A program made the translations under genes and the position numbers. A stretch of DNA of 64,000 bases from assembly GCF_003351345.1 (NCBI RefSeq), contig NZ_QQTO01000020.1, forward strand, positions 62,001-126,000. Reading direction: 5' to 3'. This DNA comes from Allobosea caraganae. Lineage in GTDB: Bacteria; Pseudomonadota; Alphaproteobacteria; Rhizobiales; Beijerinckiaceae. Positions 1 through 64,000 of this stretch are shown here, piece by piece. Under the pieces are notes generated by a model. That model was given only the letters and a program-made list of their open reading frames with translations. It ran no database searches and had not been told where the DNA came from. Each line of letters opens with the position of its first letter. Position 1 is the first letter of the stretch.

Positions 1-1217
1 TCGCGCCAGCGGCCGTCATCGACGCGCTGGATGCGCAAGGTGACGCCGATCTTGGCGAGGTCGGCCTGCCAGATCTCGGCATAGGTCGCGAGGTTCGGGT
101 TGGCCGCCGGGGTGGGGTAGGTGATCGACAGCTTGTCGACGCCGGCCTCCTCCAGCAGCTTCTTGGCCTTGGCGAGGTCGAAGGCCTGAGCGTCGACCAG
201 CTCGGCGACATAGCCGGTGGCGACCGGATCGTAGAACGGGCTCGCGACCGGCTTCTCGAAGCCGAAATGCGCGGCCTCGGCGAAAGCCTTGCGGTTCATC
301 GAATAGGACAGCGCCTGCCGCACGGCGAGCTTGTCGAACGGCGGCTTCGAGACGTTGACCATCAGCAGCCAAATGCTGTTCGGCACCTGGTCGATGCGGA
401 GGTTCTTGTCCGAGCGCAGGGATTCGAGGTCGGCGTCGTTGCTGCTGAGCACGCCGTTGACCTGGCCGGAGATGACGTTGTTGAGGACGCTGGAGCCTTG
501 CGCATAGAGGTTGAAGCGGAAGGTGCCGACCTTCGGCGTAGCAGGCAGATGGTATTTCGGGTTGGCGACGAAGGTGGCGTAGCGGCCCTGCACGTGCTCG
601 GTCATCCGGAACGGGCCGGTGCCGATCGGCAGGCTGCGCATGAAGATCGTGTCGTCCGGGTTCTCCAGGCGGACGGCGTAGAAGTAGTTCAGCAGGTCGA
701 TGCCGTAGGGCACCGGGTTCGAGAAGGTGACGAGCACGGTCGCGGCGTCCGGCGCGGTGATCGACTTGACCGGGGCGAAGACCGCCTTGATCTTCTGCAC
801 GCCCTGGTCGCCGGCGAGCGCGGGGTTCGAGAGATAGCCGAACATATCCGCGAAATGCTGCGCGGTCAGCGGCTTGCCGTCATGCCAGGTGACGTTCGGG
901 CGGAGCTTGAACGTGATCGAGGTGCTGTCCGGCGCGATCGTCCAGGATTCGGCGAGGTCGGCGACGAGCTCGCCCTTCGCGTCCTTGTAGACCAGGCGCG
1001 AGAACATCTGGTTGGCGGTCGAGAACTGGGTGAAGACCTGCGCCCAGGGATTGAAGGTCGAGAAGGCGCCGGCCTCGCCATATTCGATCGTGCCAGCCGC
1101 TTGCGCCATCGCCGCCTTGGGCAGGCTGAGCGAGGCGGCGCCAAACGCTGCGCCGGTGGTTGCGAGCAGGTGGCGGCGCGTCAGGCCGCGCGACGTGATT
1201 TCCGTGGTCTCGGACAT
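1..1217 (-). CDS. ABC transporter substrate-binding protein, peptide/nickel family (SBP_bac_5), C-terminus cut off by window edge
   Basis: Periplasmic binding protein of a peptide-type ABC importer; the true ligand cannot be told from sequence. About 405 residues are present and the gene runs off the left edge, so roughly the last fifth is missing. Residues 1-40 look like a Tat signal: an RR pair at 14-15 followed by HLL, a hydrophobic run, then an AMAQA cleavage region. The body has family 5 features: an early FNPW segment, LAESW, FKLRPNVTWHDGKPLTA, and a later region reading GTGPFRM. The ATG is preceded by a strong AGGAGG ribosome site. Permease and ATPase genes would be expected further left. 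A FadR/GntR regulator lies directly upstream on the same strand and an operator-like site lies between them. Family call is firm, substrate unknown. Confidence 0.9.
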   Translation of the reverse strand, partial: MSETTEITSRGLTRRHLLATTGAAFGAASLSLPKAAMAQAAGTIEYGEAGAFSTFNPWAQVFTQFSTANQMFSRLVYKDAKGELVADLAESWTIAPDSTSITFKLRPNVTWHDGKPLTAQHFADMFGYLSNPALAGDQGVQKIKAVFAPVKSITAPDAATVLVTFSNPVPYGIDLLNYFYAVRLENPDDTIFMRSLPIGTGPFRMTEHVQGRYATFVANPKYHLPATPKVGTFRFNLYAQGSSVLNNVISGQVNGVLSSNDADLESLRSDKNLRIDQVPNSIWLLMVNVSKPPFDKLAVRQALSYSMNRKAFAEAAHFGFEKPVASPFYDPVATGYVAELVDAQAFDLAKAKKLLEEAGVDKLSITYPTPAANPNLATYAEIWQADLAKIGVTLRIQRVDDGRWR

Positions 1218-1281
1218 GGTTTCCTCCTTGGATTGCGCGGACGTTTGCCGTCCGTCGATAGCGTGGCCGTACGCCGCGGGT

Positions 1282-1313
1282 GCGCCGCTCTCATCTCCAG
1301 AGGAGAGCGGCGC
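1282..1313. promoter_or_regulatory. perfect inverted repeat in the leader of the ABC binding-protein gene
   Basis: Arms GCGCCGCTCTC and GAGAGCGGCGC (11 bp, perfect) flank a 10-base loop. It lies between the GntR regulator and the binding-protein start, and would fold as a GC-rich hairpin in the transcript. There is no T-run, so it could be a weak terminator of the regulator transcript, an attenuator-like stem or an operator. Confidence 0.4.
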
Positions 1314-1331
1314 GGGCGGTGATGGCCCTAT

Positions 1332-1343
1332 TTCTCATACGAT
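1332..1343 (-). promoter_or_regulatory. FadR/GntR operator-like sequence upstream of the ABC binding-protein gene
   Basis: Read on the minus strand this is ATCGTATGAGAA, close to the TNGT-ATG-ACNA pattern that the FadR subfamily binds and similar to the perfect copy at 2253-2263. It suggests that the neighbouring GntR protein controls the transporter as well as its own divergent promoter. Confidence 0.35.
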
Positions 1344-1419
1344 ATTACTGATTTGGGAATTTCAGATTGTCAACGCCTCGTGCGTCCACTGCCGGGGTGG
1401 AATCGCAGGAGTGACCTAG

Positions 1420-2151
1420 TCACGGCTCCAGGTCGTGGCCCCGGATCAGCACGACGTCCGAGGTCGCGTTGCCGATCAGGGTGACGGCCGCCGCATGGGC
1501 CATGCTCGGCTTGCGCTCGATGATCGCGCGCAGCACGTCGCCATGCTCGATGATGGCGCGCGGCCGGTGGTCGCCCCGCGCCGCGATCTCGAACATCTGC
1601 CGCAGGCCGAAGCTGAAGAGCTGGCCGATCGGCCAGAAGAACTCGTTATGGGTGGCGAAATAGATCGAGCGGTGGAAGGCGAGATCGGCCTCGACCCAGC
1701 GGGCATTGTCGGCGCCGGCATCGACCATCGCCTGGAAGTCGGACTGGAGCTGAAGGCGGTCCTCATCCGTGGCCGCGACCGCCGCCAGCGCCGCAGCAGC
1801 CGGCTCCGTTGCCCGGCGCAGCTCGAACATCTTCTTGAGATAGGTGTCGGTGTCGGTGACCTCGACGCGCCAGCGCAGGATGTCGGGGTCGAGATGGCTC
1901 CAGTGCCGGGGATCGCGCACCCGCGTGCCGCGCTTGGGGCTCGAGACCAGCAGGCCCTTGGCGATGAGCGAGCGCAAGGCCTCGCGCATCGCGGTGCGGC
2001 TGATGCCGAGCATCTCGCAGAGCTGCGACTCGGGCGGCAGGGTTTCGCCGGCCTTGTAGTCGCCCCTCACGATCGCCACGCCGAGCTGGTCCGCGACGCG
2101 GATGTGAAGCTTGAGGCTGGCGGGGGCGAGCGGGCGGGGTGTGGCATCCAT
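1420..2151 (-). CDS. FadR-subfamily GntR transcriptional regulator (FCD domain)
   Basis: A 243-residue DNA-binding repressor or activator. Residues 15-80 form the GntR winged helix-turn-helix (ESQLCEMLGISRTAMREALRS region). Residues 105-235 form the all-helical FCD ligand domain. The usual metal-binding set of this domain is visible: D156 and H160 in DLAFH, H203 and H219. FCD proteins of this type generally sense small organic or sugar acids. The gene is divergent from a short-chain dehydrogenase and precedes, on its own strand, the ABC binding-protein gene. Operator-like sites occur on both sides. It is therefore a plausible local regulator of both units, but the inducer is unknown. Confidence 0.93.
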   Translation of the reverse strand: MDATPRPLAPASLKLHIRVADQLGVAIVRGDYKAGETLPPESQLCEMLGISRTAMREALRSLIAKGLLVSSPKRGTRVRDPRHWSHLDPDILRWRVEVTDTDTYLKKMFELRRATEPAAAALAAVAATDEDRLQLQSDFQAMVDAGADNARWVEADLAFHRSIYFATHNEFFWPIGQLFSFGLRQMFEIAARGDHRPRAIIEHGDVLRAIIERKPSMAHAAAVTLIGNATSDVVLIRGHDLEP

Positions 2152-2234
2152 TGCGGGCTGGAATCCTCGTTCTCAGTCTTGGAAACGGCCAGGCGGGATA
2201 GCCCTGCGAAGGGTGTCGCACGCGACGCCTCGGC

Positions 2235-2263
2235 TTGACAATGTGAAACATATTGTATGACAA
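2235..2263 (+). promoter_or_regulatory. divergent promoter with FadR-type operator
   Basis: TTGACA at 2235-2240 is a good -35 element for the dehydrogenase gene. Where the -10 would fall, 2253-2263 reads TTGTATGACAA, a perfect TTGT-N3-ACAA dyad matching the FadR/GntR consensus. The site lies between the regulator and the dehydrogenase, which points to auto-regulation and control of the dehydrogenase. The -10 itself is not clear. Confidence 0.55.
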
Positions 2264-2394
2264 ATAGCGATAATGATCGAGTGCGCCCCGCGCCCCGGTG
2301 ATCGCGATGCTTGCGGCCGCTCTCTGAAGCCTGCTCCTCGCGAGCCCCGGCTTGGGCGATCCCATAAACGAACCCCGAAGGCGAGGAAGACGGC

Positions 2395-3141
2395 ATGTAC
2401 GACGTGGCAGGAAAAGTCGCGGTGATCACCGGCGGCACGCGCGGGATCGGCCTCGCCATCGCCGAGCAGCTTCTCGCCGCCGGCGGCATCGTGGTGCTCA
2501 ACGGCCGCAACGCGACGCCGGAGGCGGAAGCGCTGACGGCGCGCTTCGGGCCGGAGCGGGTCGCGGTCGAACTCAGCGACATCTCGCAGCCCGCGGCGGC
2601 GACGGCGCTGGTCGCGGCAGCGGCGAAGCGCTTCGGCCGGCTCGACATCCTCGTGCACTCGGCCGGCGGGCCGGTGCCGGGCAAGATCGCCGACCTGACA
2701 TCCGAAATCTGGATGGACGCCTTCGCCCTGCATGTCCACCCGGTCTTCCACCTGTTCCGGGCGGCGCATCCTCATCTGGCGAAGGAGGGCGGGGCGGTGC
2801 TGCTGATCTCCTCCGTCGCCGGCCTGCGTGGCTGCCCGGGCACCGTCGCCTACCAGACCGTCAAGGGCGCGCTGATTCCGCTCGCCAAGGCACTCGCCTT
2901 CGACCACGGCCACGAGAACATCCGCGTCAACCTATTGACGCCCGGCATCATTCGCACCCGCTTCCATGCGGCGATGAGCGAACAGGCCAAGGCGCATAAC
3001 CTCGACAAGCGGATCCCGCTGCGGCGCGAGGGCTCGGTCGAGGACGTCGCCTCCGCCGCGCTGCAAATGATCCAGAACGAGTTCATCACCGGCGAGTACC
3101 TGACGGTCGATGGCGGCATGTCGATGCGGGTGACCGGCTAA
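2395..3141 (+). CDS. SDR-family NAD(P)-dependent oxidoreductase
   Basis: A 248-residue classical short-chain dehydrogenase, probably acting on a sugar, polyol or hydroxy acid and cytosolic. Visible motifs: nucleotide-binding TGGTRGIG at 13-20, HSAGG at 88-92 in place of the usual NNAG, catalytic S140, Y153 and K157 (YQTVK), and the C-terminal NEFITGEYLTVDGG typical of the family. The fourth member of the catalytic tetrad, usually Asn in a VN pair, aligns with His113 here (FALHV). GAGGAAG lies just before the ATG. It is divergent from a FadR-type regulator with an operator in the shared promoter. Its stop codon lies inside a dispersed palindromic repeat. Confidence 0.93.
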   Translation: MYDVAGKVAVITGGTRGIGLAIAEQLLAAGGIVVLNGRNATPEAEALTARFGPERVAVELSDISQPAAATALVAAAAKRFGRLDILVHSAGGPVPGKIADLTSEIWMDAFALHVHPVFHLFRAAHPHLAKEGGAVLLISSVAGLRGCPGTVAYQTVKGALIPLAKALAFDHGHENIRVNLLTPGIIRTRFHAAMSEQAKAHNLDKRIPLRREGSVEDVASAALQMIQNEFITGEYLTVDGGMSMRVTG

Positions 3142-3239
3142 AGCGATTTCCGATCCCCTTGGATCGTTCAATCGCTTTAGCTTCCTGATCCTTCGCATTT
3201 TCTTCACGCGAACCGGTATCCACTTCGCTCGAAAATGCT
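3138..3239. repeat. two adjacent dispersed intergenic palindromes after the SDR gene
   Basis: First element, 3138-3180: arms CTAAAGCGAT and ATCGCTTTAG enclose an inner stem CGATCC/GGATCG. It contains the SDR stop codon and could act as a terminator. Second element, 3194-3239: starts CGCATTTTCTTCACGCGAA and ends TTCGCTCGAAAATGCT. A diverged copy of the second element is at 43821-43870. This kind of element is, from general knowledge, scattered through Rhizobiales genomes. Confidence 0.75.
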
Positions 3240-3338
3240 TCTGGGCACAGCCAGGGGCTGGCGAAAGCGGCGGCGGATGGTATTGCGGATGCTGCCGCTG
3301 CGTCCCAATGGCGGCTGCGGCCTGGGGGCAGCCAATCC

Positions 3339-4145
3339 ATGAAGCCGATATCGCTCGTCGTCTCCGATGCAGACGGCACGCTGGTCAACCACGACAAGGG
3401 CCTGTCTCCGGCGACACTCGCCGCGGCGCATAAGCTGCGCGAGGCCGGGATCGGGCTCGCGGTGGTGTCGAGCCGGCCGCCACGCGGTATGGTGATGATC
3501 GCCGAGGCGCTCGATCTCGAGCTGTTCGGCGGCTTCAACGGCGGGCTGATCGTCGACCGCGCCATGAACGTGGTCGAGCAGAACCTCGTGCCGGAAGCGG
3601 CGGCGCGCATCGCGGTTGCCGAGTTCGAGAAGGTCGGCGCCGACATCTGGGTCTTCGCCGACAACCAATGGCTGCTGACCAATCCCGATGGCGCCTACGT
3701 GCCGCGCGAGTTCCGCACCGTGCAGTTCGAGCCGACCGTGGTCGCGAGCTTCGAGCCCTATCTCGCGCGCGTCGGCAAGATCGTGGCCTCGTCCAATGAT
3801 TTCGACATGCTGGCCCGCGCCGAGCAGGACCTGTCGGAGACGCTAGGCGCGCTCGCCTCGGCGCGGCGCTCGCAGCGCTACTATCTCGACGTGACCCATC
3901 CGACCGCCGACAAGGGCCACGCGGCGCGCAGCTTCGCCCGGCATTGGGGCGTGCCGATGGAGGAGGTCGCAGTGCTCGGCGACATGGCCAACGACCTGCC
4001 GATGTTCGCCGTCGCAGGCCTCGCCATCGCCATGGGCAACGCCACGCCCGAGGTGCAGGCCGAGGCCGACGTGGTGACGGCGACGAATGACGACGATGGC
4101 TGGGCCAAGGCGATCGAAGAGATCGTGCTGCCGCGCGGACGTTGA
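3339..4145 (+). CDS. Cof-type HAD-superfamily hydrolase (sugar-phosphatase-like)
   Basis: A 268-residue phosphatase of the HAD IIB (Cof/YidA) class, cytosolic. Motif I is DADGTL with nucleophile D10 and acid/base D12; motif II is the VVSSRPP region near 42-48; motif III Lys is K192 (DKGHAA); motif IV is GDMANDLPMF at 214-223 with metal-binding aspartates. The cap domain lies between about 85 and 180. The chosen ATG gives the typical short N-terminus; the ribosome site is weak. It sits between an SDR gene and a sugar-type ABC transporter on the other strand, so a sugar-phosphate substrate is possible but not shown. Confidence 0.9.
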   Translation: MKPISLVVSDADGTLVNHDKGLSPATLAAAHKLREAGIGLAVVSSRPPRGMVMIAEALDLELFGGFNGGLIVDRAMNVVEQNLVPEAAARIAVAEFEKVGADIWVFADNQWLLTNPDGAYVPREFRTVQFEPTVVASFEPYLARVGKIVASSNDFDMLARAEQDLSETLGALASARRSQRYYLDVTHPTADKGHAARSFARHWGVPMEEVAVLGDMANDLPMFAVAGLAIAMGNATPEVQAEADVVTATNDDDGWAKAIEEIVLPRGR

Positions 4146-4151
4146 GCTGAA

Positions 4152-4233
4152 GCGCCACGCAGGACGAGCTTTGGTTGCCCGCGTGGCGCGATCCGGTTGA
4201 GTCTGCAGGCCTTGTCCCGGCTCCGGCGGAGCC
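4152..4233. terminator. stem-loops between convergent genes
   Basis: Two inverted repeats lie between the converging HAD and binding-protein genes: GCGCCACGC (4152-4160) with GCGTGGCGC (4181-4189), and GGCTCC-GGC-GGAGCC (4219-4233). Neither has a clear T-run, so termination is a suggestion from position and pairing only. Confidence 0.4.
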
Positions 4234-4236
4234 GGC

Positions 4237-5196
4237 TCAGAACCTGCTATTCGCGTCGTAATACTTGACGGCATTGTCCTTGGTGATGATCGGCGAGGGC
4301 AGGGCGGTGTCCTTCTTCGGCACGCCGCCGGCGATGATCGCCATGGCGCGGTTGAAGCCGGCGCGGCCGATCTGGTCGGAGGAGTTGCGCCCGGTCACGC
4401 CGTAATTGCTGTCCTCGCGCATGATCTCCTTGAGCGTGCCCATCTCGCCGTCGACCGAGGCGATGAAGATCTGCTTGCTCTTGCCGGCATCGGCGATCGC
4501 CTTCTGCGCGCCCAGGCACATCGAGTCGTTCTCGCAGAACACGGCGTTGAGGTCGGCGTTCTTGGAGAGCAGGTCCTCCATCTGGGTGAAGCCGCCATCG
4601 GCGCTCCATTTGCCCCAGCCGGGCGCGACCACCGTCTGGATCTTCGTGCCTTCGAGCTTGGCCTTGACGCCGTCGCTGCGGTTCGAGCCGATCGTGTTGT
4701 CGGCCGGCCCGCCGCGGATGATCGCCACCTTGCCCTGGCCGTTGAGCCGCTTGTTGATGTAGTCGCCGACGCCCTCGCCGATGGCGCGGTTGTCGGGCCC
4801 GACCCAGGCCGTCCGCTCGCCGCCCTTGAGCTGCCGGTCGACCATCACCACCGGCACCTTCGCCCGGTTGATCGCCTCGAGCGCGGCCGGCGCGGCCTCG
4901 ATCCAGGCGCCGGAGATGATCAGGGCATCGACCTTCTGGTTGAGCAGGTCGTCGACATCGGCGGTCAGCTTGGCGACGTCGCCCTTGGCGTCGGTGGAGA
5001 GGATCTTCACGTTGGGGAAATGCGAGGCCTCGTCCTTCACGGCGGCGTCCATGCCGACGAAATAGGCGCAGCAGAGCGACAGGTTGACCATGCCGATCTT
5101 GATGTTCTTGGTGGCTGCGGGCTGGGCGGCTGCGGGCTGGGCCGCCAGCGCCAGTCCGGCAATGGCGGTGGTCGCGAGTAGTTTCGTCAGGTTCAT
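4237..5196 (-). CDS. sugar ABC transporter substrate-binding protein (RbsB-like, Peripla_BP_4)
   Basis: A 319-residue periplasmic binding protein of the ribose/galactose type. Residues 1-24 form a Sec signal peptide ending in an AQPAAA region. The mature part starts NIKIGMVNLSLCCAYFVGM, followed by the two-lobed fold with markers ALIISGAWIEAAPAALEAI, VVMVDRQ and a late IFIASVDGEMGTLKEI segment. The reading frame stays open far upstream, but the ATG at 5196 has a GGGAGGAAACC ribosome site and begins the signal peptide. It is the last gene of a unit aldehyde dehydrogenase, ATPase, permease, binding protein, 41 bases after the permease. The CC pair near the mature N-terminus is a little unusual. 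Ligand unknown. Confidence 0.93.
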   Translation of the reverse strand: MNLTKLLATTAIAGLALAAQPAAAQPAATKNIKIGMVNLSLCCAYFVGMDAAVKDEASHFPNVKILSTDAKGDVAKLTADVDDLLNQKVDALIISGAWIEAAPAALEAINRAKVPVVMVDRQLKGGERTAWVGPDNRAIGEGVGDYINKRLNGQGKVAIIRGGPADNTIGSNRSDGVKAKLEGTKIQTVVAPGWGKWSADGGFTQMEDLLSKNADLNAVFCENDSMCLGAQKAIADAGKSKQIFIASVDGEMGTLKEIMREDSNYGVTGRNSSDQIGRAGFNRAMAIIAGGVPKKDTALPSPIITKDNAVKYYDANSRF

Positions 5197-5237
5197 GGTT
5201 TCCTCCCTCTGGATGACCCGGCTTTTGCCGGTTGCTT

Positions 5238-6197
5238 TCACGCTCTTTTGCGCCTGGCGAGCACCGCCGCCAGGATGATCAGCCCCTTGAGTAGCTGCTG
5301 GTAATAGGAATCGACGTTGAAGAGGTTGAGCACGTTGTCGACTACGGCGAGGGCCAGCACCCCGCCGAGAACGCCGATGGCCGTGCCGCCGCCGCCGCCC
5401 AGAAGGCCGCCGCCGATCACCACCGCCGCGATCGCGTCGAGCTCGTAGCCGGCGCCGACGCTCGGCTGGGCGATGCCGACCCGTGAGCTGAGCAGCACCC
5501 CGGCCAGGGCCGCCAGCAGGCCGCAGGCGCCATAGGCCAGGATGAGGTGCCGGCGCACGTCGACGCCCGCCAGCCGGACGGCCTCCTTGTTGACCCCGAG
5601 CGCGAAGGCGGCGCGGCCGGAGACCGTATGGTTCAGGTAGAACCAGACGATGGGCACCACGAGCGCGAAGACGATGAAGGTGACCGGCACCGGGCCGATG
5701 AAGGCGCCGCCGATCAGCCCGCGGAAGAGCTCGTCCTTCGGATAGAGCGGCGTATCCGAGTAGACATAGGTCAGCCCGCGCAGGCTCCCCATCGTCGCGA
5801 GCGTGACGATGAAGGGCTGGAGGTCGAAGCGGGCGATCAGCCAGCCGTTGACGACGCCCAGGCAAAGTCCCATCGCGAGCGCGACGGGGATCGCCAGCGA
5901 GAAATGCATGTTCGTTTGCAGGCCGGTCGCGAGCAGGCCTGCCAGCGCCAGCACCGACCCGACCGAGAGGTCGATGCCGCCCGTGCGGATGACGATCAGC
6001 ATGCCGAGGCTGAGCAAGCCGTTCGTGACGATCTGGCGGGAGACGTTGACGAAGTTGCGCTCGGTGAGGAAGGCATCCGAGGCGGAGGCTGCGAAGGCCA
6101 CCAGGATCAGGACGGCCAGCCCGAACAGGATGTCGGCGCGGCTGAAGCGCGAGGCGAAGGTGGGCCTGGACCGCGATGTCGAGACGGCTTCGGTCAA
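5238..6197 (-). CDS. sugar ABC transporter permease (RbsC-like)
   Basis: A 319-residue inner-membrane permease of the BPD_transp_2 family with about 8-10 hydrophobic segments. Family hallmarks are the GGIDLSVGSVLALAG segment near residues 73-87, the LQPFIVTLATMGSLRG segment, and the AVVIGGGLLGGGGG run near 245. A short basic cytosolic tail ends in RRKRA. The start overlaps the end of the ATPase gene by four bases (ATGA), so the two are translationally coupled. It pairs with the adjacent ATPase and binding protein for uptake of an unidentified sugar-like solute. Confidence 0.94.
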   Translation of the reverse strand: MTEAVSTSRSRPTFASRFSRADILFGLAVLILVAFAASASDAFLTERNFVNVSRQIVTNGLLSLGMLIVIRTGGIDLSVGSVLALAGLLATGLQTNMHFSLAIPVALAMGLCLGVVNGWLIARFDLQPFIVTLATMGSLRGLTYVYSDTPLYPKDELFRGLIGGAFIGPVPVTFIVFALVVPIVWFYLNHTVSGRAAFALGVNKEAVRLAGVDVRRHLILAYGACGLLAALAGVLLSSRVGIAQPSVGAGYELDAIAAVVIGGGLLGGGGGTAIGVLGGVLALAVVDNVLNLFNVDSYYQQLLKGLIILAAVLARRKRA

Positions 6198-7717
6198 TGC
6201 AGGCGCTCCCCAGAGGCTTGGCCGACCGGGAGGCCGGCGGCATGCGCGAAGACGTCTTCCGGGCGATAGGCGTCCGGCGGCAACTCGGCCGCGATGCGGC
6301 CGTTGCGCACGATCAGCAGGCGGTCGGAGAGGCCCAGCACCTCCGGCATCTCGGACGAGATCAGCAGCACCGCCATGCCGCTATCGGCGAGGTCCCGGAT
6401 CATCCGGTAGATCTGCACCTTGGTCGCGATGTCGACGCCGCGGGTCGGCTCGTCGAAGATGAAGAGCTTGATGCCCTCGACCAGCAGCCATTTGGCGATC
6501 ACCACCTTCTGCTGGTTGCCGCCGGAGAGCTGGCGCACGGCGCGGGCAGGGTCGCGCGGACGCACAGTGAGGTCGCGGATCTTGTCGTCGACAAGCCGGC
6601 GGCGCTCCGCCCCGTCAATGATTCCGTAGCGCGAGAAGCGCGAAAAGCTGGCGAGGCCGGCATTGTCGATGACGCTGCAATCGAGCGCCAGGCCGTCGCC
6701 TTTGCGGTCCTCGGTCAGCATGGCGACGCCGCCGCGGACGGCGCGGAGCGGATCGGCGAAGTTCGCCGCGGCTCCGTTCAGCCGAACCTCACCCGCATCA
6801 GCGAGGCCCGCTCCGAAGACGACCTTGGCGATCTCGGTGCGGCCGGAGCCGACCAGCCCGAACATGCCGAGGATCTCGCCGGCCCGGACGGCGAAGGAGA
6901 CGTCCGCAAACGCCCCGGCCTGACTCAGCTTCTCGACCTCAAGCACGATCTCCCCGGTCTGCCGGGTCTTTTCCGGGAAGATGGCGGCGAGCGGCCGGCC
7001 GACCATGGCGTGGATCAACCTGTCCTGGTCGAGCTCGGCGATGCTGCCGGCGAGCACGCTCTGGCCATCCTTGAGCACCACGATCTCGTCGGTGATCGCG
7101 TAGATCTCCTCCAGCCGGTGCGAGATGTAGAGGATCGTCGTGCCGCCGGCCGCCAGCGCGCGGACCTTGGCGAACAGTTTTTCGGTCTCAGCCCCGGAGA
7201 GCACGGCCGTCGGCTCGTCGAGGATAAGGATCCTCGGCTCGGTAACCAGAGCCTTGCCGATCTCGACGATCTGTTGCTGCGCGACGCTCAGCGAGGAGAC
7301 GAGCGCGGTGGGGTCGATGTCGGGAAAGCCGAAACCGGCGAGCACCTGGCCGGCGATCCGCTCCGCCTTGCGCCAATCGACGATGAAGGACGCCCAGCGC
7401 GTCGGCAGGCGGCCGAGCAGGATGTTCTCGGCCACCGAGAGATGCGGCAGCAGGCTGAGCTCCTGGTAGACCGTGCAGATGCCGTGCGCCATCGCGTCGG
7501 CCGGGCTGGAGATCCGGGCCGGCCGGCCGTCGAGCAGGATGTCGCCGCTGTCGGGCAGCGTCGCGCCCGCGAGCATCTTCATCAGCGTCGACTTGCCCGC
7601 GCCGTTCTCCCCGCACAGGGCCAGCACGCGGCCCGGCTCGACCGCGAAGGAGATGTCGCGGATGGCGGGGTTGCCGTCATAGCTCTTGGCGATGCGGGAG
7701 ATTGCGAGATGCGGCAT
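6194..7717 (-). CDS. sugar ABC transporter ATP-binding protein (RbsA-like, two ABC domains)
   Basis: A 507-residue cytosolic ATPase with two ABC domains, as in RbsA/MglA. Domain 1: Walker A GENGAGKST, signature SVAQQQ, Walker B ILILDEPTA, and ISHRLEEI. Domain 2: degenerate Walker A GLVGSGRTE (normal for this family), signature LSGGNQQKV, Walker B LFIFDEPTRGVD. The ATG at 7717 shares one base with the stop of the aldehyde dehydrogenase gene (TGATG). A GTG one codon earlier would overlap by four bases. Either way the gene is coupled to its neighbours in a single operon. Confidence 0.95.
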   Translation of the reverse strand: MPHLAISRIAKSYDGNPAIRDISFAVEPGRVLALCGENGAGKSTLMKMLAGATLPDSGDILLDGRPARISSPADAMAHGICTVYQELSLLPHLSVAENILLGRLPTRWASFIVDWRKAERIAGQVLAGFGFPDIDPTALVSSLSVAQQQIVEIGKALVTEPRILILDEPTAVLSGAETEKLFAKVRALAAGGTTILYISHRLEEIYAITDEIVVLKDGQSVLAGSIAELDQDRLIHAMVGRPLAAIFPEKTRQTGEIVLEVEKLSQAGAFADVSFAVRAGEILGMFGLVGSGRTEIAKVVFGAGLADAGEVRLNGAAANFADPLRAVRGGVAMLTEDRKGDGLALDCSVIDNAGLASFSRFSRYGIIDGAERRRLVDDKIRDLTVRPRDPARAVRQLSGGNQQKVVIAKWLLVEGIKLFIFDEPTRGVDIATKVQIYRMIRDLADSGMAVLLISSEMPEVLGLSDRLLIVRNGRIAAELPPDAYRPEDVFAHAAGLPVGQASGERLH

Positions 7718-9156
7718 CACGCAGCTCCGAAGACTTCATGCAGGAGGAGCGTCTTCTCCTTGCTCATCTCGTGCAGCGTGTCGTGGATGCCCTCGCGGCC
7801 ATTGCCGCTCGCCTTGTTGCCGCCGAAGGGCAAGGTCTCGACGCGTATCGCCGTGGTGTGGTTGACCACGACCGTGCCGACGTCGAGCGCCTGGTAGGCC
7901 CGCATCACCCGCGACAGGTCGCGGGTGAAGATCGCGGCCTGCAAGCCGAACGGGCTGTCATTGGCGAGCGCCAGCGCCTGCTCGAAATCATCATAGGGGA
8001 TGAGCGGCAGCACCGGGCCGAAGGTCTCGTCGGCAAACGCGGGCGTGCCGGGCACGACTCCGGTGAGGATCGTCGGCTCGAAGAAATTGTCGTGGCGCTT
8101 GCCGCCGGAGACGATAATGGCGCCATCAGTGACGGCCTGCCGGACCTGCGCCTCGACCCGCTCGGCGCCACGCCGGTTGATCAGCGGGCCGACATCGGTC
8201 GCAGGGTCCATCGGGTCGCCGAGCTTGAGCTGCGCCGTCAGCGCGGCGACGGCCTCTAGCAGCGGCGCATAGAGCGGGCGCTCGACCAGCACGCGCTTGA
8301 CCGCGCAGCAGATCTGGCCGTTGCCGGAGGTGAAGCGGCCGGCGACCAGCGCCGCCGCCGTTTCCTCGATATCGGCATCGCCGCAGACGATGGTCGCGTC
8401 GTTGCCGCCCAGTTCGAGGTGCACCTTCTTCAGCGTCTGCGCGGCGACTTCGAGGATGCGCTTGCCGGCCGCGGTCGAGCCGGTCATGGCGATCATGTCG
8501 ACGCCCTCGGCGCGCACCAGTGCCTCGCCGACATCGCGTCCGCCGGTCAAGACCTGATGAGCGCCGCGCGGCAGACCGGCCTCCTCAAGGTATCGGCTGA
8601 TCGCGATGACGGCGAGCGGGCAATCCTCCGGCGTCTTGGTGATCACGGCGTTGCCGGCGGCCACGCCGCCCGCGACCTTGTGACTCCAGAGCTCGACCGG
8701 ATAGTTGAACGGCACGATGGCGGCGACGACGCCGAGCGGCTGGCGCATCGTGACCGCGAGCGAGCGCTCCCGGCCCGGTATCGAATCCAGCGGCAGCGAG
8801 CGCCCGAACACCCGTTTCGCCTCTTCGGCATAGCCGCGGAAGATGCGGGCAGCGACGCCGACCTCGCTCGTCGTCTCGCCGATGCGCTTGCCGTTCTCGC
8901 GGCAGAGCAGCCGGCCCAACTCCTGCTGATTGGCCTCGATGCGCCGGGCCACCGCCTCCAATATCTCGTAGCGGCGCCAGGCGGGGAGGGTGGCCATCGC
9001 CCGCTTGCCGCGCTGGGCGGCGGCGACGGCGCGAGCGACATCCGCTTCCGTTGCCCGCGGCACGGAGGCGATGCGGTCGTCATTGGCCGGGTTGAGGATG
9101 GCATCCTCGCCGCCATCGGACGCGCCGGTCCAATCGCCGTCGATCAGCATGTCCAT
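7717..9156 (-). CDS. NAD(P)-dependent aldehyde dehydrogenase
   Basis: A 479-residue ALDH-superfamily enzyme oxidising an aldehyde to an acid. Visible residues are N151 (PFNYP), K174, the general base E248 (HLELGGND) and the nucleophile C283 (GQICCA). The C-terminal LPFGGNKASGNGREG is also standard. The KTPED in place of the common KPSE resembles the glyceraldehyde- and lactaldehyde-type branch, but I would not assign a substrate. A TTG three codons upstream is possible, but the ATG at 9156 is better spaced from GGGAGG. It is the first gene of the ABC transporter operon and is divergent from an IclR regulator, suggesting it oxidises a breakdown product of the imported compound. Confidence 0.93.
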   Translation of the reverse strand: MDMLIDGDWTGASDGGEDAILNPANDDRIASVPRATEADVARAVAAAQRGKRAMATLPAWRRYEILEAVARRIEANQQELGRLLCRENGKRIGETTSEVGVAARIFRGYAEEAKRVFGRSLPLDSIPGRERSLAVTMRQPLGVVAAIVPFNYPVELWSHKVAGGVAAGNAVITKTPEDCPLAVIAISRYLEEAGLPRGAHQVLTGGRDVGEALVRAEGVDMIAMTGSTAAGKRILEVAAQTLKKVHLELGGNDATIVCGDADIEETAAALVAGRFTSGNGQICCAVKRVLVERPLYAPLLEAVAALTAQLKLGDPMDPATDVGPLINRRGAERVEAQVRQAVTDGAIIVSGGKRHDNFFEPTILTGVVPGTPAFADETFGPVLPLIPYDDFEQALALANDSPFGLQAAIFTRDLSRVMRAYQALDVGTVVVNHTTAIRVETLPFGGNKASGNGREGIHDTLHEMSKEKTLLLHEVFGAA

Positions 9157-9210
9157 GATCAGCAATCCTCCCGGCAGGAGCGCTTCGCGCCTCGTTGCCG
9201 AAAGGGGTAG

Positions 9211-9282
9211 TTCAAGAATCGGACAGCGTCAACGAATATTGATCTTGCTGGTCGATATGTATCGCGCTATTCAAATATTGAA
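9211..9282. promoter_or_regulatory. IclR-type operator pair in the divergent promoter region
   Basis: TTCAAATATTGAA at 9270-9282 is a perfect TTCAA-N3-TTGAA dyad directly in front of the iclR-type gene. A partial copy, TTCAAGAATCGGA (9211-9223), lies near the aldehyde dehydrogenase start. One site near each gene fits an IclR protein that controls itself and the operon. Binding is inferred. Confidence 0.5.
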
Positions 9283-9299
9283 CAGGAGTGAGCCGGCGA

Positions 9300-10088
9300 A
9301 TGGCCGATACGGATTTTGGCGTCAGCCTCGATACGAATGTCAGCGCCACGGCGCTGAAGGCGCTCGGCGTGCTCGACTTCGTCGGGGAACAGCGCCGGCC
9401 GGTGACCGTCGCGGAGGTCGCCAGCGCGATCGGCGCCGACCGCGCCACCGCCTACCGCATGCTGATGACGCTGGTTCAGTCGGGCTACGTGCAGAAGGAG
9501 GCCGATGCAAAGCACTACCGGCTGACCTTCAAGGTGCTGTCGCTGGCGCGCCAGCTCGTCGGCGAGGACGAGCGCGCGCGCCATATCCTCGCCTGCCTGC
9601 GCCGCATCTCGGACGAGACTGGCGAGACGGTGCATTATTCGATGCTGGAGCGCGACGCCGCGGTGCTGGTCTTCCGCGCCAAGGGTAGCCAGCGCGTCGC
9701 GGTCGATTTCCAGATCGGCGACCGCTCGCCGCTGCATTGCACCTCGATCGGCAAGGTGCTGCTCGCCTATCATGACAAGCGCCTGACCGAGGCCGTGATC
9801 GCGAGCGGCCTGGCCAAGGTCGCGCCGAACACCGTCACCGATCCCGACGAGTTGCGCCGTTCGCTGGTGCGCATCCGCGCCGAGGGCTATGCCTTCGACG
9901 ATCTCGAATTCGCGCCGGACATGCGCTGCATCGCGCTGCCCGTGTTCGAGAGCGGCGGGGAAGTGCCGGGTGGCATCGCCATTTCGGGCCCCGCCAGCCG
10001 CTTCGACCTCGCGAAGCTGGAAGCGCTGCGCGATGTCGCGATGATCCACGCGACCGCTCTGTCGCGGGAGCTCGGCGGCTTGTTCTAG
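9300..10088 (+). CDS. IclR-family transcriptional regulator
   Basis: A 262-residue regulator. Residues about 14-75 form the winged helix-turn-helix (ALKALGVLDF, then VAEVASAIGADRATAYRMLMTLVQSGYV). Residues 85-255 form the IclR effector domain, with HCTSIGKVLLAY near the middle and ALPVFESGGEVPGGIAISGP later. The ATG is 11 bases after AGGAG; a GTG inside that ribosome site is less likely to be used. Divergent from the aldehyde dehydrogenase and sugar-type ABC operon, which is its likely target. Inducer unknown. Confidence 0.94.
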   Translation: MADTDFGVSLDTNVSATALKALGVLDFVGEQRRPVTVAEVASAIGADRATAYRMLMTLVQSGYVQKEADAKHYRLTFKVLSLARQLVGEDERARHILACLRRISDETGETVHYSMLERDAAVLVFRAKGSQRVAVDFQIGDRSPLHCTSIGKVLLAYHDKRLTEAVIASGLAKVAPNTVTDPDELRRSLVRIRAEGYAFDDLEFAPDMRCIALPVFESGGEVPGGIAISGPASRFDLAKLEALRDVAMIHATALSRELGGLF

Positions 10089-10268
10089 CTGGGATACCCG
10101 GCCTTCCGCCAAGGCGGTTCGCCGGAGTGGGGGCATCCCCTGGGTCCGCGCGCGCCGGGATGTTTTGACGTGCGGCACCACCTGAGACCATGGCCCGGAT
10201 GGCCGCCCCGCTATGTTGATGTTAGAACGGAACCAAGGTTCGCCGGCGGTTTCAGCAAGGGAGCGGCA

Positions 10269-10763
10269 ATGTTTCAGGCGCGTGTGGTCGAGGGTGTCGG
10301 CAAGGCCGAGTTCTATCGTGATTTGTCGGCGCAGCTGGTCGCCTTGCTCGATGGCGAGAGCGATCCGATCGCCAACGCCGCCAACACCTCGGCGCTGCTC
10401 TTCCAGATGCTGCCGGGGCTCAACTGGGCCGGGTTCTACCTGCTGCGCGGCGAGGAGCTCGTGCTCGGGCCGTTCCAGGGCAAGCCGGCCTGCGTGCGCA
10501 TTCCGGTCGGGCGCGGCGTCTGCGGAACGGCGGTCGCGCGCGGGCAATCGGTGCTGGTCGAGGACGTTCACGCCTTTCCGGGCCATATCGCCTGCGATGC
10601 CGATTCCCGCTCGGAACTCGTCGTGCCGCTGATCCGCGCGGGCAGGGCGCTCGGCGTGATTGATCTCGACAGCCCGATGACCTCGCGCTTCGATGCCGAG
10701 GATCAGGCCGGGATCGAGGCGATTGCCGAGATTGTCCTCAGGGCGAGCCCGACGCTCGCCTAA
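10269..10763 (+). CDS. msrC: free methionine-(R)-sulfoxide reductase (GAF-domain fRMsr)
   Basis: A 164-residue GAF-fold enzyme that reduces free methionine-R-sulfoxide in the cytosol using thioredoxin. All three conserved cysteines are present: C75 (PACVRIPVG), C85 (GRGVCGTAV) and C109 (HIACDADSRSE). The DADSRSELVVPL and GVIDLDSP segments are diagnostic. The ATG follows AAGGGAG at good spacing; a longer upstream reading has no ribosome site. It lies 450 bases from the end of an msrB/msrA operon on the opposite strand, so three different methionine-sulfoxide reductases are grouped here. Confidence 0.93.
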   Translation: MFQARVVEGVGKAEFYRDLSAQLVALLDGESDPIANAANTSALLFQMLPGLNWAGFYLLRGEELVLGPFQGKPACVRIPVGRGVCGTAVARGQSVLVEDVHAFPGHIACDADSRSELVVPLIRAGRALGVIDLDSPMTSRFDAEDQAGIEAIAEIVLRASPTLA

Positions 10764-10812
10764 AGCATCGGCCCGAAAAGCGGCGTGCGGTTTTTTGGAA
10801 AAAGCCGATGCT
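10764..10812. repeat. dispersed intergenic palindrome
   Basis: Arms AGCATCGGC (10764-10772) and GCCGATGCT (10804-10812) enclose CCGAAAAGCGG and GGTTTTTTGG. It follows the fRMsr stop at once and contains an ATG (10808) that could be mistaken for the start of the next gene. The style resembles other Rhizobiales intergenic repeats; 61848-61887 looks like a relative. Confidence 0.6.
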
Positions 10813-10849
10813 GAATCAAAGAGCCAGCGCAGCCGTCACGGATCAGGCC

Positions 10850-11260
10850 ATGCCCTCACTGAGCTTGCGCATCCACCTCGACCCGGAAGGCCGCATCGGC
10901 CCCGGCAAGGTCGAGCTGCTGGAGAGGATCGCCGCCTTCGGCTCGATCGCGGCGGCGGGCCGCGCGATGGGCATGTCCTATCGCCGGGCCTGGGAGCTGG
11001 TCGAGGAGCTCAACGCGATCTTCGGCAAGCCGGTGGTCGAACGGCAGGTCGGCGGCAAGCAGGGCGGCGGCGCGAAGCTGACCACGCTCGGGCTCGCCCT
11101 GATCTCGCGCTACCGCGCGGTCGAGACGGCCGCCGCGGAGGTCGCGAAGGCGCATCTCGCCGCGCTCCAGGTCGAAGTCGACCGCCCCATCGACGAGGCC
11201 GCTCCCGATCCCGCTCAGTTCGACGAGGCCCTCGACACCAGCGCCGGCTTGGCGCGGTAG
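10850..11260 (+). CDS. ModE N-terminal-like winged-helix regulator without molybdate-binding domain
   Basis: A 136-residue protein consisting of the LysR-like winged helix of ModE proteins: LERIAAFGSIAAAGRAMGMSYRRAWELVEELN, followed by a wing with KQGGGAKLTTLG and a dimer helix. No TOBE/molybdate domains follow, so it is the short form often annotated as a molybdenum-dependent regulator or plain winged-helix protein. An ATG 14 codons earlier (10808) lies inside a dispersed repeat, so I prefer 10850, although the ribosome site is weak. Its last 46 bases overlap the end of msrA on the opposite strand. Target genes unknown. Confidence 0.82.
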   Translation: MPSLSLRIHLDPEGRIGPGKVELLERIAAFGSIAAAGRAMGMSYRRAWELVEELNAIFGKPVVERQVGGKQGGGAKLTTLGLALISRYRAVETAAAEVAKAHLAALQVEVDRPIDEAAPDPAQFDEALDTSAGLAR

Positions 11261-11949
11261 ACCTCGGGGAAGATGCGCTTCAGGTTCTCGACCTTGGGCA
11301 GGTCGTTGATGACGATGTAGGGATGCGTCGGGTTCTGGGTCAGGAAGTCCTGATGATAGGCCTCGGCCGGGTAGAAGATGCGATCGGGCTCGATCTTGGT
11401 GACGATCGCCGCCTCGAAGGCGCGGGCCTGGTTGAGCTGGGCGATATAGGCCTTGGCGATGCGGGCCTGCTCGGCGTCGGCGGGGAAGATCGCCGAGCGG
11501 TATTGCGGGCCGATATCCGGGCCCTGGCGGTTGAGCTCGGTCGGATCATGCGCGACCGAGAAGTAGATCTGCAGCAGCCTGGCATAGCTGATCTTGCGCG
11601 GGTCGTAGGTGATCTGCACCGCTTCGGCATGGCCGGTGCGGCCGCTGCCGACCTTCTCGTATTCCGCGGTGGCGCGCTCGCCGCCGGCATAGCCGGAGAC
11701 GGCGTTGCTGACGCCCTCGACATGCTGGAACACACCCTGGACGCCCCAGAAGCAGCCGCCGGCGATGACGGCGACCTGTGGGCCATCGCCTTGCGCGGCC
11801 GGCTGGTCGAGCGCGGGCGCGGGAATGACGCGGGCCTCCTCGGCCGCGGAGGGGGAGATCCTGAGCGCGATGCCGGCCAGGGCCAGCAAGGCCGTGGCGA
11901 CGAGCGCGGGGCGGGCAAACCGCGAAAGGCGTGTGGTCAATGAGGACAT
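11215..11949 (-). CDS. msrA: peptide methionine-(S)-sulfoxide reductase MsrA, exported
   Basis: Reduces the S epimer of methionine sulfoxide in proteins. 244 residues: an N-terminal signal or anchor (about 1-36, positive N-terminus then a hydrophobic run ending in PSAAEEA), a short linker, then the MsrA fold. Catalytic C66 lies in GGCFWGVQ, with GYAGG, GHAEAV, the SVAHDPTELNRQGPDIGPQYRS block and a C-terminal PAEAYHQDF. No other cysteine exists, so recycling must be direct or through a partner. It is the third gene of msrB, CcdA-TlpA fusion, msrA, only 15 bases after the fusion gene, so the system works in the periplasm or at the membrane. The 3' end overlaps the convergent winged-helix gene. 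Confidence 0.95.
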   Translation of the reverse strand: MSSLTTRLSRFARPALVATALLALAGIALRISPSAAEEARVIPAPALDQPAAQGDGPQVAVIAGGCFWGVQGVFQHVEGVSNAVSGYAGGERATAEYEKVGSGRTGHAEAVQITYDPRKISYARLLQIYFSVAHDPTELNRQGPDIGPQYRSAIFPADAEQARIAKAYIAQLNQARAFEAAIVTKIEPDRIFYPAEAYHQDFLTQNPTHPYIVINDLPKVENLKRIFPEVYRAKPALVSRASSN

Positions 11950-11964
11950 GGCTAATCTCCGCGT

Positions 11965-13782
11965 TCAGCCGAAGGTGAATGCATAGGCCTGGACGCCAGG
12001 ATCGAGAAAGCGAATCTCGAAGCTGCGGTCGGCAATCGCGCCGCTCTGGCGAACGAGTTGGTAGAGGCGCTGTTCGGTGACTGTGCCCTCGCCATTGGCA
12101 TCGACGTCGACGCCGTGGCTCTCGCCGGGCGCGGCGCCGTCGATGGTCACGCGGAAGCGGATCGGCTTGCCATCCGCACCGGGGCCGAGCACCAAATGCA
12201 GGTCGCGCGCGTGGAAGCGATAGGTGATGCCGCCATCGGCGGCGTCGAGGCTCGCGTGCTCCTTGCCGATGGTCCAGTTGCCCGACAGCCCCCATTCGTT
12301 GAGGCGTGGCATGCCGGTCTCATAGCGCTTGGACGCGTCCTCGGCGGCACCGCCGGGGGAGACGAAATTCTCCGCCCGCTCATAGCCGAGATAGGTCTCC
12401 GGCGAGCGCACATCGGCTTCGTTCGAGGCCATCTCGGCCCCGGACGCGGTCACCGCGACCAGGCCGCCGGCAGCTTTCTTGCCCGCTTCGGCGAGAAGCT
12501 GCTGGATGACCTCTTCCGACTTGTCGTAGCCACCCTCGCCGAAATGGTGGTGGCGGATGCGGCCTTCGGCATCGATGAAGTAATGCGCCGGCCAGTACTG
12601 GTTCTTGAAGGCGCGCCAGATGGCGTAGTCATTGTCGATCGCGACGGGGTAGCCGATCTTCAGGTCGGCGACTGCCTTCCTGACATTGCCGATCGTCTTC
12701 TCGAAGGCGAATTCCGGCGAATGCACGCCGATCACCACCAGCCCCTGGTCCTTGTACTTCTCGGCCCAGGCCCGGACATAGGGGATGGCGCGCAGGCAGT
12801 TGATGCAGGAATAGGTCCAGAAATCGATCAGGACGACCTTGCCCTTCAGGCCCTCGGTCGTCAGCGGCGGCGAGTTGAGCCATTCGACCGCCCCGGCGAG
12901 CGAGGGCAGGGCGCCTTCGATGGGAAGCTCGGCGCCGCCGGCCGGGGGCTTGGCCGCCATCATGGCGGGGTTCGCGCTCATCATCGCAGGATTGGCGCTC
13001 ATCATGGCGGGGCCGCCGCCGGTCATGGCGGGCGCAGGCTGCGGCGCAGTGCCGAGGGTGTTGAAGTGGTCGAGCAGGCCCTGTTCGAGCGCGGTCGTGC
13101 TGGCGGTGGACAGGCGCGCGAGCGCGCCGGTGTCGAGCCCGAGCGCGATGGCGACCACGGCGGCCAGGACCGCAACGCCCGCGCCCCGGCGCAGCCATTC
13201 CCCAGTGCCGAGCGAGCGCTTCATCGCGGCAAAGACCTTGCCGCCGGCAAGGAGAGCCAGCGCAAGCGAGGTCGCGGCGCCGGCGGCATAGGCGAGCAGC
13301 AGCAGCGAGGTCTGCGCATTGGCGCCTTGCAGCGCCGCGCCGGTCAGGATCAGGCCGAGGATCGGGCCGGCGCAAGGCGCCCAGAGCAGGCCGGTCGCGA
13401 CGCCGAGCAGCAGCGAGGGCAGGATCGAGGCCGAGCCGCCCGCGCCCTGCTCCGCCGCCTGCGACAGCCTGCCGCCAAGCGCGACGAGCGGGCGCGTCAG
13501 CCGATCCGAGATCGACGGGAACAGCAGCGCGATGCCGAACAGCGCCAGCAGCGCCATTGCGGCGAGGCGGCCATATTGATTGGCCTCGACCGCCCAGCTG
13601 CCGCCGACCGCGGCAAGCGTCGCGACGGCGGCGAAGGCGAGCGCCATGCCCCCGAGCATCGGCAGCCCGCTTCTCAGGAAGGGCTGGCCGGCCCGCGCGA
13701 AGACGAAGGGCAGCACGGGCAGGATGCACGGGCTGACGATCGTCAGCACGCCGCCGAGATAGGCGAGCAGGAGCACGGTCAT
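11965..13782 (-). CDS. CcdA/DipZ-type membrane thiol transporter fused to a TlpA-like thioredoxin domain
   Basis: A 605-residue inner-membrane protein that likely carries reducing power from the cytosol to periplasmic partners. Residues 1-215 form a CcdA/DsbD-like membrane domain with the two conserved cysteines, C19 (SPCILPVLP) and C137 (WAPCAGPIL). Residues 216-285 are a linker with a tandem repeat PAMMSAN, PAMMSAN, PAMMAAK (253-275, seven methionines). Residues 300-440 form a TlpA/DsbE-like thioredoxin domain with active site C326-I-N-C329. Residues 450-605 form a beta-rich C-terminal domain as in DipZ proteins. It lies 18 bases after msrB and 15 before msrA, which strongly suggests it reduces those enzymes. 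A Met-rich linker in a methionine-repair protein is notable. Confidence 0.92.
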   Translation of the reverse strand: MTVLLLAYLGGVLTIVSPCILPVLPFVFARAGQPFLRSGLPMLGGMALAFAAVATLAAVGGSWAVEANQYGRLAAMALLALFGIALLFPSISDRLTRPLVALGGRLSQAAEQGAGGSASILPSLLLGVATGLLWAPCAGPILGLILTGAALQGANAQTSLLLLAYAAGAATSLALALLAGGKVFAAMKRSLGTGEWLRRGAGVAVLAAVVAIALGLDTGALARLSTASTTALEQGLLDHFNTLGTAPQPAPAMTGGGPAMMSANPAMMSANPAMMAAKPPAGGAELPIEGALPSLAGAVEWLNSPPLTTEGLKGKVVLIDFWTYSCINCLRAIPYVRAWAEKYKDQGLVVIGVHSPEFAFEKTIGNVRKAVADLKIGYPVAIDNDYAIWRAFKNQYWPAHYFIDAEGRIRHHHFGEGGYDKSEEVIQQLLAEAGKKAAGGLVAVTASGAEMASNEADVRSPETYLGYERAENFVSPGGAAEDASKRYETGMPRLNEWGLSGNWTIGKEHASLDAADGGITYRFHARDLHLVLGPGADGKPIRFRVTIDGAAPGESHGVDVDANGEGTVTEQRLYQLVRQSGAIADRSFEIRFLDPGVQAYAFTFG

Positions 13783-13800
13783 GAGCTTGGCCCTTCGGCG

Positions 13801-14292
13801 TCAGGCCGTGGTCGGCTTGAAGGCCATGGCGACGCCGTTCATGCAGTAGCGCAGCCCGGTCGGCTTCGGCCCGTCGTCGAAGACATGGCCGAGATGGCCG
13901 CCGCAGCGGCTGCAATGCACGGAGACCCGCACCATGCCGAACGTGCTGTCGCGCTCGGTGCCGACAGCCTTGTCGTCGATCGGCGCCCAGAAGCTCGGCC
14001 AGCCGGTGCCGCTGTCGAACTTCGCGGTCGAGGAGAACAGGTCGAGCTCGCAGCCGGCGCAGGCGAAGGTGCCGCGCCGCTTCTCCTTGTCGAGCGGGCT
14101 GGTGAACGGGTGCTCGGTCGCGCTTTGGCGGAGCACCGCATATTGCTCGGCGTTCAGCAGCTTGCGCCATTCGGCATCGGTGCGGGTGACCGGAAACGTA
14201 TCGGCCGCCTGAGCGTCGGACATCCGCCAGCCGAGACCGGCCGTTGCTGTGCCGACCGCCGCACCCGCCAGTAGAAAACGCCGCGTCATCAT
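13801..14292 (-). CDS. msrB: peptide methionine-(R)-sulfoxide reductase MsrB, Tat-exported
   Basis: Reduces the R epimer of methionine sulfoxide in proteins. 163 residues. An N-terminal TRRFLLAG with a hydrophobic run to about residue 29 looks like a Tat signal. The fold starts at about 38. Zinc ligands C78/C81 and C127/C130 are present, and the catalytic C150 lies in RYCMNGVAM. The GTGWPSF and GHVFDDGP motifs are standard. Two adjacent ATG codons (14292, 14289) could start it, after a GGGAGG-like site. First gene of the envelope Msr operon; a 26-bp dyad lies in its upstream region. Confidence 0.95.
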   Translation of the reverse strand: MMTRRFLLAGAAVGTATAGLGWRMSDAQAADTFPVTRTDAEWRKLLNAEQYAVLRQSATEHPFTSPLDKEKRRGTFACAGCELDLFSSTAKFDSGTGWPSFWAPIDDKAVGTERDSTFGMVRVSVHCSRCGGHLGHVFDDGPKPTGLRYCMNGVAMAFKPTTA

Positions 14293-14353
14293 GATGCCGC
14301 CCTCCCGCTCCGATCCATTGCGAATACTGTCGCAACATGGAGTTCGAGATACA

Positions 14354-14379
14354 GCGCTATTTCGTTACGGGAATAGCGC
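14354..14379. promoter_or_regulatory. perfect dyad upstream of the msrB operon
   Basis: GCGCTATT and AATAGCGC (8 bp each, perfect) are separated by 10 bases, 62 bases before the msrB start. Length and spacing suit a dimeric regulator. No regulator gene in the window is an obvious match, so the protein that reads it is unknown. It might instead be a terminator stem for the upstream FAD gene, but it lacks a T-run. Confidence 0.45.
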
Positions 14380-14414
14380 GTTTCACGGCGATGTGATCTC
14401 GACCCGATGCGCGC

Positions 14415-15788
14415 TCAGGCCGGCAGCCCTGCGAGCAGCCGGGCGGCGAGCAGTTCGGCGCGTTTGCGAATGTCGGGGATGGCCGTGATTTCCCAATGCC
14501 GGCCGCGCGTCGGCGGGCCGAGCGCGAAAAGGCGAGGCGAGGCAATGCCGCCCGCCGAGATGACGGCGTCATCTCCGTCGACGGCCAAGCCGAGCTGCAA
14601 GGCGTCGCTACGCACGTGCCCGCCACGCTCCAACTGCGCGAGAAGCGGCGAATCCGCGCTGATATCAGTGCGAGAGCCGCGGCAATCGATGACGCGGCCG
14701 AAATCGTGGTGCTCCGGGGCGTCCGAACCGCGGCGGCGGATCGTGGCGGTGACGCGCGTCGCTTCGACCTCCATTGCAGCAAGGCGCCCCTCCATGATCC
14801 GCAACTGACCGCCGGCGATGGCATCGTCGATGACGGCCCCGATTTGCGGTGCGACGCGGTGGCGATGCACATCCCACCAGGGCCGCAAATGGCGCAGGAA
14901 GCGTCGCTGCTGCTCGTCGTTCAAGCTCTGCCAGAGTGCGGCGTTGCGTGGCCGAAGCGCCTGCATGAGATCCGCCCAAGGCCGCCCAGCGCGCACGAGC
15001 CCCCTGAACAGGGCAAGCCGCGCGGACAATGCGCCGGCGAACAATTCATCGGGGGCCTCGCCCCGGATTGGATGCGGCTTTGCCGAATGCATTCGCGGCA
15101 GCAATCCACGGCGGGACAGGGCCGTGATCGGCCCGGCATGATCACGCTCGAGGAGGGTCGAGACGATATCGATCATCGTCAGGCCGGTGCCGACGAGGAG
15201 GACCGGCGCTTCTGGCGCAAGCCCGTCGAGCACGTCCGCCCGCCAGGGATTGCCGCGATAGGCCCCCTCATCATCGGCCGGTGCATAATGACCCGTGGCC
15301 AGCACGGCCATGTGAGCGACGACAGGATCGCGGCCCGCGATCTCGACGACCACCTTAGCCTCGCGCGGCGTAACCGACGCGACGTCGCCGATCACCACCC
15401 GCAAGCGCGCGTCGCTTCTGTCGACGGCACCCGTCAGCATGGCGTTGAGATAGCGGCCATAGGTCTGCCGGCAAGCGAAATCCTGGCCCGCGTCGGCGCC
15501 GAAGGCTTGCAGCCAGCGGCTGAAATGGTCCGGCTCTGCCGGCCATGCGCTCATGTCGCCCGCTCTCGTATTGAGGAGATGGCTTGCGCAGGTCGTGGAA
15601 TAGGCGATGCCGTAGCCGGGATGCGGCCCCCGATCCACCAGCGTCACGCGCAACCGCGCATCGCCCTGATGCATGAGCTGGAGCGCGAGCAGCACGCCGC
15701 TCGCCCCGCCGCCGATGATCGCGACGTCGGTGGAGTGGCCGCCTCGTTCTTCCGCAGGTTCGCTGGGCAATGATGCGACAGGGCTCAT
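14415..15788 (-). CDS. FAD/NAD(P)-binding oxidoreductase (NAD_binding_9 type)
   Basis: A 457-residue flavoprotein of unknown substrate. The N-terminal Rossmann motif DVAIIGGGASGVLLALQL lies near 21-38, followed by a DRGPHPGYGIAYST segment typical of the FAD-NAD(P)-binding family (Pfam NAD_binding_9). A second nucleotide motif, VLLVGTGLTMIDIV, lies near 195, and VIDCRGSRTD and LFALGPPTRG are near the C-terminus. The ATG at 15788 gives a short leader before the Rossmann strand; the reading frame stays open upstream but into a neighbouring gene. It follows a methyltransferase gene by 19 bases on the same strand. Members are often found with metal, sulfur or siderophore genes; nothing here decides the role. 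Confidence 0.85.
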   Translation of the reverse strand: MSPVASLPSEPAEERGGHSTDVAIIGGGASGVLLALQLMHQGDARLRVTLVDRGPHPGYGIAYSTTCASHLLNTRAGDMSAWPAEPDHFSRWLQAFGADAGQDFACRQTYGRYLNAMLTGAVDRSDARLRVVIGDVASVTPREAKVVVEIAGRDPVVAHMAVLATGHYAPADDEGAYRGNPWRADVLDGLAPEAPVLLVGTGLTMIDIVSTLLERDHAGPITALSRRGLLPRMHSAKPHPIRGEAPDELFAGALSARLALFRGLVRAGRPWADLMQALRPRNAALWQSLNDEQQRRFLRHLRPWWDVHRHRVAPQIGAVIDDAIAGGQLRIMEGRLAAMEVEATRVTATIRRRGSDAPEHHDFGRVIDCRGSRTDISADSPLLAQLERGGHVRSDALQLGLAVDGDDAVISAGGIASPRLFALGPPTRGRHWEITAIPDIRKRAELLAARLLAGLPA

Positions 15789-15807
15789 GCCTGGCTGACG
15801 ATCAGTC

Positions 15808-16551
15808 TCAACGAGCCGTCGAAGAACGGCTGCTGGCGCAGATGCCCGAATCGAGATCACGCGTGAGCTCTGCAACGAAGCGCTCGCCGACTGCCGGATC
15901 GACGAAGCTCCAGGCTGAGTTCGCCTGCCGGGCGCCGGGGTCGAGCAGGCGTTCGGGCCGGCCGTAATAGGCCTCTCCGAAGCCATCGGTGCAATCGAGC
16001 GGGATCGGCACCTGCAGTGTTTCCGTCCTGCCGCCCAGAGCCGCCGCAATCGCCGCGATCGGCGGATAGCGCCCCGCCTCGACCGCGATCGCCTCCGGAG
16101 CGTAGGCATGCAGCCAGAAGCGATCGAGGGCGAGCGGGTCGCAGCTCAGGATCAGGACCGGGCCGCGCGTGACCCGGCGCATCTCGGCGAGGCCGACGTT
16201 GAGGTCGGACCATTGATGCACCGTGAAGGTCGCCATGCTGGCATCGAAGCTGCCATCCGCGAAGGGCAGGCGCTCGGCGACGGCGTCGAGTGCGACCGGC
16301 AGATGGGCGGGCCGCTGCGCCCGCATCGATTCCGATGGTTCGACGGCGGTCACCTGCCGGTCGAGCGGTTCGTAGGAGCCGGCCCCGGCGCCGACGTTGA
16401 GGACGGTGCGGGCATCGCCGAGGCCTTTCGCGATGAGGGAGGCGATGTGCGGGTCGGGTTGGCGATAGCGCGTATATCCCGTTCCGATCAGGCCATAATT
16501 GGCGTCGCCGGCGCTGCCGTCGGCATGTCTCGTCTTCAATCCCACCACCAT
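15808..16551 (-). CDS. class I SAM-dependent methyltransferase (Methyltransf_11)
   Basis: About 247 residues. The SAM site is VLNVGAGAGSYEP (motif I), with the acidic AVEPSESM after it, ERLPFADGSFDASMATFTVHQW (motifs II-III) and a late YYGRPERLLDP. The sequence resembles small ubiquinone/menaquinone-style or trans-aconitate-like methyltransferases, but no substrate can be named. The start is uncertain: ATG 16551 and ATG 16572 are both possible and neither has a good ribosome site. The reading frame is open far upstream without meaning. Likely co-transcribed with the FAD oxidoreductase. Confidence 0.82.
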   Translation of the reverse strand: MVVGLKTRHADGSAGDANYGLIGTGYTRYRQPDPHIASLIAKGLGDARTVLNVGAGAGSYEPLDRQVTAVEPSESMRAQRPAHLPVALDAVAERLPFADGSFDASMATFTVHQWSDLNVGLAEMRRVTRGPVLILSCDPLALDRFWLHAYAPEAIAVEAGRYPPIAAIAAALGGRTETLQVPIPLDCTDGFGEAYYGRPERLLDPGARQANSAWSFVDPAVGERFVAELTRDLDSGICASSRSSTAR

Positions 16552-16862
16552 CGCCAGCCGTGCCGCACCCATGTTGCAATCGCAATGGCGTGGATCGTGA
16601 CAATCGCGCAAGCCACGCCTATCGTTATATCCGAACGGAAACAGCGCGCGAGAGTCAATCGTGGATATCGAGGGCCAGTCGCTGACGCTGTGCGAGATCG
16701 AGCCCGATGGCGCGCTCGGCGAGCGAGGCCTTGAGCGAGGCGCTCGCGACGCAGCCTCGACAGCGCGACGAGCCCGTCCGGGTGAACTAATGTCCGCTAT
16801 CCTCCTGCGATCGCCGCTGCATCCGGCGGCGATCCGCCTTTCCTGCTCTCGGAGACACGACC

Positions 16863-18293
16863 ATGGCGCATGAACTGCAATTCTACATCGACGGCGAATG
16901 GGTCCGGCCCAGCAGCAGCGCGACGCTGGAGGTGATCGACCCTTCGACGGAAGAGGCCTTCGCCACGATCGCGCTCGGCGCGCAGGCCGATGTCGACAAG
17001 GCCGTGGCCGCTGCCCGCGCCGCATTCCCCGCCTTCGCCGCAACCTCGCGCGAACAGCGCCTGGCGCTGATGCGCCGCCTGCTCGATGCCTACAAGGCCC
17101 GCTATGACGACATCGCCAAGGCGCTGTCACGCGAGATGGGCGCGCCGAAGGACCTGGCCCATCGCCAGCAGGCCGGCATGGGCACCGCGCATCTCGGCAG
17201 GATGATCGAGACGCTGGAGCACTATGCCTTCGAGGAGCTGCGCGGCACCACGCTGATCGCCAAGGAGCCGATCGGCGTCGTCGGCATGATCACGCCGTGG
17301 AACTGGCCGATCAACCAGATCATGTGCAAGGTGGCGCCCGCGCTCGCTGCCGGCTGCACCATGGTTCTGAAGCCGAGCGAGATCGCCCCGCTCAACGCCA
17401 TCATCTTCGCTGAGGCCATGCACGAGGCCGGCGTGCCCAAGGGCGTGTTCAACCTCATCAACGGCGACGGCCCGACCGTCGGCGAGGCGCTCGCGCGGCA
17501 TCCGGGCGTCGACATGGTCTCCTTCACCGGCTCGACGCGGGCCGGCATCCTCGTCGCCAAGGCGGCGGCCGACACGGTCAAGCGCGTGCATCAGGAGCTT
17601 GGCGGCAAGTCGGCCAACATCATCCTCGACGATGCCGACCTGAACCGCGCCGTGAAGCTCGGCGTCGAGAGCTGCATGCGCAATTCCGGACAGTCCTGCA
17701 ATGCGCCGACGCGGATGTTCGTACCGGCCGACCTGCACGACCAGGCGGTCGCCATCGCCAAGGCCGTGGCCGAGCCGCTCAAGGTCGGCTCGCCCGCCGC
17801 GGACGGGACCTGGCTCGGCCCGGTCGTCAGTGAGGTACAGTACAACAAGATCCAGCGCCTGATCGAGGCCGGCATCAGCGAGGGCGCCGACCTCGTCACC
17901 GGCGGTCCGGGCCGGCCGGAAGGGCTCAACCGCGGCTACTACGTCCGCCCGACCGTCTTCGCCAACGTCACCGACGAGATGAGCGTGGCGCGCGAGGAGA
18001 TCTTCGGGCCGGTGCTCTCGATCCTGCCCTATGGCAGCGACGAGGAGGTGATCGAGCGGGCGAACGATACGCCCTACGGGCTCGCCTCTTATGTCCAGTC
18101 GGGCTCGCTCGACCGCGCCCGCAAGGTCGCGGCCAAGATGCGCAGCGGCAATGTCTACATCAACTATCCGGCCTGGGACGCGGGCGCGCCCTTCGGCGGC
18201 TACAAGCAGTCGGGCAACGGCCGCGAATACGCCGATTTCGGGCTCGACGAGTTCCTCGAGATCAAGGGCACGGTCGGCTACGCCGCGGCTTGA
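16863..18293 (+). CDS. aldehyde dehydrogenase family protein
   Basis: A 476-residue NAD(P)-dependent ALDH. Catalytic residues: N147 (PWNWP), K170 (LKPSE), general base E245 (HQELGGK) and nucleophile C279 (GQSCNAP). The C-terminal APFGGYKQSGNGREYADFGLDEFLE is standard. GGAGA precedes the ATG. It faces the formate dehydrogenase gene (convergent, 90 bases apart), so it may act in the same C1 or small-aldehyde pathway, for example oxidising an aldehyde toward formate or another acid. This link is inferred. An ATCGTTAT half-site identical to that of the nearby LysR operator lies upstream at 16621-16628. Confidence 0.94.
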   Translation: MAHELQFYIDGEWVRPSSSATLEVIDPSTEEAFATIALGAQADVDKAVAAARAAFPAFAATSREQRLALMRRLLDAYKARYDDIAKALSREMGAPKDLAHRQQAGMGTAHLGRMIETLEHYAFEELRGTTLIAKEPIGVVGMITPWNWPINQIMCKVAPALAAGCTMVLKPSEIAPLNAIIFAEAMHEAGVPKGVFNLINGDGPTVGEALARHPGVDMVSFTGSTRAGILVAKAAADTVKRVHQELGGKSANIILDDADLNRAVKLGVESCMRNSGQSCNAPTRMFVPADLHDQAVAIAKAVAEPLKVGSPAADGTWLGPVVSEVQYNKIQRLIEAGISEGADLVTGGPGRPEGLNRGYYVRPTVFANVTDEMSVAREEIFGPVLSILPYGSDEEVIERANDTPYGLASYVQSGSLDRARKVAAKMRSGNVYINYPAWDAGAPFGGYKQSGNGREYADFGLDEFLEIKGTVGYAAA

Positions 18294-18383
18294 AGGCATC
18301 CAAACAAGCCTCTGGGTAAACGAGGCAATTGATTCGGAGATCGGGCGGCGCCGTGTGAACGGCGCCGCCTTTGAGTTGGCGTG

Positions 18384-19589
18384 TCAGCCTGCCTTCTTGA
18401 ACTTCGCCGCTTCCTCCGAGCCGCCGGTGGCGTTGCCCTTCGAGTAGGAATGGGCGCCGGTGCCGGCGAGCGCGCCGCCCTGGACGATCAGGTACTCGTC
18501 GCGGATCGGCCGCCCCTCGAAATAGCATTCGAGGATTTCGCGCGTGCCGGCCGCATAGCGCGCCTGCGCCGAGAGCGAGGTGCCGGAGATATGCGGGGTC
18601 ATGCCGTGATGCGGCATGGTCCGCCAGGGATGGTCCTTCGGCGCCGGCTGCGGGAACCAGACGTCGCCGGCATAGCCGGCGAGCTGGCCATTCTCCAGGG
18701 CGCGGGCGATGGCGTCGCGATCGCAAAGCTTGCCGCGCGCGGTGTTGACGAGATAGGCGCCGCGCTTGAACAGCTTGAGCGTGTCCTCGTTGATCATGTG
18801 CTCGGTCTCCGGATGGAGCGGGCAGTTGAGCGTGACCACGTCGCAGACCTTGTACATCTCCTCGCGCGTCGCGTGCCAGGTCAGGCCGAGCTCCTGCTCG
18901 ACCTCGGCCGGCAGCCGGTGGCGGTCGGTGTAGTGCAGGTGCATGTCGAAGGGCTTCAGGCGGCGCAGCACGGCAAGGCCGATGCGTCCGGCCGCGACGG
19001 TGCCGACATGCATGCCCTCGACGTCGTAGGAGCGCGTCACGCAATCGGCGATGTTCCAGCCGCCCTTCACCACCCATTGATAGGAGGGGATGTAGTTGCG
19101 CACGAGCCCGAGGATCATCATCACCACGTGCTCGGAGACGCTGATCGAGTTGCAATAGGTCACTTCGGCGACGGTGACGCCGCGCTCGATCGCCGCCTGC
19201 AGGTCGACATGGTCGGAGCCGATGCCGGCGGTGAGCGCCAGCTTCAGCTTCGGCGCCTTGGCGATGCGCTCGGCCGTGAGGTAGGCCGGCCAGAACGGCT
19301 GCGAGATGACGATTTCGGCATCGTGCAGCTCGCGCTCCAGCACCGAATCCGGCCCGTCCTTGTCGGAGGTGACGACGAGCGTGTGGCCGAGCGATTCCAG
19401 ATATTTGCGCAGGCCGAGCTCGCCCGAGACGCTGCCGAGCAGGGTGCCGGGCTGGAAGTCGACCGCCTTGGGCGTGGGCAGCGTCTGGCCGCCAGGATAG
19501 CCCGCAATCGTCGGCAGGTCGTCGCGCGCATAGGATTTCGGATAACCATCGACCGGATCATCGTAAAGAACACAGACGACCTTTGCCAT
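18384..19589 (-). CDS. fdh: NAD-dependent formate dehydrogenase
   Basis: Oxidises formate to CO2 with NAD+ (EC 1.17.1.9), metal-free, cytosolic homodimer. 401 residues, the same length as the Pseudomonas sp. 101 enzyme, with every key residue offset by one: N147, R285 (ARGKL), Q314 (WFPQP), H333 (TPHISGT), and D222 after the nucleotide motif AAGRIG, which sets NAD specificity. The ATG follows AGGGAG. A LysR regulator gene lies 160 bases upstream on the same strand. The enzyme supplies NADH and detoxifies formate from C1 or aldehyde metabolism. Being metal-free, it needs no selenium or molybdenum. Confidence 0.96.
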   Translation of the reverse strand: MAKVVCVLYDDPVDGYPKSYARDDLPTIAGYPGGQTLPTPKAVDFQPGTLLGSVSGELGLRKYLESLGHTLVVTSDKDGPDSVLERELHDAEIVISQPFWPAYLTAERIAKAPKLKLALTAGIGSDHVDLQAAIERGVTVAEVTYCNSISVSEHVVMMILGLVRNYIPSYQWVVKGGWNIADCVTRSYDVEGMHVGTVAAGRIGLAVLRRLKPFDMHLHYTDRHRLPAEVEQELGLTWHATREEMYKVCDVVTLNCPLHPETEHMINEDTLKLFKRGAYLVNTARGKLCDRDAIARALENGQLAGYAGDVWFPQPAPKDHPWRTMPHHGMTPHISGTSLSAQARYAAGTREILECYFEGRPIRDEYLIVQGGALAGTGAHSYSKGNATGGSEEAAKFKKAG

Positions 19590-19749
19590 TTCGGGCTCCC
19601 TTGAGCATGAGACAAGGGAAAACGCTCGGCCACCAGGTGATGGCCGTTGCTGTCGAACGAGAATCGAGGTCAGGCTTGAGTTAAGCTGCGGCCCCGATCG
19701 AAAGATTGCTGCTCGGCGTTTCCCTGTTCGACTATTCGCGGGCTTCTGT

Positions 19750-20760
19750 TCATTTGTGGCCCGCATCGAACAGCTGCGAGACTCGCGCCGTTGCCGGCTC
19801 AAATCCAATGAAAGTTTTGGAAGGCCTGATAGCTTCCGTCGATGACGAGGCGTCGATCGCGGCGCTGAGCTCGCGATCGAAATCGGTATCGGCGATGCTG
19901 TGGATCAGCGCTTCGGCCATCGGCGAGGCGGGGTCGCGATCCGACAGCACGAGGCCGATCGTCTGGCTATGGGCCGGCTCGGCCAGTTCGAGCGCGACGA
20001 GATCGGCGTTGCCGCCGAAGATGTAGAGGAAAGTGTGCGGGACGATGCTCGCCCAGCCGCCCTGGCGCAGATGCGAGCACACGGCCAGGAAGGAATTGCT
20101 GACGACGGTCGGCTTGATCGCGATGCCGATCGACGAGGCCAATTGATTGATGATCCGGCGGTTCTGCATGTCCTCGCTGAGCAGGCAGAGCCGCTCGGCC
20201 GCGGCCTCCTTCCAGGTGATCGACCCGCGCCCGGCGTAAGGGTGGGTGCGGTGGACGACGAAGACGAAATGCTCGCGGTAGAGCGGCAGCCGCCGCACGT
20301 GCTCGATCGGCTCGTTGTCGAGATAGGTCATCCCGCCATCGATCTCGAACGCCTCGAGCCCGCGCTCGATGGCGCGCGACGTCATCGACAGGATCTCGAC
20401 CTTCGCGGCCGGATGGGCGGCGCTGAAGCGCGCGGTCAGGACGGCGACGGAGGGCATCGCGGCGGGGATGACACCGAGCCGCAGCGTGCCGGTGAGGCCG
20501 CGCCGCAGCCCGGTCAGGTCCTCGCGCAGGCTGGTATAGTCGGCCAGGATCAGGCGGCCCCAGGAGAGCAGCTTCTCGCCCTCCGGCGTCAGGCCGACGA
20601 ATTTATGGCTCCTGACGACCAGCCTTGCCCCTAGATCTTCCTCGAGCCGGCGGATTGCCGCAGAGAGCGTCGGCTGCGCGATGTTGCAGGCTTCTGCGGC
20701 CCGGGCGAAATGGCGCTCGCGGGCGAGCGTGACGAAATAGGAGAGTTGGCGGACGAGCAT
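19750..20760 (-). CDS. LysR-family transcriptional regulator upstream of formate dehydrogenase
   Basis: A 336-residue regulator. Residues 1-60 form the LysR helix-turn-helix (ARERHFARAAEACNIAQPTLSAAIRRLEEDLGARLV). Residues about 90-300 form the effector domain (TGTLRLGVIPAAMPSVAVL and a late GGWASIVPHTF). The ATG at 20760 begins the standard MLVRQLSYFV. The C-terminal tail of about 40 residues is longer than usual. It is divergent from trmO across a 168-base gap with a strong dyad, and upstream of the formate dehydrogenase gene, the likely target. LysR regulators of formate dehydrogenases (FdsR) are known in other proteobacteria. Confidence 0.93.
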   Translation of the reverse strand: MLVRQLSYFVTLARERHFARAAEACNIAQPTLSAAIRRLEEDLGARLVVRSHKFVGLTPEGEKLLSWGRLILADYTSLREDLTGLRRGLTGTLRLGVIPAAMPSVAVLTARFSAAHPAAKVEILSMTSRAIERGLEAFEIDGGMTYLDNEPIEHVRRLPLYREHFVFVVHRTHPYAGRGSITWKEAAAERLCLLSEDMQNRRIINQLASSIGIAIKPTVVSNSFLAVCSHLRQGGWASIVPHTFLYIFGGNADLVALELAEPAHSQTIGLVLSDRDPASPMAEALIHSIADTDFDRELSAAIDASSSTEAIRPSKTFIGFEPATARVSQLFDAGHK

Positions 20761-20779
20761 GCAGCCTACCTTCGCATTT

Positions 20780-20807
20780 ATCGTTATTCCCAAAAAGGTA
20801 TAACGAT
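20780..20807. promoter_or_regulatory. LysR-type operator between the LysR gene and trmO
   Basis: ATCGTTAT-N12-ATAACGAT is a perfect 8-bp dyad starting 20 bases before the LysR start. A looser copy (AACG ... CGTT, about 20897-20915) lies nearer trmO. The pattern suits autoregulation by the LysR protein. The same half-site ATCGTTAT recurs at 16621-16628 upstream of the aldehyde dehydrogenase. Confidence 0.55.
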
Positions 20808-20928
20808 CATCGGCGCCAGCCAAGCGCTTTGCTTGGCATCAACGCGCGGCTGCGCGAACCGTTCGCCGATTGTCAGCGCTATGATCATTTGAATATAACG
20901 GCCTATTGCCATCGTTCCGGTCGAGTTC

Positions 20929-21462
20929 ATGGTCCGCGAGAATGAGATCCGCAAGGCGGAGATTGCGATCGAGCCGCCCGCCGCGACCGATGCGGGGCTC
21001 GTCTTCATCGGCCGCATCCGCACGCCCTGGACCTCGCGCCTGACTTGCCCGAGGCAGGGCAGGGCGGACGGGCCGATCTGCCGGATCGAGCTGTTCGAGC
21101 CCTGGGTCGCGGCGCTGGACGGCGTCGAGGCGTTCGAGCGGCTCGAGGTGCTGTACTGGCTGCACCTGTCGCGGCGCGACCTCGTGCGGCAAAGCTCGGC
21201 CAATGACGGGCGGACGCACGGCACCTTCTCGCTGCGCTCGCCCGTCCGGCCGAATCCGATCGGCACCTCGATCGCGACATTCGTCCGGCGTGAGGGCGCG
21301 ACCTTGCTCTTGCGCGGCCTCGATTGCCTCGACGACACGCCGTTGCTCGACCTTAAGCCCGACCGAGCGCTCTTCACACCGATCGCACCGCCACAGCCGG
21401 GCGATTTCGAGACCGGCGACGATCAAGACGCCGCCACAACTCCGGGCCGCACATCATCGTGA
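20929..21462 (+). CDS. trmO: tRNA (N6-threonylcarbamoyladenosine-N6)-methyltransferase TrmO (TsaA/YaeB)
   Basis: A 177-residue SAM-dependent enzyme that methylates t6A37 in certain tRNAs. The diagnostic motif is [15 protein letters not shown], with an N-terminal GRIRTPW and a central [25 protein letters not shown]. The C-terminal [11 protein letters not shown] is also typical. The ribosome site before the ATG is weak. It is divergent from the LysR regulator of formate dehydrogenase; there is no obvious functional link. A selD remnant lies just downstream. Confidence 0.9.
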
Positions 21463-21551
21463 GCCTGCGGGCGGGGCCGAAAGTTGGAATTAACGCAATC
21501 GGCGCATCCGGAAATGATCGCGGGTGCTTGCCGTCATGGCTCCCGAGTTTC

Positions 21552-21695
21552 GGGACGCTCAACGACCCAATGCCGACCCGAAGCGCTCCCGTTGGCGCGG
21601 AACTGGCAAAGGACGACGACGTCCATGCGATCACGGACGTCATCGGCTTCGGCATCCTCGGCCATGGGTTGGAGGCGGCCCTGAAGTCAGATTGA
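21552..21695 (+). pseudogene. selD: remnant of selD (selenide, water dikinase)
   Basis: One forward frame reads TLN, then a spacer, then [21 protein letters not shown]. This matches the conserved SelD block (TLN ... HAxTDVTGFGLLGH). Only about 45 codons are recognisable and they end at a stop. No ATP-binding N-terminus or C-terminal domain is present, so this is a fragment, not a gene. The gene-free stretch 21463-21971 otherwise holds the promoter and leader of the TRAP operon. Confidence 0.65.
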
Positions 21696-21725
21696 CATCC
21701 GGAAGAACGTTGGTAAAACGTTTTA
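21692..21725 (+). promoter_or_regulatory. TRAP operon promoter with LacI-type operator
   Basis: TTGACA (21692-21697) and TAAAAC (21714-21719), 16 bases apart, make a plausible promoter. The perfect palindrome TAAAACGTTTTA (21714-21725) overlaps the -10 and has the AACGTT-centred form typical of LacI-family operators. The operon ends in a LacI regulator gene, so repression by that protein is likely. About 246 bases of leader follow before the first gene; no clear structured element was seen in it. Confidence 0.65.
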
Positions 21726-21971
21726 GTATCTGCATATAGGCGGAATTGAAGCGAAATTCGCCCGTTTTTGCGTTGGGCCGCACCTGCGGCGTCGACTGTC
21801 CCGGCACGCCTCGTCGCTGCCGGGCGGCGCAAGTCCTGCGAGCTTTTCTTCAGCCTGCCGACGGCGCTGCGCCGTGCGAGCCCTCGTCTCGGAGGAGCTC
21901 CCGCGGAACGAAGCGGCAGGTCCAACAGCGGCGCCGGTGAGCGCCGAACACATGAAAAGGGAGGATCGACC

Positions 21972-22994
21972 ATGCCCATGTCACGTCGCACGTTTACCAA
22001 ACTGGGGCTCGGCTCGCTGGGAGGCGCGCTTTCCATGCCGGCGATCGTCGCAGCGCAGGCCCCGATCGCGTTTCGCGTCTCGTCATCGATGCCGGCTGAC
22101 CAGAACGCGGCCCATTTCATCTGGTTCGAGCGCTTTCAGACGGCGCTGCGCGAGCGCGTCGGCGACAAGCTGAAGCTGGACTTCTTCCCGAACAGCCAGC
22201 TCGGCAAGGAAGCCGACATCGTGCAGCAGGTCACGATCGGCGGGGTCGACATGATGATCTCGGGCTCGTCGATCTGGGCGACACAGGTTCCGGAGATCGG
22301 CATGCTCGACCTCGGCTACCTGTTCGACGGCTACGAGCAGGCCGGCAAGCTGCTCGACGGCGCGGTCGGCCAGGCCTTCGACAAGATCATGCTCGAGCGC
22401 AGCGGCGTCACCATCCTCGGCTGGGGTTTCCATTTCGGCGCGCGCTGCGTCTACACCAAGGCCAAGGCGGTCAACCTCGCCGAGCTCAAATCGGTCAAGC
22501 TGCGCGTGCTGCCGGCGCGCGCCTTCATTGAGACCTTCACCATCATGGGCGCGGTGCCGACGCCCATCCCCTTCAACGAGCTCTACACCGCGCTGCAATC
22601 GGGCGTCGTCGACGGGTTCGAGCACGATGCCGCCAGCGTGCTGGCCAACCGGCTCTACGAAGTGACCAAGTTCTGCCTGGAGACCAACCATCTCTACAGC
22701 CCGATGACGGCCGTCATGGGCAGGCGCGGCCTGGCCAAGGTGCCGGCCGACCTGAAGAAGGGCTTCCTCGAGGCGGCGAAGGTCGCCACCGAAGGCGAGC
22801 GCAAGGACGCGGCCAGCAAGGGCGCTGCCGCCACCGAGCAGCTCAAGCAGATGGGCATCGCCTTCACCCCGTTCCCCGCAGTCGAGCGCAAGCAGCTGCA
22901 AGGCGAGATGAGCGAGAAGCTCTACGCCGCCTTTGCCGCTCAATACCCGGCGACCAAGCCGCTCTTCGACGCGGTCAAAGCCTCGCTGGCCTGA
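21972..22994 (+). CDS. dctP: TRAP transporter substrate-binding protein DctP
   Basis: A 340-residue periplasmic receptor for a TRAP transporter, binding a carboxylate-type solute. The N-terminus MPMSRRTFTKLGLGSLGG is a Tat signal, cleaved near AAQA (about 29). DctP hallmarks: LKLDFFPNSQLGKEADIVQQV, then KLRVLPARAFIETFTIMGAVPTPIPFNELYTALQSGVVDGFEH, where the Arg that pairs with the ligand carboxylate is expected. GGGAGG precedes the ATG; a second ATG two codons on would also work. First gene of an operon with a fused DctQM, a hydroxyacid dehydrogenase and a LacI regulator. Confidence 0.94.
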   Translation: MPMSRRTFTKLGLGSLGGALSMPAIVAAQAPIAFRVSSSMPADQNAAHFIWFERFQTALRERVGDKLKLDFFPNSQLGKEADIVQQVTIGGVDMMISGSSIWATQVPEIGMLDLGYLFDGYEQAGKLLDGAVGQAFDKIMLERSGVTILGWGFHFGARCVYTKAKAVNLAELKSVKLRVLPARAFIETFTIMGAVPTPIPFNELYTALQSGVVDGFEHDAASVLANRLYEVTKFCLETNHLYSPMTAVMGRRGLAKVPADLKKGFLEAAKVATEGERKDAASKGAAATEQLKQMGIAFTPFPAVERKQLQGEMSEKLYAAFAAQYPATKPLFDAVKASLA

Positions 22995-23142
22995 GCGCCC
23001 ATCGCTTCGTTCTCACGCTGGACCGGAGCCGGATCGCAACGCCGGCCCGGGATCGGCTCTTCATTCGACGCAAGGCCGTCGTCGGGACAAGGGGCGGGCG
23101 CCCGTTTCCCGATCGCGGCCCGATGGAACGGCAGGATTGGCT

Positions 23143-25017
23143 ATGGCAGTGCATGGCGGCGACGATCGGCATCTCGCCTATGATGGGTTCGGGCAGGCGG
23201 GCAGGGGGCTGCGCGGCCTGCTGCACGTCATGGAGGCGGTCGCGGGCCTGGCGCTGGCGGTCGACGTCGCGATCGTCTTCGCATCGGTCATCTTCCGCTA
23301 CTTCCTGCACAGCCCGATCACCTGGGCCGAGGAAATCGCCCGGGCCCTGATGGTCATGCTGGTCTTCTTCGGGGCCGGCACCGTCCTCGGCCGCAGCCGC
23401 CATGCCGGCATCGACGTCATCCGCGGGATGATGCCGGCCCATTGGCAACCCGCCCTGATCCAGCTCTGCTGCTGGATCGTCGCCGCCGTCTCCGCGGCCC
23501 TGCTCGTCACCTCCTTCGCCCTGATGTGCGAGACCTGGCACGACACGACGGCGCTCGGCCTGCCTCATGCCATGAATACCGTACCGGTCGTCATCGGCAG
23601 CTTCGCGTTGACGATCTTCGGCCTGGCCAATGCGCTGGAAGGGCCGAGGCGGCTGGCGCTCGGCACGCTTGCCGCCGGCCTGCTCGTGGTGCTGGCGGTT
23701 GCGGGGCTCAAGACGGCGGGCCTCGACATCAGGCCCGTCTGGCTGCTGATCCTCGGCTTCCTCGGCAGCGTCGTGATCGGCGTGCCGATCGCCTTCGCGC
23801 TCGCCTTCGCCTCGCTGCTGTATTTCCTGGCCGACCCGTCGCTGCCGATGGTGATCTATGCCCAGCAAGTCGCGGTCGGCGCCGACCACTTCGTGCTGCT
23901 GGCCATCCCGTTCTTCGTCCTCGCCGGCATCGCGATGGAAAAGAACGGCATGTCCTCGCGCCTGATCGAATTGCTGCTGCGCCTGATGGGGCGGCTGCGC
24001 GGCGGGCTGAACCTGATCATCATCCTGGCGACGGCGCTCTTCTCGGGAATCTCCGGCTCGAAGCTGGCCGACATCGCCGCGGTCGGCGGCATCATCATGC
24101 CCGCTGTGCGCAAGACCAAGCAGGACCCCAACGATGCGGCGGGCCTGCTCGCCTGCACCGCGATCATGGCCGAGACCATTCCGCCCTGCGTCAACATGAT
24201 CATCTTCGCCTTCGTCGCCAATATCTCGATCGCCGGGCTGTTCATGGCCGGGATCGTGCCGGCCATCGTGCTGGCGCTCGCATTGGCGATCGTCGCGATC
24301 TGGTACGGGCGCAAGGTCGACCCCTCCGTCGCGTTCGACAAAAGCCGCTCGATGCTGCGGCTCATTGGGGGCGCCATGGTCGCGCTGGTCATGGTCGCGA
24401 TGATCGGGCGCGGCGTCACGGCCGGCGTCGCGACCTCGACGGAGGTCTCGGCCTTCGCGGTGGTCTATGCGCTGCTGGTCGGCGGCCTCGCCTTCCGCGA
24501 GCTCTCCTTCGCCACCATCCGGCAGCTCTTCGTCGGCTCGGCCGCGATGGCCGGCGGCATCCTCTTCATCGTCGCCAGCGCCTCGAGCTTCGCATACGCG
24601 CTGACCCTCGAGCAGATCCCCTCGGCGATGTCGCATAGCCTGGTGAGCTTCGGCCAGGTCTATGGCAGCCTGGCCTTTCTTGCGGTGGCGACGCTGCTGA
24701 TGATCGTCTTCGGGGCGGTGCTGGAAGGGGCGCCCGCGCTGATCATCTTCGGGCCGCTGCTGACCCCGATCGCAGCCCAGCTCGGCATCAACCCGCTGCA
24801 TTTCGGCACGATCATGGTGATCGCGATGGGCTTCGGCCTGTTCTCGCCCCCCGTCGGCCTCGGCCTGTTCGCGACCTGCGCCATCACCGAAACGCGCTTC
24901 CAGGACGTGGTGCGCCCGATGATGAAATATTTGGCCGTTCTGGCCGTCGGGATCGTCGTGCTCGCGCTGTTCCCGATTTTGTCCTTGTGGTTGCCGACGC
25001 AGCTTGGTCTCAACTGA
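23143..25017 (+). CDS. dctM: TRAP transporter fused small and large membrane subunits (DctQM)
   Basis: A 624-residue inner-membrane protein. Residues about 25-165 form the DctQ-like four-helix subunit (FRYFLHSPITWAEEIARALMV). Residues about 190-620 form the DctM transporter domain, with the IGVPIAFALAFASLLYF segment, the GSKLADIAAVGGIIMP loop, AETIPPCVNMIIFAF and a C-terminal MGFGLFSPPVGLGLF. Around 16 hydrophobic segments are visible. The ATG at 23143 is the only sensible start; the open frame before it is spacer. It works with DctP to import an unidentified organic acid using an ion gradient. Confidence 0.93.
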   Translation: MAVHGGDDRHLAYDGFGQAGRGLRGLLHVMEAVAGLALAVDVAIVFASVIFRYFLHSPITWAEEIARALMVMLVFFGAGTVLGRSRHAGIDVIRGMMPAHWQPALIQLCCWIVAAVSAALLVTSFALMCETWHDTTALGLPHAMNTVPVVIGSFALTIFGLANALEGPRRLALGTLAAGLLVVLAVAGLKTAGLDIRPVWLLILGFLGSVVIGVPIAFALAFASLLYFLADPSLPMVIYAQQVAVGADHFVLLAIPFFVLAGIAMEKNGMSSRLIELLLRLMGRLRGGLNLIIILATALFSGISGSKLADIAAVGGIIMPAVRKTKQDPNDAAGLLACTAIMAETIPPCVNMIIFAFVANISIAGLFMAGIVPAIVLALALAIVAIWYGRKVDPSVAFDKSRSMLRLIGGAMVALVMVAMIGRGVTAGVATSTEVSAFAVVYALLVGGLAFRELSFATIRQLFVGSAAMAGGILFIVASASSFAYALTLEQIPSAMSHSLVSFGQVYGSLAFLAVATLLMIVFGAVLEGAPALIIFGPLLTPIAAQLGINPLHFGTIMVIAMGFGLFSPPVGLGLFATCAITETRFQDVVRPMMKYLAVLAVGIVVLALFPILSLWLPTQLGLN

Positions 25018-25123
25018 GCGCGGCGACGATGAAGGCGATTCTGATGGGAACACTCCAGAGGGACATGGCGAGCGGGACCGGCGGCGCAGCCCGCCTATGG
25101 CCATGGCGGCTGAGGCCGGCGGC

Positions 25124-26122
25124 ATGAAGATCCTGCTGACCCACGCCAACGGCGCATTCGAGCGCTACTACGGCGCCGCCCCCCTGGCGGAGCTGGAGAA
25201 ATTCGGCGTGGTGCACCGCAATCTCAGCGACGCGGTCATGGACGATCGCGCGCTGGTCGACGCGGCGCGAGGCTGCGACCTCATCATCGCCGACCGCGCC
25301 ACCCCGGTATCGGAGGCTGCATTGGCCGAGCTTCCGGACCTGCTGGCGGTGCATCGCTGCGCCGTGGACATCTCGACCATCGCCGTACCGGCGGCCAGCC
25401 GGCACGGCGTGCTCGTCACCCGCGCCTCGGCCGGCTTCGCCGATGCCGCGGCCGAGCTGGCCATCGGCATGATGATCGACCTCGGCCGCGGCATCAGCGC
25501 CGCGACCGGCGCCTACCGGGCCGGCGCGCAGCCCCGGATCAGGATGGGCACGCAATTGCGCGGCGCGACGCTCGGCATCGTCGGCTACGGCGCGATCGGC
25601 CGCCGCCTGGCCAAGTTGGCTCAGGGGTTCGGCCTTGCCGTGCTGGCTCATGATCCGTTCCTGACGATCGGTGATCCCGGCATCGAGCAGGTCGCGTTCG
25701 GCGCCTTGCTCGGCCGCTCGGATTTCGTGGTCTGCCTCGCGCCGGCGACGCCCGAGACGCATCATCTGTTCAATGCGGCGGCCTTCGCGGCGATGCGGCC
25801 GGGCAGCTTCTTCCTCAACCTGGCGCGCAGCAGCATCGTCGACGAGGCGGCGCTGACGGCGGCGCTCGCGTCGGGAGCGCTCACTGGGGCCGCCGTCGAT
25901 GTCGGCCCGGCCCGGGACGAAATGCCGTCGCTGGCATTGGCCGCGCGCCCCGATGTCGTCGCGACGCCGCATATCGGCGGGCTGACGCCGCAGGCGGTGC
26001 AGCATCAATCGCACGAGACGGTCAGACAGGTCGCGGCCCTGGTCGCGGGGCGGATGCCGGAGGGCGCCGTCAATCCGGACTGCGCGGCAAGGCTCTACGC
26101 GCGCGGGATCCTCAGGCGATAG
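25124..26122 (+). CDS. D-2-hydroxyacid dehydrogenase family protein
   Basis: About 332 residues, an NAD(P)-dependent dehydrogenase of the 2-hydroxyacid / phosphoglycerate type. The nucleotide motif GIVGYGAIGRRL lies near 145. Catalytic Arg is in NLARSSIVDEAAL and catalytic His in TPHIGGLT. The usual DVFEPEP segment carrying the catalytic Glu is altered to DVGPARDEMP, so the acidic partner is probably D or E of RDEM. Start uncertain: ATG 25124 (MKILLTHANG) fits the family, but ATG 25097 or 25103 is possible. The third gene of the TRAP operon, it probably oxidises or reduces the imported hydroxy or keto acid. Confidence 0.88.
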   Translation: MKILLTHANGAFERYYGAAPLAELEKFGVVHRNLSDAVMDDRALVDAARGCDLIIADRATPVSEAALAELPDLLAVHRCAVDISTIAVPAASRHGVLVTRASAGFADAAAELAIGMMIDLGRGISAATGAYRAGAQPRIRMGTQLRGATLGIVGYGAIGRRLAKLAQGFGLAVLAHDPFLTIGDPGIEQVAFGALLGRSDFVVCLAPATPETHHLFNAAAFAAMRPGSFFLNLARSSIVDEAALTAALASGALTGAAVDVGPARDEMPSLALAARPDVVATPHIGGLTPQAVQHQSHETVRQVAALVAGRMPEGAVNPDCAARLYARGILRR

Positions 26123-26145
26123 GGGCTTGGGGCGATAGGGGCTTG
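26115..26145 (+). repeat. tandem duplication across the stop codon of the dehydrogenase gene
   Basis: GGCGATAGGGGCTTG occurs at 26115-26129 and again at 26131-26145 (period 16). The dehydrogenase stop codon TAG (26120-26122) lies in the first copy. Confidence 0.8.
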
Positions 26146-26221
26146 CCGAGCCCGATGTGGATTTCGGGCATCGATCGTGCAAAACCTCATCCGGTCGCCC
26201 TTGGCCGCATGAAGGAGCCCG

Positions 26222-27262
26222 GTGTCCACGATCAACGACGTCGCCAAGCTGGCGCGGGTTTCGATCTCGACGGTGTCCAACGTTCTCAACGGTCGAACCG
26301 ACCGGATGAGCAAGGACACGTTCGCCCGCGTCGAGAAGGCGGTCACCGAACTCGGCTATCAGCCCAACCGGGCCGCGCGCCAGCTCAAGACCGGGGAAGC
26401 CGCGCTGATCGGGCTGCTGGTGCCCTCGCTGACCAATCCCAGCTACGGAGCGCTGGCGCGCGAGATCGAGGCGGAGGCCTGGGAGAGCTACGGCTATCGT
26501 GTCGTCGTCAGCAACACCTATCGCGACCCGCGCAACGAGCGGGCCTTTCTCGACGACATGCTCACACATGGCATTCGCGGCGTCATCATCATCTCCTCGC
26601 TCGCCGACGAGAGCCATATCGAGGAGGTCGTCCGCAAGGGGCTCGTCGCGATCAGCTATGACAGCCAGAGCCAGCGCGCCATCCAGCCGGTCATCGACCA
26701 CGTCTCGTCGGACAACGTCGCCGGCGGGCGCATGGCGGCCGAGTACCTGATCGCCAACGGGCATCGCTGCATCGCGTTCCTGACGCCGCGCGGCTGGACC
26801 TTCAGCCGGGCCCAGAAGCGCGAGGGCTTCATGCTGGCGGTTGAGGCTGCAGGCATCCGCGGCGTCGTGATCGAAGGCGCGCTCTCCTCGAACTACGCCG
26901 ACGAGGAACTGGCCGAGCTCGGCATGAGCCTGGCCGGAACGGTGGCGGAGCATCCGGAGCGCCCGACCGGGATCGTCGCCATCAACGACATCATGGCCGT
27001 CGGCCTGCTCGCCGGGTTGCGCAAGCGCGGCATGGCGATCCCGGCCGACGTCTCGGTCGTGGGGATGGACGGCATCGCGCTTGGAACCTTCGTCGCCCCG
27101 CCGCTGACGAGCGTCCGGCTGGCGACCCGCGACATGGCGAAGGCGATGGTCGACCGCATCATGCTCCGCCTGAAGCGCGGCGAGACCACGCCCTCCACCT
27201 TCCGCTTCCCGCCGACGATGCTGGTGCGCGAATCCGTGGCCGGGCCGCCGCTGAGGCGATGA
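26222..27262 (+). CDS. LacI-family transcriptional regulator
   Basis: A 346-residue repressor. Residues 3-48 form the LacI helix-turn-helix (TINDVAKLARVSISTVSNVLNGR) and hinge helix (YQPNRAARQL, NRAARQL near 50). Residues 60-335 form the periplasmic-binding-protein-like sensor domain (IGLLVPSLTNPSYGALA, then VSVVGMDGIALGTFVAPPLTSV). The GTG start follows AAGGAG. It is the last gene of the TRAP operon, 99 bases after the dehydrogenase. A LacI-type palindrome sits on the operon promoter at 21714-21725. Confidence 0.95.
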   Translation: MSTINDVAKLARVSISTVSNVLNGRTDRMSKDTFARVEKAVTELGYQPNRAARQLKTGEAALIGLLVPSLTNPSYGALAREIEAEAWESYGYRVVVSNTYRDPRNERAFLDDMLTHGIRGVIIISSLADESHIEEVVRKGLVAISYDSQSQRAIQPVIDHVSSDNVAGGRMAAEYLIANGHRCIAFLTPRGWTFSRAQKREGFMLAVEAAGIRGVVIEGALSSNYADEELAELGMSLAGTVAEHPERPTGIVAINDIMAVGLLAGLRKRGMAIPADVSVVGMDGIALGTFVAPPLTSVRLATRDMAKAMVDRIMLRLKRGETTPSTFRFPPTMLVRESVAGPPLRR

Positions 27263-27294
27263 CTTCGGCTGCCGAATGTGCGCTCTTCATCCGC

Positions 27295-27528
27295 ATGACC
27301 TGGGTGTCCGCCAAGCGGCCGATCGACCTCTCGCTCGACGCCGAACTCGTCGAGAAGGCGCGTGCCAATGGCGTGAATGTTTCGGCGCTGACCGAAGAGG
27401 CCCTACGCGCGCGCATCGCCAAGGAAGAGGCGCAGCGCCGGCTTGAGGAGAACCGCGAGGCGATCGCGGTTCAAAACGGTTGGATAGTGGAGCGCGGGCT
27501 GTTTTCGGACGAGTTCAGGGGCTGGTGA
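27295..27528 (+). CDS. CcdA-like type II antitoxin
   Basis: A 77-residue antitoxin. The N-terminal half is a ribbon-helix-helix domain (PIDLSLDAELVEKARANGVNVSALTEEALR). The C-terminal half, with NREAIAVQNGWIVERGLFSDEFRGW, matches the toxin-binding tail of CcdA. An upstream ATG at 27259 overlaps the LacI gene end; 27295 gives the usual CcdA length. A normal ccdB toxin gene should follow, but the next gene (6 bases on) is unrelated to CcdB. The antitoxin is either orphaned or has a new partner. Confidence 0.85.
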   Translation: MTWVSAKRPIDLSLDAELVEKARANGVNVSALTEEALRARIAKEEAQRRLEENREAIAVQNGWIVERGLFSDEFRGW

Positions 27529-27534
27529 CGCTGG

Positions 27535-27972
27535 ATGGCTCGGTACGAGGCGCTGAGCGACGAGAGAAAGGCTTCTATTCTCGAAAGCCTCATGGGCGTC
27601 GGCCCATCCAAGCCGATAGGTTATCTTCCACTTTGCACCATTCAGGATGTTCTGGGTGTACCAGTCGCCGTTCTTCTAAAGCAGATGATGCCGCGGGGCA
27701 TTCTTGCGTTGAAGCTAAATTCGAAAGAGTGCTGCATCAAGAGCGGCGCGCTCTACTTCTATGATCCAGTTGCCCTGGAGAATCTCCTCCGGGTAGCGTC
27801 AGATGACCTTAAGCAATGTGGCTGGCCAAGAACCCCTGCCGAATTTGTCAAGCATATCGCGGCCAATTGGTATGAATCAGATCATCCGCTGATCGGATTG
27901 ATCAGAATGGCCTTCGGGGAAGACAAAAATGGTCGGGACGAGCCCGGCCATTTCAAGTCAGCTAATCGCTAA
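27535..27972 (+). CDS. protein of unknown function, gene coupled to a ccdA-like antitoxin gene
   Basis: 145 residues, not recognised. It is soluble, with no signal or membrane segment. N-terminus MARYEALSDERKASILESL is helical. The middle has a hydrophobic beta-like stretch (PIGYLPLCTIQDVLGVPVAVLL) and a CC pair. The C-terminal third, with WPRTPAEFVKHIAANWYESDHPLIGLIRMAFGED, looks like a compact helical module. It lacks CcdB features (CcdB is about 100 residues). The DNA is visibly less GC-rich than its neighbours, which suggests acquisition. It begins 6 bases after the antitoxin stop, and ends 4 bases from the nrdJ stop on the other strand. It may be a toxin or simply a cargo gene; undecided. 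Confidence 0.75.
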   Translation: MARYEALSDERKASILESLMGVGPSKPIGYLPLCTIQDVLGVPVAVLLKQMMPRGILALKLNSKECCIKSGALYFYDPVALENLLRVASDDLKQCGWPRTPAEFVKHIAANWYESDHPLIGLIRMAFGEDKNGRDEPGHFKSANR

Positions 27973-27976
27973 GGCC

Positions 27977-30900
27977 TCAAGAACAGCCCGTCGTGCTTCC
28001 ACACGTATTGCACTTCAAGCACGTGCCATTCCGCACCAGCGTGAAGTTCCCGCACTCGCCGCACGAGTCCCCGACATAGCCCTTCATGATCGCCTCGGCC
28101 CGGCGCTCCGATGCGCTCGGCTGGGCTGCCGGGGCCGCGAAGCCGAGCTTGGCCATGTCGGCCTCGCCATAGGCCTGCTCCGGCTCCTGCTTCAGCGCGG
28201 TGGCGCCGGCGGTGGCGTAGCCATGGGCGGGCGTCGCCTGGCGCGGGGCGTCCTGCGCCACGCCGCCGGGGATCAGCATCAGCTTGTCGGCACGCGAGCG
28301 GACCAGGCCCTTCGAGATCGAGGACTGCGCCGGTGTCGCGGTGGCCGCCTGGCCTTGGCCGTCGCCGCCGCCGAGGCCGATATTGCCGACCTCGCTCGGG
28401 TCGACATGGGCGAGTTCGTAGCGGCCGAGATAGGAAATCGCCAGCTCGCGGAAGACGTAATCGAGGATCGAGGTCGCGTTCTTGATCGAGTCGTTGCCCT
28501 GGACGAAGCCCGCCGGCTCGAAGCGGGTGAAGGTGAAGGCGTCGACATACTCCTCCAGCGGCACGCCGTATTGCAGGCCGAGCGAGACCGAGATGGCGAA
28601 GTTGTTGATCAGCGCCCGCAGCGCCGAGCCTTCCTTGTTCATGTCGAGGAAGATCTCGCCGAGGCGGCCGTCATCATACTCGCCAGTGCGCAGGAAGAGC
28701 GTGTGGCCGCCGATCTTGGCCTTCTGGGTATAGCCCTTGCGGCGGGTCGGCAGCTTCTCCTGCTCGCGGTTGCGCTCGACGCGCTCGACGATGCGCTCGA
28801 CGATCTTCTCGGCGACCTGGGTGGCGCGCGCCGCCAGCGGCTGCTGGTAGAGCGTGTCGATGACGTCGTCGGCGTCGTCATCCTCGTCGGCGATCAAGGC
28901 CGAGTTCAGCGGCTGCGACAGCTTCGAGCCGTCGCGGTAGAGGGCGTTCGCCTTCAGCGCCAGCTTCCAGGAGAGCAGGTAGGCGCTCTTGCAATCCTCG
29001 ACGGTGGCGTCGTTGGGCATGTTGATGGTCTTGGAGATCGCGCCCGAGATGAAGGGCTGGGCCGCCGCCATCATGCGGATATGGCTCTCGACCGAGAGGT
29101 AGCGCTTGCCGATGCGGCCGCAAGGGTTGGCGCAGTCGAAGACGTTGTAGTGCTCGAGCTTGAGGTGCGGGGCGCCCTCTAGCGTCATCGCGCCGCAGAC
29201 ATGGACGTTGGCCGCGTCGATCTCGGCGCGCGAGAAGCCGAGGAAGGGCAGCAGCTCGAACGACATGTCGGCGAGCTTCTCGGCCGGGACCTTGAGCTCG
29301 TTGACGAGGAAGTCCTCGCCCAGCGTCCACTTGTTGAAGACGAACTTGATGTCGAAGGCGGCCTTGAGGTCCTTCTCGACCGCGTCGATCTTGGCCTGGC
29401 TGAAGCCCTTGGCCCGGAGCGAGCCGTGGTTGACACCCGGCGCCTGCGCCAGCGTGCCATGGCCGACGGCATAGGCCTCGATCTCGGCGAGCTCCGCCTC
29501 GCGGTAACCCAGCGCGCGGAGCGCATCCGGCACGGCGCCGTTGATGATCTTGAAGTAGCCGCCGCCGGCGAGCTTCTTGAACTTCACCAAGGCGAAGTCG
29601 GGTTCGATGCCGGTGGTGTCGCAATCCATGACGAGGCCGATCGTGCCGGTCGGCGCGATCACGGTCGACTGGGCGTTGCGGTAGCCATGCTTCTCGCCGA
29701 GCGCGAGCGCATTGTCCCAGGCCGCCTTGGCACGCTCGGAGAGGAGCGCGCTGGAGCCGCCGAGCTTGGCCAGCGTGGCGTGGTCGAGCGGCACCGGCGC
29801 GACCTTGAGGCCCTCATAGCCCTCGGCCTTGCCATGGGCGGCGATGCGATGATTGCGGATGACGCGCAGCATGTGGCTGGCGTTCTTCTTGTAGGACGGG
29901 AAGGGGCCGAGCTCGCCCGCCATCTCGGCCGAGGTGGCGTAGGACACGCCGGTCATGATCGCGGTCAGCGCGCCGGCTAGCGCCCGGCCCTCGTCGGAAT
30001 CGTAGCCGAGGCCCATGGTCATCAGCAGGCCGCCGATATTGGCGTAGCCGAGGCCCAGCGTGCGGAACTCGTAGGAGAGCTCGGCGATCTCCTTCGACGG
30101 GAACTGCGCCATCGTCACGGAGATCTCGAGCACGACGGTCCAGAGCCGGCACAGATGTTCGTAAGCCGCGACATCGAAGGCCTTGGTGTCGCGGTCGTAG
30201 AACTGCAGCAGGTTGGCCGAGGCCAGGTTGCAGGCGGTGTCGTCGAGGAACATGTACTCGGAGCACGGATTGGACGCCCGGATGCGGCCCGAGGCCGGGC
30301 AGGTGTGCCAGTCGTTCATCGTCGAGTTGAAGTGCAGGCCGGGATCGGCCGAGGCCCAGGCGGCGTAGCCGATCTTCTCCCAGAGGTCGCGGGCCTTCAG
30401 CGTCTTGGTGACCTTGCCGGTGGTGCGGGCGATGAGGTTCCAGTCGCTATCGGTCTCGACGGCACGCAGGAAATCGTCGGTCAGCGAGACCGAGTTGTTC
30501 GAGTTCTGGCCGGAGACGGTGAGGTAGGCCTCAGAATCCCAGTCGGTGTCGTAGGTGTCGAAGGAAATGTCGGTATAGCCCTGGCGGGCGAACTGGATGA
30601 CGCGCTTGATGTAGTTGTCCGGCACCGCCGACTTGCGGGCGAGCTTGATCTCGCGCTTCAGGGCCGGGTTCTTCTCCGGATCGAAGCAGGCATCGCCATC
30701 GGCCTCGCAGTTCACGCAGGCCTTCATCACGGCCGTCATGTGCTTGCGGACGATCTTGGAGCCGGCGACGAGGGCGGCGACCTTCTGCTCCTCCTTCACC
30801 TTCCAGTCGATATAGGTCTCGATATCGGGATGGTCGGCATCGACCACGACCATCTTGGCGGCGCGGCGCGTGGTGCCGCCCGACTTGATCGCGCCCGCGG

Positions 30901-31690
30901 CGCGGTCGCCGATCTTGAGGAAGGACATCAGGCCGGACGAGCGGCCGCCGCCGGCGAGCCTCTCGCCTTCGCCGCGCAGCATCGAGAAGTTCGAGCCGGT
31001 GCCGGAGCCGTATTTGAACAGGCGGGCTTCGCGGACCCAGAGGTCCATGATGCCGCCCTCGTTGACGAGGTCGTCCTGCACGCCCTGGATGAAGCAGGCA
31101 TGCGGTTGCGGGTGCTCGTAACTCGACTTCGACTTGGTGAGCTTGCCGGTCTTGAAGTCGACGTAGAAATGGCCTTGGCTCGGGCCGTCGATGCCATAGG
31201 CCCAGTGCAGGCCGGTGTTGAACCATTGCGGCGAATTCGGCGCGACCATCTGGCTGGCGAGCATGAAGCGCAACTCGTCATGGAAGGCGGCGGCGTCCTC
31301 TTCCGAGGTGAAATAGCCGCCCTTCCAGCCCCAATAGGTCCAGCAGCCGGCGAGCCGGTCGAAGACCTGCTTGGAGGAGATCTCGGAGCCGTAGCGCTCA
31401 CCCTCGGGGAGCTTGGCCAGCGCCGCCTCGTCGGGGGCCGAACGCCAGAGGAAGGAGGGAACGTCGTTCTCCTCGACCTTCTTCAGCGCCGCCGGGACGC
31501 CGGCCTTGCGGAAATACTTCTGCGCCAGCACGTCGCTGGCGACCTGCGACCAGGCGTCGGGAACCTCGATGCCTTCGAGACGGAACACGATCGAGCCGTC
31601 GGGATTGCGGATCTCGCTGACGGCCGAGCGGAAGGGGATCGCCTGATAGGGCGAGGCTCCGGCAGAGGTATAGCGGCGCTCGATGCGCAT
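27977..31690 (-). CDS. nrdJ: vitamin B12-dependent ribonucleoside-diphosphate reductase (class II)
   Basis: Makes deoxyribonucleotides with adenosylcobalamin, oxygen-independent. About 1237 residues, the usual long alphaproteobacterial form. Landmarks: [122 protein letters not shown], and a C-terminal cysteine-rich tail (SCGECG ... [13 protein letters not shown]) that receives electrons. I place the start at ATG 31690 (MRIERRYTS), after GGGGACG; a TTG five codons earlier is possible. It faces the unknown low-GC gene at its 3' end. Confidence 0.96.
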
Positions 31691-32518
31691 AATGATCGTC
31701 CCCAATGCATGCCGCGGGCTTTGATGCCCCGCGCGGCCGGTTGCTCACCGGCTCCAATGTCAGCCCAACTCGGTTTGATGCCCCTGGATCCCGCGGCGGT
31801 GTAGTCCCGCCGTCGCTATCCTGATGCGGCCAGCAGGACCGCACGTCGCCATTCGCTGCCGCCGTGATGGCGTGCCGCGCGGTGAACGTCTCGACCCCTC
31901 TGGGAACTCTTTTGCGGGTGTCGAAGGCGTCTCCGCCAGCCGTCACGCGACCGTCAAAAACTAGTCCCGATTGGGCAGCGGCGTCAAGGATTAGTGTGCT
32001 GCAATCCCTGTGGACACGACATCTTGTAGGGAGATGTGAGTTCCGGGGATAAGTTTCAAGGCCCCAGCTAAGCCTTCGGAATCACGGGAAGAATCGGCTC
32101 GGCTCCGGGAGAGTGAGCGATCCTGGCCGATGGGAAAAGACTAAAATTCGCGGCATCTATGCTTAGCCGGTGGTTAATCCGACTGATCGGGAGCGGCGAA
32201 TGCAAGCTCGATCTGCGCCAACAGGGCCAAGTCCCTGGAGACAGAGGCTCTTCGTTGGATCGGCCCGTGTGCCGGCGCAGGTTTGATCGTGGTCGAATCA
32301 TGGCACGGTGGCGTCAGCTGCAGGGCGAGGGCGTCCGCGCAGGCGGCGCGCGGCGACGAATCCTCTCGATCGCTCGGCCGATTGCAGGGCCGACGCAAAC
32401 TGCGTGCTCGCGGCAGCGCCAGGCCGCTTCAGAACGTCGCCGATGCGCCCGGCGGGCTGGACAGGGGCGGGCGCTGCCGCCATAAGTCGGGCAAGCCCGA
32501 CCGACGCGGACGAGAGCC
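31691..32518. other. 828-base gap between nrdJ and the NDUFA12 gene: nrdJ leader and divergent promoter region
   Basis: No convincing gene is present. A weak promoter candidate for nrdJ on the minus strand is TTGACG (plus positions 31982-31987) with CTAGTT 17 bases on (31959-31964). The leader holds two direct copies of TTTGATGCCCC, at 31720-31730 and 31774-31784. I looked for a cobalamin riboswitch and for NrdR boxes and saw neither. The part from 32160 to 32518, before the NDUFA12 gene, is GC-rich with small open frames that lack family resemblance or ribosome sites. Confidence 0.6.
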
Positions 32519-32929
32519 ATGAACCAGACGTTGCTGCAGATCTTCACCTGGTGGAACGGCCAGACCATGGGCACCCGCTTCCACACCTGGCGCTTCGGCG
32601 AGAAGGTCGGCGAGGACGAGTTCGGCAATGTCTACTACCGCACCAAGGGTGGGGTGAAGGACAAGGCGCTCGGCTTCCAGCGCCGCTGGGTCGTCTATAA
32701 CGGCGAGGCCGAGGCCTCGAAGATCCCGCCGGGCTGGAATGGCTGGCTGCACCACACTGTCGACGTCGCCCCCTCCGAGGAGCGCTACCAGCCGCGCGAG
32801 TGGCAGCAGCCGCATCAGCAGAACTGGACCGGCACTGCGATGGCCTACCGCCCCGCAGGCTCGACTCTGGCCGAGGGCGAGCGCCCGCCGGCGACCGGCG
32901 ACTACGAGGCCTGGACGCCGGGGCGCTAA
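32519..32929 (+). CDS. NADH:ubiquinone oxidoreductase subunit NDUFA12 (B17.2-like)
   Basis: A 136-residue accessory subunit of respiratory complex I on the cytosolic side of the inner membrane. Features: N-terminal LLQIFTWWNGQTMGTRFHTWRFGEKVGEDEFGNVYY, then RRWVVYNGEAEASKIPPGWNGWLHHTVD, the diagnostic WxxWLHxxxD-type core of the family. The C-terminal half is rich in P, Q and W. This subunit is shared by mitochondria and alphaproteobacteria, and is one of the best taxonomic markers here. In many relatives the next gene is the DUF2155 protein; here parDE and mntH lie in between. Confidence 0.95.
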   Translation: MNQTLLQIFTWWNGQTMGTRFHTWRFGEKVGEDEFGNVYYRTKGGVKDKALGFQRRWVVYNGEAEASKIPPGWNGWLHHTVDVAPSEERYQPREWQQPHQQNWTGTAMAYRPAGSTLAEGERPPATGDYEAWTPGR

Positions 32930-32938
32930 GCGCAGCGT

Positions 32939-33253
32939 CTATTTCTTGAAGAGCCAGGCGGCATAGTCGCGCGCGCTGTGAAGCACGCGGACGACTTCAA
33001 CATGATCTTCGCCGATCCGGTAGAAGATCAGGTAGTCGCCGTGAGCGCGTCTGCGAATTTGTCGCCCCTTGCTCTGAGGCATGACCGGCCATGCGAGAGG
33101 CCGCTCGCCAAGACCGAGGCATTTCCGCTCCAACTCATCGACGAAGCTATCGGCGCGGGCAGGGGTGTCCTTGGCGATATGGCGGCCGATGCCGATAAGA
33201 TCGGCCTTGGCAGCGTCCGAGATGATGACGGTCAACGAGCCTTTCGGGCTCAT
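32939..33253 (-). CDS. parE: RelE/ParE-family toxin
   Basis: A 104-residue toxin of a type II toxin-antitoxin pair. ParE-fold markers: VIISDAAKADLIGIGRHIAKDTPARADSFVDELERKC, then RRRAHGDYLIFYRIGEDHVEVVRVLHSARDY with the C-terminal HSARD block. ParE toxins usually poison DNA gyrase. The ATG overlaps the antitoxin stop by four bases (ATGA), so the antitoxin is made first. It converges on the NDUFA12 gene with 9 bases between. Confidence 0.92.
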   Translation of the reverse strand: MSPKGSLTVIISDAAKADLIGIGRHIAKDTPARADSFVDELERKCLGLGERPLAWPVMPQSKGRQIRRRAHGDYLIFYRIGEDHVEVVRVLHSARDYAAWLFKK

Positions 33254-33501
33254 TTAGCGGCGATGGCGCGGCGAATGTCCTGGAAGGCCTGATCTAGTGG
33301 CGAGGAGCGGCCAGCGTCGAGATCGGCAATGCCGATGTCGAGCGCTTCATTGAGTTCCTGGAGCTTCTTCGCCTTGTAGCGTTGGCGCAGTGCCTCATGC
33401 ACGATATCCGTGCCGGAGGCGTAGGCACCTTGTTCGAGCTCGGCGCGGACCAGCGTCGCCAGTTCGGCAGGCAAGGTGATGGTCATCTCTCCAGACTTCA
33501 T
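33250..33501 (-). CDS. parD: ParD-family antitoxin
   Basis: An 83-residue ribbon-helix-helix antitoxin. The N-terminus MTITLPAELATLVRAELEQGAYASGTDIVHEALRQ is the DNA-binding and dimer part. The C-terminal helix (KLQELNEALDIGIADLDAGRS) binds the toxin. First gene of the pair. A promoter with a CTATAT -10 on the minus strand (33529-33534) lies inside a dyad, as expected for self-regulation. Confidence 0.92.
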   Translation of the reverse strand: MKSGEMTITLPAELATLVRAELEQGAYASGTDIVHEALRQRYKAKKLQELNEALDIGIADLDAGRSSPLDQAFQDIRRAIAAK

Positions 33502-33517
33502 CTCGCCGCTCCGTGTT

Positions 33518-33543
33518 GCCCGCGCGCAATATAGTGTGCGGGC
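33518..33543 (-). promoter_or_regulatory. parDE promoter with dyad operator
   Basis: GCCCGC and GCGGGC are separated by 14 bases that contain a CTATAT -10 hexamer for the minus strand (33529-33534). ParD antitoxins repress their own promoter; this dyad is the natural candidate site. Confidence 0.45.
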
Positions 33544-33572
33544 GCAGGCTTGCCCAGCGCCGCCCCGCGACG

Positions 33573-34913
33573 TCAGCCGATGACGAAGTCGAACAGCAGC
33601 TTGACGTTCAGTGCCGCGATCACGACCGCGATCAGGATGGCGAAGGCGATGAGCCAGCGCGGTGCGACGAGCTCGCCCATCTTGGTCTTGTCGGCGGTGA
33701 ACATCACCAGCGGAAAGACGGCGAAGGAGAGCTGCAGGCTGAGCACGACCTGGGTCAGGATCAAGAGCCGCGCCGTGCCGCTGTCGCCGTACCAGATGGT
33801 GACCGCCGCGGCCGGGACGATGGCGATGCCGCGCGTGATTAGGCGGCGCAGCCAGGGCGGCAGCTTGATCTTGAGGAAGCCCTCCATGACGATCTGGCCG
33901 GCGAGCGTCGCCGTCACCGTCGAGTTGATGCCGCAGCAGAGCAGGGCGATGCCGAACAGCGTCGGCGCGATGGCGAGGCCAAGCAGCGGACCAAGGAGCT
34001 GATGCGCCTCGCCTAGCTCGGCGACGCCGGTCTGGCCGGTCTTGTGGAAGGTCGCCGCCGCCAGGATCAGGATCGAGGCGTTGATCAGGAGCGCGAACAT
34101 CAGCGCCACCGTCGAATCGATCGTGGCGTAGGTCAGTGCCTGGCGCTTCTCGGGCAGGGTCTCGCCATAGGCGCGGGTCTGCACGATGCCCGAGTGCAGG
34201 TAGAGGTTATGCGGCATCACGGTGGCGCCGAGGATGCCGAGCGCGAGGTAGAGCATCTCGGGATTGGTGACGATCTCGGTCGTCGGTGCGAAGCCCTTGA
34301 TGACCTGGCCCCAGTCCGGATCGGCCAGGGCGATCTGAATGGCGAAGCAGACCGCGATGACACCGAGCAAGGTGATGATCAGCGCCTCGACCCAGCGGAA
34401 ACCGAGCCGCTGCAGATAGAGGATCAGGAAGACGTCGAGCGCGGTGATGATGACGCCGATCTCGAGCGGAATGCCGAAGATCAGGTTGAGGCCGATCGCG
34501 GTGCCTATGACCTCGGCGATATCGGTCGCGATGATCGCGATCTCGGCGAGGAACCAGAGCATGTAGGCGACGGGCCGGGGGAAGGCGTCGCGGCAGGCCT
34601 GGGCGAGGTCGCGGCCGGACGCGATGGCGAGCCGCGCGCACAGCGATTGCAGCACGATCGCCATGATGTTCGAGACGAGCGCGACGGTGAGCAGCGCGTA
34701 GCCGAATTTCGAGCCACCGGCGAGCGAGGTCGCCCAGTTGCCGGGGTCCATGTAGCCGACGGCGACGAGATAGCCGGGGCCGACGAAGGCGGCGGCGCGG
34801 CGCCAGCCGGGGCCGGTCGAGCGCACCGCGACCGAGCGGTGCACATCGGCGAGCGAGGCTTCGCCGCGCTCCGTGCGCCAGCCCTCCGGCAATTTCTCGA
34901 CCCGCGCGTCCAT
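33573..34913 (-). CDS. mntH: Nramp-family divalent metal (manganese) transporter MntH
   Basis: A 446-residue inner-membrane proton-coupled importer of Mn2+ (and Fe2+). About 11 hydrophobic segments. Metal-binding motifs of the family: DPGN at 56-59 ([15 protein letters not shown]) and MPHNLYLHS in the sixth helix. The ATG at 34913 gives a normal cytosolic N-terminus of about 40 residues; the frame is open 28 codons further, across the promoter. Two tandem dyads resembling rhizobial Mur (manganese) boxes precede the gene. It stands between NDUFA12 and DUF2155, next to parDE, which suggests this block was inserted together or stepwise. Confidence 0.95.
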
Positions 34914-34933
34914 GGCAACCCCGATCCTGCAAC

Positions 34934-34974
34934 TGCAATCCATTCGCAAGATACACAGTTGCAAATCGTTCGCA
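34934..34974 (-). promoter_or_regulatory. two tandem Mur-box-like sites upstream of mntH
   Basis: TGCAATCCATTCGCA (34934-34948) and TGCAAATCGTTCGCA (34960-34974) are two versions of one 15-bp dyad, 26 bases apart start to start. The TGC ... GCA frame fits the manganese-responsive sequence recognised by the Fur-family repressor Mur in rhizobia. This predicts repression of mntH by Mn2+. The Mur protein gene is not in the window. Confidence 0.55.
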
Positions 34975-35053
34975 AGAGCGTTTAGCCCCGGATGCATGCG
35001 TCCGGAGCGGCGTGGTCATGCCGAACGGGGCAGGCCGCCAAGGGGGAGCATCA

Positions 35054-35794
35054 ATGGCGGCTGTGGGCTTTCGCCCTTTTTCCGCTGCGATTGCCGTGTT
35101 AAGCGGCACCTCCCGCGCGGGCGCGGGCAGGAGATTCGTAGCGCCGATGCGGGCCCTCAGCAGATTGTCGAAGGTGTCGGCCATTGCCGCGCCAGCCCTG
35201 ATAGCGCTTCTGGCCGCAGCGCCGGCGCAGGCCGACCGCATCCGCAATCCGACGGCGGTCTTCGCCGGACTCGACAAGATCACCGGGCGGATCATCTCCT
35301 TCGAGGTCGCTGTCGACGAGACCGTGCAGTTCGGCGCGCTGCAGTTGACGCCGCGGGTGTGCTGGACAAGGCCGCCGACCGAGGCGCCGCAGACGGATTC
35401 CTTCGTCGAGGTCGACGAGGTGACCTTCAACAACGAATACCGGCGCATCTTCACCGGCTGGATGTATGCGGCGAGCCCGGGCCTGCACGGCGTCGAGCAC
35501 GCGATCTACGACGTCTGGCTGACCGACTGCAAAGGCGGCACCGAACTGGTGGTCGATCCGAAGGAGCCGGAAGCGCCTCTGCCCGACGAGCCGCGCCGCC
35601 CGCGCACGCCCAATCCGCGCGACGTCAACCAGCCGCCCGTGCCGGGGCAGCCTGTGCCCGGCCAGCCGGCGCCTGGCCAGCGCATCGACGTCGAGCCGCC
35701 GCGCGGCGTGCCGGTACAGCCGCGGCAATCCCCGAGCCAGCGCTTCTTCCCGACCAATCCGGGGCAGGGCCGCGATCCGACGGGCGGCAACTAG
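35054..35794 (+). CDS. DUF2155-domain protein, exported
   Basis: 246 residues. A signal peptide ends near AAAPAQA (about residue 60). The DUF2155 core follows: NPTAVFAGLDKITGRIISFEVAVDETVQFGALQLTPRVCWTRPPTEAPQTDSFVEVDE, then the RIFTGWMYAASPGLHGVEHAIYDVWLTDC segment with two conserved cysteines (CWTRP and TDCKG). The C-terminal 70 residues are a Pro-rich tail with PGQP repeats. Function unknown; it is conserved in alphaproteobacteria beside aat and NDUFA12. GGGGGAG lies before the ATG at 35054. An inner ATG at 35147 would also leave a signal peptide. Confidence 0.88.
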   Translation: MAAVGFRPFSAAIAVLSGTSRAGAGRRFVAPMRALSRLSKVSAIAAPALIALLAAAPAQADRIRNPTAVFAGLDKITGRIISFEVAVDETVQFGALQLTPRVCWTRPPTEAPQTDSFVEVDEVTFNNEYRRIFTGWMYAASPGLHGVEHAIYDVWLTDCKGGTELVVDPKEPEAPLPDEPRRPRTPNPRDVNQPPVPGQPVPGQPAPGQRIDVEPPRGVPVQPRQSPSQRFFPTNPGQGRDPTGGN

Positions 35795-35821
35795 TTTCTG
35801 ATAGAGGCGTCCGCTTCTCTC

Positions 35822-35899
35822 GTCATTGCGAGCGTAGCGAAGCAATCCAGGGGCCGTCGAGCGCAACGCTCAGGATTGCTTCGCTACGCTCGCAATGAC
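35822..35899. repeat. dispersed palindrome between DUF2155 and aat
   Basis: 27-bp arms (35822-35848 and 35873-35899) pair perfectly, starting GTCATTGCGAGCGTAGCGAA. Sequences of this form are common repeats in Rhizobiales genomes. It can act as a terminator for the two converging genes. Its right arm encodes the last residues and stop of aat. Confidence 0.85.
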
Positions 35900-36576
35900 T
35901 GCGAAGGCATCTCAGCCAGCGCCTCGCGGCCGCTGATCGTGCGCTCCTTCGGCCAGGCCCACCAATCGCCCTCGCTCTCGATCGCCGCTTCCAGCAGCAT
36001 GCGATAGGCCTCGCGTGGTACCTCCTGCGTGCCGAACTGGGCGAGATGGGCGGTCTGGAACTGCGCGTCGAGCAGGCGGTAGCCGCCATGCCTGAGACGG
36101 GCGACGAGATGGACCAGCGCCACTTTCGAGGCATCGGTCTCGCGGTGGAACATGCTCTCGCCGAAGAAGGCCCCGCCAAGCGACAGCCCGTAGAGCCCGC
36201 CGGCGAGCCGGCCGTCGCGCCAGCATTCGACGCTGTGGACATGGCCACGGCGAAAGAGCGCGCTGAAGAGCTCGCGGATGCGGGTGTTGATCCAGGTCTC
36301 CGGCCGGTCGGGCCGGGCCTCGGCGCAGGCGGCGATGACCGCGTCGAAGGCGCTGTCGATCCTGATCTCGAACTGGTCGGCGCGCACCGTGCGGGCCAGA
36401 CGCGCGGGCAAATGGAAGCGGTCGAGCGGGATGACGCCGCGAATCTCCGGCTCGACCCAGAACAGGCTGGGGTCATCAGCACTTTCCGCCATCGGAAAGA
36501 TGCCGGCGGCATAGGCGCGCAGGATGATCTCGGGGGTGATCACCGGCGCGCGAATGGGCACGGAACGAGCCTTCAT
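35884..36576 (-). CDS. aat: leucyl/phenylalanyl-tRNA-protein transferase
   Basis: Attaches Leu or Phe from tRNA to the N-terminus of proteins with basic first residues, feeding them to ClpSA/P (N-degron pathway), cytosolic. 230 residues. Family motifs: [28 protein letters not shown], then [32 protein letters not shown] and [22 protein letters not shown]. The last few residues (QSLRA) and the stop codon come from a dispersed palindromic repeat, so the C-terminus has been re-made by repeat insertion. Conserved neighbour of accC/accB in alphaproteobacteria. Confidence 0.95.
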
Positions 36577-36632
36577 GCGGGGATGGGAGCGCGGGCGCGA
36601 CGCCGTGTCAAACGGGAATGACGCCCTCTTCC

Positions 36633-36720
36633 GTCATGCTCGGGCTTGTCCCGGCCAGCCACGTCTTCCCCCGGTCCGGGCCGCAAGACGTGGGTGCTCG
36701 CCACAAGGGCGAGCATGACG
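36633..36720. repeat. dispersed palindrome, copy 1, between aat and accC
   Basis: Starts GTCATGCTCGGGCTTGTC and ends GGGCGAGCATGAC, with inner CACGTCTT and AAGACGTG arms. A second copy of the same plan lies at 52298-52383. Confidence 0.8.
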
Positions 36721-36733
36721 GCGGAAGCCGGTC

Positions 36734-38095
36734 TTATTGCCCTTCCGGCCCCATCCCACCGGCGGCGAGGAACTTCTCCAGCCAGTGGATGTTGTAGTCG
36801 CCGTTCAGGATGTCGGGGTTGCGCACCAGGGTGCGGAACAGCGGCAGGGTGGTGTCGACGCCATCGACGACGAACTCGTCGAGCGAGCGGCGCAGGCGCA
36901 TCAGGCATTCGTCCCGGTTGCGGCCATGGACGATCAGCTTGCCGACGAGAGAATCGTAGTGCGGCGGGATCGTGTAGCCCTGATAGGCCGCCGAATCGAC
37001 GCGCACGCCGAGCCCGCCCGGCGTGTGGAACGAGGTGATGCGCCCGGGGGAGGGGCGGAAATTGGCCGGGTGCTCGGCATTGACCCGGCACTCGATGGCG
37101 TGGCCCTCGATGACGATGTCGTCCTGCGTGATCGAGAGCGCAGCGCCAGCCGCGATGCGAATCTGCTCGTTGACGAGGTCGATGCCGGTGATCATCTCGG
37201 TGACCGGGTGCTCGACCTGGATGCGCGTGTTCATCTCGATGAAGTAGAACTCGCCATCCTCGTAGAGGAACTCGATCGTGCCGGCGCCGAGATAGCCGAG
37301 CTTGGCCATGGCATTGGCGCAGACGGCGCCGATCCGGTCACGCTCGCCGGCGTTGAGCGCGGGCGAGGGGCCTTCCTCCCAGACCTTCTGGTGGCGGCGC
37401 TGCAGCGAGCAGTCGCGCTCGCCGAGATGGACGGCGCGGCCCTGGCCGTCGCCGAGCACCTGGATCTCGATATGGCGCGGCTTCTCGAGGTACTTCTCGA
37501 TGTAGACCGCATCGTCGCCAAAATTGGCCTTGGCCTCGGTGCGTGCGGTGGAGAGCGCGACGGACATGTCCTCCGCGTTCCGCACGACCTTCATGCCCTT
37601 GCCGCCGCCGCCGGAAGCCGCCTTGATGATGACGGGAAAGCCGATCTCGCCGGCGATGCGCAGCGCCTCGTCGTCGTCGGTGACGCCACCCTCGGAGCCT
37701 GGCACGCAGGGGATGCCGAGGCGCTTGGCGGTGCGCTTGGCCTCGATCTTGTCGCCCATGCTGCGGATATGCTCGGCCTTGGGGCCGATGAAGGTGATGT
37801 TGTGGCGCTCCAGGATCTCGGCGAAGCGGGCGTTCTCGGAGAGGAAGCCGTAGCCGGGATGGACCGCGTCGGCGCCGGTGATCTCGCAGGCGGCGATCAG
37901 GGCGGGGATGTTGAGATAACTCTCGCGCGCGCTCGGCGGGCCGATGCAGACGCTCTCGTCGGCGAGGCGCACATGCATGGCGTTGGCATCGGCGGTGGAG
38001 TGCACCGCGACGGTGGCGATGCCGAGCTCCTTGGCGGCGCGCAGGACGCGCAGCGCGATCTCTCCGCGATTGGCGATCAGGATCTTGTCGAACAT
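36734..38095 (-). CDS. accC: acetyl-CoA carboxylase, biotin carboxylase subunit
   Basis: Carboxylates the biotin of AccB with ATP and bicarbonate, the first step of fatty-acid synthesis. 453 residues. Landmarks: N-terminal [23 protein letters not shown]-grasp [65 protein letters not shown] 38095 starts at the usual [11 protein letters not shown]; a GTG at 38128 that would overlap the accB stop is less likely. Co-transcribed with accB. Confidence 0.97.
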
Positions 38096-38124
38096 CTTCG
38101 GCCCGTCCGCGCCCGCGACAGCGA

Positions 38125-38580
38125 TCACTCGATCACCAGGAGCGGTTCGCCGTATTCGACCGGCTGCCCGTCCTCGACCATGATCGCGGTGATCTTGCCG
38201 GCGCGCGGCGCGACGATGTCGTTGAAGGTCTTCATCGCCTCGACCAGCAGCACGCGCTCGCCAACCTTCACCTCCTGGCCGATCTCGACGAAGGGCTTGG
38301 CCTCGGGCGAGGGACGGCGATAGGCGGTGCCGACCATCGGCGAGGTCACCGAGCCGGGATGGGCGGCGGCGGGCTTCGTCGCGTCGAGCGGGGAGGCGGC
38401 GGCGACCAGGGCGGGAGCGACCGGGGCCGCCACCGGCACCTGTACGGTTGCGGAGATGGTGCGGGCGACGCGGACGCGCAGGTCGCCCTTCTCCACCTCG
38501 ATCTCGGTCAGATCGGTCTCGTTCAGGAGCTGCGCCAACTCGCGCACCAGTTCGGGGTCGATCGGGCTCTTGGTCGCCAT
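38125..38580 (-). CDS. accB: acetyl-CoA carboxylase, biotin carboxyl carrier protein
   Basis: 151 residues. Residues 1-50 are the conserved N-terminal helix region ([34 protein letters not shown]), then an Ala/Pro-rich mobile linker, then the biotinyl domain with the biotin attachment lysine in [10 protein letters not shown]. The C-terminal [10 protein letters not shown] is standard. Start ATG 38580 preferred over ATG 38601 (seven codons earlier), as it fits family N-termini. It carries CO2 between AccC and the carboxyltransferase. Confidence 0.95.
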
Positions 38581-38658
38581 GGCGGGTTTCACCGTCCTCA
38601 TTCCAGCATCGTCACGGGCGGGCGCCGGCAGGGGCGTCCCGGAATTCTCAAAAGCCGC

Positions 38659-39120
38659 TCAGGCGGCGGACTTCGCCGCCGCGCGCTTTTGCAGCAACGG
38701 CACGATCGCGTCGAAAGCAAGGTCATAGCCGGCGGCGCCGAAACCGCAAATCACGCCGACGCAGACCGGCGCCATATAGGAATGGTGCCGGAACTCCTCG
38801 CGGGCATGCACATTCGAGACGTGGAGCTCGATGGCGAGCGCATCGACGCCCTTGATCGCGTCGCGGATCGCGACCGAGGTGTGGGTGTAGGCGCCGGCAT
38901 TGATGACGATGCCCGCGCCGGCCAGGCCCGCCTGCTGGATATGGGTGACGAGCTCACCCTCGAAATTGGTCTGGCGGAAGGTCAGATCCACGCCCGCGGC
39001 CGCGGCCCTGGCCTTCAGGCGCTCCTCGACATCGGCCAGCGTCACCGAGCCGTAGGTGCCGGGCTCGCGGGTGCCGAGGAGGTTGAGGTTGGGACCGTTG
39101 AGGACGTGGACGGCGACCAT
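38659..39120 (-). CDS. aroQ: type II 3-dehydroquinate dehydratase
   Basis: Third step of the shikimate pathway. 153 residues, a dodecameric cytosolic enzyme. Motifs: VLNGPNLNLLGTREPGTYG with the catalytic Tyr, VINAGAYTHTSVAIRDA with Asn, and IELHVSNVHAREEFRHHS with the catalytic His and the Arg that binds substrate. ATG 39120 (MVAVHVLNGP) is the normal start. Upstream of accB in the same direction, 78 bases apart, in the conserved alphaproteobacterial block. Confidence 0.95.
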   Translation of the reverse strand: MVAVHVLNGPNLNLLGTREPGTYGSVTLADVEERLKARAAAAGVDLTFRQTNFEGELVTHIQQAGLAGAGIVINAGAYTHTSVAIRDAIKGVDALAIELHVSNVHAREEFRHHSYMAPVCVGVICGFGAAGYDLAFDAIVPLLQKRAAAKSAA

Positions 39121-39239
39121 GGTGCAGGCTGATTCCCTGGGGCCGCAAATGCGCGGCGACGCCGCCGTCATAAACGGAACCAAAGGGCAGGGGAAGTGCG
39201 CGAAGAGATGTCCGCGCTTCTCCGGATGATGCCCGATCT

Positions 39240-40055
39240 TCAGCCGCTGCAGGTCGCCTTGCCGCATTTGCGGACGGCGTCGATCTTGGCCTTGAGCGCG
39301 GGCGCGCCGACGGCGCCGAAGACGACCTCGTCTCCGACGATGAAGGCCGGCGTGCCGGTGAGGCCGAGCCTGTCGCCGAGCGCGACCGTGTCCTCGATCA
39401 CCGCCTTGGTCGCCGGGGCATCCATCTCCTTGCGGACGCGCTCGACATCGGCGCCGGAATCCTTGGCGATCTCAAGCGCCTTGGCGCCGTTGACCCGGCC
39501 CTTGGTCGCCATCAGCTTGTTGTGGAAATCCCAGTACTTCTGGCCCTGGAGCTGGTTCTTGACGGCGATGGCGACGCGGCTGGCCTCGACCGAATCGGGT
39601 CCCAGGATCGGGAAGTCCTTGATCACGACGCGCAGCTTGGGGTCGTCCTTGGCGAGCGCGCGGACATCGTCCAGCGCCCGTTTGCAGAAGCCGCAATTGT
39701 AATCCATGAACTCGACCAGGGTGACGTCGCCCTGCGGGTTGGCCGCGATGATCGAGGTCGCGGGATCGACGAGCTTGTCCTTCTCGCCGATGACCGCGTT
39801 GCGCTGCGCCTCGGCCTGAGCGACCGTGTTGCGGCGCTCCAGCTCGATCATCGCCTCCTGGACCAGCTCGGGGTTCTTCACCAGCGTCTCACGGATGAGG
39901 TCGACCACCGCCTGGCGCTGCTCGGGCGAAAGCGCCGGCGCCTGCGCCCTGGCCGGGATCGCCGCCAGCGAGACGGCGAGGCCGGCAAGTGCCAGGCCGA
40001 GACCGGCGCGCCGGAAGCCCGTCTGCGCAAGGCGAAGCAGCGTGAACAGGACCAT
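39240..40055 (-). CDS. DsbA-family thiol:disulfide protein with helical N-terminal extension (ScsC/BdbD-like)
   Basis: 271 residues, periplasmic. Signal peptide to about residue 38 (AIPARAQA). Residues 42-95 form a charged helical stalk like the trimerising stalk of ScsC-type proteins. The thioredoxin fold follows, with active site C121-G-F-C124 (FMDYNCGFCKRA) and the cis-proline loop GTPAF. Two further cysteines near the end (KCGKATC) are unusual and could form a second pair. AAGGATG precedes the ATG. It forms, isomerises or reduces disulfides in the envelope. Confidence 0.92.
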   Translation of the reverse strand: MVLFTLLRLAQTGFRRAGLGLALAGLAVSLAAIPARAQAPALSPEQRQAVVDLIRETLVKNPELVQEAMIELERRNTVAQAEAQRNAVIGEKDKLVDPATSIIAANPQGDVTLVEFMDYNCGFCKRALDDVRALAKDDPKLRVVIKDFPILGPDSVEASRVAIAVKNQLQGQKYWDFHNKLMATKGRVNGAKALEIAKDSGADVERVRKEMDAPATKAVIEDTVALGDRLGLTGTPAFIVGDEVVFGAVGAPALKAKIDAVRKCGKATCSG

Positions 40056-40247
40056 GTCGTCATCCTTTCAGACCCGCACGAGGAAGCGCCGCGGGCGTTG
40101 AGCCTATTGGTGTTTGCCTGATCTTCTCGACTTTCGCATGGCAAGCGTCAATTCACAGCTTTGCCAGCGCGGTTGCGGGCGAGGGGCCGCTCGGCTAGGC
40201 CAGCCGGCACGGCGGCCGGTGTGCAGGCCGCCGAAACGGATCGCGAC

Positions 40248-41435
40248 ATGAAGCAGGCCACGCCCTTGATCTCCCTACCCGAATTGGCTGATCGCGCCGA
40301 GCGGGTCGCGCCCTTCATCGTCATGGACGTGATGAACCAGGCCGCGGCGATCGAGCGCAGGGGCGGCTCCGTCGTGCATATGGAGGTCGGCCAGCCCTCG
40401 GCGCCGACGCCGGCGAGCATTCGCGCCGCTGCTTCCCGCGCTCTGGAGCATGGCCGCATCGGCTACACCCAGGCGCTCGGCACGGATTCGCTGCGCGAGC
40501 GCATCGCCCGGCATTACCAGGACGCCTATGGCGTCACCGTTCCGGCCGAGCGCGTCGTGGTCACGACCGGCTCCTCCGGCGGCTTCATCCTGGCGTTTAT
40601 CGCCTGTTTCCAGCCGGGCGCGCGCGTCGCGATCACGGCACCGGGCTATCCGGCCTATCGCAACATCCTGATCGCGCTCGGCCTCGAGCCGGTCGCGATC
40701 GAGGTCGGGCCCGAGACGCGCTACGCGCTGACGCCGGAGCTGATCGCCAAGGCCCATGCCGAGCGCCCGCTCGCCGGCGTGCTGACCATGAGCCCGGCCA
40801 ATCCGACCGGCGTGGTGATGGCGCCCGACGCGATCGCGGCCGTGGCAGCCGAGTGCCGCCGGCTCGGGCTCTGGTACATCTCGGACGAGATCTATCATGG
40901 GCTGACCTATGAGGCGCCGGCGACGACGGCGCTCAGCGCCGATCCCGACACGATCATCGTCAATTCCTTTTCGAAATATTACTGCATGACCGGCTGGCGC
41001 GTCGGCTGGCTCATCGTGCCCGAGCGGATGGTGCGCACGATCGAGCGGCTGCAGCAGAATTTCTCGATCTCGGTGCCTTATCTCAGCCAGGTCGCGGGCG
41101 AGGCGGCTTTCGATGCCACGGAGGAATGCGAGGCGATCAAGGCCGGCTATGCGCAGAACCGCGCCTTCCTGCTCAAGGCGCTGCCGGAGATCGGGCTCGG
41201 CGATTTCCTGCCCGTCGACGGCGCCTTCTACATCTATCTCGACATCGGCCGTTATTCGAACGATTCCATGGCTTTCTGCCGCGATGTGATCGAGAATGCC
41301 GGGGTCGCGATCACGCCCGGGCTCGATTTCGACGAAGGGCGCGGGGCGCGGACGGTACGGCTCTCCTTCGCCGGCTCGCTCGGCGAATGCGAGGAGGCGG
41401 TGAAGCGGATGGGCGCGTGGCTGAAGCGGCGGTGA
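40248..41435 (+). CDS. class I/II PLP-dependent aminotransferase
   Basis: 395 residues, fold type I. Markers: HMEVGQPSAPTPASI, YTQALGTDSLRERIARHY, ANPTGVVM (binding Asn), DEIYHGLTYE, and the PLP lysine in VNSFSKYYCMTGWRVGWL. The substrate arginine is in the C-terminal TVRLSFAGS. It resembles aspartate/aromatic-type enzymes of unknown specificity. ATG 40248 starts a normal N-terminus; the open frame before it lacks a ribosome site. Divergent from the DsbA-like gene. Confidence 0.92.
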   Translation: MKQATPLISLPELADRAERVAPFIVMDVMNQAAAIERRGGSVVHMEVGQPSAPTPASIRAAASRALEHGRIGYTQALGTDSLRERIARHYQDAYGVTVPAERVVVTTGSSGGFILAFIACFQPGARVAITAPGYPAYRNILIALGLEPVAIEVGPETRYALTPELIAKAHAERPLAGVLTMSPANPTGVVMAPDAIAAVAAECRRLGLWYISDEIYHGLTYEAPATTALSADPDTIIVNSFSKYYCMTGWRVGWLIVPERMVRTIERLQQNFSISVPYLSQVAGEAAFDATEECEAIKAGYAQNRAFLLKALPEIGLGDFLPVDGAFYIYLDIGRYSNDSMAFCRDVIENAGVAITPGLDFDEGRGARTVRLSFAGSLGECEEAVKRMGAWLKRR

Positions 41436-41524
41436 ACGCAACGGCGCCCGGACGCTTGCCAAAAGCCGCCGTCCCGACGAAACCTGACGATCGGTCGCGC
41501 TGCAATGGTGGAGGAGGCGGCAGC

Positions 41525-43816
41525 ATGATGGTTCGCAGCCAAACGCTTGGCAGGTCGGCGGTGTCATGCCTGTTGCCGATCCTGGCCGTGCTGGCGGCCT
41601 TCCTGTCGCTCAGCGCTCCCAGCGGCGCGCTCGCGCAGGCGAAGGTCGAGCCGCCGGTCACCCTGGTCCTGCGCGGCGACGAGACGCCGGAGACGCTCAA
41701 GCGCATGCTCGATGCGCTGCAGGCCAGCGGCCGAACGGTGACCGTGCGCATCGCAGGCCCGGGCGAGACGCCCAGCGTCGCCGCGCCTGCAACACCGGGC
41801 GCAGTCCAAGCCGCGCCCGCCCAAGCCGCGCATGCGCCGGCGGCCGCCGAACCCACTGCCGGCTCGCGGCTCGAGACCTTCTGGGATGATTTCACCTCGG
41901 GCTTCGATTCCGGCAACGACGCCATTCCCGCCGCGACGACGCTGCCGGAGGATTGGCGCCGCGCCTGGGGCGAGAACCGCAACGGCGCGACCGGGTTGTC
42001 GGCGACGTCGCGGCTGCTGCTGTGCTTTGCGGCGGCGGTCTGCGTCGGGCTCCTGTTCCGGCGGCTGAGCGCCGGCGGGTTCGCGCGCCACCTCGAACCC
42101 GCAGGGCCGGCCTTCACGCCGCGCCTGGTCGCCTCGCTCTATGGCCTGCTTCAGGACGCGCTCATGGTCGCGCTCGCGCTCGGCACGCTGCGGCTGTGCA
42201 GTTCCTTCCTCCTGCCGGAACCCGACCTTGCGGCGCGAACGCTGCGGACGGCCGGAAACGGTGCCGCGATCAGCGCGGCCTATATGGTTCTCGGCCGCTT
42301 CCTGCTGTCTCCGGGAGCACCCCAGCGCCGGCTGCTGCCGCTGCCGCGGGCCGAGCGCCATTTCAAGCTGCTGGTCCTCTACGCGCTCGCCGGCCCGTTC
42401 GTGATCACCAGCGCCATGATCGCCGACACGGTCGCGCGCGACCGCGCCGCGGTGACCGGATTCTTCGCCGCGACGGGCATCGCGATCACGATCTTCAAGG
42501 TCTGGTGGTTCTTCGACGCGCGCCACGACCTCAAGGCGCTGGTGCTGCGCTACTCGGACAATCCCGGCACCATGCTGCGCATCGTCGCGGCGCTGACGCC
42601 GTGGCTCTACATCGCCATCTCGATCCTGATCTGGATGATGGGGCGCGCGGCGATGATGATGTCGGATGGCGGGCGCTGGGCCGAGGCGGCGGGGCTGACG
42701 CAGATCATCATCGTGCTCGCCCCCATCTTCGCCGTCGGCATCGGCGCCTTGCTGCGCTGCCGGCAGGCGCACCGCGCCGCGCTGAGCCCGCAGACGCCGC
42801 AGCAGGAGGCGATCGCGCGCACCGTCCAGGCGGCCGCGACCGGCATCATCTGGGCCGGGGCCTTCTACCTGTTCGCGCGGCTCTGGGGCGGGTTCTTCGC
42901 CGATATGGGCTCGCCCGAGTTCATCGCCTTCTCGCGGCAGGCGGCGTCGGTGGCGCTGCTCGCCTTCGGCGGCTGGGTCGCGCTCGTCTTCCTCAAGGCG
43001 TTCTTCGACGCCTATACGCCGAAGCCGACCCCATCGCTGCCGGGCGACGAGGACGTGGTCCATGAGGATCTGGTGCCGTCGCGGCTGGCGACCGTGCTGC
43101 CGGTGATGCGCGGGGTGGTGCTGGGCGCGGTGTTCGGTCTGACCGGGCTGGTCGTGCTGTCCAGGCTCGGCGTCGATATCGGGCCGCTGCTGGCCGGCTT
43201 CGGCATTCTCGGCCTCGCGATCTCGTTCGGCTCGCAGGCCCTGGTGCGCGACATCGTCTCCGGCTTCTTCTTCATGATCGAGGATGCGTTCCGGGTCGGT
43301 GAATATGTCGATAACGGCAAGCTCAAGGGCACGGTCGAGAAGATCTCGCTGCGCTCGATGCAGCTGCGCCACCAGAGCGGGCAGATCCATACCGTGCCCT
43401 TCGGCCAGATCGGCGCGCTGACCAATGCCAGCCGCGATTGGGCGACGCTCAAGTTCAACATCCGGCTCGACCACTCGGCCGATATCGAGCAGGCGCGCAA
43501 GACGATCAAGAAGACCGGCCTTGCCTTGCTCGAAGACCCGGAATACGGGCCGCATTTCATTGCCCCGCTGAAGATGCAGGGCGTCGCGGACATTACCGAC
43601 AGCGCCGTCGTGATCCGGCTGAAATTCACGGCCAAGCCGGCCCATGCCTCGACGCTCCAGCGCGAAGCGCTGAAGCGTGTCTATCGCGGACTGAACGATG
43701 CCCACGTGCCCTTCGCCTCCAACGCCGTGACGGTGCGCGGCGGTGAGGAGCGCTATGCGGCCGCCGCTATCACTGCTGTGCCTCCGCCGAGCCCACTGGC
43801 GCCGGCGGCGAGTTGA
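41525..43816 (+). CDS. large MscS-family mechanosensitive channel protein
   Basis: 763 residues, inner membrane. Signal peptide to about residue 36 (GALAQA). Residues about 37-155 are periplasmic and Ala/Pro-rich. From about 160 to 600 there are roughly ten hydrophobic segments. The MscS pore and beta domain lies near 535-640: VLSRLGVDIGPLLAGFGILGLAISFGSQALVRDIVSGFFFMIEDAFRVGEYVD, then the soluble alpha/beta tail. GGAGGAGG precedes the ATG. It probably protects against osmotic down-shock; ion choice unknown. The 3' end is followed at once by a dispersed repeat. Confidence 0.93.
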   Translation: MMVRSQTLGRSAVSCLLPILAVLAAFLSLSAPSGALAQAKVEPPVTLVLRGDETPETLKRMLDALQASGRTVTVRIAGPGETPSVAAPATPGAVQAAPAQAAHAPAAAEPTAGSRLETFWDDFTSGFDSGNDAIPAATTLPEDWRRAWGENRNGATGLSATSRLLLCFAAAVCVGLLFRRLSAGGFARHLEPAGPAFTPRLVASLYGLLQDALMVALALGTLRLCSSFLLPEPDLAARTLRTAGNGAAISAAYMVLGRFLLSPGAPQRRLLPLPRAERHFKLLVLYALAGPFVITSAMIADTVARDRAAVTGFFAATGIAITIFKVWWFFDARHDLKALVLRYSDNPGTMLRIVAALTPWLYIAISILIWMMGRAAMMMSDGGRWAEAAGLTQIIIVLAPIFAVGIGALLRCRQAHRAALSPQTPQQEAIARTVQAAATGIIWAGAFYLFARLWGGFFADMGSPEFIAFSRQAASVALLAFGGWVALVFLKAFFDAYTPKPTPSLPGDEDVVHEDLVPSRLATVLPVMRGVVLGAVFGLTGLVVLSRLGVDIGPLLAGFGILGLAISFGSQALVRDIVSGFFFMIEDAFRVGEYVDNGKLKGTVEKISLRSMQLRHQSGQIHTVPFGQIGALTNASRDWATLKFNIRLDHSADIEQARKTIKKTGLALLEDPEYGPHFIAPLKMQGVADITDSAVVIRLKFTAKPAHASTLQREALKRVYRGLNDAHVPFASNAVTVRGGEERYAAAAITAVPPPSPLAPAAS

Positions 43817-43820
43817 ACCA

Positions 43821-43870
43821 ACGCAATTTCTTCACCCGAGCTGGTACCCATTTCGCTCGAAAATGCTCTA
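43821..43870. repeat. dispersed intergenic repeat, diverged copy
   Basis: Reads ACGCAATTTCTTCACCCGAG and ends TTTCGCTCGAAAATGCTCTAG, clearly related to 3194-3239. The last three bases are also the stop codon of the relE-like gene on the minus strand. Confidence 0.75.
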
Positions 43871-44149
43871 GCGGCGCTTCGCAGATTTGTAGACTGCGGA
43901 GCGCTCGCGCTTGCCGACCGCGACGACGATCACGGTCACGATCTCGTCCTCGACGCGATAGACCAGCCGATAGCCGGCCTGCCGCAACTTGATCTTGTAG
44001 TGATCCGGCATGCCGTGCAGCGCATCGCCCGGCACGCGGGGATGGCTCAGCCGCTCCTTCAGCTTCTTGACGAATTGCTGCCGGAGCGTCGCCCCGAGCT
44101 TCTCCCATTCCTTCAGCGCGGATGGCAGGAATTCGAGCCTATAGCTCAT
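43868..44149 (-). CDS. relE: RelE-family toxin
   Basis: 93 residues. RelE signature: MSYRLEFLPSALKEWEKLGATLRQQFVKKLKERL, GMPDHYKIKLRQAGYRLVYRVEDEIVTVIVVAVGKRERSAVY, with the basic and tyrosine residues used to cut mRNA on the ribosome. The ATG at 44149 overlaps the antitoxin gene by 11 bases. Its stop codon is supplied by a dispersed repeat that abuts the gene. Confidence 0.94.
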   Translation of the reverse strand: MSYRLEFLPSALKEWEKLGATLRQQFVKKLKERLSHPRVPGDALHGMPDHYKIKLRQAGYRLVYRVEDEIVTVIVVAVGKRERSAVYKSAKRR

Positions 44150-44396
44150 CGACCGCGACCGGCACGCCCGTCTCGTTGGCACGGGCTTTGACGATCTCGG
44201 CCAGGTCGAGGTCGTCGAGACGTTCCAGCATCGCCTCGTAGGTCTCGGCCGGGACCATGTAGGCCATGATGCGGTTGTGGTTCAGCACCGCTACCGGCAT
44301 GCCGTTGGCGTCGCCGATGATGGCGGTCGGACTCTTCTTGAGCTCGGAGACGCTAACGGCGAACTCGGCTTCGACCCGCTGCAGGGTGGCTTTCAT
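44139..44396 (-). CDS. Phd/YefM-family antitoxin
   Basis: 85 residues. N-terminal Phd fold: RVEAEFAVSVSELKKSPTAIIGDANGMPVAVLNHNRIMAYMVPAETYEAML. The C-terminal tail (ARANETGVPVAVDEL) should wrap the toxin. An ATG 16 codons earlier (44444) is in frame, but it lies inside an 18-bp palindrome that looks like the operator, so 44396 is the more likely start. Pairs with the overlapping relE gene. Confidence 0.92.
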   Translation of the reverse strand: MKATLQRVEAEFAVSVSELKKSPTAIIGDANGMPVAVLNHNRIMAYMVPAETYEAMLERLDDLDLAEIVKARANETGVPVAVDEL

Positions 44397-44435
44397 GATG
44401 GGATCCAGGTTTCGTTCGCGCTGTTGATAAGTACG

Positions 44436-44453
44436 GAATTTCATACGAAATTC
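44436..44453. promoter_or_regulatory. operator of the Phd/RelE module
   Basis: GAATTTC-ATAC-GAAATTC is a perfect 7-4-7 palindrome 40 bases before the chosen antitoxin start. Its position and symmetry fit autoregulation by the antitoxin-toxin complex. Confidence 0.55.
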
Positions 44454-44479
44454 AATACTGATCTTGAGGGCAGTCGCTT

Positions 44480-44854
44480 CTACCGGCTCGTCTCGGTCAG
44501 AAAGAGCGCCCCGAACCCGATCACGATCAGCAGGACACCCAGCAGCATCGCGAGCTGCGTCGGGCCGGCCCGCGCCTTGAGGATCGAGCGGCTGGCCGCC
44601 TTCTCGGCGTGGTCTGCGCGGGCGTCGCCACGGAACTGGCTGGCGTAGAGGCCAGGCGTCATCTCCGGCCCGATCGGTCTATTGCCTTCCAGATCGAAGC
44701 GGACGGCGATGAACAGCACCAGGAGCCCGAGGATGCCGACGCCGATCCCGCCGGCCGCCTGCCAGGCCAGAGCGGCAAAGCCGAACAGCACCCCGCCGCA
44801 GATCGCCGCCAGAATCGGGCCCTCAGGGCGTGACGGCGGCGGTTGCGGATCCAT
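44480..44854 (-). CDS. small membrane protein of unknown function
   Basis: 124 residues, not recognised. A Pro-rich N-terminus (MDPQPPPSRPEGP) is followed by two adjacent hydrophobic segments (about 14-30 and 33-50), a charged soluble middle (RFDLEGNRPIGPEMTPGLYASQF), and a last hydrophobic helix (about 98-118) before LTETSR. GGGGGAG lies just before the ATG at 44854. It lies downstream of rne on the same strand, beyond the rne terminator. Confidence 0.8.
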   Translation of the reverse strand: MDPQPPPSRPEGPILAAICGGVLFGFAALAWQAAGGIGVGILGLLVLFIAVRFDLEGNRPIGPEMTPGLYASQFRGDARADHAEKAASRSILKARAGPTQLAMLLGVLLIVIGFGALFLTETSR

Positions 44855-44874
44855 CTGCGCTCCCCCGGAACGAA

Positions 44875-44906
44875 AAACCCCGCCACGATAGCGCGTGGCG
44901 GGGTTT
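44875..44906 (-). terminator. rho-independent terminator of rne
   Basis: A perfect 13-bp stem (AAACCCCGCCACG / CGTGGCGGGGTTT) with a six-base loop, followed on the minus strand by TTTTT. It lies 32 bases after the rne stop. Confidence 0.88.
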
Positions 44907-44937
44907 CGGTCACGTCTGCCTGGTTTCCCAGGTCGGA

Positions 44938-47751
44938 TCAGTTGCGGCCGGCGAGCTTGTTCCACCAGCCGCCGCGCTTGGGCCGATCCGGATCCGGCGG
45001 CGTCAGCACGACCGCGACGGGCTCCTCGACGACGGGCTTGACGGGCTCGGGCGCCGGTTCCGGGGCGGGCTCGGGTTCCGGCACCGCAGCGGCGGGCTCG
45101 ACCGGGGCAGGGGCGGCCTCGGGGACCGGGGCCTCGGCGGTCGCGCCGCCTTCGGTGATCGGCACGACCTTCTTGCGCGAGCGGCTGCGCTTGGGCTTCT
45201 CGGCCTCGGCGGCCGGTTCCGCGACAGGCACAGGCTCGGCAATGGCCTCGACGACAGGCGCGGCCTCGACGCTCTCCTCAGTCACAGCCTTCTTGCTGCG
45301 GCTGCGGCGGGCGCGCTTCGGCTTGGCGCCGTCCTCGTCCGCCGGGGCTTCCGCGACCGGCTCGGCGACGGGGGCGGGAGCCTCCGTCACGGCCTCGGCA
45401 GCGACCGGCTGCGTCTCGGCCGCAGCGGCCTCGTCGCTGCTCTCCTCGCCCTCGTTCTCATCGCCGTCCTCATCGCCATCGGCATCGCTGCCGCCGTCGA
45501 GACGCTGGCCATTGGCATCGCGCTCGCCGCCACGCCGACGCCGGCGACGCCGGCGGCGCTTGCGGCCGCCTTCGCCACGCTCGCCCTCGGTGCGCTCACC
45601 TTCAGTCCGATTGCGCTGACCCTCAGGCGAGGCGACGGCCTCTTCGGCGATCTCGCCATCCACCTCGACCTCGGCCTCTTCGGCCTCAGCCTCGGCGGCG
45701 GCGTCGAGCGCATCGTCGTCGATCGGGTCGGCAAGCGCCTCGGCCTTGAACGGGCTCGGGACGACGCGGCCCTCGTTGCCGACGAACTCACCGCGCTCGA
45801 CCTCGAAATAGCGGGTGCCGAGCAGGGTCGCATCGGCCGAGATCGTGATTGCGATGGCGAAGCGGGTTTCCAGATCGGTCAGATGGGCGCGCTTCTGGTT
45901 GAGCACGTAGAGCGCCACTTCCGGCCGGGTGCGGACGGAGAGATTATGCGAGGCGCTCTTGATCAGCGCCTCTTCGAGCGCGCGCAGGATCTGCAGCGCG
46001 ACCGACGGGGTCGAGCGCATCATGCCGGCGCCGGCGCAATGCGGGCAGGGAATCGAGGAGCTCTCGAGCACGCCGGTGCGGATGCGCTGGCGCGACATCT
46101 CGAGCAGGCCGAAAGCAGAGATGCGGCCGACCTGGATGCGGGCGCGGTCGTTCTTGAGGCAGTCCTTGAGCTTCTTCTCGACGGCGCGGTTGTTGCGGTT
46201 CTCCTCCATGTCGATGAAGTCGATCACGATGAGGCCGGCAAGGTCGCGCAGGCGCAACTGGCGGGAGATCTCCTCCGCCGCTTCGAGATTGGTCTTGAGG
46301 GCGGTGTCCTCGATATTGTGCTCGCGGGTCGAGCGGCCCGAGTTGATGTCGATCGCGACCAGCGCCTCGGTCTGGTTGATGACGATGTAGCCGCCGGACT
46401 TGAGCGTGACCGTGTTGGAGAACATCGCGTCGAGCTGGCTCTCGACGCCGAAGGCGGCGAAGAGCGGCGTCTGCTCGCGATAGCCCTTCACGCTCTTGGC
46501 ATGGCTCGGCATGAGCATGCGCATGAAGTCCTTGGCCTCGCGATAGGCCTCGTCGCCGGCGACGTGAACCTCGTCGATGTCCTTGTTGTAGAGGTCGCGG
46601 ATCGAGCGCTTGACGAGGTTGCCCTCCTCATAGACCAGCGCCGGGGCGACGGAGGCGAGCGTCAGCTCGCGCACGCTCTCCCACATCCGCATCAGGTACT
46701 CGTAGTCGCGCTTGATCTCGACCTTGGTGCGCGAGGCGCCGGCCGTGCGCAGGATGATGCCCATCCCCTCCGGCACTTCCAGCTCCTGGGCGATCTCCTT
46801 GAGGCGCTTGCGGTCTTCTGCGTTGGTGATCTTGCGGGAGATGCCGCCACCCTTGCCGGTATTCGGCATCAGCACGGAATAGCGGCCGGCGAGCGAGAGG
46901 TAGGTGGTGAGCGCCGCACCCTTGTTGCCGCGCTCTTCCTTGACGACCTGGACCAGGATGATCTGGCGGCGCTTGATCACCTCCTGGATCTTGTACTGGC
47001 GGCGCGAATGGCGCGGGCGCTCGGGCATGTCGTCGAGGGCGTCGCCGCCGCCGAGATGCTCCGGCTCTTCCTGGGCCTCCTCGCCGGCTTCCTCGCCGTC
47101 CTCGTCCTCGTCGGACTGGCGGCGGCGGGACTCGCCATCCTCGGTCGCTTCCGCAGCGTCGGCTTCGACGGTCTCGGCCTCGAAGGTCTCGGTCTCGAAG
47201 GTCTCAGTCTCGAAAGTCAGCGGCGCGGCGTTCTCGACCGTGTCCTCATGCTCCGATTCGGCGATGGCCGGCGCGAATTCCTCGCCGAAGGCGGGTGCGC
47301 CCTCGTTGACCATGGCGGCTTCCTTGCCGTCGGTCTCGACCTCGGCGCTGACCGTCTCGTCACTGGCGGCGCGCTTGGCGCGGCCGTCCCGGTCGCCACG
47401 CCGGGGGCGGTCGCGGCGGCCGCGCTTCTCGCGGCGCTCCTCGTCGCGCTCTTCCTCGCGCTCGGCCCGCACCTCTTCGGCGATCAGCGCCTGCCGGTCG
47501 GCGACGGGGATCTGATAGTAGTCCGGGTGGATTTCCGAGAAGGCGAGGAAGCCGTGGCGGTTGCCGCCATACTCGACGAAAGCCGCCTGGAGCGACGGTT
47601 CGACCCGCGTGACCTTCGCCAGATAGATATTGCCGCGCAGCGGTTTGCGGCTGGCGGACTCGAAATCAAATTCCTCGACGCGGGACCCGCGAACCACCAC
47701 GACCCGGGTCTCTTCCGGGTGGGTGGCGTCGATGAGCATCTTGTTGGCCAT
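44938..47751 (-). CDS. rne: ribonuclease E/G family endoribonuclease
   Basis: The main RNA-decay and rRNA/tRNA-processing nuclease. 937 residues. The S1 domain starts at about 35 and is split by an acidic, low-complexity insert (about 95-250). Catalytic aspartates lie in VAIDINSGRSTRE and LIVIDFIDMEE; the zinc link is CPHCAG. The C-terminal third is disordered: an Arg-rich RNA-binding run (RKRRRR ...), then Ala/Glu/Pro-rich repeats and a WWNKLAGR end, likely partner-binding sites. Inside the S1 insert, TFETE-type repeats (179-195) come from 15-bp tandem DNA repeats at about 47165-47217. Divergent from the amidase gene, with a long leader. Confidence 0.96.
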   Translation of the reverse strand: MANKMLIDATHPEETRVVVVRGSRVEEFDFESASRKPLRGNIYLAKVTRVEPSLQAAFVEYGGNRHGFLAFSEIHPDYYQIPVADRQALIAEEVRAEREEERDEERREKRGRRDRPRRGDRDGRAKRAASDETVSAEVETDGKEAAMVNEGAPAFGEEFAPAIAESEHEDTVENAAPLTFETETFETETFEAETVEADAAEATEDGESRRRQSDEDEDGEEAGEEAQEEPEHLGGGDALDDMPERPRHSRRQYKIQEVIKRRQIILVQVVKEERGNKGAALTTYLSLAGRYSVLMPNTGKGGGISRKITNAEDRKRLKEIAQELEVPEGMGIILRTAGASRTKVEIKRDYEYLMRMWESVRELTLASVAPALVYEEGNLVKRSIRDLYNKDIDEVHVAGDEAYREAKDFMRMLMPSHAKSVKGYREQTPLFAAFGVESQLDAMFSNTVTLKSGGYIVINQTEALVAIDINSGRSTREHNIEDTALKTNLEAAEEISRQLRLRDLAGLIVIDFIDMEENRNNRAVEKKLKDCLKNDRARIQVGRISAFGLLEMSRQRIRTGVLESSSIPCPHCAGAGMMRSTPSVALQILRALEEALIKSASHNLSVRTRPEVALYVLNQKRAHLTDLETRFAIAITISADATLLGTRYFEVERGEFVGNEGRVVPSPFKAEALADPIDDDALDAAAEAEAEEAEVEVDGEIAEEAVASPEGQRNRTEGERTEGERGEGGRKRRRRRRRRRGGERDANGQRLDGGSDADGDEDGDENEGEESSDEAAAAETQPVAAEAVTEAPAPVAEPVAEAPADEDGAKPKRARRSRSKKAVTEESVEAAPVVEAIAEPVPVAEPAAEAEKPKRSRSRKKVVPITEGGATAEAPVPEAAPAPVEPAAAVPEPEPAPEPAPEPVKPVVEEPVAVVLTPPDPDRPKRGGWWNKLAGRN

Positions 47752-48338
47752 AAGACGTTTCCATTGGCGCAGCGGCCTTCACCCGCCGGGCTGCGGATGA
47801 GAATCCGCTGCCGCGGGCAGGGGCGCCGCGCATAAGCCGGGTTTGAGCGGCATGTTGCAGGAGGGAGGGTTCGATCAGGACGCAATGGCGGATCGGGGAA
47901 CCCGGCCGGGCAACAAGCCCGCCGTAGCCCCGAAGGTATGGACGATGCACCGGTAAGCTAAGCGGCGTCGTATGCCCCGACATCTGACCTGACCTGCGGC
48001 GCGCCGAAGCGCTCCGCGTTTGCACGCTCGCGGGACTTGGCCATGCGCCGAACTCGTTGCCTGACGCCGGCCGTCCGCGGACGATCCGTTGGCGGTTGCC
48101 TTGCCGCGACCGCACCCAGGACGGGGCGGCCACCCGGCCTGCCCAGGCGCCAACGGATCCTCGGATCCGGATGCGCGACGGGCAGCTTCGCAATGCAACC
48201 ATCCCCATTACAGATAGGTGACAGTGATTTGCAAGCAACATCGTGAGGCAATCGCTTCGGCCCCGCCCCTGCGGCGTTCACCCCCGGGGAGGGGCGTGAT
48301 AACCAATCGTTAAACCCTCGCGCCAATATGGTTAAGCC
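47752..48338. other. 587-base gap between rne and the amidase gene
   Basis: No gene is supported. It holds the leader of rne, which in other bacteria mediates feedback control by RNase E. Visible structures: a hairpin CGGGC-AACAA-GCCCG (47907-47921) and a palindrome CGGATCC-TC-GGATCCG (48154-48169). The last 50 bases before the amidase are AT-richer (CCAATCGTTAAACC, then ATATGGTTAAG) and probably hold its promoter. No small RNA could be recognised. Confidence 0.5.
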
Positions 48339-49631
48339 ATGGTGACGCCAACAGGGACGAATCTCCTGTCGCTCCGCTTCCGCTCTCGCAGCGCCGGCAT
48401 GGTCCGGCTCGTGGCCTCAGGCATGATGCGCCTGGCGCTCGCGGGCGGGCTTGCGCTGCTGGCCGGTGCGCCTGCCTTCGCCAATCCGGCCAGGCCGAGC
48501 ACCGAATTCCCGGTCGCGACCGACGCGAAGATCGAGCAGTCCGGTGAGGTCGTCAGGCTGACCATGGCGCTGTCGCGCCCGGTCGAGGTCAACGCCTCGG
48601 TGATGGCCGGGCCCGACCGCGTCATCGTCGAACTCCCCTCGGTCAATTTCCAGGTGCAGCCGAACGCTGCGAAGAAGAGCGCCGGCTTCGTCAGCGCCTT
48701 CCGCTTCGGCCTGTTCTCGGCCGAGAAGTCGCGAATCATCCTCGACCTGTCGCAGCCGGCCATCGTCTCGCGCGCCGAGGTCCGCAGCCAGCGCGGCGGC
48801 TTCGGCGAACTGGTGATCGAGCTGAAGCGCGTCAGCCGCGCCGAGTTCCAGGCCGTGGCGAAGCTGGCCGAGCGCAAGCCGCCAGAGGCTCCGGTCGAGC
48901 CCGCCAAGCCGCAGCGCGACGGCCGCCAGCTCGTGGTCATCGACCCCGGCCATGGCGGCATCGATCCGGGCACGGTCGTGGCCTCGATCGCCGAGAAATC
49001 TGTCGTGCTCGCCTTTGGCCTTGGCCTGAAGGAGCAATTGGAGGCGGGCGGGCGCTATCGCGTGCTGATGACGCGCGCTGACGACGTCTTCGTGCCCCTC
49101 GGCGAGCGGGTGAAGATCGCGCGTGCCGCCGGCGCCGACCTGTTCATCTCGATCCACGCCGATTCGCTGGCGCAGGCGCAGGATGTGCGCGGCGCCACGA
49201 TCTATACCGGCTCCGAACGCGCCACCGATGCCGAATCGGCCAGGCTCGCCGCCAAGGAGAACCAGGCCGACGCGGTCGCCGGCCTCGACATGGCCGAGGA
49301 GGTGCAGGACGTCGCCGGCATCCTGATGGACCTCGCCAAGCGCGAGACGCGGACCTTCTCCTCGCTCTTCGCGCGCAACCTGGTCGAGAAGCTCGGCGGC
49401 TCGGTGAAGATGCACAAGGTGCCGCTGCGCTCGGCCGGCTTCCGCGTGCTGACGGCGCCGGACGTGCCCTCGGTGCTGATCGAGCTGGGTTATATGTCGA
49501 GCCCGAAGGACGCCGAGCTGCTGAACTCGGCGGAATGGCGGACGCAGGCCGTGGCTGCGGTTCGAACTGCGATCGACAGCTATTTCGAACGCGGCCAGCC
49601 CGTCGGCAAGGCGGCTGCGAACCAGCGCTGA
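48339..49631 (+). CDS. amiC: N-acetylmuramoyl-L-alanine amidase with AMIN domain (AmiC-like)
   Basis: 430 residues, periplasmic; cleaves stem peptides from peptidoglycan for daughter-cell separation. A signal peptide ends near GAPAFANP (about 49). The AMIN domain spans about 60-170. The Amidase_3 domain spans about 197-420, with zinc ligands in DPGHGG, ASIAEK and ISIHAD, and catalytic Glu in VLIELGYMS. The N-terminus could begin at 48339 or at an internal Met before the signal. A 19-bp tandem duplication covers the stop codon. Followed by PBP1A, a common alphaproteobacterial pairing. Confidence 0.94.
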   Translation: MVTPTGTNLLSLRFRSRSAGMVRLVASGMMRLALAGGLALLAGAPAFANPARPSTEFPVATDAKIEQSGEVVRLTMALSRPVEVNASVMAGPDRVIVELPSVNFQVQPNAAKKSAGFVSAFRFGLFSAEKSRIILDLSQPAIVSRAEVRSQRGGFGELVIELKRVSRAEFQAVAKLAERKPPEAPVEPAKPQRDGRQLVVIDPGHGGIDPGTVVASIAEKSVVLAFGLGLKEQLEAGGRYRVLMTRADDVFVPLGERVKIARAAGADLFISIHADSLAQAQDVRGATIYTGSERATDAESARLAAKENQADAVAGLDMAEEVQDVAGILMDLAKRETRTFSSLFARNLVEKLGGSVKMHKVPLRSAGFRVLTAPDVPSVLIELGYMSSPKDAELLNSAEWRTQAVAAVRTAIDSYFERGQPVGKAAANQR

Positions 49632-49656
49632 GGCTTGAAACCAGCGCTGAGGCTTG
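49620..49656 (+). repeat. tandem duplication across the amidase stop codon
   Basis: AACCAGCGCTGAGGCTTG occurs at 49620-49637 and at 49639-49656 (period 19). The amidase stop TGA is in the first copy. Confidence 0.85.
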
Positions 49657-49821
49657 GCGCAGAGAACAAAACTGGTCTTGGCGGCGATTTGTGGTGTTGA
49701 GGCCACGGTTCCGCCATTTCCGCCATGCTATAGACGTGATTTGGAAGCGACGAGGACTGACGCGGCGAATCGGATGAATCCGACGCAGACCGCGCGGCAT
49801 GATCAGGGGCTCGAGCCTTAG

Positions 49822-52272
49822 ATGCGGTTTGTACTGCGATTCTTCGGGTGGCTATTCGCCGCGGGGGCGGTGGTCTTCGTCGTCGGCGCGCTCGGCGCGG
49901 CCGCGATGATCTGGCATTACTCGAAGGACCTGCCGGATTCGGCGCAGCTCCGTAACTACGAGCCGCCGGTGATGACGCGCGTCCATGCCGGCGACGGCAG
50001 CCTGATCGCTGAATTCGCGCGCGAGCGCCGGCTCTACCTGCCGATCCAGGCGGTGCCGAAGCTGATCATCGACGCCTATCTCTCGGCCGAGGACAAGAAC
50101 TTCTACAAGCATGTCGGCGTCGATCCGGAAGGCCTGGTGCGCGCCGCGATCTCGAACTTCCGCAACCGCGGCTCCGGCCGCCGGCCGCAGGGCGCCTCGA
50201 CCATCACCCAGCAGGTGGCGAAGAACTTCCTGGTCGGCTCGGAAGGCTCGCTCGAGCGCAAGATCCGCGAGGCGCTGGTGGCGCTGCGGATCGAGGCGAC
50301 CTATTCGAAGGACAAGATCCTCGAGCTCTATCTCAACGAGATCTATCTCGGCGCGCCGGCGCCGGGGCAGGGCAGCTACGGCATCGCCGCCGCGGCGCTG
50401 AACTATTTCGGCAAGTCGGTGCACGAGCTGAACATTCAGGAGGCCGCCTATCTCGCGGCCCTGCCGAAGGCGCCGACCGACCTGCACCCGTTCCGCAACC
50501 GCGACCGCGCCATCGAGCGGCGCAACTACGTGATCGATCGCATGGCCGAGAACGGCTACATTGCGCGCGACGCTGCAGACAAGGCCAAGGCGCAGCCGCT
50601 TGGGGTCAACCCGCGCACGGTCTCGCCGAACAACATCGCCGCCGGCTATTTCGCCGAGGAGATCCGGCGTGAGCTGCAGGACCGCTACGGCGAGAAGAAG
50701 CTGCTCGAGGGCGGCCTCTCGGTGCGCGCCACAGTCGACCCGAAGATGCAGCTGCTCGCCCGCAAGGCGCTGGTCGACGGCCTCGTGCGCTTCGACGAGG
50801 CGCGCGGCTGGCGCGGCGCGATCCAGAAGCTCGACACCACCGCCCGCGACTGGGGCCTGCCGCTCGGCGACCTGCCGGTGCTCGGCGACGTCGCGCCCTG
50901 GCGCCTCGCCGTCGTGCTCGACGTCGCCGGCGATACGGCCCGGCTCGGCCTGCACCCGGGACGCGACAATTCCGGCGCGCTGCTGAACGACCGCGCGACC
51001 GTGACGCTCGGCCCGGACGGCATCCGCTGGACCCGGCGCGCGCGCGTCAGCCAGGCGGTCTCGGCCGGCGACGTGGTCTATGTCGAGCCGCTCGACGGCA
51101 AGCCCGGCCAGGTCCGCCTGCGCCAGATGCCCGAGGTCAACGGCGCCATCACCGTGATGGACCCGCAATCGGGCCGCGTGCTCGCCATGGTCGGCGGCTT
51201 CTCGCACGACCAGTCCGAATTCAACCGCTCGACGCAGGCGCTGCGCCAGCCGGGCTCGTCCTTCAAGCCCTTCGTCTACGCGACCGCGCTCGACAACGGC
51301 TACACGCCGTCCAGCATCGTGCTCGACGCGCCGATCGAGATCGACCAGGGCGGCGGCCTCGGCATGTGGCGGCCGGAGAACTATGACGGCAAGTCGACCG
51401 GGCCGCGCACGCTGCGCTACGGCATCCAGTTCTCGAAGAACCTGATGACGGTGCGGCTCGCCAAGGATGTCGGCATGCCGCTGATCGCGGAATATGCCCG
51501 CCGCTTCGGCATCTACGACGACATGCTGCCGGTGCTCTCGATGGCGCTCGGCGCCGGCGAGACCACGGTGATGCGCATGACCGCGGCCTATTCGATGCTG
51601 GTCAATGGCGGCAAGCGCATTCGCCCGACCCTGATCGACCGCATCCAGGACCGCTTCGGCGCCACGATCTTCCGGCACGACCAGCGCATCTGCGAAGGCT
51701 GCAGCGCCGATAAGTGGAGCCAGCAGCGCGAGCCGCGCCTGATCGACAACCGCGACCAGGTGCTCGATCCGCTGACCGCCTACCAGATGGTCTCGCTGCT
51801 CGAAGGCGTCGTCAACAACGGCACGGCGCAGGTGGTCAAGTCGGTCGGCAAGCCGCTCGCCGGCAAGACCGGCACGACCAACGAGGCCAAGGACGTCTGG
51901 TTCGTCGGCTTCTCGCCTGACCTCGCCGTCGGCGTCTACATGGGCTTCGACAAGCCGAAATCGCTCGGTAACTCGGCGACCGCCGGCCAGTACGCCGCGC
52001 CGATCTTCCGCGATTTCATGGCGGCGGCCCTGAAGGACAAGCCTGCGACGCCGTTCCGCGTTCCGGCCGGCATCAAGCTGATCCGCGTCGATCCGCGCAC
52101 CGGCATGCGCGCCGGCGGCGAGGGCGGCATCCTGGAGGCGTTCAAGCCCGGCACAGCGCCGCCGGACAGCTATTCGGTGATCGGCGCCGCCGGCGACGGC
52201 ACTACGCCCCTCAGCGTCGCGCCTGCGGGCGGCGGGCGCAGCGTCGGCTCGGGCACGGGCGGGCTGTACTGA
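49822..52272 (+). CDS. mrcA: penicillin-binding protein 1A (bifunctional transglycosylase/transpeptidase)
   Basis: 816 residues, anchored by one N-terminal membrane helix (about 8-30); builds and cross-links peptidoglycan. The GT51 domain (about 55-230) has catalytic E90 (SAEDKNFYKH) and GASTITQQVAKN. An OB-like insert follows. The transpeptidase domain (about 440-750) has SxxK S479-S-F-K482, SxN in FSKNLMT, and KTGT at 682-685. The tail is Gly/Ser-rich. It follows the amidase and precedes prfB, as in related genomes. Confidence 0.96.
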   Translation: MRFVLRFFGWLFAAGAVVFVVGALGAAAMIWHYSKDLPDSAQLRNYEPPVMTRVHAGDGSLIAEFARERRLYLPIQAVPKLIIDAYLSAEDKNFYKHVGVDPEGLVRAAISNFRNRGSGRRPQGASTITQQVAKNFLVGSEGSLERKIREALVALRIEATYSKDKILELYLNEIYLGAPAPGQGSYGIAAAALNYFGKSVHELNIQEAAYLAALPKAPTDLHPFRNRDRAIERRNYVIDRMAENGYIARDAADKAKAQPLGVNPRTVSPNNIAAGYFAEEIRRELQDRYGEKKLLEGGLSVRATVDPKMQLLARKALVDGLVRFDEARGWRGAIQKLDTTARDWGLPLGDLPVLGDVAPWRLAVVLDVAGDTARLGLHPGRDNSGALLNDRATVTLGPDGIRWTRRARVSQAVSAGDVVYVEPLDGKPGQVRLRQMPEVNGAITVMDPQSGRVLAMVGGFSHDQSEFNRSTQALRQPGSSFKPFVYATALDNGYTPSSIVLDAPIEIDQGGGLGMWRPENYDGKSTGPRTLRYGIQFSKNLMTVRLAKDVGMPLIAEYARRFGIYDDMLPVLSMALGAGETTVMRMTAAYSMLVNGGKRIRPTLIDRIQDRFGATIFRHDQRICEGCSADKWSQQREPRLIDNRDQVLDPLTAYQMVSLLEGVVNNGTAQVVKSVGKPLAGKTGTTNEAKDVWFVGFSPDLAVGVYMGFDKPKSLGNSATAGQYAAPIFRDFMAAALKDKPATPFRVPAGIKLIRVDPRTGMRAGGEGGILEAFKPGTAPPDSYSVIGAAGDGTTPLSVAPAGGGRSVGSGTGGLY

Positions 52273-52297
52273 GGCCTGACGCTCGCTGCCTCCGCCA

Positions 52298-52383
52298 TCA
52301 TGGTCGCCCTTGTGGGCGACCACCCACGTCTCCCTGGATCCGCGTGGCAAGACGTGGGTGCTCGGCACAAGGCCGAGCATGAC
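52298..52383. repeat. dispersed palindrome, copy 2, between PBP1A and prfB
   Basis: Same plan as 36633-36720: outer CATGGTCGCCC / GAGCATGACG ends and inner CCCACGTCT / AAGACGTGGG arms. It directly follows the PBP1A gene. Confidence 0.8.
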
Positions 52384-52483
52384 GTGGAGGGCGGTGATCG
52401 AGGCCTTGGGCGTTTACAGCCGAGCCTTTCACCCCTATCTCAGCGCTCCAGCGCGAACCCGTAACGGAAGCCGATCCCCAATC

Positions 52484-53612
52484 ATGCGTCCCGAAGTCCA
52501 GACCCAGCTCGACAACGCCAAGCAGTCGATCGGACTGCTGAGGAGGCATCTTTGACTGGGATGTCGCACATCGACGCCTCGCGGAGCTGAACGCGCTCTC
52601 CGAGGGCCCCGACTTCTGGAACGACGCCGAGCAGGCACAGAAGCTGATGCGCGAGCGCACCTCGCTCGAGGACCAGATCAACGGCATCACCAAGCTGGAG
52701 CGCGATCTCGACGACGCGCTGACCCTGATCGAGCTCGGCGAGATGGAGGAGGATGCGGCCTCCGTCAGCGAGGGCGAGGCTGCGATCAAGGCGGTCGAGC
52801 ATGAGGCGGCGCGCCGGCAGGTCGAGACCCTGCTCTCGGGCGAGGCCGACCAGCTCGACACCTATCTCGAAATCCATCCCGGCGCCGGTGGCACCGAGAG
52901 CCAGGACTGGGCCGAGATGCTGCTGCGCATGTACCGGCGCTGGGGCGAGCGGCGGAACTTCAAGGTCGACATGCTCGACTACCAGGACGGCGACCAGGCC
53001 GGCATCAAGTCGGCGACGCTGCAGTTCAAGGGCCATAACGCCTATGGCTGGCTGAAGACCGAATCCGGCGTGCACCGGCTGGTGCGGATCTCGCCGTTCG
53101 ATTCGAATGCGCGGCGGCAGACCTCCTTCGCCTCGGTCTGGGTCTATCCGGTGGTCGACGACCGCATCGTCATCGACGTGAAAGAATCCGACTGCCGGAT
53201 CGACACGTACCGGGCGCAAGGCGCGGGCGGCCAGCACATCAACACGACCGATTCGGCGGTGCGCATCACGCATATCCCGAGCGGCATCGCGGTGACCTGC
53301 CAGCAGGAGCGCTCGCAGCACAAGAACCGCGCCAAGGCCTGGGACATGCTGCGCGCCCGCCTCTACGAGGTCGAGCTGAAGAAGCGCGAAGAGAAGGCCA
53401 ATGCCGAGCAGGCCTCCAAGACCGATATTGGCTGGGGCCACCAGATCCGCTCCTATGTGCTGCAGCCCTACCAGCTGGTGAAGGACCTGCGCACCGGCGT
53501 GAGCTCTACGGCGCCGTCCGATGTGCTCGACGGCGATCTCGACCCGTTCATGGAGGCCTCGCTGGCGCAGCGGGTCTACGGCACGGAAGTCGAGGTCGAG
53601 GATATCGACTAG
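52484..53612 (+). CDS. prfB: peptide chain release factor 2, with programmed +1 frameshift
   Basis: Releases peptides at UGA and UAA. The first 23 codons (from ATG 52484) end at TGA 52553-52555. Shifting +1 there joins [15 protein letters not shown] and the rest, giving 375 residues. Features: SPF codon-recognition tripeptide at 203-205, GGQ catalytic motif at 248-250 ([10 protein letters not shown]), and the [15 protein letters not shown] and RAQGAGGQ segments. An annotation that starts at an internal Met (about 52647) would lose the N-terminus. Expression is autoregulated: low RF2 favours the frameshift. Confidence 0.96.
52541..52556 (+). promoter_or_regulatory. prfB programmed +1 frameshift site
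   Basis: AGGAGG (52541-52546), three bases, then CTT-TGA-C (52550-52556). This is the classic RF2 arrangement: an internal Shine-Dalgarno-like element, slippery CUU and a UGA followed by C. Confidence 0.95.
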
Positions 53613-53628
53613 CGGCTAGGAGCCGGGC

Positions 53629-54765
53629 ATGACGACAGAAAAGCCCGGCTCGCGCCTGCGCAACGGCCTGATCAACCTTGGCGTCTCGCTGGCGAGCCTC
53701 GCCGTCTTCCTGCTGCTCTGCGAGTTCGTGCTGTTCCGCTTCGTGCTGCCGGGCAGCGACGTGCCCCGCAACGACTTCGTCAACGAGGTCGTGCGCTATG
53801 CGCCAAACCAGCAGGGCGTCTGGCGCATCCGCGACGAGGTCGTGGCGCCGTTCTCGATCAACGCCAAGGGCTGGAACTCGCCGCTCGCCGACTATCCGCA
53901 GGAGCGCAAGCCGGGTGTGAGCCGCATCGCCTTCGTCGGCGACAGCTTCGTCGAGGCGCTGCAAGTGCCGGTCTCACGCAGCTTCGCCGAGGTGATGCAG
54001 GCGGGACTTTCGGCCACGCGGCCGACCGAGACCTATCGCTTCGCCATCGCGGGTGCCCCGCTCAGCCAATACCTGCAAATGGTCGAGCGCGAGGTGGTGG
54101 CGGCGAAGCCGGACGCGATCGTCGTACTGCTGGTCCATAACGATTTCGACGAGAGCTTCCTGTTCAAGCCGGGGCGCTACACGTCGAGCTTCCTCAAGCT
54201 GAGGATCGAGGGCGGCAAGGTCGCGGGCGAGGTGCCCCCGCAGCCCTGGCGGCCAGGCGCGGTCGAATGGCTGCGGCAGAGTGCGACGGCGCGCTATTTC
54301 CTCTACCGCTGGCAAGTGCGGCCGCAGGCGCTGGTCGATGCGATCTTCGGACCCGCCCCGGCGCAGGCCCAGGCCGGGGACACCAGGTTCGCCGCCAATA
54401 TCGACGTCGCCTCGGTGCTGAGCCATGAGGCAGAGATCAAGCTGACGACCGACTATGTTTTCAAGCGCCTGGCCGAGCGGGCGGGCAGCATCAGTGCGAA
54501 GCTCCTGGTCGCGATGGATGGCGACCGCCAGGCGATCTATGCCGGGCGCGCGGACAGCCCTGCCTTGAAGCTCAACCAGATCGCGGCGGAGGCGGCACAG
54601 CGCGCCGGCATAGCCTTCCTCGACCTGCACCCCGTTTTCGCCGCGGACTGGGCCAGGAACCATCAGCGCTTCGATTTCGATGCCGACTACCATTGGAACG
54701 AAAAGGGCCACGCCGTTGCCGGCGCAGCCGTGGCTGATGCGTTGAAAGCGCTGCCTGTTCCGTAG
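53629..54765 (+). CDS. membrane-anchored SGNH/GDSL-hydrolase-fold protein
   Basis: 378 residues. One N-terminal membrane helix (about 15-40), then a periplasmic SGNH-like domain. Block I GDSFVEALQVP (nucleophile Ser), the later HNDFDESF block, and C-terminal DYHWNEKGH with the Asp/His pair are visible. Such proteins often modify cell-surface polysaccharides, for example as acyl esterases or transferases; substrate unknown. AGGAG precedes the ATG. It follows prfB by 16 bases and converges on the M23 peptidase gene. Confidence 0.85.
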   Translation: MTTEKPGSRLRNGLINLGVSLASLAVFLLLCEFVLFRFVLPGSDVPRNDFVNEVVRYAPNQQGVWRIRDEVVAPFSINAKGWNSPLADYPQERKPGVSRIAFVGDSFVEALQVPVSRSFAEVMQAGLSATRPTETYRFAIAGAPLSQYLQMVEREVVAAKPDAIVVLLVHNDFDESFLFKPGRYTSSFLKLRIEGGKVAGEVPPQPWRPGAVEWLRQSATARYFLYRWQVRPQALVDAIFGPAPAQAQAGDTRFAANIDVASVLSHEAEIKLTTDYVFKRLAERAGSISAKLLVAMDGDRQAIYAGRADSPALKLNQIAAEAAQRAGIAFLDLHPVFAADWARNHQRFDFDADYHWNEKGHAVAGAAVADALKALPVP

Positions 54766-54779
54766 TTTGCAGGCTTGGC

Positions 54780-56111
54780 TTAAAGCATTCCCGCAAGCTT
54801 GCCGCCGGCGCGCAGGAAGCGCGTCGGGTCGAGCGGCTCCTCGTTGATGCGGGTCTCGTAGTGCAGATGCGGGCCGGTGGAGCGTCCGGTCGTGCCGACC
54901 TTGCCGACGACCGTGCCGGTCGAGACCGCCTGGCCGGGCGAGACCAGGATCGCCGACATATGGGCGTAGCGCGTGCTGACGCCGCCGGCATGCTCGATCT
55001 CGACCATGTTGCCGTAGCCGCCGGTATATTCGGCCGTGACTACCTTGCCGGGCGCGGTGGCCCGCACCGGCGAGCCAGTCTCGGCCCGGAAGTCGATGCC
55101 GGTATGCATGGCCGGTGAGCGAGTGAAGGGGTCGACGCGGTAGCCGTAGTTCGAGGTCATGTCGACCTCACCCTGCATCGGCTTGCGCAGCGGCAATTGC
55201 TCGATCAGCCCGCGCAGGCGCACGACCGATGAGATGCGCGGCTGCAAGGCGCTCAGCGAGGCCTCGAACGGGCCGGCGGAGGCGTCGATCTTGAAGGGAA
55301 CGAAGGGGCCGCCGACGCCGCCCTTGGTGGCAGGGGCCGCGACCGAGGCCGCCAGCTTCTCGGCATCGATCCCGGTTTCGGCCAGCGCGCCGCGGATGGT
55401 CTTCTGCGAATCGGCGAGGCTCTCGTCCATCTGGCGCAAGGCCGCGAGCTGGGCGTCGGCGGTGCGGGCGATCGAGCGGTCGACCCGGTCGAGCGTCTCG
55501 GCGACGCGCTTCACCGGCGCCTGCGGCTGCGGCTCGGCCTCACCCGATTCCCAGGGCGCCGGGCTCTTGCGCTCCTCGGCGCCGCGCAGGGGCAGGCTCT
55601 CGGGTGCCGGCATCGGCTTGCCTGGGGCGATCGGCGCGAAGCTGGAGACGCTGGAGGCGCGCACCGGCTCGTCCGGCTTGATCAGGCGGGCGCCGCGCAG
55701 CGGCGCTTTCGCGGCGCCGGGTGCGATGCCGATCGACTGGAGCGTCTCGGCGACGGAGGCGACCAGCGCCTGCTTGCTCTCAAGCTCGGACTGGCGCGTC
55801 ACCAGCTCGTCGACGCGGGCCTCGACGCCGTCCTGGTCGATCAGGGCGCGGCTGGCGAGCCGGTCGATATCGGCGCGCAACGCCGCGATCCGATCCTCAT
55901 AGGCATATTGGCGGGCCGTCTCTCGGGCGATCAGCCGGGCGGCGAGATCATCCTTGTTGAGAATGTACCAGCCGGAGGCGCCGCTGATCGCCGTGGTCAG
56001 CGTCAGCAAGGCGAGCCCGCCGAAGGCCGTGGCGCGGCGGATCGTGTAGGCCTTATGCGAGACCAGCCCCGTGACGGGGAGGGCCGGGCCTTGGGAAGCG
56101 GAATGGGTCAT
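54780..56111 (-). CDS. M23-family (LytM) metallopeptidase, membrane-anchored
   Basis: 443 residues. One membrane helix (about 28-48), a coiled coil (about 60-125), a Pro-rich linker, a second helical region (about 205-260), then the LytM domain (about 325-440). Zinc ligands are in MHTGIDFRA and HLHYETRIN; GYGNMVEIEHAGGVSTRYAHMS is also standard. It is likely a peptidoglycan endopeptidase or an amidase activator of the envelope. Confidence 0.94.
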   Translation of the reverse strand: MTHSASQGPALPVTGLVSHKAYTIRRATAFGGLALLTLTTAISGASGWYILNKDDLAARLIARETARQYAYEDRIAALRADIDRLASRALIDQDGVEARVDELVTRQSELESKQALVASVAETLQSIGIAPGAAKAPLRGARLIKPDEPVRASSVSSFAPIAPGKPMPAPESLPLRGAEERKSPAPWESGEAEPQPQAPVKRVAETLDRVDRSIARTADAQLAALRQMDESLADSQKTIRGALAETGIDAEKLAASVAAPATKGGVGGPFVPFKIDASAGPFEASLSALQPRISSVVRLRGLIEQLPLRKPMQGEVDMTSNYGYRVDPFTRSPAMHTGIDFRAETGSPVRATAPGKVVTAEYTGGYGNMVEIEHAGGVSTRYAHMSAILVSPGQAVSTGTVVGKVGTTGRSTGPHLHYETRINEEPLDPTRFLRAGGKLAGML

Positions 56112-56190
56112 ACGCAGTACCGGATGTGACGCTGCCGATCCTGCAATCAGACAATATTAGGGTTAATCTTTCGCAAAGGGCGCGGTCGTC

Positions 56191-56655
56191 TCACAGCGCC
56201 CGGGCTGCCGCGAGAACCTCCTCGACATGGCCGGCAAGCTTCACCTTCGGCCAGATGCGGGCGATCCGGCCGTCCTTGTCGATCAGGAAAGTGGTGCGCT
56301 CCACGCCCATGTATTGGCGCCCATACATGCTCTTTTCGACCCAGAGCCCATAGGCTTCGAGCATGGCGTGCGCCTCGTCGGCAACGAGCGGGAAGGCGAG
56401 CTCATACTTCTTCTTGAACTTGTCATGGCGCTTGGCGGGGTCGGGCGAGATGCCGATGACCTCCGTGCCCGCTGCGCCAAATTGCTCGCGCAAGCCGTTG
56501 AAGGCAATGGCTTCCTTGGTGCAAGTCTCGGTGTCGTCCTTGGGATAGGCGTAGAGCACGACCTTGCAGCCGCGCAGGCTCGAAAGCGTCAGCGAGCCGC
56601 CGCCATCGGTCGGCAAGGTAAAGTCGGGCGCCAATTCGCCTTCCGTCAAAGCCAC
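56191..56655 (-). CDS. bcp: Bcp/PrxQ-type thioredoxin-dependent peroxiredoxin
   Basis: Reduces peroxides and hydroperoxides. 154 residues from a GTG start (56655) after AAGGAAGG; no ATG gives a sensible N-terminus. Peroxidatic C45 lies in DDTETCTKEA. The usual resolving cysteine five residues later is Ile50 here, so it looks like a 1-Cys form; C30 (RGCKVV) is the only other cysteine. The usual PGCT motif is ETCT. FLIDKDGRIARIW and a conserved RTTF are present. Confidence 0.93.
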   Translation of the reverse strand: MALTEGELAPDFTLPTDGGGSLTLSSLRGCKVVLYAYPKDDTETCTKEAIAFNGLREQFGAAGTEVIGISPDPAKRHDKFKKKYELAFPLVADEAHAMLEAYGLWVEKSMYGRQYMGVERTTFLIDKDGRIARIWPKVKLAGHVEEVLAAARAL

Positions 56656-56920
56656 GGATTGCCTTCCTTTCGTCGTGTTCGGGCTGCATGCAGCGGGAGA
56701 ATCGTTTGGCAGGGTATGCCGGATTTCGGAACCCAAGCCAGCCGAGCATGTTTCGCAAGGGCGGCTCCCGTTTCCGACAGGGGCGTGCTTGAGGGTAGGT
56801 TGGGTGCGAATTCTGGCCGACCAGGAGCGCGCCGGGTCGGATGAGAGCCGAATCGGTTAGTGTTGCGGCGGCATCCGTGCGAGCCTTGGCTGCGCGGTCA
56901 TCCGGGTCGCGGCGTTTGTC

Positions 56921-59900
56921 GTGGCGGGCCTATCCGGGGGTGAAGAATCCACTTCGCTCCTCCATCCCAACGCAAAGGCTCCGGTGAACGAGACGACGGA
57001 TCAAAGGGGGCAGGCCGTGGCGAAGACGCCGGCCTGCGACGAGGTCGCTATCGTGGCGCGCCGGGCGAAGGCCGGGCTCGTGACCATCGCGGTCGCGGTG
57101 GTCGTCGCGCTCGTCACGCTGGCCGGGGCGGCCGGAACCCTGCTCGTCACCGGCATGATCCCGCTTTCGGGCCTGGAGGGCCGGATTTCGGCCGCGATCG
57201 CCGAACGGCTCGGACCCGACTGGAAGGTCGAGGCCGAGCAGGCCGAGCTCAGCCGAATCGACGGCCGCTCACAGCTCATGGTCAAGCAGGTCTCGTTCCG
57301 CCATCGCAGCGGCGCGGCCTTCCGCGCGCCGGAGGCCGTGCTCGGCTATGAGCCCCTGGCGCTGCTGCGCGGCGAGATCAGGCTCGTTTCGGTCGACCTG
57401 CGCGGCGTCAACGTCCGGCTCGGCGTCAACCATGACGGGGCGCTGATCGTGAATGCCGATTCGGCGCCGGTCGAGGTGCCGCCGCAGCCGGTCTTGCCCG
57501 ATGCCGGGCATTGGAACGCCTTCACCAGCATCATGGGCGCCGTCGGCACGCTCGCCCAGGGCGACGGGCTGCTCGGCGCGCTGGAGACCGCCGGCATGCG
57601 CGGCGCCAGGCTGGCGCTGGTCGATCCCGACGGGCGGCAGAAGGCCGGGCTGGAGGATGTCGACATCAGGCTGTCGCGCGCCGATAACGGCGTCACCCGC
57701 CTGACCATGAAGGGCCGGACCGGCTCGCGCTGGAAAGAACTCTCGATCGACCTTTCCACCGACAAGGACGGCACGCACCACGCCGAGGTCGACATCATCC
57801 GCTTCGAGCCGGCCGAGGCGATGGCGCTCGCCTTCGGCACGGCCAGCGTCGCGATCGACGGCCTGCCGATGAAGGGCAAGATCTCGCTCGCCCAGAAGCC
57901 GGGCGGCGAAAGCAAGATCGACGCCCGCTTCGACATCCTGCCCGGCACGGTGCGGTTCCGCGACAGCCCGATCGAGCCGATCACGATCGAATCGGCCCAT
58001 GTCGAGGTCGAGAGCAATGGCGGACTGAACGATTTCCGCATCCGCTCGACCGAGGTGAAGGCCGGCGCGACGCAATTGCACGGCACGGGCCGGCTCAAGG
58101 AGGAGAACGGCGTCTGGCAGGCCGCGCTCGACGTGAGCGGCCAGGTCGCGGGCCTCGACTCGGATCCGCCGGTCGCGATCGACAGGATGCATGGCGACCT
58201 GACACTGGACCAGCGCGCCGGCGAGGTACGGATTCCCAGCTTCACGGTTCAGGGGCCGGCTGTTCATGCCGAGCTGACGGGGCTGGTGCGCCGCGAGGGC
58301 GAGTCGCCCTATCAGAAGCTTTTGATCAAGAGCACCGACTCGGACGCGCGCGCTATCCTGGCGATCTGGCCGGGCTGGACATCGCCGGAGCTGCACGGAA
58401 CGCTGCGCCGGCAGCTGCTCGCCGGCCGCATGAAGTCCGTCGTGGTCGATCTCGACCTGCCCGCGGCCGACCACGCGCGCCTGGTGAAGGGCGCCGGCCT
58501 GCCGGACAAGGCGCTCTCGGTCTCGGTCGACGGCACTCAGATCCGCTTCCAGCCGGGGCCCGGCCTGCCGCCGCTGATCGACGCCGAGGTGAACGGCACG
58601 GCGAGCGGGCGCGTCGTCACCCTGGCAATCCCGAAGGCGACGGCCGATCTCGGCAATGGCCGCAAGCTCGCGCTGAGCGAGGGCAGCTTCAGCCTGCCGG
58701 AAATCTGGGTGCACCGTGCTCCGGCCCGCGTCGGATTCCGCACCACCGGCCCGATGGATGCGCTGGCGGCGCTGTTCGCCTATCCGGCGCTGAAGGATTT
58801 CACGCCGGGCGCGCTCGACCCGGCCTCGCTGCGCGGGATGAGCGACCTCAAGACCATGTTGGTCCTGCCGCTCGCCGACGACGTCAAGGCGAACGAGGTC
58901 ACGGTCCAGAGTTCAGGCAACTTCACCAACGTCGCCTCCGACAGCCTGCTCGCACCGGAGAAGCTCGACGGCGCCAACCTGGCCGTGACCTTCGACGGCA
59001 ACGGCCTGTCGCTGCGCGGCGACGGGCGGGTCAGCGGCGACAAGGCGCAGATCGAGGTCAAGCAGAACCCGAAGGGGCAGGGCGAGGCCAACCTCTCGCT
59101 CGTGCTCGACAATGCCGCCAGGCAGAAGCGCGGGCTCGGCGCCGAGGCCGGCATCACCGGGCCGGTGCCGGTCAAGGTCACCAAGGCCCTGGGCAGCAAG
59201 GGGGACCAGCCGCCGCGCATCGAGCTCGACCTGACCAGGGCGGCGATCGAGAGCAGCATTCCCGGCTTCGCCAAGGCGGCCGGCAAGCCCGGCAAGGTGA
59301 GCTTCAACTACCTCGCCGACAATGACGGGCCCGATCTCGACGATTTCACGCTCGACGCCGCCCCGGTGCTGATCAAGGGCAAGGTCGAGCTCGGCAAGCA
59401 GAACGGCTTCGAGAGCGCCAGCCTGTCGCAGGTCCGGATCTCGCCCGGCGACAACCTCAAGGTCGAGGCCAGGCGCGACGGCAGCCTGACCAAGCTCACA
59501 ATCCGCGGCGCGGTCGCCGATGTCAGGCCCTTCGTCAAGGACCTGCAGGGCGCGCCGGCCCCGGCGGGGCGTCGCGACAAGGCCATGCCGAAGGAGGCCG
59601 ATCTCGACATCGACCTCGACGTGCCGATCCTGACCGGCTTCAACAACGAGGCGATCGGCAACGGCAAGATGAAGCTCGCCAAGCGCGACGGCGATTTGCG
59701 CTCGCTGAGCTTCGACGGGCGGATCGGCAAGGCCAACGTCACGGCCCGCAAGGGCGACGGCTCGGGTGCGCTCGTGGTACAGTCGGAGAATGGCGGCGCG
59801 GTGCTGCGCTTCTTTGACCTCTACCGCCGCGCCCATGGCGGCGACCTGATCCTGACGCTCGGGCCGGGCGAGACCCGCCAGAGCGGGGAGTTGCTGTTCC

Positions 59901-60430
59901 GCGACTTCGTGGTGCGCGACGAGCCGGCGCTGAAGCGCGTCGTCGGCGAGCAGACCAACCTGGCGATGGCGGGCGACGCGCCCGGCGGGGTCGCGACCCC
60001 GCGCATCAACGCCAACGAGGCCGCCTTCACCAAGCTCAGGGCCGAGTTCAGCCGCTCGGCGAGCCGGCTCGACGTCTCCGACATGGTGATCTGGGGCCAG
60101 CAGGTCGGCTTCACCTTGCAGGGCAATGTCGATTACGGCCGCGACCGGGTCGACATCGCCGGGACCTTCGTGCCGGGCTATGCCTTCAACAACGCCTTCG
60201 CGCAGGTTCCTGTCGTGGGTGCGCTGCTCGGCGGCGGCAGCCAATATGGCGGGCTCTTCGCGGTGAATTTTCGCATCTCAGGCGCCGCCAGCGCGCCGAC
60301 CATGACGATCAACCCGCTTTCGGCGATCGCGCCCGGCATCCTGCGCCGCTTCGTCGATCCGCTGGGCGGCTCGCCGATCGAGCGCCCGGTGCAGGGGCGA
60401 GTGTCAGGGACCAACGAAGCCCAGCGCTGA
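56921..60430 (+). CDS. large AsmA/TamB-like envelope protein (DUF3971-type)
   Basis: About 1169 residues. One membrane helix (about 52-79), then a very long beta-rich periplasmic part made of repeated AsmA-like strands (for example LVSVDLRGVNVRLGVNHDGAL, TVRFRDSPIEPITIESAHVEVE). The C-terminal region, with TFVPGYAFNNAFAQVPVVGALLGGGSQYGGLFAVNFRISGAAS, is typical of this group. Such proteins are thought to move phospholipids between membranes or help maintain the outer membrane. The start is uncertain: GTG 56921 has no ribosome site, and GTG 56984 follows AAAGG. Confidence 0.86.
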   Translation: MAGLSGGEESTSLLHPNAKAPVNETTDQRGQAVAKTPACDEVAIVARRAKAGLVTIAVAVVVALVTLAGAAGTLLVTGMIPLSGLEGRISAAIAERLGPDWKVEAEQAELSRIDGRSQLMVKQVSFRHRSGAAFRAPEAVLGYEPLALLRGEIRLVSVDLRGVNVRLGVNHDGALIVNADSAPVEVPPQPVLPDAGHWNAFTSIMGAVGTLAQGDGLLGALETAGMRGARLALVDPDGRQKAGLEDVDIRLSRADNGVTRLTMKGRTGSRWKELSIDLSTDKDGTHHAEVDIIRFEPAEAMALAFGTASVAIDGLPMKGKISLAQKPGGESKIDARFDILPGTVRFRDSPIEPITIESAHVEVESNGGLNDFRIRSTEVKAGATQLHGTGRLKEENGVWQAALDVSGQVAGLDSDPPVAIDRMHGDLTLDQRAGEVRIPSFTVQGPAVHAELTGLVRREGESPYQKLLIKSTDSDARAILAIWPGWTSPELHGTLRRQLLAGRMKSVVVDLDLPAADHARLVKGAGLPDKALSVSVDGTQIRFQPGPGLPPLIDAEVNGTASGRVVTLAIPKATADLGNGRKLALSEGSFSLPEIWVHRAPARVGFRTTGPMDALAALFAYPALKDFTPGALDPASLRGMSDLKTMLVLPLADDVKANEVTVQSSGNFTNVASDSLLAPEKLDGANLAVTFDGNGLSLRGDGRVSGDKAQIEVKQNPKGQGEANLSLVLDNAARQKRGLGAEAGITGPVPVKVTKALGSKGDQPPRIELDLTRAAIESSIPGFAKAAGKPGKVSFNYLADNDGPDLDDFTLDAAPVLIKGKVELGKQNGFESASLSQVRISPGDNLKVEARRDGSLTKLTIRGAVADVRPFVKDLQGAPAPAGRRDKAMPKEADLDIDLDVPILTGFNNEAIGNGKMKLAKRDGDLRSLSFDGRIGKANVTARKGDGSGALVVQSENGGAVLRFFDLYRRAHGGDLILTLGPGETRQSGELLFRDFVVRDEPALKRVVGEQTNLAMAGDAPGGVATPRINANEAAFTKLRAEFSRSASRLDVSDMVIWGQQVGFTLQGNVDYGRDRVDIAGTFVPGYAFNNAFAQVPVVGALLGGGSQYGGLFAVNFRISGAASAPTMTINPLSAIAPGILRRFVDPLGGSPIERPVQGRVSGTNEAQR

Positions 60431-60446
60431 AGTTTGACAATAAGCT

Positions 60447-60555
60447 CAGCCCTCATCCTGAGGAGCCGCGAAGCGGCGTCTCGAAGGATGTTTCAGAGAG
60501 CACTGGAGCACCCTTCGAGACGCAGGCTAAAGCCTGCTCCTCAGGATGAGGGCTG
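60447..60555. repeat. dispersed cruciform repeat between the AsmA-like gene and tyrS
   Basis: Outer 19-bp arms starting CAGCCCTCATCCTGAGGAG (60447-60465, 60537-60555) and inner arms GCGTCTCGAAGG / CCTTCGAGACGC. This repeat style is widespread in Rhizobiales. It may terminate the two converging genes. Confidence 0.85.
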
Positions 60556-60571
60556 AGGAATATCCCGCCGC

Positions 60572-61810
60572 TTATTCCGGCCGGAGCAGGACGTGCTTCT
60601 TCTTGCCGAAGGAGAGCTTGATCACGCCTTCGGCAAGGTCGGCAGCCGACAGCGTCGCGCGCTCGTCGCTGACGAGCGTGTCGTTGACGCGCAGGCCGCC
60701 GGCCTTGATCTGGCGGCGGGCCTCGCCGGTCGAGGGCACCAGCCCGGCTGTGACGAAGGCGCTGAGCACGCCAAGGCCATCCAATGTCGCCTTCGGCACC
60801 GGGACGCTCGGCAAGTCGGCGGCGAGCGCGCCTTCCTCGAAGGTCTGGCGGGCGGTGTTGGCCGCTGCTTCGGCTGCTTCACGCCCGTGCAGCAGGGCGG
60901 CGACCTCGGTCGCCAGCACCTTCTTGGCCTCGTTGATCTCGGAACCGCCGAGTGCCGCCAGCTTGGCGATCTCGGCCAAGGGCAGCTTGGTGTAGAGCTT
61001 CAGGAAGCGCTCGACATCGGCGTCCTCGGTATTGCGCCAGAACTGCCAGAACTCGTAGGGACTCATCAGGTCGGCGTTGAGCCAGACGGCGCCCGACGCC
61101 GTCTTGCCCATCTTGCCGCCCGACGCGGTGGTCAGCAGCGGCGAGGTCAGGGCGTAGAGCTGCACGTCCGACATGCGGTGGCCAAGGTCGATGCCGTTGA
61201 CGATGTTGCCCCACTGGTCGGAGCCGCCCATCTGCAGGATGCAGCCGGTGCGCTTGTTCAGCTCGACGAAGTCGTAGGCCTGCAGGATCATGTAGTTGAA
61301 TTCGAGGAAGGACAGCGACTGCTCGCGGTCGAGCCTGGTCTTGACGCTGTCGAAGGACAGCATGCGGTTGACCGAGAAGTGCCGGCCGACATCGCGCAGG
61401 AACTCGAGATAGTTCAGCCCGAGCAGCCAGTCGGCATTGTTCATCATGCTGGCGCCGCCGCTGAAATCGAGGTAGCGGGCGAAGACTTGGCGGATGCCGA
61501 CGAGGTTGCGCTCGATGTCCTCGACCGTCAGCAGCTTGCGCGCCTCGTCCTTGAAGGACGGGTCGCCGACCATCGAGGTGCCGCCGCCCATCAGCGCGAT
61601 CGGCTTGTGGCCGGTCTCCTGCATCCAGTGCAGCATCATGATCTGGATCAGCGAGCCGGCATGGAGCGAGGTCGCGGTCGCGTCGAAGCCGATATAGGCG
61701 CTGATCGGCCCCTTCACTGCGGCAGCGTCCAGGCCCTCTGGATCGGAGATCTGGTGGACATAGCCGCGCTCGCTGAGGACGCGCAGGAGGTCGGATTTGA
61801 AGCTGGTCAT
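60572..61810 (-). CDS. tyrS: tyrosyl-tRNA synthetase
   Basis: 412 residues, class I synthetase. The HIGH equivalent is in [10 protein letters not shown], then [11 protein letters not shown], and the KMSKS loop is KMGKTASG. The S4 RNA-binding domain lies at the C-terminus ([25 protein letters not shown]). ATG 61810 begins [20 protein letters not shown]. It charges tRNA-Tyr. Confidence 0.97.
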
Positions 61811-61847
61811 GGCGGGTGCGATCTGATGTCCGTCGTTCCGCCGTCGT

Positions 61848-61887
61848 CTAGAGCATGTTCCGCGAAAGTGGAAACCGCTTTTGCGAC
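61848..61887. repeat. dispersed intergenic repeat fragment
   Basis: TCTAGAGCATGTTCCGCGAA followed by AGTGGAAACCGCTTTTGCGAC. Related in plan to other intergenic repeats in the window (10764-10812). Confidence 0.5.
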
Positions 61888-61919
61888 ACGGTGGCGTCGC
61901 GCGCGCCCGCCGAAGCAGC

Positions 61920-62150
61920 TCAACTGGGGATATACCCCAGCCACGAGGCGACTGCGTCACGGGGGTGGGGTGGGTCGACGAGGCCCCGCTGCAACCCGAG
62001 ATCGCACAGGGACCGTTTGTCGAGTCGGGTGAGGTCGCGCCGTTCCCGTCGTGCTGCGCGCGCCTTTCGCCAAAGCGTCAGCCAACGCTGCCCAAGGGGC
62101 GCAAGGCCTTCGTGCAGATCAGAGCGGCGGGTGTCTGCAATGCAGGTCAT
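61920..62150 (-). CDS. DUF1127-family small protein
   Basis: 76 residues. Core [27 protein letters not shown] matches the DUF1127 (YjiS-like) motif. Arg-rich, no signal. Small DUF1127 proteins bind RNA or act in stress and nutrient responses in other alphaproteobacteria. GAGGATGG precedes the ATG. Divergent from a GcvA-like LysR gene, with an operator-like dyad between. Confidence 0.82.
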
Positions 62151-62249
62151 GATCCCATCCTCGCAATGGCGGCCAACAATGGCCGCGCTCGTGGGATCGA
62201 ATCTGGGCGAGGCGCTGCGGCTTCACAAAGCGGAAGATTGCCAACTGCC

Positions 62250-62264
62250 ATAAGCTGTCCTTAT
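62250..62264. promoter_or_regulatory. LysR-type operator in the DUF1127/LysR intergenic region
   Basis: ATAAG-CTGTC-CTTAT is a perfect 5-5-5 dyad 9 bases before the LysR start. A LysR autoregulatory site in the divergent promoter region (62151-62272) is likely. Confidence 0.45.
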
Positions 62265-62272
62265 GCTTGGCC

Positions 62273-63226
62273 ATGGCTCCGCCCTTTCAACCGCTCAAGC
62301 TGCCGCCGCTCGCTGCCGTCCGTGTCTTCGAGGCGGCCGCGCGCCATCAGAATTTTACGCGCGCAGCTGAAGAGCTCGGCATGACGCAGGCCGCGGTGAG
62401 TTATCAGGTCCGTCTGCTGGAGGATCGCGTTGGGGCTGCGCTGTTCGTACGGCAGCCGCGGCAGGTGTCGCTGACGCCGCTCGGGCAGCGGCTGGCCGGG
62501 CCCGTCGCGAAGGCGCTTGCCGATATCAGCACGGTGTTTCGCGAAGTCTGCGAGGAGAACCAGACGGCGCTGACGATCTCGGCCCTGCAAACGATGGCGA
62601 TAACCTGGCTGTCGCCACGCCTTGGGCAGTTCCAGGAGGAGAATCCGCAATTCGAGGTGCGGGTGCGGACCTCGGAGCACCTCGTCGATTTCGCCACAGA
62701 AGCCGTCGATCTGGCCTTGCGCTACGGCGCGGGCGAATGGCCCGGTGCCATCGCCGAGAAGCTGTTCGATTGTCACTATGCGCCGCTGTGCTCGCCGGAG
62801 CTGCGGGAACGGTTGAATTTACGCAGACCCGAAGACCTGCTCCAGGCACCGCTGCTCAGCCCTGGCGATGCGAGCTGGAAGACCTGGTTCGCCGATGTCG
62901 GCATCGACGCGCCCAAGCTGGGCGGGCCGGCGACGATGGCCTTGCAGATGCAGGCGATGAGCATTCAGGCGGCGCTGCGCGGGCATGGCGTGGCAATGGC
63001 CATACCGGAGCTGTTCGCCTACGACATCGCGGCGGGGCGGCTGGTCTTCGCCGCCGAACACGTCATCCGCGATGCGTGGGCATATTGGATCGTCTACCCG
63101 CAGGAGCGTCAGCGCGAGCGCAAGATCAAGCTGTTCCGCGACTGGGCCCTGGCGGAAGCAAGTGCCGGGAGCCTGACGCTGCCCGTGATCCCTGGAAGCC
63201 GGGGCCTGATGGCTCCCGGCTTCTGA
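62273..63226 (+). CDS. GcvA-like LysR-family transcriptional regulator
   Basis: 317 residues from ATG 62273; TTG two codons earlier is less likely. HTH: LAAVRVFEAAARHQNFTRAAEELGMTQAAVSYQVRLLEDRVGAALF, the GcvA/TrpI-like signature. The effector domain spans 95-300 (LTISALQTMAITWLSPRLG, then VDLALRYGAGEWPG). Divergent from the DUF1127 gene, which it may control. Close to the GcvA family by these motifs, but glycine control is not shown. Confidence 0.93.
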   Translation: MAPPFQPLKLPPLAAVRVFEAAARHQNFTRAAEELGMTQAAVSYQVRLLEDRVGAALFVRQPRQVSLTPLGQRLAGPVAKALADISTVFREVCEENQTALTISALQTMAITWLSPRLGQFQEENPQFEVRVRTSEHLVDFATEAVDLALRYGAGEWPGAIAEKLFDCHYAPLCSPELRERLNLRRPEDLLQAPLLSPGDASWKTWFADVGIDAPKLGGPATMALQMQAMSIQAALRGHGVAMAIPELFAYDIAAGRLVFAAEHVIRDAWAYWIVYPQERQRERKIKLFRDWALAEASAGSLTLPVIPGSRGLMAPGF

Positions 63227-63248
63227 CCATCAGGTTCAAGGCTTGGAC

Positions 63249-63920
63249 TCAGGCCTGTTCCTGCTCGGCCTTGGAGATTTCCGGCCCGACCTTGCGGTCG
63301 AGATAGGCGCTGACCTGTTCCATGAGCTGGTCGACGCGGCCGTCGAAGAAGTGGTTGGCGCCGTCGACGACGGCATGCTCGATCTGGATGCCCTTCTGGG
63401 TCTTCACCTTCTCGATCACCGCCATCACCTCCTTGACCGGGGCGACGCGGTCCTCGGAGCCGTGCACGAACAGGCCCGACGAGGGGCAGGGCGCCAAGAA
63501 GGAGAAGTCGTAGCGGTTGGCCATCGCCGCAATCGAGAGGAAGCCCTCGATCTCGGGGCGGCGCATCAGCAACTGCATGCCGATCCAGGCGCCGAAGGAG
63601 ACGCCGGTGATCCAGCAGCTCTTGGCCTCGGGGTTGAGCGCCTGCATCCAGTCGAGCGCTGCGGCCGCGTCCGAGAGCTCGCCGGCGCCATGGTCGAAAT
63701 GGCCCTGGCTGCGGCCGACGCCGCGGAAGTTGAAGCGCAGCGCCGAGAAGCCGCGATTCACGAAGGTGTAGAACAGGTTGTAGACGATCTGGTTGTTCAT
63801 CGTCCCGCCGAACTGCGGGTGCGGATGCAGGATGATGGCGAGGGGCGCGCCCTTCTTCTTGGCGGGCTGGTAGCGGCCCTCGATCCGGCCGGCCGGTCCG
63901 TTGAAAATAACCTCGGGCAT
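63249..63920 (-). CDS. alpha/beta hydrolase
   Basis: 223 residues, cytosolic. Family start ILHPHPQFGGTMNNQIVYNLFYTFVNRGFSALRFNFRGVGRSQG. Catalytic Ser is in GVSFGAW, Asp in HGSEDRV, His in GANHFFDG. Common in alphaproteobacteria as a protein of unknown substrate, perhaps an esterase. Ribosome site AGGCGAG before the ATG. It is convergent with the LysR gene. The last 80 bases of the window (63921-64000) hold its leader only. Confidence 0.9.
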   Translation of the reverse strand: MPEVIFNGPAGRIEGRYQPAKKKGAPLAIILHPHPQFGGTMNNQIVYNLFYTFVNRGFSALRFNFRGVGRSQGHFDHGAGELSDAAAALDWMQALNPEAKSCWITGVSFGAWIGMQLLMRRPEIEGFLSIAAMANRYDFSFLAPCPSSGLFVHGSEDRVAPVKEVMAVIEKVKTQKGIQIEHAVVDGANHFFDGRVDQLMEQVSAYLDRKVGPEISKAEQEQA

Positions 63921-64000
63921 CTCTTGCTCGCCTTTTGTTGGGAGAGGCCGCCCGCAACCCGTCCAATCGGCGGCATGATGCCGCTAAAAAGCCGTGTCGC

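What the first reader, a model, noticed from the sequence alone, without database searches (positions are those of the whole stretch)
27295..27972. CcdA-like antitoxin paired with a gene that is not ccdB
The antitoxin tail (GLFSDEFRGW) is CcdA-like. The next gene starts 6 bases on, as a toxin gene would, but encodes 145 residues with no CcdB resemblance and lower GC. It may be a new toxin type captured by a CcdA-like antitoxin, or a passenger that replaced ccdB. This is the best candidate here for an undescribed pair.
Basis: partly seen in the sequence, partly recalled or inferred. Interest (0 to 1): 0.6.

Follow-up and report, generated by a model that had tools for sequence, protein, structure and literature searches.

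The report
Orphan CcdA antitoxin with passenger gene
In this bacterium an old antitoxin gene has lost its usual toxin partner, and an unnamed wandering gene, with relatives on plasmids, in phages and beside jumping-gene remnants, now sits in the toxin's place; this looks more like a decayed pair with a passenger than a new poison-antidote pair.

Summary
A CcdA antitoxin gene (27295-27528 +, Pfam CcdA E 7.5e-23) is followed 6 bases on by a 145-codon gene ("X", 27535-27972 +) with no CcdB similarity, GC 52.5 % and unusual codons. "New toxin captured by CcdA" is not favoured; "passenger that replaced ccdB" is. In the genus (Bosea by record titles) 7 of 67 genomes hold CcdA: three have intact CcdB behind it, one a frame-shifted CcdB, two are relics, and the window has X. 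In one genome ccdAB lies in the same orientation at the same place, beside nrdJ. X is a thinly scattered family without a fixed partner: 1 of 9 intact genus copies lies directly behind ccdA, 4 of 8 X-bearing genus genomes have no CcdA, and of 13 X-bearing genomes or records outside it 12 have none. Three copies lie directly behind IS66 transposase tails; others are on plasmids and in Brevundimonas phages. The window's CcdA has Arg where the other four have Trp44. X matches no named family; its confident model has no significant fold match. Most likely: a decayed ccd locus with an orphan CcdA and a mobile passenger of unknown function, perhaps winged-helix-like. A real CcdA-X pair is not excluded (about 8 %).

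The parts
27295..27528 (+). ccdA-like antitoxin gene, 77 aa, intact frame; Arg at the position of F-plasmid CcdA Trp44
   Evidence: PF07362 E 7.5e-23 (on the ORF from 27259); alignment to four CcdA of the genus and to PDB 2adl
27535..27972 (+). gene X, 145 aa, family without a name; about the first 130 residues are the conserved part
27529..27534 (+). 6-base gap between ccdA stop and X start; same length as the ccdA-ccdB gap in G004 (4 in G007, G014, G015)
27259..27294 (+). homologue of the region ahead of ccdA in relatives; -35-like ATGACT (27259-27264) kept, -10-like CATAAT of G014 reads CGCTCT here (27281-27286)
   Evidence: by eye on alignment A5, positions checked; no sigma-70-like site found by the scan
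27927..27953 (.). hairpin 23 bases past the nrdJ stop, T-rich tail on the nrdJ strand; read as coding by the end of X
   Evidence: z -4.98 on the + strand, only -1.78 on the nrdJ strand; not listed by the terminator scan
27977..31705 (-). nrdJ, class II (B12) ribonucleotide reductase, convergent neighbour that marks the locus in the genus
   Evidence: PF02867, PF08471; its C-terminal part found in 63 of 67 genus genomes
26222..27262 (+). LacI-family regulator; its stop codon overlaps the -35-like element ahead of ccdA
   Evidence: PF00356, PF13377; sequence

Best explanation
This is a decayed ccdAB locus. Shown: a ccdA beside nrdJ is followed by X instead of ccdB; in relatives the same kind of ccdA is followed by ccdB, once at the same place; X is a scattered family found in several unrelated neighbourhoods, mostly without ccdA, and the window's copy has foreign base composition. 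Inferred: X, a mobile passenger, entered next to the nrdJ terminator and ccdB was lost, so that X now holds the second place of the operon, transcribed by read-through from lacI or from a weakened ccd promoter and translated by coupling to ccdA. CcdA stays as an orphan antitoxin/repressor that has begun to lose CcdB binding (Trp44 to Arg). X itself, on its predicted order of elements (helix-strand-helix-helix-strand-loop-strand, then helices), is most likely a small winged-helix-like accessory protein carried by phages and transposon-like elements; that last step is a guess (about 0.35).
For: CcdB (PF01845, over cut-off) behind ccdA in G004, G007, G014; in G007 the pair lies beside nrdJ in the window's orientation. 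G015: ccdB departs from the family after about residue 62 (frame shift). No CcdB in the window's genome at E 0.1. X in 8 of 67 genus genomes, 9 intact loci, 1 directly behind ccdA; G001, G021, G045, G048 carry X and no CcdA at E 0.001. Of 13 X-bearing genomes or records outside the genus 12 have no CcdA at E 0.01; the other (G841) has two, on contigs other than that of X. X directly behind IS66 TnpC tails in L042, L045 and pRL11 (PF13817 E 1.5e-7, 7e-10, 3.4e-5, the last below cut-off). X on Rhizobium and Brevibacillus plasmids and in 5 Brevundimonas phages. GC and codon use of the window's X. Trp44 position Arg in the window, Trp in the other four CcdAs; the double mutant F65G/W44L of F CcdA is described as impaired in CcdB binding (PMC9555053, passages). 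-10-like element not kept (by eye).
Against: ccdA is not frame-broken and its differences from relatives are mostly at third codon positions (9/8/26 of 71 codons against G015), so it is or was until recently under selection. The toxin-like spacing is kept. In G058 a ccdA relic closest to that of G014 (115 of 127 bases; 86 of 127 to the window's) is fused to an X-like tail that runs through the same hairpin, so ccdA and X met in two genomes with different ccdA lineages; in G004 X lies beside a complete ccdAB, convergent. These could hint at a functional tie. No certain ccdB remnant or insertion border was found (undecided). The F65 equivalent of CcdA is kept, and single loss of Trp44 was not shown to abolish binding in the passages I saw.
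Confidence: 0.72

Rival explanations
1. A new toxin-antitoxin pair: X is a toxin (or other effector) and this CcdA has changed its tail, including Trp44 to Arg, to bind X instead of CcdB.
For: Operon layout with toxin-like spacing; ccdA intact and still constrained; a second genome with a ccdA relic fused to an X-like tail at the same place.
Against: 8 of 9 intact genus X genes have no ccdA directly upstream and four X-bearing genus genomes have no CcdA at E 0.001; 12 of 13 X-bearing genomes or records outside the genus have none at E 0.01, and the 13th not on the contig of X. The CcdA tail GLFSDEFRGW is shared with CcdAs that have CcdB.
Confidence: 0.08
2. X is an immunity-type protein of polymorphic toxin systems, carried as an orphan in variable loci.
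For: In L044 X overlaps by 4 bases the end of an ORF with RHS-like sequence (RHS by eye); 13 of 16 aligned members have a net negative charge, though the window's copy is +1; the G058 copy L003 is next to a DUF7336-like gene (E 1.9e-4, below cut-off).
Against: One such locus only; that ORF end had no Pfam hit, and of nine neighbouring proteins from six loci scanned none matched an immunity family (one of the nine, from L045, was in the wrong frame).
Confidence: 0.1
3. X and ccdA are neighbours by chance: X inserted beside nrdJ downstream of an already decayed ccd relic and has its own expression.
For: Copies of X elsewhere share flanking sequence (motif on both sides in G021); no sigma-70-like promoter found at ccdA.
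Against: 6-base gap and same strand fit coupling and leave no room for a promoter between the genes; ccdA is not frame-broken.
Confidence: 0.1

Closest known systems
ccdAB type II toxin-antitoxin module
   Same: ccdA by Pfam with the CcdB-binding tail motif; order and spacing; three intact ccdAB relatives in the genus
   Different: no CcdB; second gene without CcdB similarity; Trp44 position changed; -10-like element not kept
Orphan antitoxins / anti-addiction CcdA (reviewed in PMC7354431, passages seen)
   Same: CcdA without CcdB in the genome; the review lists remnants, regulators of other pairs and anti-addiction as proposed roles
   Different: an unrelated gene sits in the toxin's place; a CcdB-contact residue is altered, which weakens the anti-addiction reading
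IS66-family transposase gene tnpC with a gene behind it
   Same: X directly behind TnpC tails in L042, L045 and pRL11, with overlapping stop/start in L042 and L045
   Different: no IS66 tail at the window locus (sequence read); only tails, no complete IS66 element, were seen

Membership tests
CcdAB toxin-antitoxin | CcdA antitoxin (PF07362) | tested here: met
   E 7.5e-23, above cut-off
CcdAB toxin-antitoxin | CcdB toxin (PF01845) as partner | tested here: not met
   no Pfam hit for X; no CcdB in the genome at E 0.1
CcdAB toxin-antitoxin | Trp at position 44 of CcdA (part of a double mutant impaired in CcdB binding, PMC9555053) | tested here: not met
   Arg in window, Trp in 4 of 4 other CcdA of the genus
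CcdAB toxin-antitoxin | autoregulated promoter ahead of ccdA | tested here: inconclusive
   -35-like kept, -10-like not (by eye); scan finds none
type II toxin-antitoxin pair (ccdA-X) | toxin arrests growth and antitoxin neutralises it | not testable with these tools
   needs bench work
type II toxin-antitoxin pair (ccdA-X) | two genes kept together across genomes | tested here: not met
   1 of 9 intact genus loci directly behind ccdA; one further fused relic; outside the genus 0 of 13 with CcdA beside X
CcdB/MazF fold | same fold as CcdB | tested here: inconclusive
   model has three strands and seven helices; a family missing from the lists is not excluded, by the tool's own note
winged-helix protein | H-E-H-H-E-loop-E order and a significant fold match | tested here: inconclusive
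   order fits; best PDB match E 0.12; best second-look match 2guk Z 5.9, rmsd 3.8, 96 aligned
IS66 passenger gene | directly behind IS66 tnpC | tested here: not met
   not at the window locus (by eye); met in 3 other loci
polymorphic-toxin immunity protein | directly behind a toxin tip, or an immunity family by profile | tested here: inconclusive
   one RHS-like locus; no family hit for X

The most novel reading that the evidence does not exclude
X is a member of a new effector family that a CcdA antitoxin has been re-tuned to control (Trp44 to Arg as part of the re-tuning), that is, toxin exchange behind a kept antitoxin.
Probability: 0.08. Interest if true: 0.65.

Novelty: new variant of a known kind. 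Interest (0 to 1): 0.3.

Why it matters
It shows a toxin gene replaced in place by an unrelated gene while the antitoxin survives, with other states in sister genomes (intact, frame-shifted, replaced, fused relic). Such loci are easily mis-called as new toxin-antitoxin pairs by neighbourhood rules. It also points to an unnamed protein family shared by Bosea, Rhizobium and Brevibacillus plasmids, IS66 surroundings and Brevundimonas phages of about 350 kb, for which a confident structure model exists but no function.

Tried and rejected
Relic of ccdB at the start of X: codons 2-6 of X match the ccdB start of G015 in 11 of 15 bases (best of four ccdB; random-codon null 0.0007), but the X relative L042 matches 9 of 15 there, 11 of 18 over codons 2-7 (G015 12) and 13 of 21 over codons 2-8 (G015 12); a ccdB/X fusion is undecided. 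Named families over 16 X members: Pfam and NCBIfam only stray single-member hits (best E 0.038 and 0.093); PHROGs one member at E 0.0028 and two at 0.07 at best, no function; PADLOC one member at E 0.0048 to '2TM'. Solved relatives by sequence: a designed protein (E 0.0019) and UidR (E 0.052), taken as chance. Fold: no match at E 0.001 in PDB or viral libraries. Flank motif: GCTTNGGGTCGNNAGCSGNC gave 3 exact matches in 5 genomes, all beside X; a looser form gave 11 exact matches in 67 genomes, 4 beside X, but with one mismatch allowed 136 matches against 123 of the reversed control (my sums), so only weak support for a mobile cassette. Same DNA on plasmids: none. Loci not viewed: G254 (weak match with stops), three of the five phages, one of the three Rhizobium plasmids. 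Papers: searches with IS66 and passenger gene, ccdA and orphan antitoxin, ccdA/ccdB with hybrid, antitoxin families and parE, with Trp44 (no paper), with Bosea, and with tryptophan and rejuvenation showed no description of this pair in the listings; I saw passages of PMC7354431, PMC8198452, PMC8522696 and PMC9555053 only.

Full report
What is there. At 27295-27528 (+) lies a 77-codon gene that Pfam calls CcdA (E 7.5e-23). Its stop is followed by 6 bases and a 145-codon gene, here X (27535-27972 +). X has no Pfam or NCBIfam match at E up to 10. Its GC is 52.5 %, against 63.7 % for the ccdA ORF and 67.3 % for the window; its codon-adaptation value is 0.272 against 0.577-0.807 for five other genes of the window. 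Downstream and convergent is nrdJ; upstream is a LacI-type regulator.

Which organism. Contigs of equal length in a named collection carry the titles Bosea sp. Tri-44 (G007), CS1GBMeth4 (G058), LC85 (G045) and B. psychrotolerans (G001); the contigs of G021 and G004 are titled as Hyphomicrobiales and Beijerinckiaceae MAGs. I therefore call the genus Bosea; the window itself is unnamed.

Where ccdA comes from. CcdA is found in 7 of 67 genomes of the genus. G004, G007 and G014 have an intact ccdB 6, 4 and 4 bases behind it (PF01845 E 2.2e-23, 5.5e-26 and 5.6e-28). In G007 the pair lies beside nrdJ in the same orientation as here, 82 bases from it. In G015 it lies near nrdJ with one gene between, and ccdB departs from the family after about residue 62. 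In G105 a ccdA relic with two stops lies near nrdJ. The window's genome has no CcdB at E 0.1. So the usual partner at this kind of locus is CcdB.

What happened to this CcdA. Compared with four CcdAs of the genus it has 6 private changes among 47 sites invariant in the others; the others have 1 to 4 of 42 to 45. One is Arg for the Trp that aligns with Trp44 of F-plasmid CcdA. A W44L/F65G double mutant is described as impaired in CcdB binding (PMC9555053, passages); the F65 equivalent is kept here. Ahead of the gene the -35-like element of relatives is kept and the -10-like CATAAT of G014 reads CGCTCT (by eye; the scan finds no promoter). Against full decay: the frame is open and differences are mostly at third codon positions.

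What X is. X occurs in 8 of 67 genus genomes, the window's included, at 9 intact loci; the eight other copies are 42-46 % identical to it. Only the window's copy lies directly behind ccdA; G004's lies beside a complete ccdAB, convergent; around the other seven I saw no ccdA, and G001, G021, G045 and G048 have none at E 0.001. In wider draws X is rare: 6 of 397 genomes of the order, counting the window's, G058 and one weak match, and 2 of 385 of the class, counting the window's. One pattern scan of 84,980 species genomes gave 11 loci, a lower bound, 7 of them the genus copies again. Further copies lie on three Rhizobium plasmids (in pRL11 of R. johnstonii 3841 the frame is broken), on a Brevibacillus plasmid, in five Brevundimonas phages, and at the front of a 328-codon gene of a viral contig. 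Three lie directly behind IS66 TnpC tails: L042, L045, pRL11 (PF13817 E 1.5e-7, 7e-10 and 3.4e-5, the last below cut-off). One overlaps the end of an RHS-like ORF. Of 13 X-bearing genomes or records outside the genus, 12 have no CcdA at E 0.01; G841, the RHS case, has two, on other contigs than X. Some of these records are fragments.

Structure. With 12 rows the model has pLDDT 88.3 and pTM 0.81; residues 1-3 and 133-145 are below 50. The order helix, strand, two helices, strand, loop, strand is that of a winged helix (recalled), but no PDB or viral match reaches E 0.001; the best second-look match is 2guk at Z 5.9, rmsd 3.8, over 96 residues, which by the tool's note may be only a common arrangement. 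13 of 16 members are net acidic, which does not favour plain DNA binding.

A shared junction. The end of X runs through a hairpin 23 bases beyond the nrdJ stop. In G058 the same place holds a ccdA relic, closest to that of G014 (115 of 127 bases, against 97 for G007 and 86 for the window), fused to a short tail that matches X (26 residues, 68 %, E 7.1e-4) and runs through the same hairpin. Part of that match is hairpin sequence; the rest carries the family motif. So X probably entered beside nrdJ before these lineages parted or was exchanged between them, and ccdB was lost around it. That the two ccdAs differ shows that recombination was involved or that ccdA and X met twice.

Verdict. The locus looks like a toxin-antitoxin pair because X holds the place of ccdB. 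The comparison says decayed ccd locus with a mobile passenger. What X does is unknown; a winged-helix-like accessory protein is the best guess. A true CcdA-X pair remains possible and is cheap to test.

Noticed in passing
window 32939-33501 (-): A second toxin-antitoxin-like pair: a ParE toxin gene (PF05016 E 2.2e-19) behind a small gene that looks like ParD by eye but had no Pfam hit at E 0.01.
   Followed up: partly
L032 38-1099 and about 1973-2200 (G007): In G007 the ccdAB beside nrdJ has on its far side a second short stretch coding an nrdJ fragment, as if the insertion came with a partial duplication of nrdJ (by eye).
   Followed up: no
L002, L003, L004, L023, flanks of X: X copies in G007, G058 and G021 carry similar ~30-base motifs before the start and near the stop; 4 of 11 exact matches in 67 genomes lie beside X, but one-mismatch matches are hardly above control.
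   Followed up: partly
L034 1794-2471 (-) (G105): A Peptidase_M78/IrrE-like gene (E 2.9e-8) lies between a ccdA relic and nrdJ.
   Followed up: no
L055 6001-6354: The X gene of Rhizobium plasmid pRL11 departs from the family sequence halfway (frame broken); it is annotated as a hypothetical protein.
   Followed up: no
L114, L115 (G841): The Rhodopila-type genome with the RHS-linked X has two CcdA genes over cut-off on other contigs.
   Followed up: no
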